NCBI RefSeq assembly: GCF_037975245.1
Contig: NC_092576.1
Span: 20,273,611 to 20,337,610 of the forward strand
Direction: 5' to 3'
DNA: 64,000 nt
DNA from: Apostichopus japonicus
Taxonomy: Eukaryota; Echinodermata; Holothuroidea; Aspidochirotida; Stichopodidae
Both the position numbers and the translations under genes were made by a program. Below, in pieces: positions 1-64,000 of this stretch. Position 1 is the first letter of the stretch; the number at the start of each line of letters is the position of its first letter. A model generated the notes under the pieces. It was not told where the DNA came from. It saw nothing but the letters and a program-made list of their open reading frames with translations, and did no database searches.

Positions 1-44
1 CTTTGTTAGACTCAGTATTCGAGCTGCTTTATTTGATGATAAAA

Positions 45-127
<83 letters not shown>

Positions 128-250
128 ATATGTATGTATGTATTATAATAACAAGCAGATAAATAAGCTATGACTCATAATTAATGCAACAATGAATTCA
201 TTGTGATACATTCCATACTTTTCATTCCACTGCCAAGTATTTCTGTATGC
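1..250 (+). repeat. Dispersed repeat A, left copy
   Basis: The first 45 bases and bases ~130-250 are found as a near-perfect reverse complement at 12240-12499, so this is one arm of an inverted pair. The middle (about 47-131) is a CA run followed by a long TA run, matching a TA/CA block at the same place in the other copy. The window edge truncates this copy. No coding potential. The family is not identified. Confidence 0.8.
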
Positions 251-807
251 GTATTCCACTGTAGGCATTCTGTAAGATTAGAATGCATAGCCCACTCTTC
301 TCACTTATTTGTAATGTAGGGATGGCTCATTAAATGAATGATTATTAGAATTAAACGTTCAACGATGTATTAACATTAACGTTTGGCTAAACAGTACAGT
401 GCACTACATTGACAGTTAACGCAGTACTGTGCGTGTTTCACGTTGGCCGTTGCCAAATCACAGACACATACATTTTGAAACGTAACAAATTATATACTAA
501 ACGGGGTGGGTGTAGAAGGCTAAAGAACAATTGTTAAAATTATTGGCATCATCATACTACCGAGCCTAGCCTAGGAGTAGGAGGTCAGCGTTACAAATTA
601 CAGATAGTAGTAGTAGTAAGTTGAGTCTCGTCTATCCGACATGCTCAGTGATTAACCTTCGCCACGTATCACGATCTTGCGCAAGGTTTATTGCTTCCTC
701 GAAATTGTTAATATTAATGTCCTTAGACTGCGATTTTATTTTTCCAAGCAAGGTAGTCACGGATCTTCCTACTGGTTTAGCAGTATGTCTATCTGTAATT
801 ACAGATA
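251..807. other. Intergenic stretch without recognised content
   Basis: It separates repeats A and B. No open frame with a recognisable domain, no splice-consistent exon and no RNA gene was seen. A short direct repeat of an acagatag-type motif occurs near 600-610 and 795-810. Confidence 0.5.
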
Positions 808-1900
808 GACTATACTTTAATATTGAAAAACGGTGTAATGATTATTGCAAGAATATTTAAGGTCAGTTAGTTTTTGAGTGAATTTTGTGTCGCATTTTTG
901 GTCGTAACAATAAGTAACACTGCATTTAGTTTTAAGACGGAACCATATTTTTGGTCGTCAGTATGCAATCTCCGGTCGTGAAGAAAATACCGATTTAGGC
1001 GTAAAACGTTAACCTTGTATGCTGGAAATTATGTAAAGGGATTGAATTAGTTCCTCTTTTAAAATAAAAAAAAGGTTATATCTCAATGGTTTCTTTTGAT
1101 GGCATAATTATACAAAGAAAACCACTTCCTTATACTTCTGAACGAGACATTCAATGCATGCACCATTAACACGCCTTTTGAATTGATTTTATATATGCAA
1201 CCTTATTTACATATCGTGCTCATTGTTTGAGAAGTTGGCTTGCGTGACAGTGATGTATATGAAATGTGAACAAAGCACGCACACATGTAATTTTTTTTTC
1301 TGAAGTGTATTTGATAAACCCCACACTATATACAGTGAAAGCAAGGCAAATCAAATATTTGGTTTAAAATGGCACTGTAGGCATATTGGTTTTTAACATA
1401 TTTGGACTTTGTCACATTAGCTTTGAAAGCATGCAGGTCAACGACAATTCGTGTTGGTTACTTGTATTCCAAGTATCCACCATCAATTTCTTCATACTAT
1501 GAGACTTATTGAGTAGACAAAAAGAGGGGTATGTTTTGTAGACGTAAAAGCTGAAGAGGTCACTTCAGCATGTGCTTGTGAGTTTTGATAATCTGTTACT
1601 GCAGGTCCTTCGTATTTTGACTTAGTACTTGGTATGGAAAATTGTATCCAAACCAAATGACATCAGTATAAATGAGAAATGAATTCATTTGATCGAAAGT
1701 AATATTGTTCATGAAACAAGAGAGCTCAAAGTACGACATTAATTCCCATACGTTACAAGTGTAAGATAGCTCATATAGTAGAATGTTAATTTCAACACGT
1801 TACAAGTGTCAGATAGCTCTGTTTCTGCTGGTCTTACGTATTTTAACTTAGTACTTTGGTATGGAAAATTGTATCAAAACAGATAAAAGTGTTTCCAAGT
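808..1900 (+). repeat. Dispersed repeat B, left copy
   Basis: About 1.1 kb is found in inverted orientation at ~12840-13920. Clear matched blocks are 815-965 with 13765-13915 and 1590-1650 with 13085-13150; paired coordinates sum to about 14730-14760. The copies differ by many substitutions and small indels, so this is an old dispersed family and not a recent duplication. A short block (gttacaagtgt..agatagctc) is tandemly doubled near 1760-1820. No ORF with recognisable homology. Confidence 0.75.
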
Positions 1901-2035
1901 TTTACTATAGTATGTGGTTCTTTCTTTTTGTATTTACCTTCAGTATACGTATTACATTTATAGAGAGGAGTCATAAAATACCTCAACAAGAAGAATAACT
2001 AACATTAAAAGTGATGTTTTTTTAAGATGATAGGA

Positions 2036-5814
<3,779 letters not shown>

Positions 5815-5830
5815 TTAAGATGATAGGATA

Positions 5831-6452
5831 TAATATAAAATACATCTACACATACAAAAGTTAACACATATAACGATATTAGAAGCAGACTACAACAAAC
5901 ATTCTAAGTGCTTGGATGGAATGTATAAAGCAGCATGGTAATAATAAATGAGTTACTGTAAACTTACGTTTGGTATTTTGTGGGGATCTCTTAGATTTCT
6001 GCTCAATTTGTGCAGGAGACTTTTTAGTTCAGTATACAACGGGTGATTCTAATACTGTAATGAATCTTATTTGTCATTCGCGTATACTCAGTTCTTGCAG
6101 CAGTATTTACTTTTTCTAAAAGTATATTGTAATTTAAATTAAACATAGCTGATGTGTATTTCAGAAACTTCATTCTTCTTTCTTTGCTTTCTTGCAATAT
6201 AAAATGGTACCAGACAGGCACTGTATAGATCACATGTGCCAGGGTAGAATAAATAGTATCGGAAACAGTTTCCTTAGCATTTTAGTTAAAGAGAGACATA
6301 ACGTAAGCCACACTAGATATAATATACTTTTTTAATACCTTGATACGTTGCAAGAAAAGGTCAAACTCTCGTCGCTGTATACTCCCAGTTATAGGAGTAA
6401 TAAGTTAACAAACGCACGGAACAATGTTACCACTCAACTTTAACTATTCCAG
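5831..6452. other. Intron or upstream sequence of the CD225-family gene
   Basis: AT-rich sequence between the LINE and the first recognised CD225 exon. It includes one more diverged copy of the cacatacaaaagttaa repeat (5850-5890). I looked for a first coding exon ending in phase 1 and found no convincing candidate. Confidence 0.4.
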
Positions 6453-7392
6453 ATCAACAGCCTCCTCCATATGATAACAAGTCGGGAATTCCGCCTCAAC
6501 AAGGTTTCCCGCCTCAACAAGGTTACCCGCCTCAACAAGGTTACCCGCCTCAACAAGGTTACCCGCCTCAACAAGGTTACCCGCCTCAACAAGGTTACCC
6601 GCCTCAACAAGGTTACCCGCCTCAACAAGGTTATCCGCCTCAACAAGGCTATCCGCCCCAACAGCAGCAGCAACAAGTTACAGTGGTACGTCTAGGGCTG
6701 GTGTTAACTATTGAGAAAATGTAGGAAGCGCTACAAGCAATGATTATTTTTTTCCATTTTTTTCATTGTATCTTTCAAAGGAATATTCAGAGGCAGATGT
6801 TCTAACGTTTGTTATTAGCAATATTGTTACATATTATCACAGCATATTTCCAATCCACATCTCAATATATCGACCCATTTATTTTATTATACAAAACTTA
6901 TTATTCCCACAGCTTTATAAATACGCTGACGACCTCAGGACTTGTTTTATTAGAGTCTTTCAAAGTTCTGTACCAATTTTTCAAGCACTCGTAATTATCA
7001 AAGGAAACAACGGAGAGCCAAACGATTCGTACAATCGAAACCTGAAATGAGATGTCAATGTTATAGTAGAATACAAACTTTAGCGTATTATAAATCCATT
7101 AGGAGTTACACTTAGGCGTGGCATCAATTGACATGTCGAAGTCATTTACCCACGTCTATTGTCATAATTGCATACTTTAATGCGAGAGATTGAAATAAAG
7201 TCTTATGAATTGAAATTAAATTGAATTGAATTGAATTGACATATAGCCGTGAGAGTCTACTTATATCGATGAAGTACTTTTAATACTATAAGGGCAATAC
7301 ATTTGGCAATACATTTGAACATATATGTGAGATACGTTGAACATATTGGCGCATTTGTTGTAACTTATAGGCACGCTACTCTTACGATACTC

Positions 7393-7435
<43 letters not shown>

Positions 7436-9081
7436 CATTTAGGTTGATGTCTTTTCTTCTCCTTCTCTGTCTTCGGCATGTAAGTTACTCGCTAATAATT
7501 ACGTAAGACGCCATACTTCTGTTATACTATTAAATGCTGATATTTATGTAGACATGCTTACACATACTTGACATCTCAATACAGTTTTCCACAATCGTGG
7601 AACGTTTGGCTCTCATTTATTAACAAAAACAACGGAATTGCAACCTATGTAAAGTTCTATAGTTTACTTTATTATAGTCCTGGGCTCACTAAGGTTATAA
7701 CTATTTCTCTGTTTGATTGGCATTTTCTTACTCCATACCAGCAGAACACGGGCGAGTGCAGGATTGAACATAGAGGAATGTGGCCCTGGTGTAGTTTAAA
7801 GCGAGCTGGAATGTGGGGAATTGTGTGTGCGTGAGATCATACCAATAATACTCAAGATTGGTTATTTATGACATCATAACACTGTAGTTATGATATACTA
7901 ATGGCCTATAGTACCCCGATGTGTTTTGTTACATGTATAGTTTGCTATGCGAAGTTGCTAATAGTTCTATATTTTCCGTATATAGGTCAACACTGTCGCT
8001 GCCGCCACACAGCCTGCTCCTGTCACAATTGTTCGTACAACCCAGGTACAACCTAATGACTACTTGGTATTTGCAATTCTGGTCACCATTTTCTGTTTCT
8101 GCCCTACTGGTATCGTGGCTATTGTATTTGCAGCTAAAGTAAGTATTTCATGAGGATCATTGTCATTCTAGCATATTCCTGGCTAGTACAGAATGATCAG
8201 ATTTAAAACCCTTTGTTTGGTTTCCTACATTAAATATCTTCAGTGTTGCACATAAATATGCTACCAGTTAAATAGTACTATAATCCCATTCAATCCCTGT
8301 TTATATTTACCAGCCGGCGAATAGTATCATTTCGTTTTGGAAAAAAAAATCCTAAAAATTGGACCCCTAAATCCAGTCTGATAGGGTTTTTTTTGCATTG
8401 TGAAAATAGTGCACATAGTCAATGATGTAGCATTTATAAGGGAAGAGTAGGTAAGGCAAGGGGTATGAATAGGGGTAGTGTGCGGAGAAGGTTGGTCCAC
8501 GCAGGAGCATAACCTACCTTCGTTCTGTAGAGAAAAATAATTTCCCATGTGATTGGGAGAGTCATGGACTTTAATTATTATATTGATACATGATTTTTTT
8601 TTCTTTTCAAAATGGTGTTTTAATCTTCATCATTCAAATCTATTTGTATATACGACGTTGCGTGCGTGTGTTATATATGTAAGGCATCTATCAGACAGTT
8701 TTGAGGAGGGAAGAAGGTACATGTTTGCATGATAATTGTAGCTACAGCCCTGTGTGATATTAATCATATAAAGCAGATCCATCATAGTACGTGTGTGCAG
8801 GTATACGCAGGTATATCATATATCAGTGACAGCTACACCCGTCTTCCTTTTCAAGTGATAAAATGTCTCTTTATATCTTTCCATGTTTATTTCCTGTCAA
8901 GGTGAGAAGCCTTTTCAGTAGTGGTGACATACAAGGTGCCGAGCAGGCCTCTGCAAGTGCTAAGTTGTGGTCGAAGATCTCCCTTGGTATCGGTATTGCT
9001 TGGATCACTGTTTACGTGATAATTCAAATTATAAGTATCGTCGCCACCGCCGCCGCCGTCTCCTCATTCGACTACTATTAA
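6453..9081 (+). CDS. CD225/dispanin-family proline-rich membrane protein (last three coding exons)
   Basis: Exons 6453-6685, 7986-8138 and 8902-9081 have AG/GT borders and compatible phases (2 nt carried in, then 0, 0), ending in TAA. The first exon encodes a [11 protein letters not shown] start and then about nine PPQQGY/F repeats and a Q run, a cytosolic proline-rich tail. The second has [28 protein letters not shown], a first membrane segment with the cysteines and the CPTGIVAI core typical of CD225 (PF04505). The third continues [33 protein letters not shown], the hallmark KVR...GD..GA..AS..AK motif, then a second membrane segment and a short FDYY tail. CD225 proteins include IFITMs and PRRT/SynDIG relatives; they insert in plasma or endosomal membranes. 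The start codon exon is not in the recognised part, so the protein is incomplete (about 187 residues seen). No antiviral role can be claimed from sequence alone. Confidence 0.92.
6493..6660 (+). repeat. Coding 18-bp tandem repeat (PPQQGY)
   Basis: Nine or so copies of an 18-bp unit (ccgcctcaacaaggttac and variants) lie in the first recognised CD225 exon. The unit length keeps the frame and most changes are synonymous or Y/F, so the repeat number can vary without breaking the protein. Confidence 0.93.
7398..7430. repeat. (TA)n microsatellite in CD225 intron
   Basis: A pure alternating TA run of about 33 bases inside the intron between the proline-rich exon and the first membrane exon. Confidence 0.9.
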
Positions 9082-9994
9082 TGGAGACGTATGGAAAGGC
9101 AAAGAACATCTCATTATTCACTTGTTTTTCTCTGTTTCTTTCTCCTTTAAAAAAAAAAACTATACTACTTAGATGTTACATATTTGTTTCCAAGGCAAAC
9201 CGAATGAATGAAGTAAATTTTAAAATAATTTTGTTGATTAAAAATAGTTAGACTGAATGAGAACCAGTATATGTTTTGATGATCTTTTCAAATATCGATA
9301 TTTCTATTATTTGGTGTCATTATAACTGAGTATCCTTAGATTATATAGTCATCTGTATTTACTCATTTGATCAACTCTATACACATGGGCCACTGTAAAG
9401 CACAATACAATGTACTCTATTTTCGAACACGATGTCTTTCAGAATCCCCTACAAATCTGTACGCAACAATGTAATCCATTCTAACGACTTCCCTATGTAC
9501 AGTATATCTTAAGTCATTGTCCCATAAACTGCTATCATTTCATATTCACAACTTGAGGACATAAACAGACGCACACCATTCTAATAATTTGTATATGACT
9601 GAAGTCATCGAATGCCCTTTGTACCGTGGCTATGTACCGAAGTGTACTGTGGTCGGTCTGGAAACAGTGTTCAAAATGATCTAGTCTTCACTCATTATAT
9701 ATTTCAAGAGTATTTAGTATTGTATCTCCCTTTTTTACTGTATGATGTAATTCGCTTTTGTATATATCTAACTTAGTACAGCGTTTTCTGTTTCGCATGA
9801 TTGGATTATTTTTTGCTCTTTGTTGTTCATATAACGAAAAATCAATATAAAAAGAAACATCGTATTTGTAGGTAGAGGAAAGTAATGAAGTAAGACTTTA
9901 ACATTATGTTTATACATTATGTTTATAATTCATGCTACCTTTACTGATAAGAGACCCTTTATTTACTTACCATTGAAATATGTTAATGTTAATA
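9082..9994 (+). other. Presumed 3' UTR and intergenic sequence of the CD225 gene
   Basis: It follows the TAA stop directly. AT-rich, with no ORF or repeat recognised. No canonical AATAAA close to the stop was identified, so the transcript end is unknown. Confidence 0.4.
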
Positions 9995-10855
9995 TCTGTA
10001 TGTGTGAGTGTTTTATGTAGAACAGACGATACTGAAACCATCGCACAGGAACGTCAATGGAACAGCAATAATTAAAATGAATAATGCAGTAAACATTCAA
10101 TATTCTCTTGTAAGGATTAGTTGTTTCCGAACACTTCAGTTAAGTTTACTGGAGTAAACGATCGTAGATAGATAACTTTCGAGAACCCAGCCAGAAAATA
10201 GAACATTGTTGAAACTATTTAGAGGATAACAAATGTTGTAGTTAATATTATCAATGACCAATTTCCAAGATGATTTAATTGAGTTTACTAAGTCATGGTA
10301 TTCCAGAAAGTGAATACTAATTCCAGAAAGATTCTCAATAAATTTCAATGGTAGAAAGTTACCATTAGTAGTAAATATATCGTTAAAAACAAGACTTCAC
10401 CTTGTACCCAATGTTGATAATCCAATTTTTTTAACTCCCCCACCCCCCCCCAACCCCCCTTTACCGTTTTAACCGTACTACATACGTACTACTGTTTTCA
10501 TGATAATTGACTAAACAAGATTAAGACAAGAGTTTATTGTTTTATTTGTATTTTATTTGTTTTTGTGTATTTACCTTGTGATGTATAGTTGCTTTTGTAT
10601 TTATTAACTTGTTTGTTGTTACAGCATTTTCTAGGAATTAATTGGTGGACGTGATAAACGAGGGAAGCACAAAAACGGAAAAACTTCTAATTAAAAAAAC
10701 ACTACTTAAGTTTGTGACATTACTTTATTTGACTAACCTATGATAGCAACAACTATTGAGCAAAGCTAAGTTTCTACATACAATCATCACAGCCTATCAT
10801 GTCCTTTGATTCCATGACGTTATATGTCCCCGAGGTACTGCATACTATACCCAGG
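9995..10855 (+). repeat. Dispersed repeat C, left copy
   Basis: About 860 bp is found inverted at ~15838-16705; paired coordinates sum to ~26690 along the whole length. Well-matched blocks include 10150-10200 with 16490-16540 and 10700-10850 with 15840-15990. Both copies contain a short C-run (or G-run) block. No ORF with homology is seen. The match stops where the tetranucleotide array begins at 10861. Confidence 0.85.
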
Positions 10856-10860
10856 TAATT

Positions 10861-10892
<32 letters not shown>

Positions 10893-11234
10893 GTCCATCC
10901 GTCCATCCGTCCATCCGTCCATCCGTCCATCCGTCCATCCGTCCATCCGTCCATCCGTCCATCCGTCCATCCGTCCATCCGTCCGTCCGTCCGTCCATCC
11001 GTCCATCCGTCCATCCGTCCATCCGTCCATCCGTCCATCCGTCCATCCGTCCATCCGTCCATCCGTCCATCCGTCCATCCGTCCATCCGTCCATCCGTCC
11101 ATCCACCAATCCGTCCATCCGTCCGTCCGTCCGTTCGTCCGTCCGTACGTCCGTCCGTCCGTACGTCCTTCCGTCCGTCCGTCCGTCCGTCCGTCCGCCC
11201 GTCCGCCCGTCCGTCCGTCCGTCCGTCCATCCAT
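10861..11234. repeat. (CCAT)n/(CCGT)n tetranucleotide array
   Basis: About 374 bp of CCAT/CCGT repeats. The left two-thirds mostly alternates CCAT and CCGT in an 8-bp pattern; the right third is mainly CCGT with rare variants. All frames stay open on both strands (PSIRPSVH or DGRMDGWT), which is an artefact of the repeat. Confidence 0.97.
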
Positions 11235-12239
11235 TCTGTTTTTGATGAAATATTTGCCTTAATCTAGAGATTCTTACCTGAATCCTACGCATATTGTAAT
11301 TTATTAAATTGCAAACCGATGGTTATGCAGATTTCCCATAAACTTAGTATGGTGTCAGTCTACCATATGGTCGAAGATAACAGCAATAACGAAAGTATTC
11401 CATAGATATCTTATAACTGCGTCACAATTTGAGCTTATAAACAGATGGCTAGGCTAGCTTACACCATTGACGTCTTGTGGTGTTAGGCAACCATGTAATC
11501 AAATGTAACAGAAATAATGAAAGTATTCGATGGATATCCTTATAATGCGTGACAATTTCAGCGAATTAACAGATGGTTAGGCTTAGCTAGATTTCTCATT
11601 GACTCAGTGTGGTCTTAGGCTATCATGCTGAAGAAATTGAAAGAATTCTCACAATGATTATTTATTCATTCGTTTATTTCATAGAAGGAAAGGCTGACAA
11701 GGAATTTTACGAAATGTTAATGGTTTATAGACGGGATTATAGACGGCCTTTTACTAAACGTTTATTCCAAATGCGATCAAATTGCGCGAATCGCGTAATC
11801 TCGCGGATAATGCGAACCCTGGGCCTGAATAATAGATAGCAGTAGTAACAACTGTTTAAGAGCTAAATTTGATATTTATATGGTCTGATCCAATAGAGGT
11901 GGAGAGCAAACTAATGCAGCTGCGGCAGTGCGATGTTAGTAGTGATGTTACTTATATGAAGTTATTAACAAGTTAATGAAAGAAACAAAAGCAAATAGAA
12001 ATGACCGAGGAAGGTTTTATAGGCTACCTTATCTAACACCAACGTATTTAAAAAAAGAAAACATTGTCAGTAGAGAATATCATTCATTTATTATGGAATC
12101 CAATATGTAATTTCTTGAAAATCGTGATACACGAGGGTAAACAATTTTTTTCCGGGTACCTAGATACCCGATGGGGAACGGCTCTCGGGTACCCGGTTAC
12201 CGATTTCGGATCCATGTAAACATGTATATATGTATAAGT
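11235..12239. other. Intergenic stretch with a short tandem duplication
   Basis: A segment of about 125-130 bp is present twice in tandem (around 11325-11465 and 11455-11600: aacagatgg followed by ggctagcttaca or gcttagctagat, then the gtggtgttaggc or gtggtcttaggc block). Otherwise nothing recognised. A short palindromic gggtacccg cluster lies near 12155-12200. Confidence 0.5.
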
Positions 12240-12356
12240 AAGGAATGTATCACAATGAATTCATTGTTGCATTAATTATGAGTCATAGCTTATTTATCTG
12301 CTCGTTATTATAATACATACACACACACATGCATATATATATATATATATATATAC

Positions 12357-12454
<98 letters not shown>

Positions 12455-12499
12455 TTATCATCAAATAAAGCAGCTCGAATACTGAGTCTAACAAAGGTA
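12240..12499 (-). repeat. Dispersed repeat A, right copy (inverted)
   Basis: Reverse complement of the first 250 bases of the window, including the central CA/TA microsatellite (about 12317-12455). The TA block has a different length and contains occasional cata and gtat interruptions. Confidence 0.8.
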
Positions 12500-12839
12500 T
12501 CGTTAGGTTAGTTCTGTACCCAAAACTCGATAGGAAATCAAAAGAAATTTATGGTCTCAGATAACACTTTTGTAATCCAAAGACAAAAACGGTGTTTAAC
12601 GGTACTCAAGGATGCTAGGTTCATGAAAAAGTTGTAAGACGTTATTTTGGTTGAGGTTTTCATGTTTGATAACACAACAGATTAACCTTAAGATTGATTC
12701 GGGAACCGACACCATCATCAATTTAGCATTTAAGGAGCAATCTAGATATTCAGCATACTTAACAGCTGAATATCATGAAAGCCAGAATTGATACAAAGTA
12801 ACTATATTTCAATTATATCATATTTCTTATGACATGTCA

Positions 12840-13920
12840 AGACTAAAATGATGCCATAAGCTATCATTGAACACAAAATATGTGAACTGTAAGTTAAGAT
12901 ATAATGCGAAGTTCATCTACTTCTGTACACTGTTACATTTGTAACGTATTGGAATCAATGTAGTACTTTGAGCTATCTTGCACTTGTAACGTGTTGGAAT
13001 TAATGTCATACTTTGAGCTATCTTCTTTCATGAACACTGTCACTTCCGATCAAATTAATTAATTTCCTATTTATATTTATGTCATTCAGTTTTGATACAA
13101 TTTTCCATACCAAGTACCAAGTCAAAATACGTAGGACCAGCAGAAACAGATGATCACAACTCACAAGCACATGCTGAAGTCATGACCCATCCAGCTTTTA
13201 CATAAAAAAACACATCCTTCTTTGTGACTACCCAATAAGTCTCATTGTACGAAGAAATTGATGGTAGATACTTGGAATACAAGTAACCAACACGAATTGC
13301 TGTTGACCTGCATGCTTTCAAAGCTAATGTGACAAAGTCCAAATATGTTAAAAACCAATAGGCCTACAGTGCCTTGATTTGCCTTGCTTTCACTGTATAC
13401 AGTATGGGGTGTATTAAATACACTTCAGAAAAAAATATGTGCGTGCTTTGTACACCTTTCATATTCAACGCTGTCACGCAAGCCAACTTCTCAAACAATA
13501 AGAAAGATATTTAAATAAACTTGCATATATAAAATCAATTCAAAAGGCGTGTTAATGTTGTTGCATTGGATGTCTCGTTCAGAGACAGGAAGAAGTATAA
13601 GGAAGTGGTTTACTTTGTATAATCATGCCATTGAAAGGAATCATTCAGATATAACTTGTTTTTCAATTCGAGAGTTTAAAAGAGAAACTTAATTCAACCC
13701 TTTACATACATTTCCGGCATACAAGGTTAGCGTTTTACGCCGAAATTGGACTGGAGATAACATACTGACGATCAAAAATATAGTTCCGTCTTAAAAACTA
13801 AATGCAGTGTTACTTATTGTTACGACCAAAAATGCGACATAAAATTCAATCAAAAACTAAGTTACGTTGAATATTCTTCCGATAATCATTCCACCGTTTT
13901 TCAATATTAAAGTATAGTCG
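12840..13920 (-). repeat. Dispersed repeat B, right copy (inverted)
   Basis: Reverse complement of 808-1900. The order of A and B relative to each other differs between the two ends of the window when the right side is read in reverse complement, so this is not one simple large inversion. The gttacaagtgt block is again doubled (12945-13020). Confidence 0.75.
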
Positions 13921-14145
13921 ACCTGTAACTTGTAAGGTCAAATCTTGAAAAATATGCTCATTTTTGGAGAAACGGGGCAAAAAAAAAAAGTTTGTCAATA
14001 GTTTGATATATGATAGAGCTCTTTGTGCTATATATAGGAAACCCACTTCCGCTTCAATCGGACACCCAGTTCTCCAGTTATGAGGGGACAAAGGTTGGTT
14101 TTGATACCTTTCTAGCAGTAACATCATGTGTATATTGTAGGCCAA

Positions 14146-15045
14146 ACAAATTTTAGGACAGAGTGCATCTCATCAAGAGGAACGTTTTTGATAAAAACTA
14201 TCAGGTCATCCAAGGTCATTGAAGGTTGATTATGTGCAAAAAACTGCCAACTTATGCTAATTTTTGAAACACGAAGTCCGACATGGCTTGTATATTTAGG
14301 ACAAGTTGTGAATTAAGTAGAGGCATATTTTCCAAAATAACCGTGATGTGATCCAAGGTCACCAAAGGTCATTTATGGGTCAAAATGTTTTTTTTCTCTA
14401 AATAACTTGTAAAACTACCACTGACAGGGTCCGACATGGTTGATATTTTGGGACTGGTTGTGAATGGGGTAAGGGATCGTTTCCAAACATAACGGTAATA
14501 TGATCCAAGGTCAACAAAGGTCCATTAGGGGTCAAAAACTAGTATTTTTTCAATAACTTGAGAACCAAATGTCCATCAAGGTTGGTATTTTAGAACAGAG
14601 CGCACATCATCAAGGAGAACATTTTTGATAAAGCCCATTAGGTCATCCGGGTCATTCAAGGTTGCTTATGTGCAAACAGAACTGCCAAATTATGCTACGT
14701 ATTGCAACAACTTCTAGTCACAAAGTCTGACATGGCTGATATATTGGGACAAGTTGTGAATGTAGTAGGGGCACGTTTTCTAAAATAACCGTGATGTGAT
14801 CCAAGGTCACCAAATATCAATTATGGGTCAAAATGAGTTTTTGGGGGCAATAACTTGGGAAACTACCATTGACAGGGTCCGACATGGTTGATATTTGTGG
14901 ACTAGTTGTGAATGGGATAAAGGATCGTTTCCAAACATAACAGTCATGTGATCCAAGGTCAACAAAGGTCAATTAGGGGTAAAAAAAACTAGTATTTTTG
15001 CAATAACTTGAGAACCAAAAGTCCATCAAGGTTGGGAGTTACGCT
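14146..15045 (+). repeat. ~146-bp satellite in a ~440-bp higher-order repeat, rich in AGGTCA half-sites
   Basis: Six or so diverged monomers start near 14146, 14278, 14428, 14585, 14722 and 14880. Three monomers form a unit of about 439 bp that is repeated twice (for example agagtgcatctcatcaag at 14158 and agagcgcacatcatcaag at 14597). Each monomer carries GATCCAAGGTCA, a second AGGTCA or a one-base variant 4 nt later, and then usually GGGTCA or GGGGTCA. No ORF. A repeat of unknown family with possible regulatory side effects. Confidence 0.8.
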
Positions 15046-15076
15046 ATGGTAATCCAATAGTTGACCTGCATTTCGG

Positions 15077-15100
15077 TGACCTTTGACCTCAAGTTGACCT
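15077..15100 (-). promoter_or_regulatory. Candidate nuclear-receptor response element (DR1 plus DR5)
   Basis: Read on -, three perfect AGGTCA half-sites occur: two spaced by 1 nt (a perfect DR1, the RXR/HNF4/PPAR type) and a third 5 nt away (DR5, the RAR type). The sequence match is direct; any function is inference. It lies just downstream of the AGGTCA-rich satellite and far from a recognised promoter. Confidence 0.35.
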
Positions 15101-15837
15101 CCAGTGACATGTAATAGCTTCTTTCAAGTTGATTCTTTGAGGTTTCGTGGGCATATTCCAATCTAAATTGTCTATAAGTTGACACCTCTGCAATCTTAAT
15201 GTGCGAAGCTATTAGAGATCAAGGTTTGGTTTGGTTTTGTAATACTTGGTGTGTTGATTCATAACATTGAGTACAAGAACCCTATTGTTTTTGATGGAGG
15301 TGTGTACGGTAGAATGACCTGTGTTATCATGCCATAGTATTATTGTAACAGCTAGTTCTGGTTATACTAACAAGCAGAAGTCTAGTGCATTGAAGTCATC
15401 GAAACCTCAATGCATTTTGCATTCCGTTTTTATCTCGGACGTATGCTTCTTCCACAAACTGTTGGTCGAAAGTATCAAGCACATTTTGTAACCAAAAGCT
15501 TAACATTTTCTAATAATTACCAGCGTTTTGCAGGTAGCATGAAGAAAAGTCATTGTCATATGCTTTGAGATTTTGGTTGAAAGTGTGTCAATGGTTTTCA
15601 TATCATCCCTACACGAAGAGAACTGGGGTTGACTTATTGTACTCTGTCGAGCATTGTTTCTAAAATTGGGACTAAAATTGCACCCCCCTCAAAGCATTGA
15701 GGTACTGAACTGAAACTTGTTGGGTTGGTCTGCTTTAATGGGGGAGGAAGGGGAGGGGCTGGAAGGGAGGGGGCATAATGTGTCACGAATTCCTCCAAAC
15801 CGTAGAATCGATTGACTTCAAACTTGATGGATAAATG
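15101..15837. other. Intergenic stretch without recognised content
   Basis: No coding exon or repeat family recognised. A G-rich block (15740-15775) lies next to repeat C. Confidence 0.4.
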
Positions 15838-16704
15838 CATGGATATAGGATGCAGTACCTTGGGGACTTGTAACGTCATTGGATCAAAGGACATGATAGG
15901 CTGCGATGATTGTATGCAGAAACTAAGCTTTGATCAATAAATGTTGCTATCATTGCAGGTTAGACAAATACTCAATGTCACAAACTTAATTAGCATTTTT
16001 TTAATTAGTAGTTTTTTTTTCTGTTTTGCGCTTCCTTCGTTAATTAAGCCCCTCAATTAATTCACAGAAAACGCTGTAAATGGGAAATAAGTTAACAAAT
16101 ACAACAGCAACTATACGTCACAATGTTAAACATAAAACACGAAAACAGATAAAATACCAATCAAACAATTAACTCGAATTTTAACTCTATCGTCGATTAT
16201 CATGAAAACAAAAAAATACACAGCAAGGTTCAACAGATAAGGAGGGGTGGGGGTTAAAAAACATTAGATTATCAACATTGGATACAAAATGAACTATTTT
16301 TTTTTAACGATATACTTACTCCTAAAGGTAACTTTCTACCTGAAATTTATTGAGAAATTCTCTGGAAATAGTATTCACTCTTTGGAATATCATGACTAAG
16401 TGAACATTAATTAAGTCATCTTGGAAACTGGTCATTGATAAAGTGAGTTCCAACATTTGTAATACTGTTAATAGTTTAAGCAATGTTCTATTTTCTGGCT
16501 GGGTTTTCGAAAGTTATCTATCTACTATCGTTTACTCCAGTCATCGTGTCATCTATATATGTACATTTTAACTGAAGTGTTCGATAACAACTAACAACTA
16601 ACAACTTGCAAGAGAAATGCATTATTCCTTTTAATTATTGTTGTTCCATTGACGTTCCTGTTCGATGGTTTCAGCATCGTCTGTTCTACATAAACATTCA
16701 CACA

Positions 16705-16705
<1 letters not shown>
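15838..16705 (-). repeat. Dispersed repeat C, right copy (inverted)
   Basis: Reverse complement of 9995-10855 with numerous substitutions and indels. It ends on the right at a TA microsatellite (16706-16784). Confidence 0.85.

Positions 16706-16784
<79 letters not shown>
16706..16784. repeat. (TA)n microsatellite
   Basis: A pure alternating TA run of almost 80 bases between repeat C and the hammerhead-like segment. Confidence 0.97.
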
Positions 16785-16786
<2 letters not shown>

Positions 16787-16815
16787 CGAGACTTAGTTGA
16801 AACCAGTGGAACACT

Positions 16816-16868
16816 AACAGTGCTTACTCAGAGTTTCACGCTTTGAGCGATCATCAGACAACTGTTGT
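16816..16868 (-). ncRNA. Hammerhead-ribozyme-like motif, type I with minimal helix III
   Basis: On - the strand reads CTGATGA (16857-16851), a helix II CGCT/AGCG closed by CAA, then GAAAC (16837-16833). After GAAA, a 3-bp helix III (ACT/AGT, loop CTG) leads to a UA, giving a predicted cleavage site between 16825 and 16824. Flanking strands can form helix I: one pair, a 2-nt mismatch, then AACAGT with ACTGTT (six pairs). All invariant core bases are present. The 10.1-11.1 pair is a U-U mismatch, which would weaken it. Small-helix-III type I hammerheads are known from Penelope-like retroelements and animal retrozymes, so this is probably a remnant of such an element. No RT ORF is adjacent. Confidence 0.6.
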
Positions 16869-17041
16869 TGCAAAAAACAAGGTTCCTAAGGTTAACATCG
16901 TAAAGAGTGTCTAACTCATCAACAAGTTAAGAATCCGTTCGTTTTAGAAATAATAAAACAAGGCCTTGGACTCATCTGACCGATAGGGACTGATGTGGCC
17001 ATCTTTTTCTCACTTCTTTTTACCTTGGGGTTTGATGGGGG

Positions 17042-20000
17042 CAGTGGCGTAGCTAGAGGTTTTGGCGCCCGGGTGCAAGAAAATTGCGCCCCCCCCCCAC
17101 TTCTGAAAGAAAAATAAAATGCGCGCGAAAATTTTTGGTTATATTTTTCGGGCAATTCGTTACGGCCCCCCCCCCCCCCAAATCAAATTGTGCACCTACA
17201 GAATAAAATTAAACAAAAAGAGAAAATGGTCGAAATGGACTGAAAAGAAATCATAATCTATAAATTTGCTAATGAAGAGAACCGTGCATGGCGGGGGAAA
17301 TTACTAGGGATGCACCGGATATCCGGTCCGGCCGGACTATCCGGCCGGATAGTGAGAAATTATCCGGTTCCTGTTCCGGCCGGATCTTTTTCAAAATCTG
17401 GCCGGATCTTTTTCAAAATCTGGCCTGAATTATTCCTTAAAAAGGTGTTGGTATTAACTTAAATCAATGTAAACTATTTCCAAAAATTAATAAAAACATT
17501 CAAAGTAAGGAAAAATTAGGTTTAACATGTTTAATTTAATTTTCTCAATGGTCTGACCCACTGTTTCTAATGATCAATCAAAATAATACAACTACTGTAA
17601 TAATATGAAGCTATATAAAACAAATACAGTTTGCAGTGAAATCATTTCTTGCAGCCTTCATCAGTTTAATATTGTGCATTAAAATAGACCATTCATATAC
17701 TTATCAGTCAAAATACTGTTCCATTGAATCTTTACTTTCCCATTATTGTTGGCATTCATGTTTTCTCTGAATTTTTATGTGTGAAACAATATCTTATATG
17801 GTCAAAGAGAAACACTTGCATGAAATGAAAAAAATCCAAACACGTGCATTAGGACCTTAAGAAGTCAAAACAATGGATCTTTTTGTGGACCACTACAGTC
17901 CATTTCCTGTCTAGAAAGCTGTCAATTGTTACTCATTGTTTGTGGTCATGGCAATATGCAAATTGTAATCTTGGCACTTTTATAAATAGATGAAGCAATG
18001 GACTAGAAGAGTTTCCACCAAATGGGGTGCCAGTCACAGAAAAAAAACAGTATCTAATTTTCTCACAGAAAAAGATATCTCTTGTCACCATGAAAGTTCC
18101 AAAAAGTTCATGAAAAACCTAAATCATTAAGTGTTGTAATGAACATTCAATTCCATTTTAAAGGATCTAAAAGATAGATTAGTAGTTCCTTCCACTTCTG
18201 GAAAGATGCAATGCTTTTTTTTTTTCTTACAGATAATATTGCAGTGTAAAAATTTGTTACCAAATAATGAATAATAAAAGACAATTCTAAATCCAGATAG
18301 TAGTGTTATTAACTTATTACAACAATTAAATAATCTTTTTATTCAGCATAAAGTATGAGATTTGTGAAATGTAGCTTCCCATTTTAAAACAAACTTCATA
18401 GATAGTATGCAGTATTTTTCCAGCAAACAAATTTACATACTGTATCAAGCTTGTCAACAATTATATTGTAGTTATTTTATTAAAGAATGTAGATTACACC
18501 ACTTCAAGTCATATTTAATCTCATAAATGGGGTCTTAATTTCACCTTCTTTATAATATGCGTATACCTCACCTAAGATTTGCTCCTTGTTTCATACTTCT
18601 ACTTCTTATTAATGATTTTCTTTCGTGTAATGAAAAAATCCGGTTCCGGCCGGATAAAATCCGGCCGGATTTCATGTACTATCCGGCAAAATCCGGTTCC
18701 GGCCGGATCCAAAAATTTGGATCCGGTGCATCCCTAGAAATTACCAGATTTAGGGTCCTTCGCTTCGAACTCACAAGTTATCAATGAGGAAGCAAGAGTG
18801 TTCTTGTGTTGAAACAACGGCTGACTATTTATTTACAAACTCTAAATGAAAATATACAAATGAATAATAAATGGCTTAATAATCTTAAATGGCTTAATTA
18901 AAACTTGGGGAAAACCTATACTCAATACTATGTAATATGCACAGAACCTATGTTCAATCTATGACATATTATACAACATGGCACCCGTACAAAACTGTAT
19001 AAAATGTAAAATGAACATAATGAAATAATCTGCAATAATCATATAAAACGTTTGCCAACAGGCGAGGACTTTTGGTACCTTCATAACGGTCAGGGCAACA
19101 CATGCCAGCTGCAACCCATTATAGGCATTTTCACCATACTGTTCCTAGACAGCAGGAATTTTCACCTCATGAACCCACAAACTCTCAAGAGACTTGTCAC
19201 TCTATAGCTATCCAGAATGGCTAAGATCAAAGGACAATCTCTGAGACAACTCTTTAGTTAACAACAGTAACAATAATGTTCAGAATACAAAATAAAAATA
19301 CGCTCTTTACACCACGAGCAGTACAATACTAAAATACAGGTACAAAAAATAATACACTTCACTGTCAATTACTTTCTGTAAACTTTATAAAACCCAACCT
19401 AACCGGTACTGTAACACTAGAGTATAAAAGTACGCAATACTAGCACACACGTGCTTCACGATCAACAATGCACGCTATGCACCCGTAGATCCAAGGTCCA
19501 AATACACAACCTAACATGTACTCTGTACAGTCAACTACAACCTAGCCAAAGGGGCAACACTTAAAACTACAATTTAATTAAATAACAATAGGGTACATAC
19601 GGCATATGAAACAATAGTTACGGCTTAATCTCTTACTATACTAAAGTCAACTCGCTCGCGGATAACAATAACTGTCTACGCTCGCGGACATCGAGACTCC
19701 ATCAACGCTAGCCAGCTCGCTATATAGTACTAATGGAACCGCCATCTTGGAAAACCCAGTGGCTTCGAGCCTGAAGCCTATACCATCCAAAACCTGAGGC
19801 ATCCTGCCTCTAAGAAGGGTAACATCTCCTCACTGACTCCAGACAGTACAGATATAGGTATTTCTGGACAATTAACGATCCATATTAAATAAAATTAACA
19901 AACTATGAAAGGGATAACGAGGCGAACCCCGGAGATCTGCAGGGACGCTGTTCGCCATACAACAAACACACATGCAAAAGCTATGTGCACAACTAACGCT

Positions 20001-20257
20001 ACAACAACCTATTACGTAACACATATAAATATTTGTGCAAACAACAAAATTTCACTTTACTACACTAATTAAAACAACTACATTCAGTTCAGATAACTGG
20101 AAAATAGTCATGCCTGACGACATACATCAATTTCGTCATGTTTTTCTAAAATGTGCTCATTTTTTTAAACTCTCATTCTCCCATTCTAGCGCCCCCATAA
20201 AGCCTGCGCCCGGGCATGTGCCCTCCCTTGACACCCCCCCCCCTAGCTACGCCTCTG
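17042..20257. mobile_element. hAT-like non-autonomous DNA transposon (outer element)
   Basis: Imperfect terminal inverted repeats: CAGTGGCGTAGCTAGAGG at the left and, in reverse complement, CAGAGGCGTAGCTAGGGG at the right. They are flanked by GATGGGGG (17034-17041) and GATGGAGG (20258-20265), an 8-bp target duplication with one mismatch. CA/G termini and 8-bp duplications are typical of hAT elements. Without the nested insertion the element is about 1.78 kb. C-rich subterminal blocks lie at both ends. No transposase frame was found inside, so it is non-autonomous or decayed. Confidence 0.75.
17305..18736. mobile_element. hAT-family non-autonomous transposon (nested, young)
   Basis: Terminal inverted repeats of 16 perfect bases (TAGGGATGCACCGGAT) with several CCGGCCGGAT copies just inside each end, flanked by a perfect 8-bp duplication GAAATTAC (17297-17304 and 18737-18744). 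This is the standard hAT signature. At 1432 bp, with no long open frame, it carries no transposase. The perfect duplication indicates a younger insertion than the surrounding outer element, which it interrupts. Confidence 0.9.
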
Positions 20258-20554
20258 GATGGAGGACTTTCAAATCCCATCGAACGGATGAGGGGTTTAT
20301 TGACCTTCGTGTTATTTGGAGATTAAATGGAATTTTGATATTCAATTATCTCTGAAGTCAGTATTTTGGTTATTCTATCTTACAAGATTGGATTATTGAA
20401 GAGAGTTGTAATAAATTAATGTGTTCTCTGTGAGTAAATTCAAATATTGATGAGAAATGAATAAAAAACAAACAACAACACATTCGAAACGCTTTCCTAC
20501 ATGTGTACGCCTAATCACTTTCCAAGTAACCATTTGAAGTTTGACACTAACTTC
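20258..20554. other. Short spacer between two DNA transposons
   Basis: No gene or repeat recognised apart from the target duplications of its neighbours. Confidence 0.4.
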
Positions 20555-21178
20555 AGGGTGTTACTAAAACGAATGACAATTGCGTTACACGTAACGAATG
20601 ACAATATGTTGTACACACTAAAAAAATTGCGTTACACGTAACGAATGACAGTATAATGACAGCACAGACATTTGCTTCAACTGGATATCACAGTTCAGAC
20701 TTAGTGGGTATCTAGATCTAGTATAGTACCGGGACAAGATAAAAACGCACCTTATAGCAAGCGAAATTGTAAGTCTGATTTTAAAAAGTAATTTTTTCGA
20801 TATTAATTGTTAGAAACTAACAATACTATAACCTTGAAACGGCTTCAGTTATCTTTCTATATAAATCTACAGAGGTAAAAAGCACAGCACTCAAGCGCAT
20901 TCTCACACAAAATCTTTCCTGTGGTTTCTATCCGTAAATTACACCAAAACCCTACAACCATGCGATTTTCCTCAAATCATTTTTGCGCAGAAAACCAATA
21001 ACCGCATTTACTCCACTCCGTTTATTCATTCTATCTCTTCTCACCACCGTCCTTCGTTGTCATTCGTTGTCATTTGCTGTCATTCGCTGTCATTCGCTGT
21101 CATTCGCAAATGATAATTTACCCTGTACAAAGTCAATTGTCATTCGGTCATTCGCTGTCATTCGTTTTAGTTTGTCCC
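20555..21178. mobile_element. MITE with ACTAAAACGAATGACA inverted ends
   Basis: Left end AGGGTGTTACTAAAACG and right end (reverse complement) GGGACAAACTAAAACG continue into a shared GAATGACA. The flanks carry an exact 8-bp direct repeat CTAACTTC (20547-20554 and 21179-21186). Inside, GTCATTCG/CGAATGAC is repeated many times near both ends (20590-20660 and 21055-21170), a subterminal repeat structure that could bind a transposase. 624 bp, no coding capacity. The 8-bp duplication favours hAT; the exact terminal base is uncertain. Confidence 0.7.
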
Positions 21179-22130
21179 CTAACTTCATGAGTGATGTGGA
21201 CATGATATTTTGCTTAAAACTGCAACTTTTGACTACATTTACATGTAGTAGAGTTCAGTTGTATCTTCAAAAGTATGCCATGCATAGATATGCCATATAG
21301 ACCACTACAGGAATGCAGCATCTGACAAGTTCCACTTTCTACAAGGTCTAGCAAGAGTGCAATGCTTTTTCATCGGGTAATATTACTAATTATTTAATTT
21401 CCTTCATATTACCCAAACAACAATAGGGGTCCATTATGCTTAAAATAGTTTTGTTCTTAATATTCGTACGGACACTTGTACGTTGGTCAATAGCAAGTGA
21501 TTCTTTCTAGTTATTCAAGGGTAGAAGGTTATCTATACAGTTTGTCATTGAATAAACCCGACCTACTTTGAAGCTGAAATTAATCATTGTGCCATTTAAT
21601 CACAGCAATCAATTTATTTCACTTCGAGAACTTCAGTTATAAGTTTTCATCAAGCCGTATTGGCAAACGTGGCAAGCTGGTGTTAATTTCCTTAAATAGG
21701 ACACATAAACACTGTCAGGGTCGTCAACGCAAAGGCCATACGAGTTACTCATGTGCCGTCCAAGGATCAATGTGAAATCCTCTAGTTAACCATTTCTTAT
21801 TGCCAGTTCGATCAGCATGCATAGTAAGTCGGGCGTCGCATAAATATGGGAAGTCTAGGCCTATGTACAAATGAATAGAGTCCTGAAATTGTGCGAAGTG
21901 TACTTCTACTTATCCCACATGTTTTCCATTTCGTCCCATCATGTAGTGTGCTTCAAATCCACACATATTTCGCTTGTTCCAGCCACAACCGAAACAGACT
22001 TTAGATAATGTATGAAATGGACAAACAAAATTGACGGGTGACACTGAGAACCCTGTTAATATTGCGAGTTGAATTATACAACGTACTGTGTATTCTTGTG
22101 CAAAGCTAACTTCATTATAACATTCTCAAG
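21179..22130 (+). other. Upstream region and presumed 5' UTR of the Tectonic gene
   Basis: No ORF or repeat of note. The first coding ATG at 22131 sits in tctcaagATGg, an acceptable translation-start context. No TATA box at a convincing distance was identified, and the transcription start cannot be placed from sequence alone. Confidence 0.4.
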
Positions 22131-25100
22131 ATGGTGTTGTTACTACGAGACGCGCTCGAAAATTCAAGTTCAAAGTTCTGGGTTTTGTGTTTGATTCTTT
22201 TGGTTTGTACTACATGTACCCTTTCACAGACTACCAAAACTCCGACAGAAACGTTTTCAATACCTCCTTCAGATGCCACAACCAGAGTAAAGACATCAAC
22301 AGTCGCCCCAACAGATCCACCACAAACTACATTGCGAATAACAACACAATCAACCACAACAGAAAGTACTCAACTGGAATTAAATACAGGTAACGTACAC
22401 TGGCAACGTACTGAAAGGTATGTGGACCAAATACTGTGATGTAGACGTATTAGGTTGTATGCATTGGGTGTTGGGTATTTCTCGGGACCAGTTCTGCGAT
22501 GTCATGAACAGTTTCATCAAACAGCCTAGCAAGTAATCTAGAGAAATACATACGCCTACGGTGATATAAATAACACAATGTAGACCATATGCGGAACATT
22601 CCAGGCCTCATCTAGTGTGGAAAAAGAAAAGAAAGAATTTCAATAAACTATGGAGACCAGACTACAAAAATTCAGGATAATTATAGGCTGATCATTTGCC
22701 AGTAAAAACAGCCAGTTCTCATTATTTTCCCTGCCATTATGCATTAAGAAGATAAGCATGTGATTAGTGGATTAATAATCGGCAGTAAAAAAATCTGCAT
22801 GATTTCTGTGTACCAAACATAAGTCTCATTGAGCACTCTAGCTTCGACCAATATTATTCAAAGTACTCGCCATTTGGCAAGTTTCACTAAACATTCTTGC
22901 TGAAACACACAATTCACTCGCCACTATTTCGCTATGTTTAGGTCTCCATAGTTGTAGTACAAAACTACCACATCAATACTTTCTATAAACTAAGCTGACG
23001 CAGATACACGGCGCTACGTAATACACATTGGTAAACTATATTTTGTGCAGTATGAAACTTAAACTTCTTCCACCTAAGGAAAGTGATCAAAAAAATGTCA
23101 CAATTTCATTAATGAACAGCTAGGCCTATTTAGTATCCAGCAATTTAAGAAAACATTGGCAAAAATACAAAGGTGGCTTGGCTTCTGTAACATTAGGTCT
23201 CCTGTAGTACTACTATGAGGCATAAACTACAGTAGCTATACAGGTAGGTGTGAGTCAATCTACAGTATACAGCACCTCAATGCAACTTTGAGCCACTACT
23301 CAATTAGCAACTATGTACATTTATTTTTTTTTTCTTGTTTTTTTTTATGTTTTTGCGACCAAAAATACCTGCCCTTTTTCTCAGATGGCCGCTGTGCTCT
23401 TTTTGAGATCAAAAGTATATTTTATGTCAGCGATATTAAATGGCACATGGCGGCAGCCGGACAGGGAGTCAGGACCAGAAATAAACAGGGGCTACGGGCT
23501 ATTCACCCTCGCAAGTGCTAAAAAAAATTGCGAGGGCAAAAAAGAAAAGAGAGTTTATACTGTAAGAAAATCACCCTTGTAATATCAGGTGTCTGGGTAA
23601 AATTAATTGTGACATGCTTTTGCTTTAGCTAGGGTTTGCAGATGCAGCACGAATCGCGCAAACAGTTTTCACAATCTCGCATACAATTTGAAGCAGTGGG
23701 GGAGGGTCGCACACAATCAACTGGAACTTTCCGTGCAGTAACTGGCAAATCACTGCCTCCACTAAGCAATTTAAGAACCAGCGACAATAACCTAAAATTC
23801 CCACAAATCTCCAACCACATGGTAGCCTAACTTCACACTAAGTCAACATGGAAATCTAACCTACTGTAGCCATCTGTTAATTTGCTCAAGTTGTGTCGCA
23901 AATAAAAGTAAAAATATCCATGAAAAGCTGCAATCTTTGACCACATGTTAGCCTAAAAACCACACTAAGTCAATGGGAAATGTAGCCTAACCATCGGTTT
24001 GCAAAAAAAAAACCAAAAACAATACTTTGAATAGCTTTGTTTACATACTTTCCTTGCTGCTATCGTCGTCGCATGGTACCTGAACACCACACGCTGTCAA
24101 CAAGAAAATAGAGCATAAGCATCTCTTTATTCGCTGAAATTGTGACGTAGTTAGTTTGAACTAAAAAATCCATGAAACACTGCAATCGTCGACCACATGT
24201 TAGCCTAACAACCCCACTAAGTCAATGGGAAATGTAGCCTAACCATCAGTTTGCAAAGAAAAAACTGCGTAGCTTTGTTTACAACTTTCAATTTGCTGGA
24301 AATCGGCAGTTGTTTGGAAGGTACAGTATGTGGTATCTCTTAAAGAGGGAATGTTGTATTTTACGTACACCAATGCTGTGGCGATGGATTGAAGGTTTTA
24401 ACTTTGATTACTTTTCAGCGTTATAATGGTTTCGTATTTGGTGGTTAGTGATTTTATCCACACACGAAAAAATACATGGTTTAAGGAAAGGGCACCTGTA
24501 GTGGCAGTAAACCTGTGTTTTCTATTTCAGTTGATGTGTTATAGGTTTTTTGTCATATATTCGGTGGCTTGATGTTATTAGCAAAACGATCGCAAATTTT
24601 GGTGATTAAACTTTTAATGAATTTGCTATACGGTCACAGCACTAGGAAGAGAGTAATTGTGCTTACGTTATCCTGTTGAATGCTTATAACCATTTCCGTA
24701 AACAGCATATTAAGAAAAGAGCCCCCCTAAACCTTAAAAAAGGCCTCGTAAATACATTAAGAGGAGCGTTTTTAACTTTTCATTTTCCAAAATAGCCCCC
24801 CAAAGCCAAATCTTAATTCCTACCCTGCAGGGATTGCTTCTTGTGTAGAGTGAAAATTTGAAACCTCTTAGCCAAAAAATCATGTCAGCAATGACAATCT
24901 TGTCTCAAAACTCAAAAAGTCAAAACTCAAAAATTAAAGTTTGTATATTTGCTTATTATGACTAGTAGCAGGTAGTAAAGGATTTTACACAGTTAATTCC
25001 CATTGAGATTGGTCATCGACAGAAATCAGTTTACAACGTACTGCTTACCTGTATATATCATAATGTGAGATTTTTGTAACGATAGTCTTGCTGATATTGT

Positions 25101-28100
25101 GGTTTGACTGGTCCAAGAGCCTTCTTGCCCAAATGTCGATTGTAGTTCATTTTCTATTGACCAAAGCTTAACTTTAACTCGCTAATGGAGAGTTGGCGAC
25201 CGTTATTGTGGAGACCTGGTAGCACTTAATATCGACAAATATTAATTGGGCTGCTTTCATAAGTCTGGACAGTAACTGATATGTGTTATAATTTAATCTT
25301 TGCCAGTACATTTTTAAGCAAATGCATTATTATCTCATCTCCCCACATGACATGTAATGTATTTAAGAAGTAGTATTGTACTTCAACCCACATCAGAAAT
25401 GTGAGGAAGTGTGTGCATGAGTGTGCTTGGGTGCTCATGCATGTGTGCGTTTGTGTGTGTGTGAGTGAACAATAAAGAGTCGCTAACTCCTCCTAGACTG
25501 TAACTCTGATCAAGTTCAAACTAGGTAGCTAGGTGCCTGACCATGAACACTTATGTCTGCATGATTGATGACTTCATAGGTCTTTAGAAGGTTAGAGGTA
25601 AAAAAAACTAAAAATTTATTTTTAACCATTTTCTGCTTGTCAACATGCTGGAACTAATGCTGGAAAAAGTCATTAAGCCACACGATATGGAGGAGATGAG
25701 ATCTGTAACTCTATGGATTGCCCTCTTGTTAGCATTGTGGCTTAAATTGTGCAGTTCTAGCCAAGACCTGGAGCTTCACCTTAAATGCTTCCACATTCCT
25801 AGTATTCCTGTGAACAAACTGATTGGCCAACCTGCCGGATGGTCTAACATTGTCACCCCCCCTCCCCATCTCCGGCATTTAGTCCCCAGGGCTATGGTCA
25901 CTTCAGATTTTGTCACAAATATAAATACTATAATACTGAACCACTTTGCTTGCCACAGGTCATTAGAAGTTTCCTGACGTCCACAGTGCATGCAACAACT
26001 GATACAATATACAATAAAGTTTGCAATCTCTTCTTTAATTTTAATTTTTGGTAGCTATTGAAACATAGTCATGTACCTTTTTCCTTATGACTGTTCTGGT
26101 AACTTTCAATAATAATGTAAATGTTTTTCTGTTTGTTTTTGCTTTTTTCCATTCCAGATTTAGGACCGTGTATCTGCGATCTTACCGCCAATGGATGTGA
26201 TGTCAACTGCTGCTGTGATGAAGATTGTACAGATGAAGATAGGGCAACCTTTAGTGAATGTCTTGATCAGAAATTTATGTATGTATACTATCTTGTATCA
26301 AAATGTTGGCCTAACCATCTTTGAGGCTTCACTTGAAGTTTAAGCTGTAGGACAATAAAATAAAATCAAAATATGTAAACCTAAAAAAAAATAGAAGTAT
26401 GTAAACCTTATTGATGGCATGAATAGTTTGTCATTATTTAAAAAAAAAATTAACTTAAACTATTTATAAAATCATGTAAGATAAGATTTAAGACAAGACT
26501 AATGCCTTGCTTTAAACACCAAATTTGCTTGAACTATGTGAATTGTACAGGTACAAATAGTGCTATGTTTGTTCTTCACCTCAAGATGAAGAATCCATGA
26601 ACTATATTTTGATGTATTCAAAATGTCTTCATTTTTCTTTTCTTTTTGGCATTTCAGAGTTGATGACTTGCTATGTCTGCAGAATTCGGTTGTTTTTAGG
26701 AACAACTCACCTGACTATGTGCAAGTGGCCGATCCGTCCCTCTTCTGTGTCAGACGAGATAACTGTAAGATATCTTACAACTTCACGACGTATCTTTAAT
26801 AAAGTATCATGTCATATTTTCATTTTTGTCCCAGGAGTAGTTATTGAGGCCCAGAGATCCCATACCAAATTTCAGTTGTAGCCGAATAGATTAATTATTT
26901 ATCCTTCCCTGGTTGAGGACATTATCGAGAGTCGCATTCACTTGAGTGGAAGCCTGACGCCGCTGTAACCTGAATACAAAATGGTATCTGATGGCTGTTT
27001 AGTTTGAATAAGTTGTTCCTTACAATTATTTACAGGTCTGATCTTGTTGAAGGTCTTCATAGTTAAAGAATGAATCATCTCAAGTTTGCTTTATTGAAAG
27101 CATGTTCAACAATGCACAATGCCATTTCTGTGTGTCACTCAACGGTTGGTTTTAGTTTGTAACACAGAATGGCTGTCCATGTTACAGAAGGTGTCTCCCA
27201 AAAGAAGTAGAGATTACACTTTGAATATATTATGAGTAGAGGCCCATACCGTACAGTACATTTGCTTGGGTCTAAATGTCCACAGGATTTTAACCTGGCT
27301 TTTACCTTGTGTAGAAGATGTAAATAGAGTAAAAAATAAAGTAAAGTTAATTATTGCATGGAGATCATAGTGTTACAGTAGTACAACAGGGGTGTGTGTT
27401 AAACTCTAAAAGTGTTGCATGGATCTGTACTGACTTGTACAGCTCTGTAATTAATGGTGTTTATATCGCTAGGTCTGATTCTAGATTGAATAAACATAAT
27501 CCTGTGTTAGAAGATCTGCTAGCTAGTCTTTCCTCTATATATGGAGTGAAGCCTCACAATTGATTTATGTGTGTCAAAGCTCTTATGGTTTAATCACTTC
27601 TGTTTTACTGCTTTGTATTCATATGTATTAGTCTCCACTGTCTGTGAAATTCCACTGTTAATTGTTGTTGTCATATAGTGTACATGTTACTTGTTATCCT
27701 TTTAGTGTGACAGTACTTTATAGAGTATATATGCTACTTGTTATCCTTTTAGTGTGATAGTATTATATAGAGCACATGTTTCCTTGTTATCCTTTAAGTG
27801 TACTACTACATATAGAGTACATGTTACTTGATATCCTTTTCAGATGTTGAGAGGAATTATTACGTCATTCCTGACTCTGTATCATCTCTGGATGACTTTG
27901 ATGTCCTGAGTTCTAAGTATGGATCATTCTCCTATGAAGTGCCATCTGAAACCAATAGCTCTTATGAATATGCAGACTATTATAAAGTAAGTCATCAATA
28001 TTCATGAAGATAACCAGTTCAGCCAGCCAGTATGGACAGTTGTGTTTGTAATATGCTAATACTGCTCTACACTGTCCGCTCATATCATGTTTTGAAGCAC

Positions 28101-31100
28101 TCCTACTGACAGTATGAACAGTTCCTAACCTGTTTTTATGTTAATGCTTAAATACCTCTGTATACTGTCCTCACAAACTATGCTTCAAAGCACTCCTACT
28201 GACAGTATGAACAGTTCCTAATCTTTATCTGATTCTGATGCTTATACCTCTGTATACTGTCTTCGGAAACTATGCTTCAAAGCACTCCTACTGACAGTAT
28301 GAACAGTTCCTATAACCTCTATCCAGGAGAAACAAGATATTCATACTGTCAGTGAAAAGGTTTTCAAGCATGACGTTTAAGTACAGATTATCAAAAATGT
28401 TCCCAAATTGAATGATTTAGCTCTCCTTGAGGGGATCAAGTATTATAATTTAGAGTGATGTTGCTTTATCTTTGCGGTATAATTTCTCAATTGTCAATGA
28501 TTGTCAATGAATTTGTCAGTTAACTACATGGCAGTGAGTTCATATTTGGCAGTACTGTATGTAACAATAGTATAACGTGCATTGCCAATGGAATTCCCTT
28601 GATATGCATAGAGAAATACTGTACATATGAAGCAGGTTATAAGCAGTAGTAAAGAGGTGTGATTGCTTGCCAAGTCATTCTCAGGTATGAATTATCTATG
28701 ATAGAATTAATGGTACATAGTGATTGGTTGTCGAGACACTCTCATGTAGGCATTACCTACAATATCATAGAATTAATTGTACATAATAGTGATTGGTTGC
28801 CGAGTCATTCTCAGGTATGCATTACCTATGATAGAATTAATGGTACATAGTGATTGGTTGCCGAGTCATTCTCAGGTATGCATTGCCTATGATAGAATTA
28901 ATGGTACATAATAGTGATTGGTTGCCGAGTCATTCTCAGGTATCCATTACCTATGATAGAATTAATGGTACATAGTGATTGGTTGCCGAGTCATTCTCAG
29001 GTATGCATTACCTATGATAGAATTAATGGTACATAATAGTGATTGGTGGCCGAGTCATTCTCAGGTATGCATTGCCTATGATAGAATTAATTGTACATAA
29101 TAGTAATTGGTTGCCGAGTCATTTTCAGACCTGTATGCATTAACTATGATAGAATCAATCATACTTAGTGCTTGGTTGCCAAGACACCCTCATGTATGCA
29201 TTACCTACAGTATCATAGAATTAATTGTACATAATTGTGATTGGTTGCGGAGTCATTCTCAGGTATCCATTATCTATGATAGAGTCAATCAATACATAAT
29301 AGTGATTGGTTGCCCAGTTGTTCTTAGGTGTGCATTACCCTAGATCATAAATGTTAATGATACATAATAGTGATCGGTTGCCGAGTCATTCTCAGGTATC
29401 CATTACCTATGATAGAGTCAGTCAATACATAATAGTTATTGGTTGCCGAGTCAGTGTTTGTCAAGTGTGCATTGCCTATGAGTTGATTGAATAGCAATAT
29501 AGTACAGTAACTACACTGCCAACATTTACAATACTCATAAAATGCACCAATTTGTGCATTTTGATGTTAATTATAACCTGATAAGAAAGAAGAATGTGCA
29601 GTCTACTGTTTCTGTATAACATTAGCAGTATATTCTAGTAATTCAATAATTTAGTTTTGACTTTGACATATATAATGATATCTTTATTTATTTTTATATT
29701 TTTTTAAATTTTGTTATTGTAGTCTGGAGATCCGATCTATACAGTGTATGAGACCCTATCTCTGGGATTACTTGGCTTGCCTACAGCTCTCCTCAGTAAA
29801 GAATGCACAGATACCAACCCAGCAGGTAAACTAGAACTGAACTCTGAAAGACACCATTAGCATTTGTTACTTTAGATCCCAGGCATCATGAACAAAACTG
29901 TCATCTTAAAGGCATTGAAGACTCGCCCCAAACTGTGTGCATCCATCTGAAAAAGTAAACTTTCCGTTGCTTGCAAGTGATGTTTTGTTCATGTCGCTAC
30001 AAAAGGCAGACAGTACAGTAATGAAACATGATACCTTGTTATCTTTAGCTGGAACTGAGATGCCCATCGCTGCATGGTTTGTATACTGTGCTGTGGGTAT
30101 TGACCGCAGCTGTATGTACTGACTGTACACTAGCGTCTAATTACCGTTGGTAGCAAGCTGTGTGTGTGTATTTTCTGGGATTGATGGTGGTGTCTAACAC
30201 TTCTGTTACACCACATTCGAAACTAGGTCAGATTACCGGCATTAGATGTTTCTTTTTGCGTGAGTCCTAAGACCCTTTAATAAGAATTTGTTTTTTCAAA
30301 GACATTCATAGTTATAATGTACTAAATCCCAACACGATTTTGGCTCATGACATCATAACTACTGTATATCTCTTGTCGATGAACTAAGATATTCTATACG
30401 GTCATTTGAATTGTGTTTGACTCTTCCTCCAGTATTTTAGGGAAAAAAAGAAAGTTTGACAAATATGCTAATGAGCTTGCTTTGTATCAAAGTGCATTTA
30501 TTTATTTATTTTTGGTACTTTTTTTTATTTCTGATTTTTATCAGCCTATTTGCATGATCAGACCTCATCTTGTGTTAGAAGTATCAGTGATCTCCCTGCG
30601 GAGTGTGAGAGCCTCCCGTCTCTGTCAGCGAGAACCTACACTGAAGGATTCAAAGTGATATCGGTAAGTAACCAGCATCAGTCACAACATCATAGGAACA
30701 GAAGCAATCAATAGCCATAGTAGTGTAGTACATTGTCTAACTGTATAGCTTGATGTCTATGAATCCATGGCATTGAGATTGAGTACACTATCAGTAGTAC
30801 CTCAACACTAGGTAGCTGTTTTTACCATTCTCACAGACACAACTAAATACATCATACATCTCTGTCATATGTAAGTATATCTAACAGGAGTGAGCGACTC
30901 ATTGTTGATAAGCATTTGAGGGTTGGAGATCTACGTTGTCGATTGTGAACACTATCAGTAGTACCTCAACACTAGGTAGCTGTTGTTACCATTCTCACAG
31001 ACACAACTAAATACATCATATCTCTGTCATATGTAGGTATATCTAACAGGAGTGAGCTACTCATTGTTGATAAGCATTTGAGGATTGGAGAACTACATTG

Positions 31101-34100
31101 TCGATTGTGAACACTATCAGTAGTACCTCAACACTAGGTAGCTGTTGTTACCATTCTCACAGACACAACTGAATACATCATATCTCTGTCATATGTAGGT
31201 ATATCTAACAGGAATGAGCTACTCATTGTTGATAAGCATTTGAGGATTGGAGAACTACATTGTCGATTGTGAACACTATCAGTAGTACCTCAATACTAGG
31301 TAGCTGTTGTTACCATTCTCACAGACACAACTGAATACATCATATCTCTGTCATATGTACGTATATCTAACAGGAGTGAGCTACTCATTATTGATAAGCA
31401 TATGAGGATTGGAGAACTACATTGTCGATTGTGAACACTATCAGTAGTACCTCAACACTAGGTAGCTGTTGTTACCATTCTCACAGACACAAATAAAAAT
31501 ACATCATATCTGTGTCATATGTAGGTATATCTAACAGGAGTGAGCGACTCAGTGTTGATAAGCATATGAGGATTGGAGAACTACATGGTCGATTGTGAAC
31601 ACTATCAGTAGTACCTCAACACTAGGTAGCTGTTGTTACCATTCTCACAGACACAACTAAATACATCATATCTCTGACATACGTAGGTATATCTAACAGG
31701 AGTGAGCTACTCATTATTGATAAGCATATGAGGATTGGAGAACTACATGGTCGATTGTGAACACTATCAGTAGTACCTCAACACTAGGTAGCTGTTGTTA
31801 CCATTCTCACAGACACAATTATCATATCTGTGTCATATGTAGGTATATCTAACAGGAGTGAGCGACTCATTATTGATAAGCATATGAAGATTGGAGAACT
31901 ACATTGTCGATTGTGAACACTATCAGTAGTACCTCAACACTAGGTAGCTGTTGTTACCATTCTCACAGACACAATTATCATATCTCTGTCATATGTAGGT
32001 ATATCTAACAGGAGTGAGCGACTCATTATTGATAAGCATATGAAGATTGGAGAACTACATTGTCGATTGTGAACACTATCAGTAGTACCTCAACACTAGG
32101 TAGCTGTTGTTACCATTCTCACAGACACAATTATCATATCTCTGTCATATGTAGGTATATCTAACAGGAGTGAGCGACTCATTATTGATAAGCATATGAA
32201 GATTGGAGAACTACATTGTCGATTGTGAACACTATCAGTAGTACCTCAACACTAGGTAGCTGTTGTTACCATTCTCACAGACACAATTATCATATCTCTG
32301 TCATATGTAGGTATATCTAACAGGAGTGAGCGACTCATTATTGATAAGCATATGAAGATTACTACATTGTCGATTGTGTACACTATCAGTAGTACCTCAA
32401 CACTAGGTAGCTGTTGTTACCATTCTCACAGCCACAATTATCATATCTCTGTCATATGTAGGTATATCTAACAGAAGTGAGTGACTATTCATTGATAAGC
32501 ATATGAGGATTGGTGAACTACATGGTCGATTGTGAACACTATCAGTAGTACCTCAACACTAGGTAGCTGTTGTTACCATTCTCACAGACACAACTTAATA
32601 CATCATACATCTCTGTCATATGTAGGTATATCTAACAGGAGTGAGCTACTCAGTGTTGATAAGCATATGAGGATTGGAGAACTACATTGTCGATTGTGAA
32701 CACTATCAGTAGTACCTCAACACTAGGTAGCTGTTGTTACCATTCTCACAGACACAATTATCATATCTCTGTCATATGTAGGTATATCTAACAGGAGTGA
32801 GCGACTCATTATTGATAAGCATATGAAGATTGGAGAACTACATTGTCGATTGTGAACACTATCAGTAGTACCTCAACACTAGGTAGCTGTTGTTACCATT
32901 CTCACAGACACAATTATCATATCTCTGTCATATGTAGGTATATCTAACAGGAGTGAGCTACTCATTGTTGATAAGCATTTGAGGATTGGAGAACTACATT
33001 GTCGATTGTGAACACTATCAGTAGTACCTCAACACTAGGTAGCTGTTGTTACCATTCTCACAGACACAACTGAATACATCATATCTCTGTCATATGTAGG
33101 TATATCTAACAGGAGTGAGCTACTCATTGTTGATAAGCATTTGAGGATTGGAGAACTACATTGTCGATTGTGAACACTATCAGTAGTACCTCAACACTAG
33201 GTAGCTGTTGTTACCATTCTCACAGACACAACTGAATACATCATATCTCTGTCATATGTACGTATATCTAACAGGAGTGAGCTACTCATTATTGATAAGC
33301 ATATGAGGATTGGAGAACTACATTGTCGATTGTGAACACTATCAGTAGTACCTCAACACTAGGTAGCTGTTGTTACCATTCTCACAGACACAAATAAAAA
33401 TACATCATATCTGTGTCATATGTAGGTATATCTAACAGGAGTGAGCGACTCAGTGTTGATAAGCATATGAGGATTGGAGAACTACATGGTCGATTGTGAA
33501 CACTATCAGTAGTACCTCAACACTAGGTAGCTGTTGTTACCATTCTCACAGACACAACTAAATACATCATATCTCTGACATACGTAGGTATATCTAACAG
33601 GAGTGAGCTACTCATTATTGATAAGCATATGAGGATTGGAGAACTACATGGTCGATTGTGAACACTATCAGTAGTACCTCAACACTAGGTAGCTGTTGTT
33701 ACCATTCTCACAGACACAATTATCATATCTCTGTCATATGTAGGTATATCTAACAGGAGTGAGCGACTCATTATTGATAAGCATATGAAGATTGGAGAAC
33801 TACATTGTCGATTGTGAACACTATCAGTAGTACCTCAACACTAGGTAGCTGTTGTTACCATTCTCACAGACACAATTATCATATCTCTGTCATATGTAGG
33901 TATATCTAACAGGAGTGAGCTACTCATTATTGATAAGCATATGAGGATTGGAGAACTACATGGTCGATTGTGAACACTATCAGTAGTACCTCAACACTAG
34001 GTAGCTGTTGTTACCATTCTCACAGACACAATTATCATATCTCTGTCATATGTAGGTATATCTAACAGGAGTGAGCGACTCATTATTGATAAGCATATGA

Positions 34101-37100
34101 AGATTGGAGAACTACATTGTCGATTGTGAACACTATCAGTAGTACCTCAACACTAGGTAGCTGTTGTTACCATTCTCACAGACACAATTATCATATCTCT
34201 GTCATATGTAGGTATATCTAACAGGAGTGAGCGACTCATTATTGATAAGCATATGAAGATTGGAGAACTACATTGTCGATTGTGAACACTATCAGTAGTA
34301 CCTCAACACTAGGTAGCTGTTGTTACCATTCTCACAGACACAATTATCATATCTCTGTCATATGTAGGTATATCTAACAGGAGTGAGCGACTCATTATTG
34401 ATAAGCATATGAAGATTACTACATTGTCGATTGTGTACACTATCAGTAGTACCTCAACACTAGGTAGCTGTTGTTACCATTCTCACAGCCACAATTATCA
34501 TATCTCTGTCATATGTAGGTATATCTAACAGAAGTGAGTGACTATTCATTGATAAGCATATGAGGATTGGTGAACTACATGGTCGATTGTGAACACTATC
34601 AGTAGTACCTCAACACTAGGTAGCTGTTGTTACCATTCTCACAGACACAACATAATACATCATACATCTCTGTCATATGTAGGTATATCTAACAGGAGTG
34701 AGCTACTCAGTGTTGATAAGCATATGAGGATTGGAGAACTACATTGTCGATTGTGAACACTATCAGTAGTACCTCAACACTAGGTAGCTGTTGTTACCAT
34801 TCTCACAGACACAATTATCATATCTCTGTCATATGTAGGTATATCTAACAGGAGTGAGCGACTCATTATTGATAAGCATATGAAGATTGGAGAACTACAT
34901 TGTCGATTGTGAACACTATCAGTAGTACCTCAACACTAGGTAGCTGTTGTTACCATTCTCACAGACACAATTATCATATCTCTGTCATATGTAGGTATAT
35001 CTAACAGGAGTGAGCTACTCATTGTTGATAAGCATTTGAGGATTGGAGAACTACATTGTCGATTGTGAACACTATCAGTAGTACCTCAACACTAGGTAGC
35101 TGTTGTTACCATTCTCACAGACACAACTGAATACATCATATCTCTGTCATATGTAGGTATATCTAACAGGAATGAGCTACTCATTGTTGATAAGCATTTG
35201 AGGATTGGAGAACTACATTGTCGATTGTGAACACTATCAGTAGTACCTCAACACTAGGTAGCTGTTGTTACCATTCTCACAGACACAACTGAATACATCA
35301 TATCTCTGTCATATGTACGTATATCTAACAGGAGTGAGCTACTCATTATTGATAAGCATATGAGGATTGGAGAACTACATTGTCGATTGTGAACACTATC
35401 AGTAGTACCTCAACACTAGGTAGCTGTTGTTACCATTCTCACAGACACAAATAAAAATACATCATATCTGTGTCATATGTAGGTATATCTAACAGGAGTG
35501 AGCGACTCAGTGTTGATAAGCATATGAGGATTGGAGAACTACATGGTCGATTGTGAACACTATCAGTAGTACCTCAACACTAGGTAGCTGTTGTTACCAT
35601 TCTCACAGACACAACTAAATACATCATATCTCTGACATACGTAGGTATATCTAACAGGAGTGAGCTACTCATTATTGATAAGCATATGAGGATTGGAGAA
35701 CTACATGGTCGATTGTGAACACTATCAGTAGTACCTCAACACTAGGTAGCTGTTGTTACCATTCTCACAGACACAATTATCATATCTGTGTCATATGTAG
35801 GTATATCTAACAGGAGTGAGCGACTCATTATTGATAAGCATATGAAGATTGGAGAACTACATTGTCGATTGTGAACACTATCAGTAGTACCTCAACACTA
35901 GGTAGCTGTTGTTACCATTCTCACAGACACAATTATCATATCTCTGTCATATGTAGGTATATCTAACAGGAGTGAGCGACTCATTATTGATAAGCATATG
36001 AAGATTGGAGAACTACATTGTCGATTGTGAACACTATCAGTAGTACCTCAACACTAGGTAGCTGTTGTTACCATTCTCACAGACACAATTATCATATCTC
36101 TGTCATATGTAGGTATATCTAACAGGAGTGAGCGACTCATTATTGATAAGCATATGAAGATTGGAGAACTACATTGTCGATTGTGAACACTATCAGTAGT
36201 ACCTCAACACTAGGTAGCTGTTGTTACCATTCTCACAGACACAATTATCATATCTCTGTCATATGTATATCTAACAGGAGTGAGCGACTCATTATTGATA
36301 AGCATATGAAGATTACTACATTGTCGATTGTGTACACTATCAGTAGTACCTCAACACTAGGTAGCTGTTGTTACCATTCTCACAGCCACAATTTTCATAT
36401 CTCTGTCATATGTAGGTATATCTAACAGAAGTGAGTGACTATTCATTGATAAGCATATGAGGATTGGTGAACTACATTGTCGATTGTGAACACTATCAGT
36501 AGTACCTCAACACTAGGTAGCTGTTGTTACCATTCTCACAGACACAACTTAATACATCATACATCTCTGTCATATGTAGGTATATCTAACAGGAGTGAGC
36601 TACTCAGTGTTGATAAGCATATGAGGATTGGAGAACTACATTGTCGATTGTGAACACTATCAGTAGTACCTCAACACTAGGTAGCTGTTGTTACCATTCT
36701 CACAGACACAATTATCATATCTCTGTCATATGTAGGTATATCTAACAGGAGTGAGCGACTCATTATTGATAAGCATATGAAGATTGGAGAACTACATTGT
36801 CGATTGTGAACACTATCAGTAGTACCTCAACACTAGGTAGCTGTTGTTACCATTCTCACAGACACAATTATCATATCTCTGTCATATGTAGGTATATCTA
36901 ACAGGAGTGAGCTACTCATTGTTGATAAGCATTTGAGGATTGGAGAACTACATTGTCGATTGTGAACACTATCAGTAGTACCTCAACACTAGGTAGCTGT
37001 TGTTACCATTCTCACAGACACAACTGAATACATCATATCTCTGTCATATGTAGGTATATCTAACAGGAGTGAGCTACTCATTGTTGATAAGCATTTGAGG

Positions 37101-40100
37101 ATTGGAGAACTACATTGTCGATTGTGAACACTATCAGTAGTACTGTACCTCAACACTAGGTAGCTGTTGTTACCATTCTCACAGACACAACTGAATACAT
37201 CATATCTCTGTCATATGTACGTATATCTAACAGGAGTGAGCTACTCATTATTGATAAGCATATGAGGATTGGAGAACTACATTGTCGATTGTGAACACTA
37301 TCAGTAGTACCTCAACACTAGGTAGCTGTTGTTACCATTCTCACAGACACAAATAAAAATACATCATATCTGTGTCATATGTAGGTATATCTAACAGGAG
37401 TGAGCGACTCATGATTGATAAGCATTTGAAGATTGGAGAACTACATTGTCTTATCACAGCATTCTACCTATTCGGTGCTGGTCCTATTAGAGTGTGAATT
37501 AATAACTTGCTAAATTAATCGTTAATATTCAACATGCAGACTTTTGAAGTGGTACTGTTTAACAAAGATAATATGTATCATTATATAATATAAATATATT
37601 AATAAAATAAAGATCAACACACCAGACAAATTCCACTTGACGACTGGTTTCGTCTCTTTGGGACTCAGGCGAAGGTGGGGATCGAACCCCGGTCACAGAC
37701 CAAAGTTTGTAACACTCGACCACAATGATTCTACTTGTGTGCACCCCTGGTGCTTTGAATCTGACAATTTACACAGCATTACCACTTTTTTATAGGCAAG
37801 CCAAGCCGTAAATAAGAAATGTATGTGTACAATTATAACACTTGGGTAATACGCCCTCATTGACAGTTATACAAAGCCATTCACACACCAGTAGAATCAC
37901 TGTGGTCGAGTGGTACGGACTTCGGTCTGTGTCACAAAGGTCTGGGGTAGGATTCCTACCTTGACCTGATGAGTCCCAAATGGACAAAACCGGTCGTGAA
38001 GTGGAGTTTTTCTGGTGTGTTGATCTTTATTAATTTAATATATATGTCTTACAACCTGCTGCACATACCACATTCACTTGCTACACAAGTTCTCATTCAG
38101 GAGTAATAAAAAACCACTGTAATAAAACATACTACTACACTGTTAAATTACATATTGCTACTTATCAGACCTGACTGTAATTGTGGGTGATGTACCTTAG
38201 GTAACTGCTTTTGTCCAGAATATTATAATCATATACCATCAGGTAGGAAGCTGTGTCTTAGCTGTTACCAGGTGATCTATGTATTTGTTAGCAAGTAAAA
38301 ACATAACTCTCTTGTCATCTTTCGTAGACACCAAAATTTCTTCAAGAGAATCCACCTCCTGAACCAAGACTTGTGAATGTAACAACTGCAGTCCCTGCAA
38401 GTACAGCAACACCGACCCCAACACCTGAAGCAACACCGTCAAACACCACAAGTAACACCACCAGCAACACCACCACTGTAGTAGGCATTAGCACCGTCAT
38501 TCCCACCAGCTTCATTCCTAGTGAAGATTCTCTTTACTATGAACACCCTGAACTGGTTACTGTTGATGTCTTACAACCGCTTTGTCGTGGCAGCCTTGGT
38601 GTCGACATCAACTGTGACTTCACTGTTGGGTCGATTCCATTTCCATCTTACAACGTCTCAACTCAAACATGTGAGAATGTTGTTCTTGAGGTAAGTCAAC
38701 ATGTCTTCTAAGTGACTGATTGTTATATGCTGGTGTAATTACTCATCTCAAACATGTGAGAATGTTGTTCTTGAGGTAAGCCAACATGTCTTCTAAGTGA
38801 CTGATTGTTATCTGCTGCTGTAATTACTCATCTCAAACATGTGAGAATGTTGTTCTTGAGGTAAGTTAACATGTCTTCTAAGTGACTGATTGTTTTCTGC
38901 TGCTGTAATTACTCATCTCAAACATGTGAGAATGTTGTTCTTGAGGTGAGCCAACATGTCTTCTAAGTGACTGATTGTTATCTGCTGCTGTAATTACTCA
39001 TCTCAGACATTTGAGAATGTTGTTCTTGAGGTAAGTCAACATGTCTTCTAAGTGACTGATTGTTATCTGCTGCTGTTATGACTCATCTCAAACATGTGAG
39101 AATGTTGATCTTGAGATAAGCCAACATGTCTTCTAAGTGACTGATTGTTATCTGCTGCTGTAATAACTCATCTCAAACATGTGAGAATGTTGTTCTTGAG
39201 GTAAGTCAACATGTCTTCTAAGTGACTGATTGTTATCTGCTGCTGTTATTACTCATCTCAAACATGTGAGAATGTTGTTCTTGAGGTAAGCCAACATGTC
39301 TTCTTCTAAGTGACTGATTGTTATCTGCAGCTGTAATTACTCATCTCAAACATGTGAGAATGTTGTTCTTGAGGTAAGCCAACATGTCTTCTAAGTGACT
39401 GATTGTTATCTGCTGCTGTAATTACTCATCTCAAACATGTGAGAATGTTGTTCTTGAGGTAAGCCAACATGTCTTCTAAGTGACTGATTGTTATCTGCTG
39501 CTGTAATTATTCATCTCAAACATTTGAGAATGTTGTTCTTGAGGTAAGCCAACATGTCTTCTAAGTGACTGATTGTTATCTGCTGCTGTAATTATTCATC
39601 TCAAACATTTGAGAATGTTGTTCTTGAGGTAAGCCAACATGTCTTCTAAGTGACTGATTGTTATCTGTTGCGGTATTTACTCATCTCAGACATGTGAGAA
39701 TGTTGTTCTTGAGGTAAGCCAACATGTCTTCTAAGTGATGTTATCTGATGCTGTAATTATGTACCAACCTCATGATTTCATTCACTGACATTTCTCTCCA
39801 AGTGACTTTCATCATTTGTTCCACATATTGTTTTTTTCAGGTGGCATATGTACTTACCCACAATGCAACAGATGGCATTATGGCTGCCTCAGTTCAAGTT
39901 ATTCTTGGTAGCATAGAAGCAAATCATCTCCCTTTACTGCAGACCTTTCAGGCATCTTTTGAAAAGGTAATGTGTCTTTGCTCCACTGTGTCACATAAGT
40001 GAAGCAACTACCACATAATTAACTTTATTAACTGGCTATGGTAGAGCTCATTAATCATAGGAATCAGGTTCTATCCTGTTTATTAATATTTTAGGCTAAA

Positions 40101-43100
40101 AGGTTCTCTAATTTGTGGCTACAAATAACTATGTGTAAAACGGCTGAATTTTGTAGACAGTTGTTGACTTCATCAAACTAAATGATAATGTAACATTGCT
40201 TCAATGGTAATGTTCTTCTGTGATCGGACGGCCATTCAGTGATTCTACCAGCCATGCACAAGCTCCATACTATTTAAATTAAGATCATTTAGAGTAGTAA
40301 TACTTATTAATTCATTCACTTAGCTGCCACAGTGTGGTCAGCCTTTTGTTACTGAGAAACTCTGCCATATCAAGTAATAGTCATTTTTAAAGTCAAACGA
40401 GGACTTTAAACGTTTTTTCCTGTATAACCCTATTATTTGACTAGAGACGAGAAAACTCTTTAAAGTACTTAATGAACTTATCATTGGAAAGAGTCAAGTA
40501 ACTAGTTTACCTGATTTTACTGATGCTTATCAACTTGCCTGTGATTTTGGTGAATTCTTTATCAATATGGTTGACATGATACGTAATGAAATTGACATAA
40601 TGCATAGTAGGGCTGAAATGTATTCTCATGTTGGATGCCATTCCTAGCAGTAATCCAACTTATTCAATTTTTGTGCCTTTGTCTGAGGATGATGTCAGGG
40701 GCATCATTATGTCTAGCTCAACTGCCTCTTTTCCTCTTTGACCCCATTCCCAATTCATTTCTAAAGGGTTGTTTATAGATCTTGTGGTCCCTGTTATTAC
40801 TAAGATTGTTTATCTTTCTCTTTTGACCTGTGAGTTCCCTTTGCCCTGGAAGTGTGCCATTTATCCACTCTCAGTCAAAGAAGTCTGGGCTTGATACTTG
40901 TTCTGCAAGTTAGTTTGGTGTTATTGGGCAGGTTGCATCTTGGTTCTGTTCAAATCTATCTAATCGTACACAACGTATTTCGGTCAAAGGCTTGTTTAAC
41001 ATGCTATTTTGGTCTACAATGTGGAGTTCCACAGGTGTGTTGTCTAGGTCCAGTATTATTTGTTCTTTATGCCAGCAAGGTATTTGATGTTCTGTCTTCT
41101 CATCTTAACCAGGCACACACCTATCCTGATGACACACAATTGTATTAATTCTTTCAAACCTGACAATTATATTTCTTAATTAGAGTTCACTAGTGCTTCT
41201 GCAAAGTTGCATTTCTGATGCTCGAAGTTGGATAGTTAGGAGGAAACTTAAGATAAATGACCCAAGGACTGAGTGTTTACTAATTGGATCTAAGAAAATG
41301 CTCTTCAATATGTGTATTGATTCTATGGTAGTTGGTGATGCTTCTATTTAAGCTGTCACAGAAGTTTGCAATCTTGGAGTACTGTATGTATGGTTTGATG
41401 AAAACTTAGTTAGATTTCAACATTAGTAAAATATGCAGTAAGTCTTTTGGCCAGCTTTCCAAAATAAGACAAGTTAGGAAGATGCTCTCTGTGGATGCCT
41501 GTAAGATTCTTGTACTGTACAGGCTTTAAGAAGATCCTCTCTGTGGATGCCTGTCAGATTCTTGTACTGTACAGGCTTTAAGAAGATCCTCTCTGTGGAT
41601 GCCTGTAAGACTGTTGTACAGGCTTTTGTAACTTGTAACCTTTATTAGTGTAATGCTTTGTTGCCCAGGCTTCCAAAGTGTCTTATGACTAGATTACAAA
41701 GGGTTCAAAATGGTGCAGCTAAACTAGTTATTCTTAATTCTAAATATTGTCATATTTCTGCAGGCTTAATGAATCTTCACTGGGTATCTGTTGTGTAAAG
41801 AATATGTTTAAAAGTTATTCTCCTAGTTAGTAAGGCACTCCATGACGTAGCTCCGGATTACTTCCTTGCTTGTTACAAGGGAAGACGTAAACCACAAACT
41901 TTGTTCCAATTCTGGTAACGTTCTTGTAGTCCCTTGTTAATCGGACCACGTTTGGTGAGCGGGCTTTGCTGTTGCTGTTCCTTGTTTGTGGAATTTTCTT
42001 CCTACTAATCTCTAAATGTTCACCTTGTTTGGCCATTTTAAATGTAAACTTAAAAACTTATCTTTCTAAGCAAGCTTTTATTGTCTAATCTGTTCCGCTT
42101 CTTCTTTCTTTCTTTTTATGTATCTTTCAAACACTCACAGATTGTTATGAAGGAATAACTTCAGTTTCCTTTATTATTATGATTTTTTTTCATATTTTTG
42201 TTGTTTATCATGTAGACTGACCAGGCTGAGGAAACCTTTCAAAGGAGTGGTAGCCCTGGTTATGTTATCGGGGCACCGTTGATGGCTGGCACCAGGATTG
42301 AATTGGAAGAAGGCACCAAGTATCCTTTTTTAACATTCATCAGATGATGTATGTATCTCTGTCAGGCTATAAAGGTCTGCTGAACCTATCACAAGACAAC
42401 ACCAATCTACCTCTGCTGTGTAACTTTGAATTAAAGCTTCTTCTCTACAGGCATGAGCTTTTTCCGCGAATTTGCAGAATATTCGTGATTTCTTTTCTAC
42501 CTCGGAGACAAAAACTATTATCCTAACACACTGTTGCATACTCAAACTGGAGCCTATATTGCAATTTTTGCAAGTTCCGTGATTTTTTGTTTTAACCCCA
42601 GGCTCATCCCCGTCTCTGCCTGTCCGTCTTTGTGATCTTTATGTAGTGTTAACATACAATTCAACTGAAATTAAGATCATTGTTTATGTATTGTTTGATA
42701 CCAGTAAAACTCTGCTACATGATAGAACTATAAGATGGTGTTACACCCAGCAAGAGAGAGCATCTGTTAGATCAAAGCATTCTTCATGTGAAAACAACTC
42801 TAAGATGGAAGCATTGCCCAGGTCAAAGTTATCCCTACAGTGAAAAGCATTCCATACTCTGTTGGCTAACTGATCTGACACTCTGTACAATATTTAATAG
42901 GATTTCAAAGAATGTCAGAAAGTTAAAAATGGCACCGTTTTGGCGTTTTTGTGATGTTTTCATTTTCCTTAAGAGCTGTTCCACCAGGTTGGCTATTGCT
43001 CTCCGAGATGATCGCAGTAATTGGTTGACGGTGGTGAAGAGTACTGTAGATGGAACGTGTCTAACTGATGCCGATTCAAGGATTCCGATTACATTTGGGG

Positions 43101-46100
43101 AAGATATCAGGACTGGATGTTTTATCAGGTAGCAAGAAAATCTTGTCATTCATTCATTGACATACTGCTCCTTCTTGGATATACATCATAGCCATGTGCC
43201 TATCAATCACTATTCTTTGAACCCACATTAAGCTGTGCTGTGTTTGTGCAATGTTTTTGTTTTAGGGGGTGGTATCCCTTTTTCCCTTCTATGAGCATGC
43301 AAATTCTTTTGATGAGATTATTTGTTTATTAATTCTCTATTTAGAAATTTCCTTTCTTTGTTCTTTGCTGGTAGCAAAGGAACCTATGATGCAGTCAGGT
43401 TGACATGTGTGGGTGTGTGTGTGTGTGTATGTGACACTTGCTTGGGTCCGTGATAACTCAACAATGGAGTGATGGATATTTGTCATATGCAGATGTTTTA
43501 TAATGAGAAGGTGTGCCCTATTGTTTGTGGCACTGACCTTATGAATATTAATGACATGGGATCGAACGTAAAAATATTTATATCGCAATGCATCCTTAAG
43601 TCGGATTGTAGCCAAACATGGCATACAGTTTTTGGTTAATAGCTGGTACATGTAGGCCTAATTTGTTTGGGACCATCTGAGCCCAAATCCAAAATAAAAC
43701 TTAGGTTATTTCACCTTATATGCAGTTTGGGATACATTCTTTAGGCTCTAATTTGTTGGGCCTAATATGTTTGGGATGGTTTGGGACCATTTAGGCCCAT
43801 TTTTGGGGGGTTCAATTTTTTATGGCAAAAATTTTTTCAGCCCTTGGGCCAAATATTTTTGGGAGCATTGAGGCTAAAACTTTTATCGGGCCTAATTATT
43901 TGGGGAGGAGCCAAAAGTTTAAAATTGCAATATCTATACAACCTTAAATCAGACTTGGAATACAGTTGTTGGTTAATACCTGATACATGAAGGCATAAAT
44001 ATTATGATATTGGGTGATGACATACAACACATTCATATTCCACTAAGCAAGGAACCATATAGTGCCCACTGGGCTCTTCTTCTTCAAAAGAGATACACAA
44101 CGTTAGATGCTACAAATCATACAATAGTCTTCTTCTTATATGATTGTACAGAATATCTTTGGACTCTGTCTCAGAGGTGTGTGAGTTAATCCAGGAGCAG
44201 ATACTGAATGCTCTCAAGGGTTCCCTCCCTGATGCCTACTATGTGGCCATGTTTGGTGACTCCTCTGTGGATGTCGTTGGTGACTGGGTACCTATTCTAC
44301 AAGAGAACACAGGAGGTGTACCTTCGGTAGGACATTATCAATCTTTAATTTAGCCAGAGACATCGCGAGTATGTGATGATATGTCCATCCTGATAGGGTA
44401 TGTGGTTTAGATGTTTATACCACTGCTATGGTGTTTAATTGATACCTCTGCTATGGTGGAGTGGATAAAACCATTGGTAATAGAAGTAATGAAACCTGGT
44501 ATCTTGGAGGTTGTGGGTTTGATTTCTGGCCGGCCAATGTAAGGTGGAGTTTACCATCCAGGAGAAATGCATGATTTTCCAGCTGAAATGGTCTTCCAAA
44601 TTGAAAGTGAAAAGAAATCTTAAATGAGCTAAAACTGTGTTTCTTTGGGTAATTATTTGATATAATGTAGCCTTACGGTGAGGCATCCAGTCTAAACTGT
44701 GTTAGATGATTGAAAGATTTGTAAAATAAAGACTTACTTTGGTAATTTAAGGAATGTTTTGTTACTTTTCAGAGTCCGTCTAAGGGTACATGCAGTAATA
44801 TGGTGACTGGCTTACACATTGAAGTTATCTATGCTAATGTAGGATCGCTGCAGAATCCACAGCCTAAGATACTTGGAGTCAAATATAACTATGCAGATGG
44901 CAAAATATTGAAATATCAGGTGAGGAAAGAACTTTTTAATAATAATAAGAATAGAAAACATATATCTTTAAAACAAAATTTATAGTTCTTGTTATTTGTA
45001 TCATAGTTTGTCTCATGTCATTCATACCATGTCATTGCAGTGCTGCACTATCACATGATCAATGTTACCCAATCAGAGTCAAGTATTTTATTGCCGTTTG
45101 TGTTAAAAGGACTGTTACTTTTCATACAATGTATGTTCATGTTTATTGTTTCTAGTTGAGCAATAGCTTATGAACACATCCTCTTAATAACGTAACATTG
45201 AAATAAAACCAGTGCACTCTTAATTGTTACGAAGTATGACGTATTCGTAATTGTATGCCAAGCACTCTTACAACAAATGTTTTAACGTTTATAACAACTG
45301 TTTCTTCTCTGCAGTACCACAACTGTAAATGCTCTCAGATATTAGTTTATTTCTTTGTATATAGGATGACTATAGGCTCAAACTAATATTGATCTGTTGT
45401 AAACCGTTAAAGGTATTGAAGACTCGCCCTAACCACGTGCTGCGCTCTGAAAAAGTTAACTTTCCATTGCTTGCAAGTGAATTTTTTTTTCTTGTCGCTA
45501 CAAAATGCAGACAGTAATGAAATGTGATACCTTGTTATCTTTAGCTGGACCCGAGATGTCCATCGCTGTATCGTTTGTTCACTGTGCTGTGGGTATTGAC
45601 CACAGCTATATGTACTGACTGTACACCGACGGTAGCAAGCTGTGTGTGTATTTTCTGGGATTGATGGTGGTGTCTAACACTTCTATTACACCATTCAAAA
45701 CTTATGTCAGATTACCGGCATTAGAAGTTTCTTTTTGCGCGAGTCTTCACACCCTTTAAAAGACACTGATATCAGTCAGGGTTGTTTTCTATACAACATT
45801 TATATTTTGAGGAATGGCTCTTTAAACATACGATGGACATCAGTTAAAGTGACATTCATGGTGTCCTGTGGCAAAAAGAATCAAATATGACTTATCATTG
45901 TACTGTGGAGATATTGAGTAATTACATAACAATTTCATTCAATATTAATTTGTCTACTAATCCCCTTACATCTATCTCTTTGTGTTCACCATGCTCATTA
46001 ACCTGTCTGTGTTCATGTGTTCATGTGTACTGTACATGTTTTGTCCCTTCTGTTACTGTTACTTGTCATTTAGCATCTGAAGAAGATCCTGCTAGGATCG

Positions 46101-46771
46101 AAAGGTCAGGCCAACTTACTTTTACTCATTCTCCTACACAGGCTCTCTAGTGGATAAGCAGTTTGCTAACAGTTTTATTTTATTTTTATTTGTTGGTAGT
46201 TAGCAGTAGAAGTTATTTCGTCATTATTACCTCATAATTATTTATGGAATGACAGTTGCAGCAGCTTGTCTGTTTTCTCTCATACTCATGTTTAAAAAGT
46301 ATATATGTAGAGAAAACAAGCTGACCTAATTTTTTTTTTTTTTTTGGGGGGGGGCTGATTTTGCCTTGCAAACTGCTCACACATTTGTATAGTATAGGAC
46401 TGGGTGCATACTAGATGTTATTGTGTTAGGCTAGACAGACATTGACATATCTCAATGTGTACAGCTAGAGTGTGCTTTTATTTATAAGTACCTCTTTCCT
46501 GCTTTCTCAGTGTCTAGGGTCATACTGTCAAGAAGATTCAGGAAGCTTGATTCAGAAGTTTGAGATCACTAGCTCGGTGACTTTTATTGATGCATCCCGC
46601 CAACCAGAAGCAGTCATAGCAGAGAGGCCAACCTGGGAATCAAAGCTACCCAACGATTTCTTGTACCCGTTCACTGGAACCTTCTCGTCAACGGCCAGAA
46701 CAGTTCCAAACTTGATCTCGTTATTGTTTCTGTTGAGTGTTATAAGTTGTGTGGTGAACTCTGTGACGTAG
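22131..46771 (+). CDS. TCTN1: Tectonic-family protein (TCTN1-like), complete 13-exon gene
   Basis: Tectonics are part of the MKS/B9 complex of the ciliary transition zone and influence Hedgehog signalling. Coding exons: 22131-22389, 26158-26278, 26658-26764, 27844-27986, 29723-29825, 30545-30663, 38328-38690, 39841-39966, 42216-42319, 42988-43128, 44152-44326, 44773-44919 and 46511-46771. All phases agree and total 2169 nt (722 aa plus stop); human TCTN1 is somewhat shorter (about 590 aa). An N-terminal signal sequence (FWVLCLILLVCTTC) precedes a Thr/Ser-rich stretch. Exon 2 has the hallmark CICDLTANGCDVNCCCDEDC. Exon 6 has CVRSI; exon 9 has RSGSPGYVIGAPLMAG; exon 11 has GDWVPI; exon 12 has YANVGSLQNPQPKI; exon 13 has VTFIDASRQPEA and LPNDFLYPF. 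All are Tectonic landmarks. A hydrophobic C-terminus (LISLLFLLSVISCVV) ends four residues before the stop and may be a membrane or GPI signal. Exon 7 adds a Thr/Pro/Asn-rich insert. Family certain; TCTN1 over TCTN3 probable. Confidence 0.93.
23800..24300 (+). repeat. Diverged tandem triplication in Tectonic intron 1
   Basis: A block containing ccacatgttagcctaa, cactaagtcaatggga and agcctaaccatc occurs near 23815, 23940 and 24185, with an atccatgaaaagctgcaatc block ahead of the latter two. Spacing is irregular (about 125 and 245 bp). Non-coding. The rest of intron 1 (22390-26157) holds no recognised element. Confidence 0.7.
28640..29475 (+). repeat. 60-70-bp minisatellite in Tectonic intron 4
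   Basis: About 13 copies of a unit built on gattggttgccgagtcattc, tcaggtatgcattacctatg and atagaattaatggtacataa. Unit length varies from 60 to 70 bp mainly through an optional ataatag. The copies degrade towards both edges. Confidence 0.93.
29906..30280 (+). mobile_element. TTAA-type MITE, copy 1 (Tectonic intron 5)
   Basis: Starts TTAA-AGGCATTGAAGACTCG and ends with the inverted equivalent (cgtgagtcctaagaccct-TTAA). A second copy lies in intron 12 at 45407-45759 in the same orientation. TTAA target duplications with AGG ends fit Kolobok-like (or, less well, piggyBac-like) elements. About 370 bp, no coding capacity. Confidence 0.75.
30785..37450 (+). repeat. ~158-bp satellite array (about 42 monomers) in Tectonic intron 6
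   Basis: Monomers of mostly 156-162 bp contain gaacactatcagtagtacct, aacactaggtagctgttgtt, accattctcacagacacaa, gtcatatgtaggtatatcta and acaggagtgagcgactcatt. Variant monomers recur in the same order: the one with cacagccacaatt and acagaagtgagtgactattc sits at 32431, 34488 and 36385. The array therefore has a higher-order unit of about 2.06 kb, with the last copy one monomer shorter (1.90 kb). Identity between higher-order copies looks higher than between neighbouring monomers, pointing to recent amplification of the large unit. No open frame of note. Confidence 0.97.
37595..37745 (-). mobile_element. tRNA-derived SINE with hammerhead-like 3' segment, copy 1
   Basis: On -, an A box (TGGTCGAGTGT) and an excellent B box (GGTTCGATCCC) give a tRNA-Ser/Leu-like head. 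It is followed directly by a hammerhead-like fold, then GTCTGGTGTGTTGATC and an AT-rich TTTATT tail. It shares head, ribozyme-like part and 3' end with the inverted copy at 37880-38040. The cloverleaf is not a credible functional tRNA. Confidence 0.75.
37628..37680 (-). ncRNA. Hammerhead-like fold in SINE copy 1 (core damaged)
   Basis: On -: CTGA followed directly by GTCCC (three core bases missing compared with CTGATGA in copy 2), helix II GTC/GAC, then an intact GAAAC (37651-37647), a minimal helix III (ACC.AGT region) and a C at 37642 as predicted cleavage position. Helix I can form from CCA.CTT upstream with AAGTGG downstream (one bulge). Cleavage is unlikely because of the core deletion. 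Confidence 0.55.
37880..38040 (+). mobile_element. tRNA-derived SINE with hammerhead-like 3' segment, copy 2
   Basis: The A box TGGTCGAGTGG is intact, while the B box is degraded (ggggtaggattcc). The body (cttcggtctgtg), the hammerhead-like part and the 3' end ctggtgtgttgatctttatt match copy 1. It lies head-to-head with copy 1, about 135 bp apart, in the part of intron 6 between the satellite array and exon 7. Confidence 0.75.
37955..38004 (+). ncRNA. Hammerhead-like fold in SINE copy 2 (one core base changed)
   Basis: CTGATGA at 37966-37972, perfect helix II GTCC/GGAC with loop CAAAT, then AAAAC where GAAAC is expected (G12 lost, 37986). Helix III is the palindrome ACCGGT with no loop, ending in C at 37995. 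Such a helix III cannot close in one molecule but could in a dimer, as proposed for Penelope-type hammerheads. Helix I can form between CTACCTTGAC and GTGAAGTGG with mismatches. Copies 1 and 2 carry different defects, so the ancestor was probably intact. Confidence 0.6.
38660..39735 (+). repeat. 85-bp array duplicating the 3' end of exon 7 with its splice donor
   Basis: The last ~30 bases of exon 7 plus the donor GTAAGT and ~50 bases of intron are repeated about 12 more times at 85-bp spacing: GAGAATGTTGTTCTTGAG at 38673 in the exon, then 38758, 38843, 38928 and so on to ~39696. Most copies keep GAG followed by GTAAGC/GTAAGT/GTGAGC, so each carries a donor that looks usable. All lie before exon 8 (39841). 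Confidence 0.95.
40396..42190 (+). pseudogene. Decayed L2/CR1-like LINE in Tectonic intron 8
   Basis: Shifting frames on + give recognisable LINE fragments: FKVLNELIIGKSQVTSLP.FTDAYQLACDFGEFF; FDPIPNSFLKG with KIVYLSLLTCEFPLPWKCA; the RT block CGVPQVCCLGPVLFVLYASK with an altered catalytic motif PDDTQLY (the usual YADD is lost); then LPRLPKCLMTRLQRVQNGAAKLV and MNLHWVSV. These are in the order of the L2/CR1 ORF2. Many frameshifts, stops and a local tandem triplication (41470-41630, ctctctgtggatgcctgt) show long decay. The ttattattatga tail ends about 30 bp before exon 9. Not functional. Confidence 0.85.
42320..42987 (+). other. U12-type (minor spliceosome) intron 9 of the Tectonic gene
   Basis: The donor is GTATCCTT, identical to the U12 5' splice-site consensus and unlike the GTAAGT-type donors of the other introns. 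A branch-site-like TTTTCCTTAAG (42963-42973) lies about 16 nt before the AG at 42986-42987, close to the U12 consensus TTCCTTAAC and at the right distance. Using these sites joins ...EGTK to LAIALRDD in frame. Confidence 0.85.
43410..43432. repeat. (GT)n microsatellite in Tectonic intron 10
   Basis: A short gtgtgt run. The rest of intron 10 (43129-44151) includes a diverged set of tttgggaccat/gggcctaat motifs (43660-43930) and no recognised gene. Confidence 0.8.
44440..44690 (+). mobile_element. Probable tRNA-derived SINE in Tectonic intron 11
   Basis: TGGTGGAGTGG resembles an A box. About 65 bases later GGGTTTGATTTCT resembles a decayed B box, with spacing like a tRNA-Ser/Leu with a long variable arm. 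A non-tRNA body follows. No second copy is in the window, so the assignment rests on the promoter-like boxes only. It differs from the hammerhead SINE: no CTGATGA follows. Confidence 0.45.
45407..45759 (+). mobile_element. TTAA-type MITE, copy 2 (Tectonic intron 12)
   Basis: TTAA-AGGTATTGAAGACTCG at the left and gcgagtcttcacaccct-TTAA at the right form inverted ends. The interior matches 29906-30280 over its whole length with small indels (for example gttgcttgcaagtga and ttctgggattgatggtggtg shared). Confidence 0.8.
46077..46115 (+). mobile_element. Retroelement 3'-end fragment with a hammerhead-like core
   Basis: CTGAAGA, a GATCC/GGATC hairpin (loop TGCTA) and GAAAG, followed by gtcaggccaacttacttttac. 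The same ccaacttacttttac end recurs at 61759 and, inverted, at ~61680. CTGANGA...GAAA is the hammerhead core pattern, but a helix III with the required UH was not found, so this may be only a relic. No RT nearby. Confidence 0.4.
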
Positions 46772-49700
46772 AATTATAACGGTCACTGAAATGAAGAGAT
46801 TACTTCTGCAACTGTGAAGAGATGATGAATCTTGGATCCAAGTGATAGAATCTGGTCAAGTGAGTACAGCATAAACTAACAACCACCTGTTAATGGAGAA
46901 ATCAAGCTGGTGTGCAATGTAGAAAGTAACACTTTATTATTATCAAAAAACAAATCAGTGAGCTGTTCTTCTTGTCGTGTCTTACAACAAATAAGATATT
47001 AGGTATGATAAATATGGGTATGTGATTAAATGTCATACTTTCCATTGAGGACATGCAACCTAATGGTCATGGAGGTATCTTTCATGAGGTCATAAATTGA
47101 CTAAGTAATATTGTCAATACTTGTATTGAACAATATTAAAAAACTCATTCATAAAGGAGATATTGGTTGGGGCAGCTAAACAGCTTCTCAATAAATCCTG
47201 CTGCATGTAAACGCTGTGACTGAACTAGCTTCATCCCATAGAGACACTGTATCTAGGTATGGTTGTCAAAACACACATCACTGGAGCTCTGTTGTTGATT
47301 AGGGTTTCCAACAAGCACAAGCTCCCAGAATAACATGGCCTTTAATTGGAACTTCCTTCATAAGTGATTTAGGTAGATTATATAAGACGGGTTTACTTTA
47401 ACGGGTGAATGACGATGATGACTCATTTACAGGTTCCTAGCATGGCTCAGGCTGTGTACTACATATTATACCTCACTGGTTTCTTAATGGGAAGGTATGG
47501 TTAATTAATGAGGAAGAGTTATAACGTAACTACATTGTAATTGGGAACCTGCGCAATTGTTTTGACCTTGATGTGGTGGAGGTTTTCAAATGTTTTGGAT
47601 TGATTTGTTTCTGTCAGGTTTAGCTATGGCCTGTGTTAAATGTTGATATATGAGCATCATTCCTTGTATTGTTATTATTATTATAATTATTACATTAAGC
47701 CTAATGTAGGTATCAACTGGTGTATAATTTTCTTTATGAAAAAATAATTTACAAATTTCATTATTTGAAATGACTGTATTTTAGCTGACAGACCTAGATT
47801 GTAAAGTCCTTTGGGAGGAATTTCCAACAATGTTTTGGAGTTTTAAATACATTTAGTTCTCTAAAGTGACCATTCTAGAGAAATGTTACTTGTGCGTGTG
47901 TATTATTAGAGTTTACAGGTCATTGTTGGGTTTCGTTTTTGGTTTTTATCACTATGTTTTACTTTTCTTTTAAAGCTACTGTATTCAGCCCTTCTGTGAA
48001 CTCCTTTTCTTAAAGATGTATTGTTGGGAGTTTTTAATTTATTTAGTTGATTTATTCAACAGTCTTGCAAGCTGAATTATATCTAATTATCACATTCTGT
48101 GCCAACAGAACAAGTAATGATACATAAAATGTCAGCAATTACAGGTGTTCTCTCATCCAGATAAAAATGGCTTGACAGGTGTTTCCTATGCACATCTGGT
48201 GTAATGTTTCACTTTATAGCATGAGAATTTAGATTTTAACATGTACTTATTTAATAAAGAAGTTGTTGGCAAACTGTATTTTAATGCTAACATTCTAAGA
48301 AGAACAGTAGGTGTTTTATTTTTAGATAAAGTGCAAAATTTCCCACTGGAAACTTAACTTCCATCATCTTTGTTGAATGAATGATACAAACATCATTGAG
48401 TGACTAATAATGGGGACTTGCACTTCTCTTTGCAATATTTAGTTTGTTTTAGTGTAATATCCTCATCTTTGTAATATCATCTGCATAGCCAACATATCAG
48501 ACATACTTTATAAATAGCATTCATGTAGGCTATGTAAACATAGCCAAATTCTTTGTTAATATCCTCAATTTGTAAGATATACTGTATGACAGTCATGATA
48601 CAGTAGTTACCATGGATACATAGTGGCACTGGTTTTTTATGTAACCTAGCCAATAAATTTGATACTTGACAGTTATGATCTGAGTGTCGCATGGCTACCC
48701 ACCTAGTCATAATCTTAACTGAACAAAGGGCTCTATCTTCTTTCATATATGACAGCCATGGTGTGTCAGTTTTTAATCATAGCCACCAATAGCAATACTA
48801 GAACACCTCGATCTGTGTGCAGCATAGCCACAACCATTGATAGCTATAGCTATCCATATATGGTGAGCCAGTTTTTAATAATAGCTACCAATAGCAATAC
48901 TAGAACACCTCGATCTGTGTGCAGCATAGCCACAATCATTGACAGCCATGGTTTGTCAGTTTTTAATCATAGCAACTGTTTTTGATACAAGAAAGCCTTG
49001 ATCTGTGTAACATAGCAACCACCTTGTATACATAAACTATTTGATCTGCATTTACCTTAGCAACCACCTTGTATACATAAAACCCTTGTTCTGTATGTAT
49101 CATAACCAACATCTCTGGTACACAATGGCCAACTGTAAATTTGTATAACACATATATAGCCAACATCTCTGACCTTTACACAATGACCTACTGCAGATTT
49201 GGACAAAACATAGCAGATATAGCCATTGGTACATGATGGTATTAATCTGCAAGTAACATAGACATCATCCTTGAAACATGGTAGACTACATATGGTAGAG
49301 CATATATGTTACATAACCATGTTTGATATGTTAGCCATCCATACTGTGCTACATTGACATATGATATGCTTGATAGATGTGATCTGCAATAATTCCCAAC
49401 CCCACCCCCCAACCCCCCTCCCCTTCATCAACCACACTATATACAGTACAATGCATGTCACCTTTGATATGTTTTCTTCATATAGTCCCTACCAATGATC
49501 TTTCATGTAAAACACATAGTCTTACTCTTAATGTATGAGTTTGACTAAATATACTCACCTTGATCTTGTCTTGTCTTTACTGGAGATGTTTGATTGCATG
49601 TCACCTTTTTTGACTGGTTAAACCTTCAACTACTCCAGGAAATTGAATCACAGTAGGGGGGGGGGGGGGGGTCTATGATCTGTTATTTTGGGCAAATGCT

Positions 49701-50716
49701 CATCAAAAGCTGTTATACAGTACTTAGGCTGGCATGATCATCTATTTTGATTTATCATTGAAACCTGATACATTTGGAATGTTTGCTTAGCTGCCAAAGT
49801 ACTTTGATTTTCATCAAAATTAATAACTTTTTTTGTACAAATATTCCTTTCCACTTCCCATTTAAAAACTTGAACATGATTAAGGCTACTCAGTTGCAGA
49901 AGTGGAGTAGGTTGTAGTTTGCAACTTTTTAAGTAATTCTAACATGTTCAAGACTTTTCCAGCCTATTTTCCCCTTTATATCAGTAATTCCTTTTTCTCT
50001 TGAATTTTGTTTTTGGGGGCAACCCTGTAAAATATGTTGGTGACCTGTGACAGGGTAGCAACACCCACCTTCACTACCAGGGATGTAGTACTGTATGTAT
50101 ACTAATCTTATGATGGAGACTTGTCTGTAAAGTTGTGGTCAAAACTGTTAAAAGATGCATACAATAAACAGAGAAAATTAACCTGATATGTGTATTTCTG
50201 TCTGTTCTTTTCAACAGTGAGACTACAGTATGTCTGGAGTACAAAAGAACACTGCTGTGTTTTCAGTTCTTTCACACAACCCCACCCCCCTAAACAGAGA
50301 GCCTAGAGGAAAGCACAACATCATATTAGTATCAATCTGTTGATTGAGGACAATCATGTTTAATTCAGCTTGTATTGCATTTTCAAATTGATGAATGTCC
50401 TCTTAAATCTTTATCATGACCATGGTCCCACAAATCCAAGGAAGCCTCCTCTCAGATTGGCTGGAGTTTATGCATCATCATAACGTCCTTGTGACTATGA
50501 ACTATAAACATGGTACACAATACAAAGATGGCACAATAATTCATATAACCGTAACACCCCCCCCCCCCCCCTACAAACAGAGAGCCTAGATGAAAGCACA
50601 ACATCATGTGCTATCTGCTGATCCACATCGGATTGTCTTCAAGTGAGATGACGTAATGAATATTCAACAGATCAGTAGTAACCCTGTAAGGTATCGACTA
50701 CCTCCTCAGAGTCCAT
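46772..50716 (+). other. 3' flank of the Tectonic gene (UTR and convergent intergenic region)
   Basis: No coding exon was found. It contains a ~105-bp block repeated around 48760-48985 (ccaatagcaatactagaaca with cctcgatctgtgtgcagcat) and a related, shorter actgtttttgatacaa... copy; C-runs near 49400, 50285 and 50560 and a G-run at 49657-49671; and agagagcctaga/gaaagcacaacatcat repeated at 50300 and 50580. An AATAAA lies at ~50162, but no evidence links it to the gene end. Confidence 0.5.
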
Positions 50717-50734
50717 TCACTTCCTCTTTGATAT

Positions 50735-51175
50735 CCTAATATCCAGCAGGATTGATTCTCTACCTGAGCTGTGCATATTCCTTATGTCCAGCAGGATCGA
50801 TTCTGTACCTGAGCTGTGCATATTCCAAATGTCCAGCAGGAATGATTCTCTACCTGAGCTGTGCATATTCCTAATGTCCAGCAGGATTGATTCTCTACCT
50901 GAGCTGTGTAAATTCCCTAATGTCCAGCAGGATTGATTCTGTACCTGAGCTGTGTAATGTCCAGCAGGATTGATTCTGTACCTGAGCTGTGCATATTCCA
51001 AATGTCCAGCAGGAATGATTCTCTACCTGAGCTGTGCATATTCCTAATGTCCAGCAGGATTGATTCTCTACCTGAGCTGTGTAAATTCCCTAATGTCCAG
51101 CAGGATTGATTCTGTACCTGAGCCGTGAATATTCCTAATATCCAGCAGGACTGATTCTGTACTTAAGCTGAATAT
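50735..51175 (+). repeat. ~45-bp minisatellite downstream of the C1orf131-like gene
   Basis: Nine or so copies of atgtccagcaggattgattc, tctacctgagctgtgcatat and tcc, in lengths of about 30-46 bp. It lies just beyond the stop of the - strand gene (51379), possibly in its 3' UTR. Confidence 0.93.
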
Positions 51176-51378
51176 ATTTGTTTATCTTCAGTGTACAGCA
51201 GGAAATTCCTTTTAAGAGTCTAGCCTTGGTTCTTCATCTTCATCGATCCAACACACACCGATTAAACTGATCATGTATACATGTAATTCAGATCCTCCTG
51301 CAAGCAGGAGCTCGCGAAGAAGCCTCATTGGCTTATCAAAGCCGCGAGCTGACCGAAGTCACTCTTCTAGATTCATAT

Positions 51379-54300
51379 TTAACGTGATTTTGTTTTTCTC
51401 TTCCCGCCTCGAGTTCTTCCCTTTCCTCTTTTAATCTGATGTATATCTTGTTTGCTGAGCACCTGCACTCCACTTTTAAACTTTCCCACCTGACCATCTG
51501 CTATGAAGTTTCTTTTCTTTGTTGAATCTTGCCAAAATCCACTTTTCCTGAAAATGAGAAATGAATACAAGGAGTCATTGAATGTAACCAGGTAGTCCAT
51601 GCACAGTAAGGTTAACTGCTCAGTAAATAAACCTGCACAGTATATATACCTGCACAGTAAATAAACCTGCACAGTAACTATACCTGCATACTAAAGATAC
51701 CTGTACAGTAAATATACCTGCACAGTAAATATACCTGCACTGTAAAGATACCTGCACAGTAAAGATACCTGCACAGTAAAGATACCTGCACAGTGTGGTT
51801 ACCTGTACCTGCACAGTAAGGTTACCTGCATAGTAAATATACCTGGGGAGAGACTTTCAATTCCAGGTACTAACATTTAACATCTCCCCGAGTGTTCACA
51901 GGAGTAGCTGGAACAGTAGTTTCCTTTCTCAGAGGAAAGAGGGGTAACACTCTTTGTCAATCTCAAATTCTCAATGAAAGGTTAATAGTGGGCGTGTCCA
52001 TGAATGGCTGATAGTGGGAGTGTTGTTCACGGTTAATAGTGGGAGTTTTGATGCATGGCTGATAGTGAGTATCAGTTACATTTGTCACCACATATCATCA
52101 AACAGCCACAGTAGTTACTGTACCACATACTGTAATATCAACTACAGTACTTAGGTACCACACCATGGTATCTGTTACATTAGTCACCACATACCATAGT
52201 ATCAGTTACATTAGTCACCACATACCATAATATCAGTTACATTAGTCACCACATACCATAGTATCAGTTACATTAGTCAACACACACCAAAGTATCAGTT
52301 ACATTAGTGACCACATACCGTAATATCAGCTACAGTACTTAGTTACCACAATATCATCATATCAACCACAGTAGTTACTGTACCGCATACCGTAATATCA
52401 GCTACAATACTTAGTCACCACACAACATAGTATCAGTTACATTAGTCACCAAACACCATAGTATCAGTTACAGTACTTAGTCACCACATACCACAGTATC
52501 AGTTACAGTACTTAGTCACCACATACCATAGTATCAGTTACATTAGTCACCACACACCATAGTATCAGTTACATTAGGTACCACATACCATAGTATCAGT
52601 TACATTAGTCACCACACACCATAGTATCAGTTACATTAGTCACCACATACCATAGTATCAGTTACATTAGTCACCACATACCATAGTATCAGTTACATTA
52701 GTCACCACATACCATAGTATCAGTTACATTAGTCACCACATACCATAGTATCAGTTACATTAGTCACCACACACCATAGTATCAGTTACAGTACTTAGTC
52801 ACCACATACCATAGTATCAGTTACATTAGTTACCACATACCATAGTATCAGTTACATTAGTCACCACACACCATAGTAACAGTTACAGTACTTAGTCACC
52901 ACATACCATAGTATCAGTTACAGTACTTAGTCACCACATACCATAGTATCAGTTACATTAGTCACCACACACCATAGTATCAGTTACATTAGTCACCACA
53001 TACCATGAGAACCGTTACGTTAGTCATTTACTGTAATGTCAGCTACAGTAAAGTAAAGTAGGTACCACATACCGTAATATCAGTTACATTAGTTACCACA
53101 CACCATAGTATCAGTTACATTAGTCATTTACTGTAATGTCAGCTACAGTAAAGTACAGTAGGTACAGTACCACATACCGTAATATGAGCTCTCTCTTGCG
53201 ATCTCTGTCACTCGACTTCTTCTTTACCTGCATACCCATTTTGCGATCCTGAAGAGAAGAACAACATTCATGTTTGTTAGTTTTGTCCAATTCCAAGAAA
53301 GATCAAGATGAAAACTGCAAGAGAAATTAAATGATTAAAACAAGAAGGATGACTGCAAACTCACAATTTCTCTTTGCTTCAGTTCTTCCTGTTTCTTCTC
53401 CTTTTGAAGTTTCATGAATTCCTTGTACGGCACATGTGTGTTCTTGGGAGGCTGTATGTACATACATATGCAGACAAGAAACAAAGTTAATAACTTCATC
53501 AGAAGCTTCATGTTTACCTAAATAAAATAAAAACTTATTTTGTTGTTATACACTGAAAAATGTTTAAGAAAACTGAAATGGCGCAATATTGCTACTCACT
53601 ACAGAATTTAAAACCGTTCATGTTCTAACATAATTTAGTGTTAACAATTTGTGGAGTAGTTTTCAGGTTTAAGAAGTGTGTTTCTCATTTTAAACTGAAA
53701 GTATTTACTATTCAGGGCCTGTACACTAGAAACCTGCTTCACAACTTTGCATTTGTGTAACAATTAACCCATTTTTGTGATAAGGTCTACCAGGTAAATT
53801 AAACATTATATAAGTTATCAATTCATAAATCAATCCAAACATAAACATACATATCTGTTTGATGAGTGTTTGCTGTCTAGTCAATTAAAGGATTTTAGTT
53901 TTAGCTCATTTTCTGGGAAGTAAGATGAAACCAAAAGTTATTCCACACAGAGGGCAATTTATTGCTAATTGAGAAGATATAACTTTTGACAAGAGTACAG
54001 TAACTGTCATGAACTATCATGCAGGGAAGTTTATCAAAGTAATTTCTCATATTTTTTCATTTTAGTAACTTACTATAGCTGGTTAATATAAATGTGTGCT
54101 ACATATAACATATATATATAACACAGCACAAACAAGTTGTATTATCCCCTTATTGAACAAATCTCACCAAACAGATCATGTCTATTTAACTTACGTACTA
54201 AAGTCTGTTAATGGTTTTCAACCAAAACAAGAGCAACCTAAACTTAGCAATGAAATGTGACAGAATTAAACATCATCGATGATAAAGCACTTATTGTAAG

Positions 54301-57300
54301 GCTACAGCATTTGCTAGTTAACTGCACATCTTTGGATAAGAAGACATAGTCTGGTGCATAATTTGTACATTGTTATCCAACCAGTTTAATACTTAGGCTG
54401 CAAAATTGTGGATTTAAAAGAATAGTCCAGGTCATGTTAAAGGATATTTTAAAGAGGAACATAATCTAAGCATTCAATTCCTATGTACCATTTTTGAGAT
54501 ATTGACAGTTGAAGTTGCCACCTTTCTACCATTTGTGAGCTTGGAGCAAACAGGTGTGACGTCATAGTTACACGATGACAAATCATGTTTTGTTTTTCTT
54601 TATTTTGCATTCTATTGATTTGACCTTGGACTGGATATGGTTACTAGAACTTTGTCTAAAGAGGATGTGAAGTTTATAAAATACCAATACCTATGGTACA
54701 TTCACATTATGGATGCATCCAATTGTGGAGTTTATTATTGGAGTTAATTATTAGAGGTTCATTTCAAAGGAAAACAAAACATAATTTATAATGTCAGCAA
54801 ATAATTGCCATTAGAATGTCTAACCTTTGCTCCCAGCTTAATGGCTCGCTGCATCTCTAACTTCTCTTTATTTTCAAAGTCAAACCCTGACAAGCCAAAC
54901 TGATAGACCTCATGAGATAGTTCCCTCAGGTGACCTTTAGAAGTCACAAAGCTCTCATCTGTCGCCTCTTGGTCTGCTTCGGAGATCTGGGTAAGAAATG
55001 TTCAGTAATAATAGTAATTTTCAGTTCTTATTTAGCGCAACTTACAATAAAGTCTCGCCGGGAGTCAAAGTCGCTGCGCTGTTAGAACCCTGGTCATTGG
55101 TAACTTGTTACACCTACACACCAAAGTGTTCACAATTCAAACAATCTCTCCTAGGGTACCACAGTGCACCACAGCCATGTGTCCCCTGGGGGACTTCCCA
55201 TAGGGTGCAGCCAGAAACCGACGCACGCAACTATATTTACAAGTCACCTCGCAAGTCCCCATATATACACCTGGGTGAAGAGAGGCAATGGAGATAAAGT
55301 GCCTTGCCCAAGGGCTCGAACCTGTAATCCTTAGATCAATAGTCCACTGCCTTAACCACTTGACCACAACGCCCTCTCTCCAGCATTCATGGAAATGTAA
55401 AATCACTATATAAAGTCTCACAAATATCTGGTACGTTACTGAGTTAGATAGTCATAGGAAAGCCACAATATATGGGGACAGTACATCAGACATTTCTGTA
55501 TCAATTAAACTTTATGGATTCTTACTGTAACATTTCCTCACTCCCCAGCAGCAACCCTAGGAACTGTGCAGAAAGCATGACCATGTAAGGTAAAGTGGAT
55601 TGCTAGTACTAACTTCTCCCTAACTTAAAATGTCAATGTTTCTAGCTATATGAATCTTTCATTCTTAAGGTACAGTATGAAAACTCTGAACGTTACAGTA
55701 TGTTCACCATGGGTACAGTACAATGTTAATATGCCCATTCTAATCTCTTGCCAAAAGGGAAAGGAGTGTACTGTACATACATATATGCTATAAATATGAT
55801 AGCATGATTGTATGTCAGAGTGTACATATATAGCAGGTATGTATGCATATGCTATATACTGGCTTTTAGACAGGACAACCTACTACATCAAGGTTTGATA
55901 AATGTCATTGAATAAACATGTACAGTAACATACTGTATCTGTATGACTTTGTATGTTGCTCTAGGAGGGAAGGAGTAGGGTGAAGAAACTGACAATTTAA
56001 TGAACATTAATGTATGTCTGGCCCTAGGTTTGTCTATCGTAATTAAGAGGTTTCTTAAAAATTTTCAGAATGGAAATCAGAATCACAAAAGTGTCATTGA
56101 ATTACTTTAGTAATGTCCACACAGGATTGAGCTACAGATCTGCATTTTTTCAATATATGCTAATGAAGTGCAACAATCTCTGATATTCTGGGTATAAATG
56201 AATTCTTTGACAAATTTAATTCAATCACTGTTCATTAATCCCATGCTGTATCTTGTTGACATACACTAAATATTGGCATTCTGTATCTATTGCTACACCA
56301 TTGCATTTACTAAGTACTGTGCTTTGCTGCATACATTTTGTGGGCACTTGTGTAGTACTGTGCATGAAAGATTACAAGCTCAGTATACTTTACCTTCTTC
56401 CTCTTGGCTCTGTCTTCAAACACGATGACCTCTGGGCCATTCTTTCTTTTGTCATCGTTTTCTTCCTTCAGATTTAACTTTGATTTCTTGCTGAAGTTTA
56501 TCAGTTCTGAATTTAAGTTTTCTTCCCAAGCTTTCTTTCTTTTCTTCTTTGCTACAGCGTTTCCATCATTTCTAACATTATTACTGGTAATATCTTCAGT
56601 TGTGTTTGTCCTTTGTTTCTTTACTTTATTACATTCCAATGTTGCTTTACTCTTTTGGTTTGAGGCTCTGCTAATTCTTCCATCATCACCAAGTACTTGA
56701 TTGCCTACAAAATAGAAACATGTACAGCATAACATACAGTGTAGGATAAGTCTGAACTGTTTTACACTATATATTCGTACCATTAGTATGATATACTGTA
56801 CAGTACCTCTACAGGTGTAAAACTCTATGTGAGAATAAAAATGAACAACATCAAAGAATTGTGATGGATTTACAAACTACAGCAAACCTGTAAATTCTCT
56901 GGTGCACCAAAATACAGTATATATCTTCAGTGCCTTTATTTTTTCAATATGTGTCTTCCACATTGAAATAAATGTTAACGATAGAAACTACTCTCGGAAC
57001 TTTCCCTCGAAAACTTGCAGTATTTGTGTGGCATTGTCTTTCATTGCTTTGGCTAGAGTTACCATATTGCATTTGCAGAGAGGAAGACAAGTAGTCATGT
57101 GTGCTGTAGTGTTAGGAGGATAGGTCACATGTACAGTAGCATGGTGGGCTCATAATTGACGCACTTAAGAATTTGATTAACGATGTCTATCAACGAAAAA
57201 TGGAAATCAATCAACTGTATAAGTTTTTCATATGTATATTTTTTCAGATATGTAATAATCTCAAAATATTTATTGTTCTGTGCAATTGAGCAGAATTTTG

Positions 57301-57866
57301 CCCACAAACTGTCTGCTGTGTCAAGTTCTTTCATACCTCTAAATTGACACATTTTGGACAATATGTTACTCTGCTTCACTGAAAAAAATTTTTAGTTGCC
57401 TGCTGTATCGTTGCTAGTACAGTAATATTTGAAGGTGTGTCAACTACGAAGCCTTTACTAAATAGTTTGACTTTGAGAACAATTGTAGGCTAGTACTACT
57501 ACTACAAGTACAGTAGAAACTATGGTATAAGAACAAACACCTAACCAATTACACTATTTCTATCGCGATCCACACATATACGTATTGCAGATTGATTTTG
57601 TAACCTTATTTTGGAGGAACCTATTCATTATAAGCCGGATATTAGTATTACGAGCTTTAGCCTACAGGCGAAGAATGTGTCTGTTTTGATTTCGTGGAAC
57701 TGGGCTATGTTGAAAAAATATGATCAAATGGCGTATTGAAGAGTTACTAACCGTATGCATTGAGCTGTTCTAGGAGCTTCTGTTGTAACTCATCATCGAT
57801 TGCAGCTGCCTCATCATTTTGTTGCCTCTGTTTTTCTCCTTGCTTAGCCTTGCGTGTGCTTCTCAT
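51379..57866 (-). CDS. C1orf131: C1orf131 homologue (DUF4602 family), complete six-exon gene
   Basis: Coding exons on -: 57866-57752, 56704-56394, 54986-54825, 53451-53365, 53248-53178 and 51547-51379. Splice sites and phases agree and give 915 nt, 304 aa plus stop; the human protein is of similar length. It starts MRSTRKAKQGEKQRQQ and has a short acidic/Gln helix. A long Lys-rich, low-complexity basic region (exon 2: AKKKRKKAWEE, EVIVFEDRAKRKK) looks nuclear/nucleolar. The conserved core follows: HEVYQFGLSGFDFENKEKLE, QRAIKLGAKPPKNTHVPY, then KRE and an FKSGVQVLSKQDIHQIK end with a basic tail. DUF4602 proteins are implicated in early small-subunit ribosome assembly; this role is known for the family, not shown here. 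The gene is convergent with Tectonic (4.6 kb between stops). The ATG is the first in frame in exon 1, in gtgagaagATGa context. Confidence 0.9.
51620..51845. repeat. 16-17-bp minisatellite in C1orf131 intron 5
   Basis: About 13 copies of cctgcacagtaaatata/agata, in intron 5 just upstream of the last exon in gene direction. Confidence 0.93.
52060..53170. repeat. ~31-bp minisatellite in C1orf131 intron 5
   Basis: Over 30 copies of a unit like catagtatcagttacattag plus tcaccacatac, with a longer variant containing cagtacttag. It fills most of intron 5 and stops about 8 bp from the donor of exon 5 (53177). Confidence 0.95.
55003..55380 (-). mobile_element. tRNA-derived SINE with LINE-type tail in C1orf131 intron 2
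   Basis: On -: A box TGGTCAAGTGG, B box GGTTCGAGCCC, then a body with ggcaaggcactttatctcca and ttgcctctcttcacccaggt, a segment I recall from SINEs of sea urchins and other deuterostomes. The 3' end reads gcgctaaataagaactgaaa followed by attattatta, a tail type shared with L2-like LINEs that would supply the RT. The tRNA-like head is at 55305-55378. It is in the same direction as the host gene and ends within about 20 bp of exon 3. Confidence 0.8.
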
Positions 57867-58238
57867 CTTCTCACAGCTTTGCCACGATTACTATTCGAGA
57901 AAAAATTAGCTAGCACGCACATGTTCAAAACATGATCAAATGACCATATTTCGTGATGAAATATTCTAACGCAAATCAATCGGCTAGATGGCCGACTTAA
58001 CAGTACTGTTGCCACATAATTAACGACGTTTTGCAGAATATGTAAAATAAATAACAAATGTTCGCGGGAATGTACAAAAAATACAATTGATTGACCCACG
58101 GGAGTAACTTGTGCGGATATCTAGTAAATTATCGCATATCGTACACGTGGGAACAGACGTCTGTGGAAGATATCAATTGAGAAGTTATTGTTCCTCATGC
58201 GTTTCATGTTCAGTATGCATAAGCATAGTTAATATCAT
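57867..58238 (-). promoter_or_regulatory. Presumed promoter/5' UTR region of the C1orf131-like gene
   Basis: It lies immediately upstream of the ATG on -. No TATA box or CpG-rich block stands out. Assigned by position only. Confidence 0.3.
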
Positions 58239-58335
58239 GGGCGGCGATCCTGGGGGGGGGGGGGGGGAAGGGGGGATATATCCCCCCATGAAAATGGGTG
58301 GAGGGGATGTAATACACCATATCCCCCCACCAAAT
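58239..58335. mobile_element. G-rich transposon end fragment
   Basis: GGGCGGCGATCC followed by long G-runs and a nearly palindromic ggggggatatatcccccc. Resembles the ends of G/C-run MITEs, such as the one at 59088. No second end or target duplication found. Confidence 0.35.
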
Positions 58336-58724
58336 GCCAGGGATAAGAATATTTTCATGCCTACATTTATGCATCATCAAGAATGTACGGCTCTTTTTTA
58401 GCTTCATTTCTCGCCTACCATAAACGCAGTGCGATCTTTTCAAATAAAGCGTCTTTATATAGCAAGTATATTTGGCTGTAGGCTTCATTGGCCCTATAAC
58501 AAGAAAATGTATTATTGCGCCCACGGTATTGATATAGTACATATATGCACCCTCATGGTATTCATATAGGCCCTATGGTAGGCCTATACACACGTACCTG
58601 TTCCCTCGAACAGCTGAGAATCTCATGTTACCAGGGTAATGCTTAATACACGTTTCACCTGGATGCCCTAGCAATCATAGGCGTACGAGGCGGGGGGTGG
58701 CAGGGGGGCAGACTGCCCCCCCCA

Positions 58725-58883
58725 ATTTCCAGAGGACAAGAAATTCGGGCAAAAGTCCTGAAAAATTCGGGCAGCCTAAGAGGAGAAAAAAAATAAATAT
58801 ATATATATATATATTGTTTTTTCTCCTCTTAGGCTGCCCGAATTGTTAAGGACTTTTGCCCGAATTTCTTGTCCTCTGGAAAT
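58725..58883. repeat. Long hairpin (about 65-bp arms) around a TA run
   Basis: The arm atttccagaggacaagaaat, tcgggcaaaagtcct and gcagcctaagaggagaaaaa is followed by a TA microsatellite (58797-58814) and the reverse complement of the same arm (58816-58883), with a few mismatches and a small indel. A G/C-run transposon-like block (gcgtacgaggcgggggg) sits just to the left at 58681. Further cgggcaaaa/tgcccgaat copies occur at 58905-58985. Confidence 0.85.
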
Positions 58884-59087
58884 ATATATATATATATAAA
58901 TATGCAGTAGCTTGCCCGAATCTTTTTCAAATTTTTGCCCGACGATTCCATGATTTTCTTTATTTAGCATCATGATGCCCGAATATTTCCGTGTAACACC
59001 ACCGTAAGCGCAGTTCATCTGGGCTACCACGCTTCATGAAATCAATTTTTTTTTCTAACTAGTCAATTGTATACCTGGATCAAGGGC

Positions 59088-59235
59088 GGCGGAACCGGGG
59101 GGCACAGGGGGCACGTGCCCCCACTTGTCCTCAGGTTAAAAATGTGCCTTTTTTCCGGTTTTTTAAACCGGGGAGGGGAGCGGCCAGGGCTTGACCTAAC
59201 CCCGGGTCGATCACCAGTCGGGGGAGGGGGGTGGT
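59088..59235. mobile_element. G-rich transposon end fragment with gggggcacgtgccccc palindrome
   Basis: GGGCGGCGGAACCGGGGG is followed by a perfect gggggcacgtgccccc palindrome and G-rich blocks. Looks like a MITE terminus similar to 58239. No partner end recognised. Confidence 0.35.
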
Positions 59236-60589
59236 TAAGTCGCGGGATAGTTTGTATCCAGTCAGCGAGGGAAGATTGGGACCATTAGGACTACTACGGA
59301 TGTACCTCTCCTTTTTACCCCTTGTTTCCTCCTCAAACAAAGTGCAAGTTATTTGCAAAACACTGCGTTTTAATGCTACTTCTATAGACCTAATTGTCTA
59401 ACTTTGTCTCACAATGCACCATTTGATATTGAGGACCACCAATCCCTACGTAAGACTAACGGCTTCAATGACCCCAGGTCAGCTGATCTCTACCTACTGT
59501 AATTTATAACAAGCTTGATTCGCCTCAAGTTCTCCCATACCCATAAAGATTCAAGGGCAATTTTAGAGATACCAATATGGACCTAAATTATAGTCTGAAT
59601 ATGCCTCAGAATACACCGTTTGATATATATTTTTCTTACTGGAAGAGGAGGACCCCATATCCCCTACATAAGGGTCTCCTTAAATGACTCCACGGCAACA
59701 ACCACCCCCCCCCCCTCCTCCCTCTCTCCGTTATATAATCCATTCACATCCTGCCCTTCCGCAAAAGTTCATCCCTTACCTATAAATCATAGAGGTAAAA
59801 CCTCCAGGCCTAAATTAGTCGGCGAAATTTTAATTTGTTCCACTGTGAACGGCACTGAATACCACCACCCAAAATGCCGATCTCTTCAAGTTATTTTCTC
59901 CTGTGATTAAACCTGTTGGTTTCAATGTATGGTGAGTAACCGTGACTGTTAGAATAGGCTTTCTGGCAGCTGACCCCTAGCCCGAACCCCTCCTCTCATC
60001 GCAAGCTTTTAGTTTATATTTAGTTTATTGTTGTTCATTTTGCTGTTGACTTCTATAATACAGTGTCAGACGTGTCCTGGCCTCTGTCCGTGTTACTAAT
60101 TATAAGATGTAACGTTTAATTATACCGATCTATATAAATAAATTTAATTAACTTGACATGTAAGAAGCCTTTTGTCATTTTGATAGGTGCAAATGACATG
60201 ATATATGATTGATGAGAGGAATTATCGATAACAGAATTTTAAATTTATCATATTGAGTAGTGAGCTAAGACAAATTAATTCATGTCGTATGCAGTAACGT
60301 CAAGTGACGTACGTAGTCTGGTATATATACCTGGATATTCAACGTGTCCATGTATTGCATGGTATACTTATAATAAAGTCATATTTAACCATATTTCAAA
60401 GATCTAACATAGAAACGTACCAGATCATTGAGCTTCATAGCCGTAGTGCAATAACTTAGATGAAGAAAAGTCATTGAATAGCCCAATATTAAGTAGAGCC
60501 GGCGGGAACGAAAACGGCAAGCGACTTGATCCAGTCTCAAGCACAGTCTTACATCAACTTTCAAACAGTATATATTGCGGACTTTTTAC
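59236..60589. other. Intergenic stretch without recognised content
   Basis: Short C-runs (59705-59715). No supported exon, RNA or repeat. Confidence 0.4.
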
Positions 60590-60593
60590 ATAT

Positions 60594-61237
60594 TGTTGTG
60601 GTCCACAACAAGTAAAGTGTACTTTGCAACGGTCAAAGCGCCCTCAAATTTATCTCTCAAAATAGGTCATCAAACTTGCTGACAATTTGGAGGTTAGACA
60701 TGTCGATTCAGGACAACGGCGTATCTGTCGTCAGCTGCCCTTGAAGGGACAAATTCGGCAGAGTGTTATTATTATCTAATTCTTTAACTATTCACTACAT
60801 CGGCCAAAATAGGCCAATTGTTTAACTGTTTCCTATATCGGCCAAACTTGGCCAATTGTTTATTTATTTCATTGTATAACGGTAGTATCGAAAATGTATA
60901 AAAGGTAAGGGGTGAAATTCTTCTGAGAAGTTCACGGTTGGTTCTAGGTTCACAGACTTGACTAGCTAGAGTCAATCCAATAGGCATTATTTGCCAGTTA
61001 GTAGTACACTGAAAGTCAATAAGAGTTACATAGTCTGATTAGTTATTTGTACTGGCACTGACAGGCAGTGTAAGGGGCATTGCTTTTGTATCGCCTAACC
61101 AATCTTCTGAACATTTTATTCCTAATTTATCACACATTTCTCTTTTATATAAGATTCATTGAGAATAAATTTAGTAACACCGCTCGACAACTCTTCCGAC
61201 ATTTTATTTTCCTATCGCCTTCTCCGCGAACGTGACA
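60594..61237 (+). mobile_element. Candidate solo LTR
   Basis: A 644-bp segment starting TGTTGTGG and ending CGTGACA (TG...CA) and flanked by ATAT on both sides (60590-60593, 61238-61241), compatible with a 4-bp target duplication. Near the 3' end it has a TATATAAG and an AATAAA about 20 bp later, as in Gypsy-type LTRs. The flanking repeat is short and AT-only, and no second LTR copy is in the window, so this is tentative. Confidence 0.4.
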
Positions 61238-62300
61238 ATATGTAACGAAGAAATTAACTGAAAGTATATAGTACCATGGTGGAAGTGTTATTCAATTCCG
61301 TTATAAGTAGCCTACAAATGCCGTATTGAGATATGTCTGTTCAGTTTATACTTGAACCAAAGATGAACTTGGAGTAAGCATGCTCATGTGACGTCATATA
61401 GATGCATATATTACGTCATAGGCCATATATCTCCAGGATCCTAGAATATATTTTATCTTTTATTTAAAACATATATTTTCTTCTGGACTGTCCTTTTAAC
61501 ATGTTTAATGTCGACGGCAACCAGTCTACTTGTAAAAAGACAATTCAAACAGAATTCCTTATTTCAAATGGTTGCGCTCAACTGCCTTTAATTCCAAAAT
61601 AAATTATTAAAATAGAACTAAAACAAAACTGTTATTTAAACTGCTTCTCCCACTAATGAAGCTTGTGTAAGAGAATGTGTAAAAGTAAATTGGCCTGACG
61701 CAATGCCATAAAGAGCTGAATTGTTATATATATGTAACTATAGAGCCAAAAATATCAGGCCAACTTACTTTTATACAAAATTAATTATTATCGAATACAA
61801 AATAATAATAAAGAAACAATAGGAAAGTATTCAATGCATCTCTTCACTCTATTCATATTTTGTAGCAGAGAGATACATGCTAACGCTAAAAACAGGGTCA
61901 CGTATTGTTTGTATTGCAAATCGACCATGCAGGCGCAATGCCATATATTGGGCTGATTTGTTATATGTGGCTATAACCAACAATAGTCACCGCACAATCA
62001 AATCGATGACGTAAGGGCAAACAAGCATTACTAGTCACTGACTCAGAATTGGTCGTTGTACCCAAACAAAAGATACTTTTTGTTCAGTGCGTGTATATAC
62101 ATCCTATATGGTGTTTATACGTGAAGCTATTCAATGTAAATTTGGTTACAATATTTGTCAAATAACGATAGACTTAGCATATATACCGGCTCAATAAGGT
62201 ATGAAATGTCATTACTAAGAATTCGTTTAATTGTGTGAATCGACAGTGCGTTGGAAGGCCGGCCTATGTTAGAAGCCTTTAAAGGTAAGAGCTATATAGT
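61238..62300. other. Intergenic stretch with retroelement 3'-end fragments
   Basis: A short inverted pair (aaaagtaaattggcctga at ~61681 and tcaggccaacttactttt at ~61756) and a partial duplicate of its interior (gcgcaatgccatatattggg at ~61932) resemble the fragment at 46077. No RT coding is seen. Confidence 0.4.
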
Positions 62301-63062
62301 ACAGGGGGGGGGGGGGGTGTATAACAAGGGAGCTCAGTAGTTCGTGGTTTTATCATTGTAGAGATGAGGCTATATATCAGCTAAAATGGATAATTGTCAG
62401 GATTTTGTGCCCTGGTTCTTCCTTGGATGACTTTTGTTGAGGAGTATCATTACAGTTTGAGCAATCATACCTTAGTATTATTAAACGACCGACACTGTGT
62501 ACCGTATATGTACATTACAAAACAGTTGGCAGTTGAGTTTGAATAATATAATGTGCATCCATGGTCGGAGTGTGAGTGAAGAGGAGTATAAATTATATTG
62601 GAAGAATGTATATCGTGCCTAGTATGGACTTAAGTCCGCAGAACAAGAAGACCCTATGGGGGGGGGGGTGAGGGGGAAATCTCGATTTATCCATAAACGG
62701 CTAATAGCCCGAAGAATTTGACTCTAATGAAAAGAAGTAAACCCGTTAACGGTAGTAAAATGTACGGGTTGACTCTATTGTTAACGAAAGAGGCTGAGAG
62801 CACAGTTTTTGGGTCCTTTTTCTTAAAAGGCTACTCTAATTCCACCTCTTACGGTCTCCCTTGTTGTTGTCATTGGTTGTTGGTTTCGGATCACGGGGGA
62901 CTGAAACCTTGGTGTCGGCCATGCGGTAGCCAGTTCAGATACCTCTCAACTAGAGGAACTGCTTAATCCACATAGTCTGCTATTATTTTAATGTAAAGAT
63001 CGAAGAACTGTATTTGTAGGTCAATACATGACTAGGTATAGTCATTATTTTATATCAGAGAT
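62301..63062. other. Intergenic stretch, presumed upstream region of the right-edge gene
   Basis: G-runs at 62306-62317 and 62659-62668. No supported gene: the open frame at 62718-62966 has no recognisable domain. Confidence 0.35.
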
Positions 63063-63070
63063 GGTTGTAC

Positions 63071-63125
<55 letters not shown>

Positions 63126-63129
63126 AACC
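63063..63129. repeat. (TA)n tract inside an 11-bp inverted repeat
   Basis: GGTTGTACTAT at 63063 and its complement ATAGTACAACC ending at 63129 enclose about 45 bases of alternating TA. The whole block can form a cruciform. Confidence 0.85.
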
Positions 63130-63380
63130 CAAACCACCACCCCCTCCCCTTCCCGGATGTGCGTCACTATTTGTACTATTGTTTGTATTATTGATGATAC
63201 TAAGGATCACTATATCTGTATTTATTTATTTACAGCATAGAAGACAGACGAAGGATATGAGCCAGTTCGCATTTTAAGACCACAGACACTACACTACACA
63301 TTCTGTAATATAAATACCAACACTCTTCACGAGCGCTCAATACCGCCAATGAACAAAGGGGACGCCCTCAACCCGGAACT

Positions 63381-63854
63381 ATGGCATTATTTAGTAAGAT
63401 ATCCTTTCATGCATATTCATTTTGTGGTACTTTGTATTTCTGTTTAAATTGAACTTAAAATTGATCATGTTAGTGAAATGAAATGACCAAATTGCTCCTG
63501 GCAATTATTATTGATATTATATATCCGATTATTTTAAATATATAGACCCTACCCATGGATGACATAACATCTTACCCTTAATTCTTTAACTCTCCAATTT
63601 GGGACAACAAAATTGTCTTCTCCCTCACACTCCGAAGGCTGGTTAACACTGCCCCATGCACACACAATACGAAGGCTGGTCCCCCCCCCCCCGCCACATC
63701 CACCCCCACACACATACACACAACAAAGGCTGGTTACGTGCCATTTGTATAATATTTCGTACTTTCTTTCCTTTGTTTTCTCTCTATAGAGTACCGTGAG
63801 TTCTTAAATGAGACAGAGGAACACCAATCACACACTATCGTCAATCCTCCTAAC
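63381..63854 (+). CDS. Unidentified gene, first two coding exons (runs off the window)
   Basis: ATGGCATTATTTA (63381-63393) ends in a GTAAGA donor. It joins 63790-63854, which has a tctctatag acceptor and a GTGAGT donor. Phase agrees (1 nt + 2 nt) and the product begins MALFKYREFLNETEEHQSHT and continues IVNPPN. A tatttatttacag at ~63237 could end a 5' UTR intron. I do not recognise the protein; the hydrophilic start shows no signal peptide. Two short exons agreeing in phase is suggestive, not conclusive. Confidence 0.5.
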
Positions 63855-64000
63855 GTGAGTATATCTGATCACTATAAGTATAACTTGTGACGTCATCATA
63901 TGCGGTGCTAAGGTGATTGGAGAATTGTATGTTAGTTGCCGTTACTGGAGAGAATCTTACAAGCTCTGCAAACTGACAGTACAATGGCATTGAATGATAT

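What the first reader, a model, noticed from the sequence alone, without database searches (positions are those of the whole stretch)
37595..38040. A tRNA-headed SINE that carries a hammerhead ribozyme fold
Two inverted SINE copies share a Pol III-type A/B-box head, directly followed by CTGATGA, a helix II GTCC/GGAC, GAAAC, a palindromic minimal helix III and complementary helix I strands. Each copy has a different single core lesion (three core bases deleted in one, G12 changed in the other), so their common ancestor probably had a complete core. The closest known parallel is the schistosome Sm-alpha SINE-like element with a hammerhead; in a deuterostome this could be an independent ribozyme-SINE or a retrozyme relative. 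Seen: motifs and pairing. Known: the hammerhead consensus. Inferred: ancestral activity.
Basis: partly seen in the sequence, partly recalled or inferred. Interest (0 to 1): 0.82.

Follow-up and report, generated by a model that had tools for sequence, protein, structure and literature searches.

The report
Ribozyme-bearing SINE inserted Penelope-style
Hundreds of short mobile DNA copies in a marine animal's genome join a tRNA-type promoter to a hammerhead self-cutting RNA motif, and they sit in the genome with the tell-tale ends left by Penelope-like retrotransposons, which suggests that they borrow that machinery to spread.

Summary
Window copy B matches Rfam type I hammerhead (27.4 bits); copy A has a core deletion (12.1 bits). 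The window's genome has 220 copies with exact intact core, helix II and palindromic helix III (reversed control 0), and 237 with the B box joined to CTGATGAGTCC. The two 'inverted copies' are most likely arms of one insertion. The element is a 341-bp unit: Pol III-type A/B boxes, hammerhead, T run, tail, body, often in head-to-tail multimers with inverted 5' pieces. Of 74 insertions examined, 57 end at one of two sites, about 50 or 72-88 nt after the predicted cut, and 58 lie beside (TA)n. This matches the published Penelope-like (PLE) signature and a PLE family of the same genome, ending 61 and 90 nt from CGAAA against mainly 61 and 89-98 here. A two-unit transcript is predicted to fold as a double hammerhead. 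Best reading: a retrozyme-like SINE with Pol III boxes, mobilised by PLE reverse transcriptase. Cleavage, circularisation, transcription and PLE dependence are inferred. Host mitochondrial code 9 fits an echinoderm.

The parts
37594..37741 (-). Left arm: unit positions 160 to 1 (tail, hammerhead A, Pol III-type head)
   Evidence: BLAST to unit L142:671-1011, 80% (L133:1500-1647); a weak extension reaches 37560
37633..37671 (-). Hammerhead A, broken: three core bases deleted, helix II down to three pairs, mismatch in helix I
   Evidence: RF00163 12.1 bits, E 4.7; alignments
37679..37688 (-). B box of arm A (GGTTCGATCC)
   Evidence: read from sequence
37712..37722 (-). A box of arm A (TGGTCGAGTGT)
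   Evidence: read from sequence
37742..37829 (-). Inverted body piece (unit 179-283; the BLAST match itself is 37725-37829 and overlaps the arm)
   Evidence: L133:1631-1735
37826..37879 (+). Plus-strand body piece (unit 273-326); the strand switch of the composite insertion lies at about 37826-37829
   Evidence: L133:1732-1785
37884..38075 (+). Right arm: unit 1 to about 192 (head, hammerhead B, T5, tail)
   Evidence: BLAST 87% to 38066; local alignment to 38075 = unit 192
37903..37913 (+). A box TGGTCGAGTGG
   Evidence: sequence
37946..37956 (+). B box, decayed (GGTAGGATTCC; most genomic copies GGTTCGATTCC); its 3' half is also the outer helix I strand of the hammerhead
   Evidence: sequence
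37952..38007 (+). Hammerhead B with extended helix I (AUUCC-UAC-CUUGAC / GUGAAG-U-GGAGU), helix II GUCC/GGAC, G12 changed to A at 37986, palindromic helix III ACCGGU 37989-37994, predicted cut 37995/37996
   Evidence: RF00163 27.4 bits at 37960-38001; alignment
38007..38011 (+). T5, a possible Pol III terminator directly after the hammerhead
   Evidence: window copy B has T5; among 59 distinct copies that match a fixed flank pattern, 59 have a run of T4 or longer (51 of T5 or longer)

Best explanation
A family of non-coding retroelements built from a 341-bp unit: Pol III-type A and B boxes, then directly a type I hammerhead ribozyme with an extended helix I (UAC/U internal loop) and a loopless palindromic helix III (ACCGGU), then a T run, a tail and a body. 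Helix III cannot close within one copy, so cleavage should need two copies; head-to-tail units supply them on one RNA as a double hammerhead. Cleavage at C112/G113 would give unit-length RNA that a host ligase could circularise (inferred). A Penelope-like reverse transcriptase takes the RNA (circle or uncut multimer) and starts copying at one of two sites downstream of the hammerhead, on AT-rich nicked DNA and from both strands, leaving preferred ends in (TA)n, variable 5' ends, tandem units and inverted 5' pieces. The window feature is one old insertion of this kind, with both ribozymes decayed. Shown: unit, copies, ends, (TA)n, arm-age correlation, PLEs with the same geometry in the same genome. 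Inferred: transcription, cleavage, circle, trans-mobilisation.
For: Intact cores 220 vs 0 in the reversed control. RF00163 in the own genome: 59 matches listed, 50 over the cut-off (74 of 66,307 first-look candidates scored); 0 of 14 control genomes. Of 74 insertions: 3' ends 36 at unit 158-166, 21 at 184-200, 17 elsewhere; (TA)n within 60 bp in 58 of 74 vs 56 of 2257 background stretches; more than one unit in 32 of 74; inverted 5' piece in 29 of 74, outer end at the same two sites in 17 of 29; arm divergence r = 0.84 over 25 pairs. After merging near-duplicates: 56 of 72, 56 of 72, 17 of 28, r = 0.81 over 24; of these, not selected on the core: 28 of 38, 28 of 38, 11 of 17. PLEs with RT plus C-terminal GIY-YIG and frames of 910 and 835 aa. 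PLE family 1: of 43 match pieces, 16 end at CGAAA+61 (two of them at +60), 26 run on to about +90 and into (TA)n, 1 ends elsewhere; SINE ends are mostly unit 162 (+61), 190 (+89) and 199 (+98). In vitro a PLE starts RT internally at two sites one 30-40 bp 'tail' apart, prefers AT-rich DNA and cuts and extends both strands (PMC11167929, main-text section read). Tandem L142:733-1144 folds into the double hammerhead, z -2.5, 0 of 100 shuffles as stable.
Against: No RNA or activity data. In the anole PLE, hammerhead mutants still insert in vitro, so cleavage may be unnecessary. The SINE tail does not resemble the PLE tail beyond chance (global score reached by 244 of 2000 shuffles and by 37 of 829 other PLE-locus stretches). 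17 of 74 insertions end elsewhere and 12 of 29 inverted pieces have other outer ends. A T run right after the hammerhead would stop Pol III before the rest of the unit. Head not recognised as tRNA. RNAalifold does not predict the full hammerhead from the single-copy alignment. Covariation is slight: 3 of 15 pairs with a double change (1 of 500 shuffles as high), but structures slid by 1-3 columns also show 2-3 such pairs. In A1 only 18 of 43 copies had the exact intact core and 13 of those 18 were predicted to form the double hammerhead; helix III variants that break the palindrome also gave stable dimers by energy.
Confidence: 0.7

Rival explanations
1. An uncut PLE passenger: PLE reverse transcriptase copies intact multimer transcripts, and the hammerhead fold is kept mainly as the RNA signal that the PLE protein recognises; cleavage and circles play no part.
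For: 73 of 74 arrays run through the cleavage site and ends do not pile up there; anole PLE hammerhead mutants insert normally in vitro, and no reads began or ended at the cut site; PLE family 1 in this genome keeps the spacing though its CTGANGA is not recognisable in the six copies read.
Against: The catalytic core is intact in 42 of 56 copies not selected for it, against 32.9 expected from divergence elsewhere (random 11-position sets reach this in 50 of 2000 draws), a modest excess. In a single monomer insertion the body lies upstream of the promoter, which a circle or multimer explains and a Pol III transcript of a monomer does not. One insertion, seen at two near-identical loci (L171, L172), ends exactly at C112.
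Confidence: 0.3
2. A classical LINE-dependent tRNA SINE that merely carries a hammerhead; the (TA)n is its microsatellite tail.
For: A/B boxes at normal spacing, 5' truncations, (TA)n after the 3' end; another tRNA-like SINE next to (TA)n is seen in L145, L205 and L221 (and, beside this element, in L174).
Against: Two preferred internal 3' ends, head-to-tail multimers, and inverted 5' pieces whose outer ends are often the same two sites are not what LINE insertion is known to leave (recalled); (TA)n is also within 60 bp of the 5' end in 30 of 74. No LINE of this genome was compared.
Confidence: 0.1
3. A satellite or foldback repeat multiplied at the DNA level (unequal exchange, helitron or MITE), ends being recombination in (TA)n.
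For: Tandem and palindromic arrangements; a few clusters of close copies (C1:12.10-12.12 Mb; C9:34.9-35.6 Mb).
Against: Copies are dispersed over many contigs with variable 5' ends and preferred 3' ends; the end spacings equal those of a coding PLE in the same genome.
Confidence: 0.07
4. Chance hammerhead look-alike.
For: Copy B alone is under Rfam's gathering score.
Against: 220 intact copies and 0 in the reversed control; 50 of 59 listed matches over the cut-off.
Confidence: 0.01

Closest known systems
Schistosome Sm-alpha / Sj-alpha SINE-like elements with a hammerhead
   Same: tRNA-related SINE plus type I hammerhead, high copy number (PMC2770079, passages read; PMC8490949, passages read)
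   Different: Another host; here two preferred ends tied to the hammerhead, inverted 5' pieces, (TA)n targets and PLE-matching spacing. No sequence comparison was made: the Sm-alpha sequence was not at hand, and whether Sm-alpha shows these features was not tested.
Metazoan non-LTR retrozymes (Cervera and de la Pena 2020)
   Same: Small AT-rich tandem repeats with type I hammerheads; dimer-dependent cleavage in amphibians; PLEs proposed as helpers; unit length similar (animal repeats given as about 150-300 bp in the review, constructs Ax353 and Mg353 in the paper) (PMC7229834 and PMC7761336, passages read)
   Different: Retrozymes are described as seeming to lack promoters; this unit has A and B boxes and a T run. 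circRNA not shown here.
Penelope-like elements and their minimal hammerheads
   Same: Hammerhead, tandem copies, internal RT start at two sites one 'tail' apart, AT-rich targets, both strands extended (PMC11167929); same end spacing in PLE family 1 of this genome
   Different: No ORF in the unit; Pol III boxes instead; complete CTGATGA core with extended helix I, while the PLE family 1 copies read show no recognisable CTGANGA.
Amniote hammerhead HH9 (RF02275)
   Same: Outscores RF00163 at several copies (up to 47 bits, L223), matching in the UAC-containing helix I and loop II
   Different: Below its gathering score of 52; HH9 as a conserved amniote intron ribozyme is recalled, and no kinship is claimed.
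MetaSINEs (66-bp Meta-domain SINE superfamily)
   Same: Lead from recall only: tRNA head followed by a conserved central domain
   Different: Not tested: the paper is not held.

Membership tests
Type I hammerhead ribozyme | Conserved core CUGANGA...GAAA...UH | tested here: met
   220 exact intact genomic copies; broken in both window copies
Type I hammerhead ribozyme | Helices I, II, III | tested here: met
   Helix I and II cells 95.2% paired in 43 copies; helix III only as a palindrome between two copies
Type I hammerhead ribozyme | Score over Rfam gathering cut-off | tested here: met
   Genomic copies up to 46.7 bits, 50 of 59 listed over 34; the window copy alone is not (27.4)
Type I hammerhead ribozyme | Self-cleavage | not testable with these tools
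   needs in vitro transcription
tRNA-derived SINE | Internal Pol III promoter (A and B boxes) | tested here: met
   As sequence motifs only: B box joined to the hammerhead in 237 copies; A and B box columns conserved in 80 rows. Promoter activity not tested.
tRNA-derived SINE | Head recognisably derived from a tRNA | tested here: not met
   ARAGORN finds no tRNA in the element in 20 loci (its one gene, in L221, lies outside it); RF00005 hits only other places in 9 loci
tRNA-derived SINE | 3' end shared with a partner LINE | not tested
   no LINE comparison was made; the PLE tail comparison was not significant
Metazoan retrozyme | Non-coding tandem repeats bounded by type I hammerheads | tested here: met
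   period about 341 bp, more than one unit in 32 of 74 insertions
Metazoan retrozyme | Unit-length circular RNA | not testable with these tools
   no transcriptome held
PLE-mobilised element | Two internal 3' ends one tail (30-40 bp) apart, AT-rich target | tested here: met
   57 of 74 insertions at the two sites; (TA)n beside 58 of 74; 56 and 56 of 72 after merging near-duplicates
PLE-mobilised element | PLE with the same end geometry in the genome | tested here: met
PLE-mobilised element | Tail sequence homologous to the partner PLE | tested here: not met
   global score reached by 244 of 2000 shuffles, local by 768 of 2000; one PLE family 1 copy and two family 2 copies were compared
PLE-mobilised element | Insertion by the PLE protein | not testable with these tools
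   needs purified protein and RNA

The most novel reading that the evidence does not exclude
A SINE that depends on a Penelope-like element instead of a LINE: a Pol III promoter fused to a hammerhead-centred recognition module that tells the PLE reverse transcriptase where to start, with the ribozyme turning tandem transcripts into circular templates. The hammerhead would then be the shared address label that lets PLEs, retrozymes and such SINEs use one machinery.
Probability: 0.5. Interest if true: 0.82.

Novelty: new variant of a known kind. Interest (0 to 1): 0.7.

Why it matters
Which enzyme spreads animal retrozymes, and what the minimal hammerhead does in Penelope-like elements, are left open in the papers of which I read passages or sections. 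Here a non-coding element with its own Pol III-type boxes shows the PLE insertion signature in 57 of 74 copies examined, with end spacing measured from the hammerhead equal to that of a coding PLE in the same genome. That turns both questions into direct tests: purified PLE protein plus a 341-nt RNA, with and without cleavage. It also offers a rule for finding other PLE-dependent SINEs: two ends about 50 and 80 nt after a hammerhead, in (TA)n.

Tried and rejected
A recalled bivalve repeat motif was looked for in papers; none of the 29 papers listed held it. The MetaSINE, PLE-hammerhead and small-variant papers are not held. Homology of the SINE tail to the PLE tail looked tempting by eye and failed the shuffle test. 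Helix III variation as proof of selection: 24 copies whose first middle base is not C split into 11 TG, 11 AG, 1 GC and 1 TA (variants at the second base were not sought), so no clear preference for palindromes. Lower divergence in the hammerhead (52 of 1530) than in head plus tail (288 of 4484) is confounded by CpG and AT-rich columns, and positions 1-19 are equally low (30 of 962). Model R1 was built with a mis-registered structure and not used. A first dimer test had an index error and was redone; the helix II pairs were counted one base out and were recounted. The list of 74 insertions had only exact duplicates removed; merging two near-duplicate pairs by flank gives 72, a test that sees 250 bp of flank and may miss larger segmental copies. 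Rejected or ranked low: chance motif; ordinary LINE SINE; DNA-level satellite (see rivals).

Full report
WHAT WAS CHECKED. Copy B on the plus strand matches the Rfam type I hammerhead with 27.4 bits (E 1.6e-4 for 601 bases against all families; E 0.017 for the window), under the gathering score of 34 (one search lists nothing). Copy A on the minus strand lacks three core bases and scores 12.1 bits. The copies are 77% identical over 157 columns, inverted. Both also carry helix I lesions, and A keeps three helix II pairs.

THE GENOME. The window lies in a 671.6-Mb assembly of 35 contigs. Its mitochondrial COX1 reads AAA as Asn, ATA as Ile and AGA as Ser at conserved sites, i.e. code 9; the protein looks echinoderm (recalled; flatworms share the code). 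A search with the window stretch gave 1182 first-look candidates, of which 40 were scored. The exact intact core with helix II and ACCGGTC occurs 109 times forward and 111 reverse, 0 in the reversed control. GGTTCGATTCCTAC-N6-CTGATGAGTCC occurs 120 + 117 times, control 0. RF00163 run on the genome lists 59 matches, 50 over the cut-off, with 0 of 14 control genomes ringing; ten of the 59 were fetched and all ten match the unit by BLAST.

THE UNIT. Genomic copies show a 341-bp unit (reference L142:671-1011): A box at 20-30, B box at 63-73, CTGATGA at 83-89, cut after 112, T run from 124. Outer helix I uses the 3' half of the B box (AUUCC with GGAAU), followed by a UAC/U internal loop and inner helix I CUUCGC/GUGAAG. 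Over 43 distinct copies from loci not fetched by the core pattern (both window arms included), 95.2% of pair cells hold and 3 of 15 pairs have a double change (1 of 500 shuffles as high); sliding the structure by 1-3 columns drops pairing to 35-47% but leaves 2-3 double-change pairs, so covariation is weak support. Helix III is the palindrome ACCGGU without a loop. The tandem transcript L142:733-1144 folds as a double hammerhead with both cores open (z -2.5, 0 of 100 shuffles as stable); 13 of 18 copies with the exact intact core, out of 43 rows, do so as two-strand dimers, though palindrome-breaking variants also form stable dimers by energy. The core is intact in 42 of 56 copies not selected for it, against 32.9 expected (50 of 2000 random position sets reach 42). 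A T run of at least 4 follows the hammerhead in 59 of 59 copies that match a fixed flank pattern.

THE INSERTIONS. From the fetched loci I took 74 insertions (39 not selected on the core); other loci were dropped as exact duplicates or because the array reached a locus end. 3' ends: 36 at unit 158-166, 21 at 184-200, 17 elsewhere. (TA)n of four or more repeats lies within 60 bp of an end in 58 of 74, against 56 of 2257 background stretches from the same loci and 10 of 1066 in the window. 32 of 74 hold more than one unit on the plus strand. 29 of 74 begin with an inverted piece, whose outer end is at one of the same two sites in 17 and elsewhere in 12. Divergence of inverted and direct arms correlates (r = 0.84, 25 pairs). 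For the 39 not selected on the core, 29 of 39 end at the two sites and 11 of 17 inverted outer ends do. Merging two near-duplicate pairs leaves 72 insertions: 56 of 72 at the two sites, 56 of 72 beside (TA)n, 17 of 28 inverted outer ends, r = 0.81 over 24 pairs; the commonest ends are unit 162 (28), 199 (9) and 190 (4). Ends do not pile up at the cut site; one insertion, at two near-identical loci (L171, L172), ends exactly at C112. The window composite has the same design: minus 160-1, minus 283-179, plus 273-326, plus 1-192. I therefore read the two 'copies' as arms of one insertion.

THE LIKELY MACHINERY. For an anole PLE, PMC11167929 (main-text section read) reports RT starting inside the RNA, 85-92 nt after the hammerhead cut by its coordinates (cut at +26, start at +111 to +118), two starts one 30-40 bp tail apart, AT-rich cleavage, and both strands cut and extended. 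This genome holds PLEs: GIY-YIG matches 37 places (150 of 626 candidates scored), and two frames of 910 and 835 aa carry RVT_1 plus C-terminal GIY-YIG. Of 16 GIY-YIG regions fetched, 12 have a (TA)n run downstream and 4 do not. In PLE family 1 the distance from CGAAA to (TA)n is 54-61 in three copies and 90-92 in three; over 43 match pieces, 16 end at CGAAA+61 (two of them at +60), 26 run on to about +90 and into (TA)n, and 1 ends elsewhere. The SINE's commonest ends are +61, +89 and +98. The tail sequences themselves do not match beyond chance. PLE family 1 shows GAAAC-GTCGTG but no recognisable CTGANGA in the six copies read. Family 2 shows a minimal hammerhead-like CTGAAGA...GCTCGAAA in some copies and ends at another spacing: its first (TA)n lies 133 after CGAAA in four of the six regions, 54 in one, and one has no CGAAA; Rfam does not match it in L231.

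MECHANISM AND DOUBT. The simplest joint reading is a PLE-dependent, retrozyme-like SINE. Whether cleavage is needed is open: the anole hammerhead is dispensable in vitro. Pol III would be expected to stop at the T run, so full templates need read-through, a longer transcript or a circle. Nothing here shows RNA or activity.

LITERATURE. Searches over the held library gave, in the rows listed and the passages read, no paper that I recognised as describing a hammerhead SINE in an echinoderm or a SINE attributed to PLE mobilisation; lists were capped, and the key MetaSINE and PLE-hammerhead papers are not held. Sm-alpha already joins a tRNA-related SINE to a hammerhead, so that join is not new. 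A review says that retrozymes seem to lack promoters and proposes PLEs as helpers of the animal ones (passages); a promoter in a plant retrozyme has since been reported (abstracts in the listing).

Noticed in passing
L121, L125, L127, L128 (viral contigs): Type I-like hammerhead cores sit next to or between tRNA-like sequences in phage-like contigs (tRNA reading by eye).
   Followed up: no
L221:430-504; L145:391-460 minus; L174; L205: A second tRNA-like SINE without a hammerhead, ending ...TTTCAATTATATA or similar, mostly beside (TA)n, found near the hammerhead element; possibly another passenger of the same machinery.
   Followed up: partly
L171 and L172: One insertion (two near-identical loci) ends exactly at the predicted hammerhead cut site, followed by a TATATATC repeat: a possible insertion of cleaved RNA.
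   Followed up: partly
window 30777-37450: A 156-bp satellite of about 42 copies stops just left of the element.
   Followed up: no
window 38657-39759: Thirteen copies of an 85-bp repeat that appears to include an exon end with its GTAAG splice donor (splice reading by eye).
   Followed up: no
L231, L232 and L233-L246: Two PLE families in this genome with long open frames; one keeps a minimal hammerhead-like motif, the other shows no CTGANGA in the copies read but has the same end spacing as the SINE.
   Followed up: partly
window 2025-4184: A 2.16-kb AGAT microsatellite, 270 repeats of the 8-base unit AGATAGAT at 99% matches.
   Followed up: no
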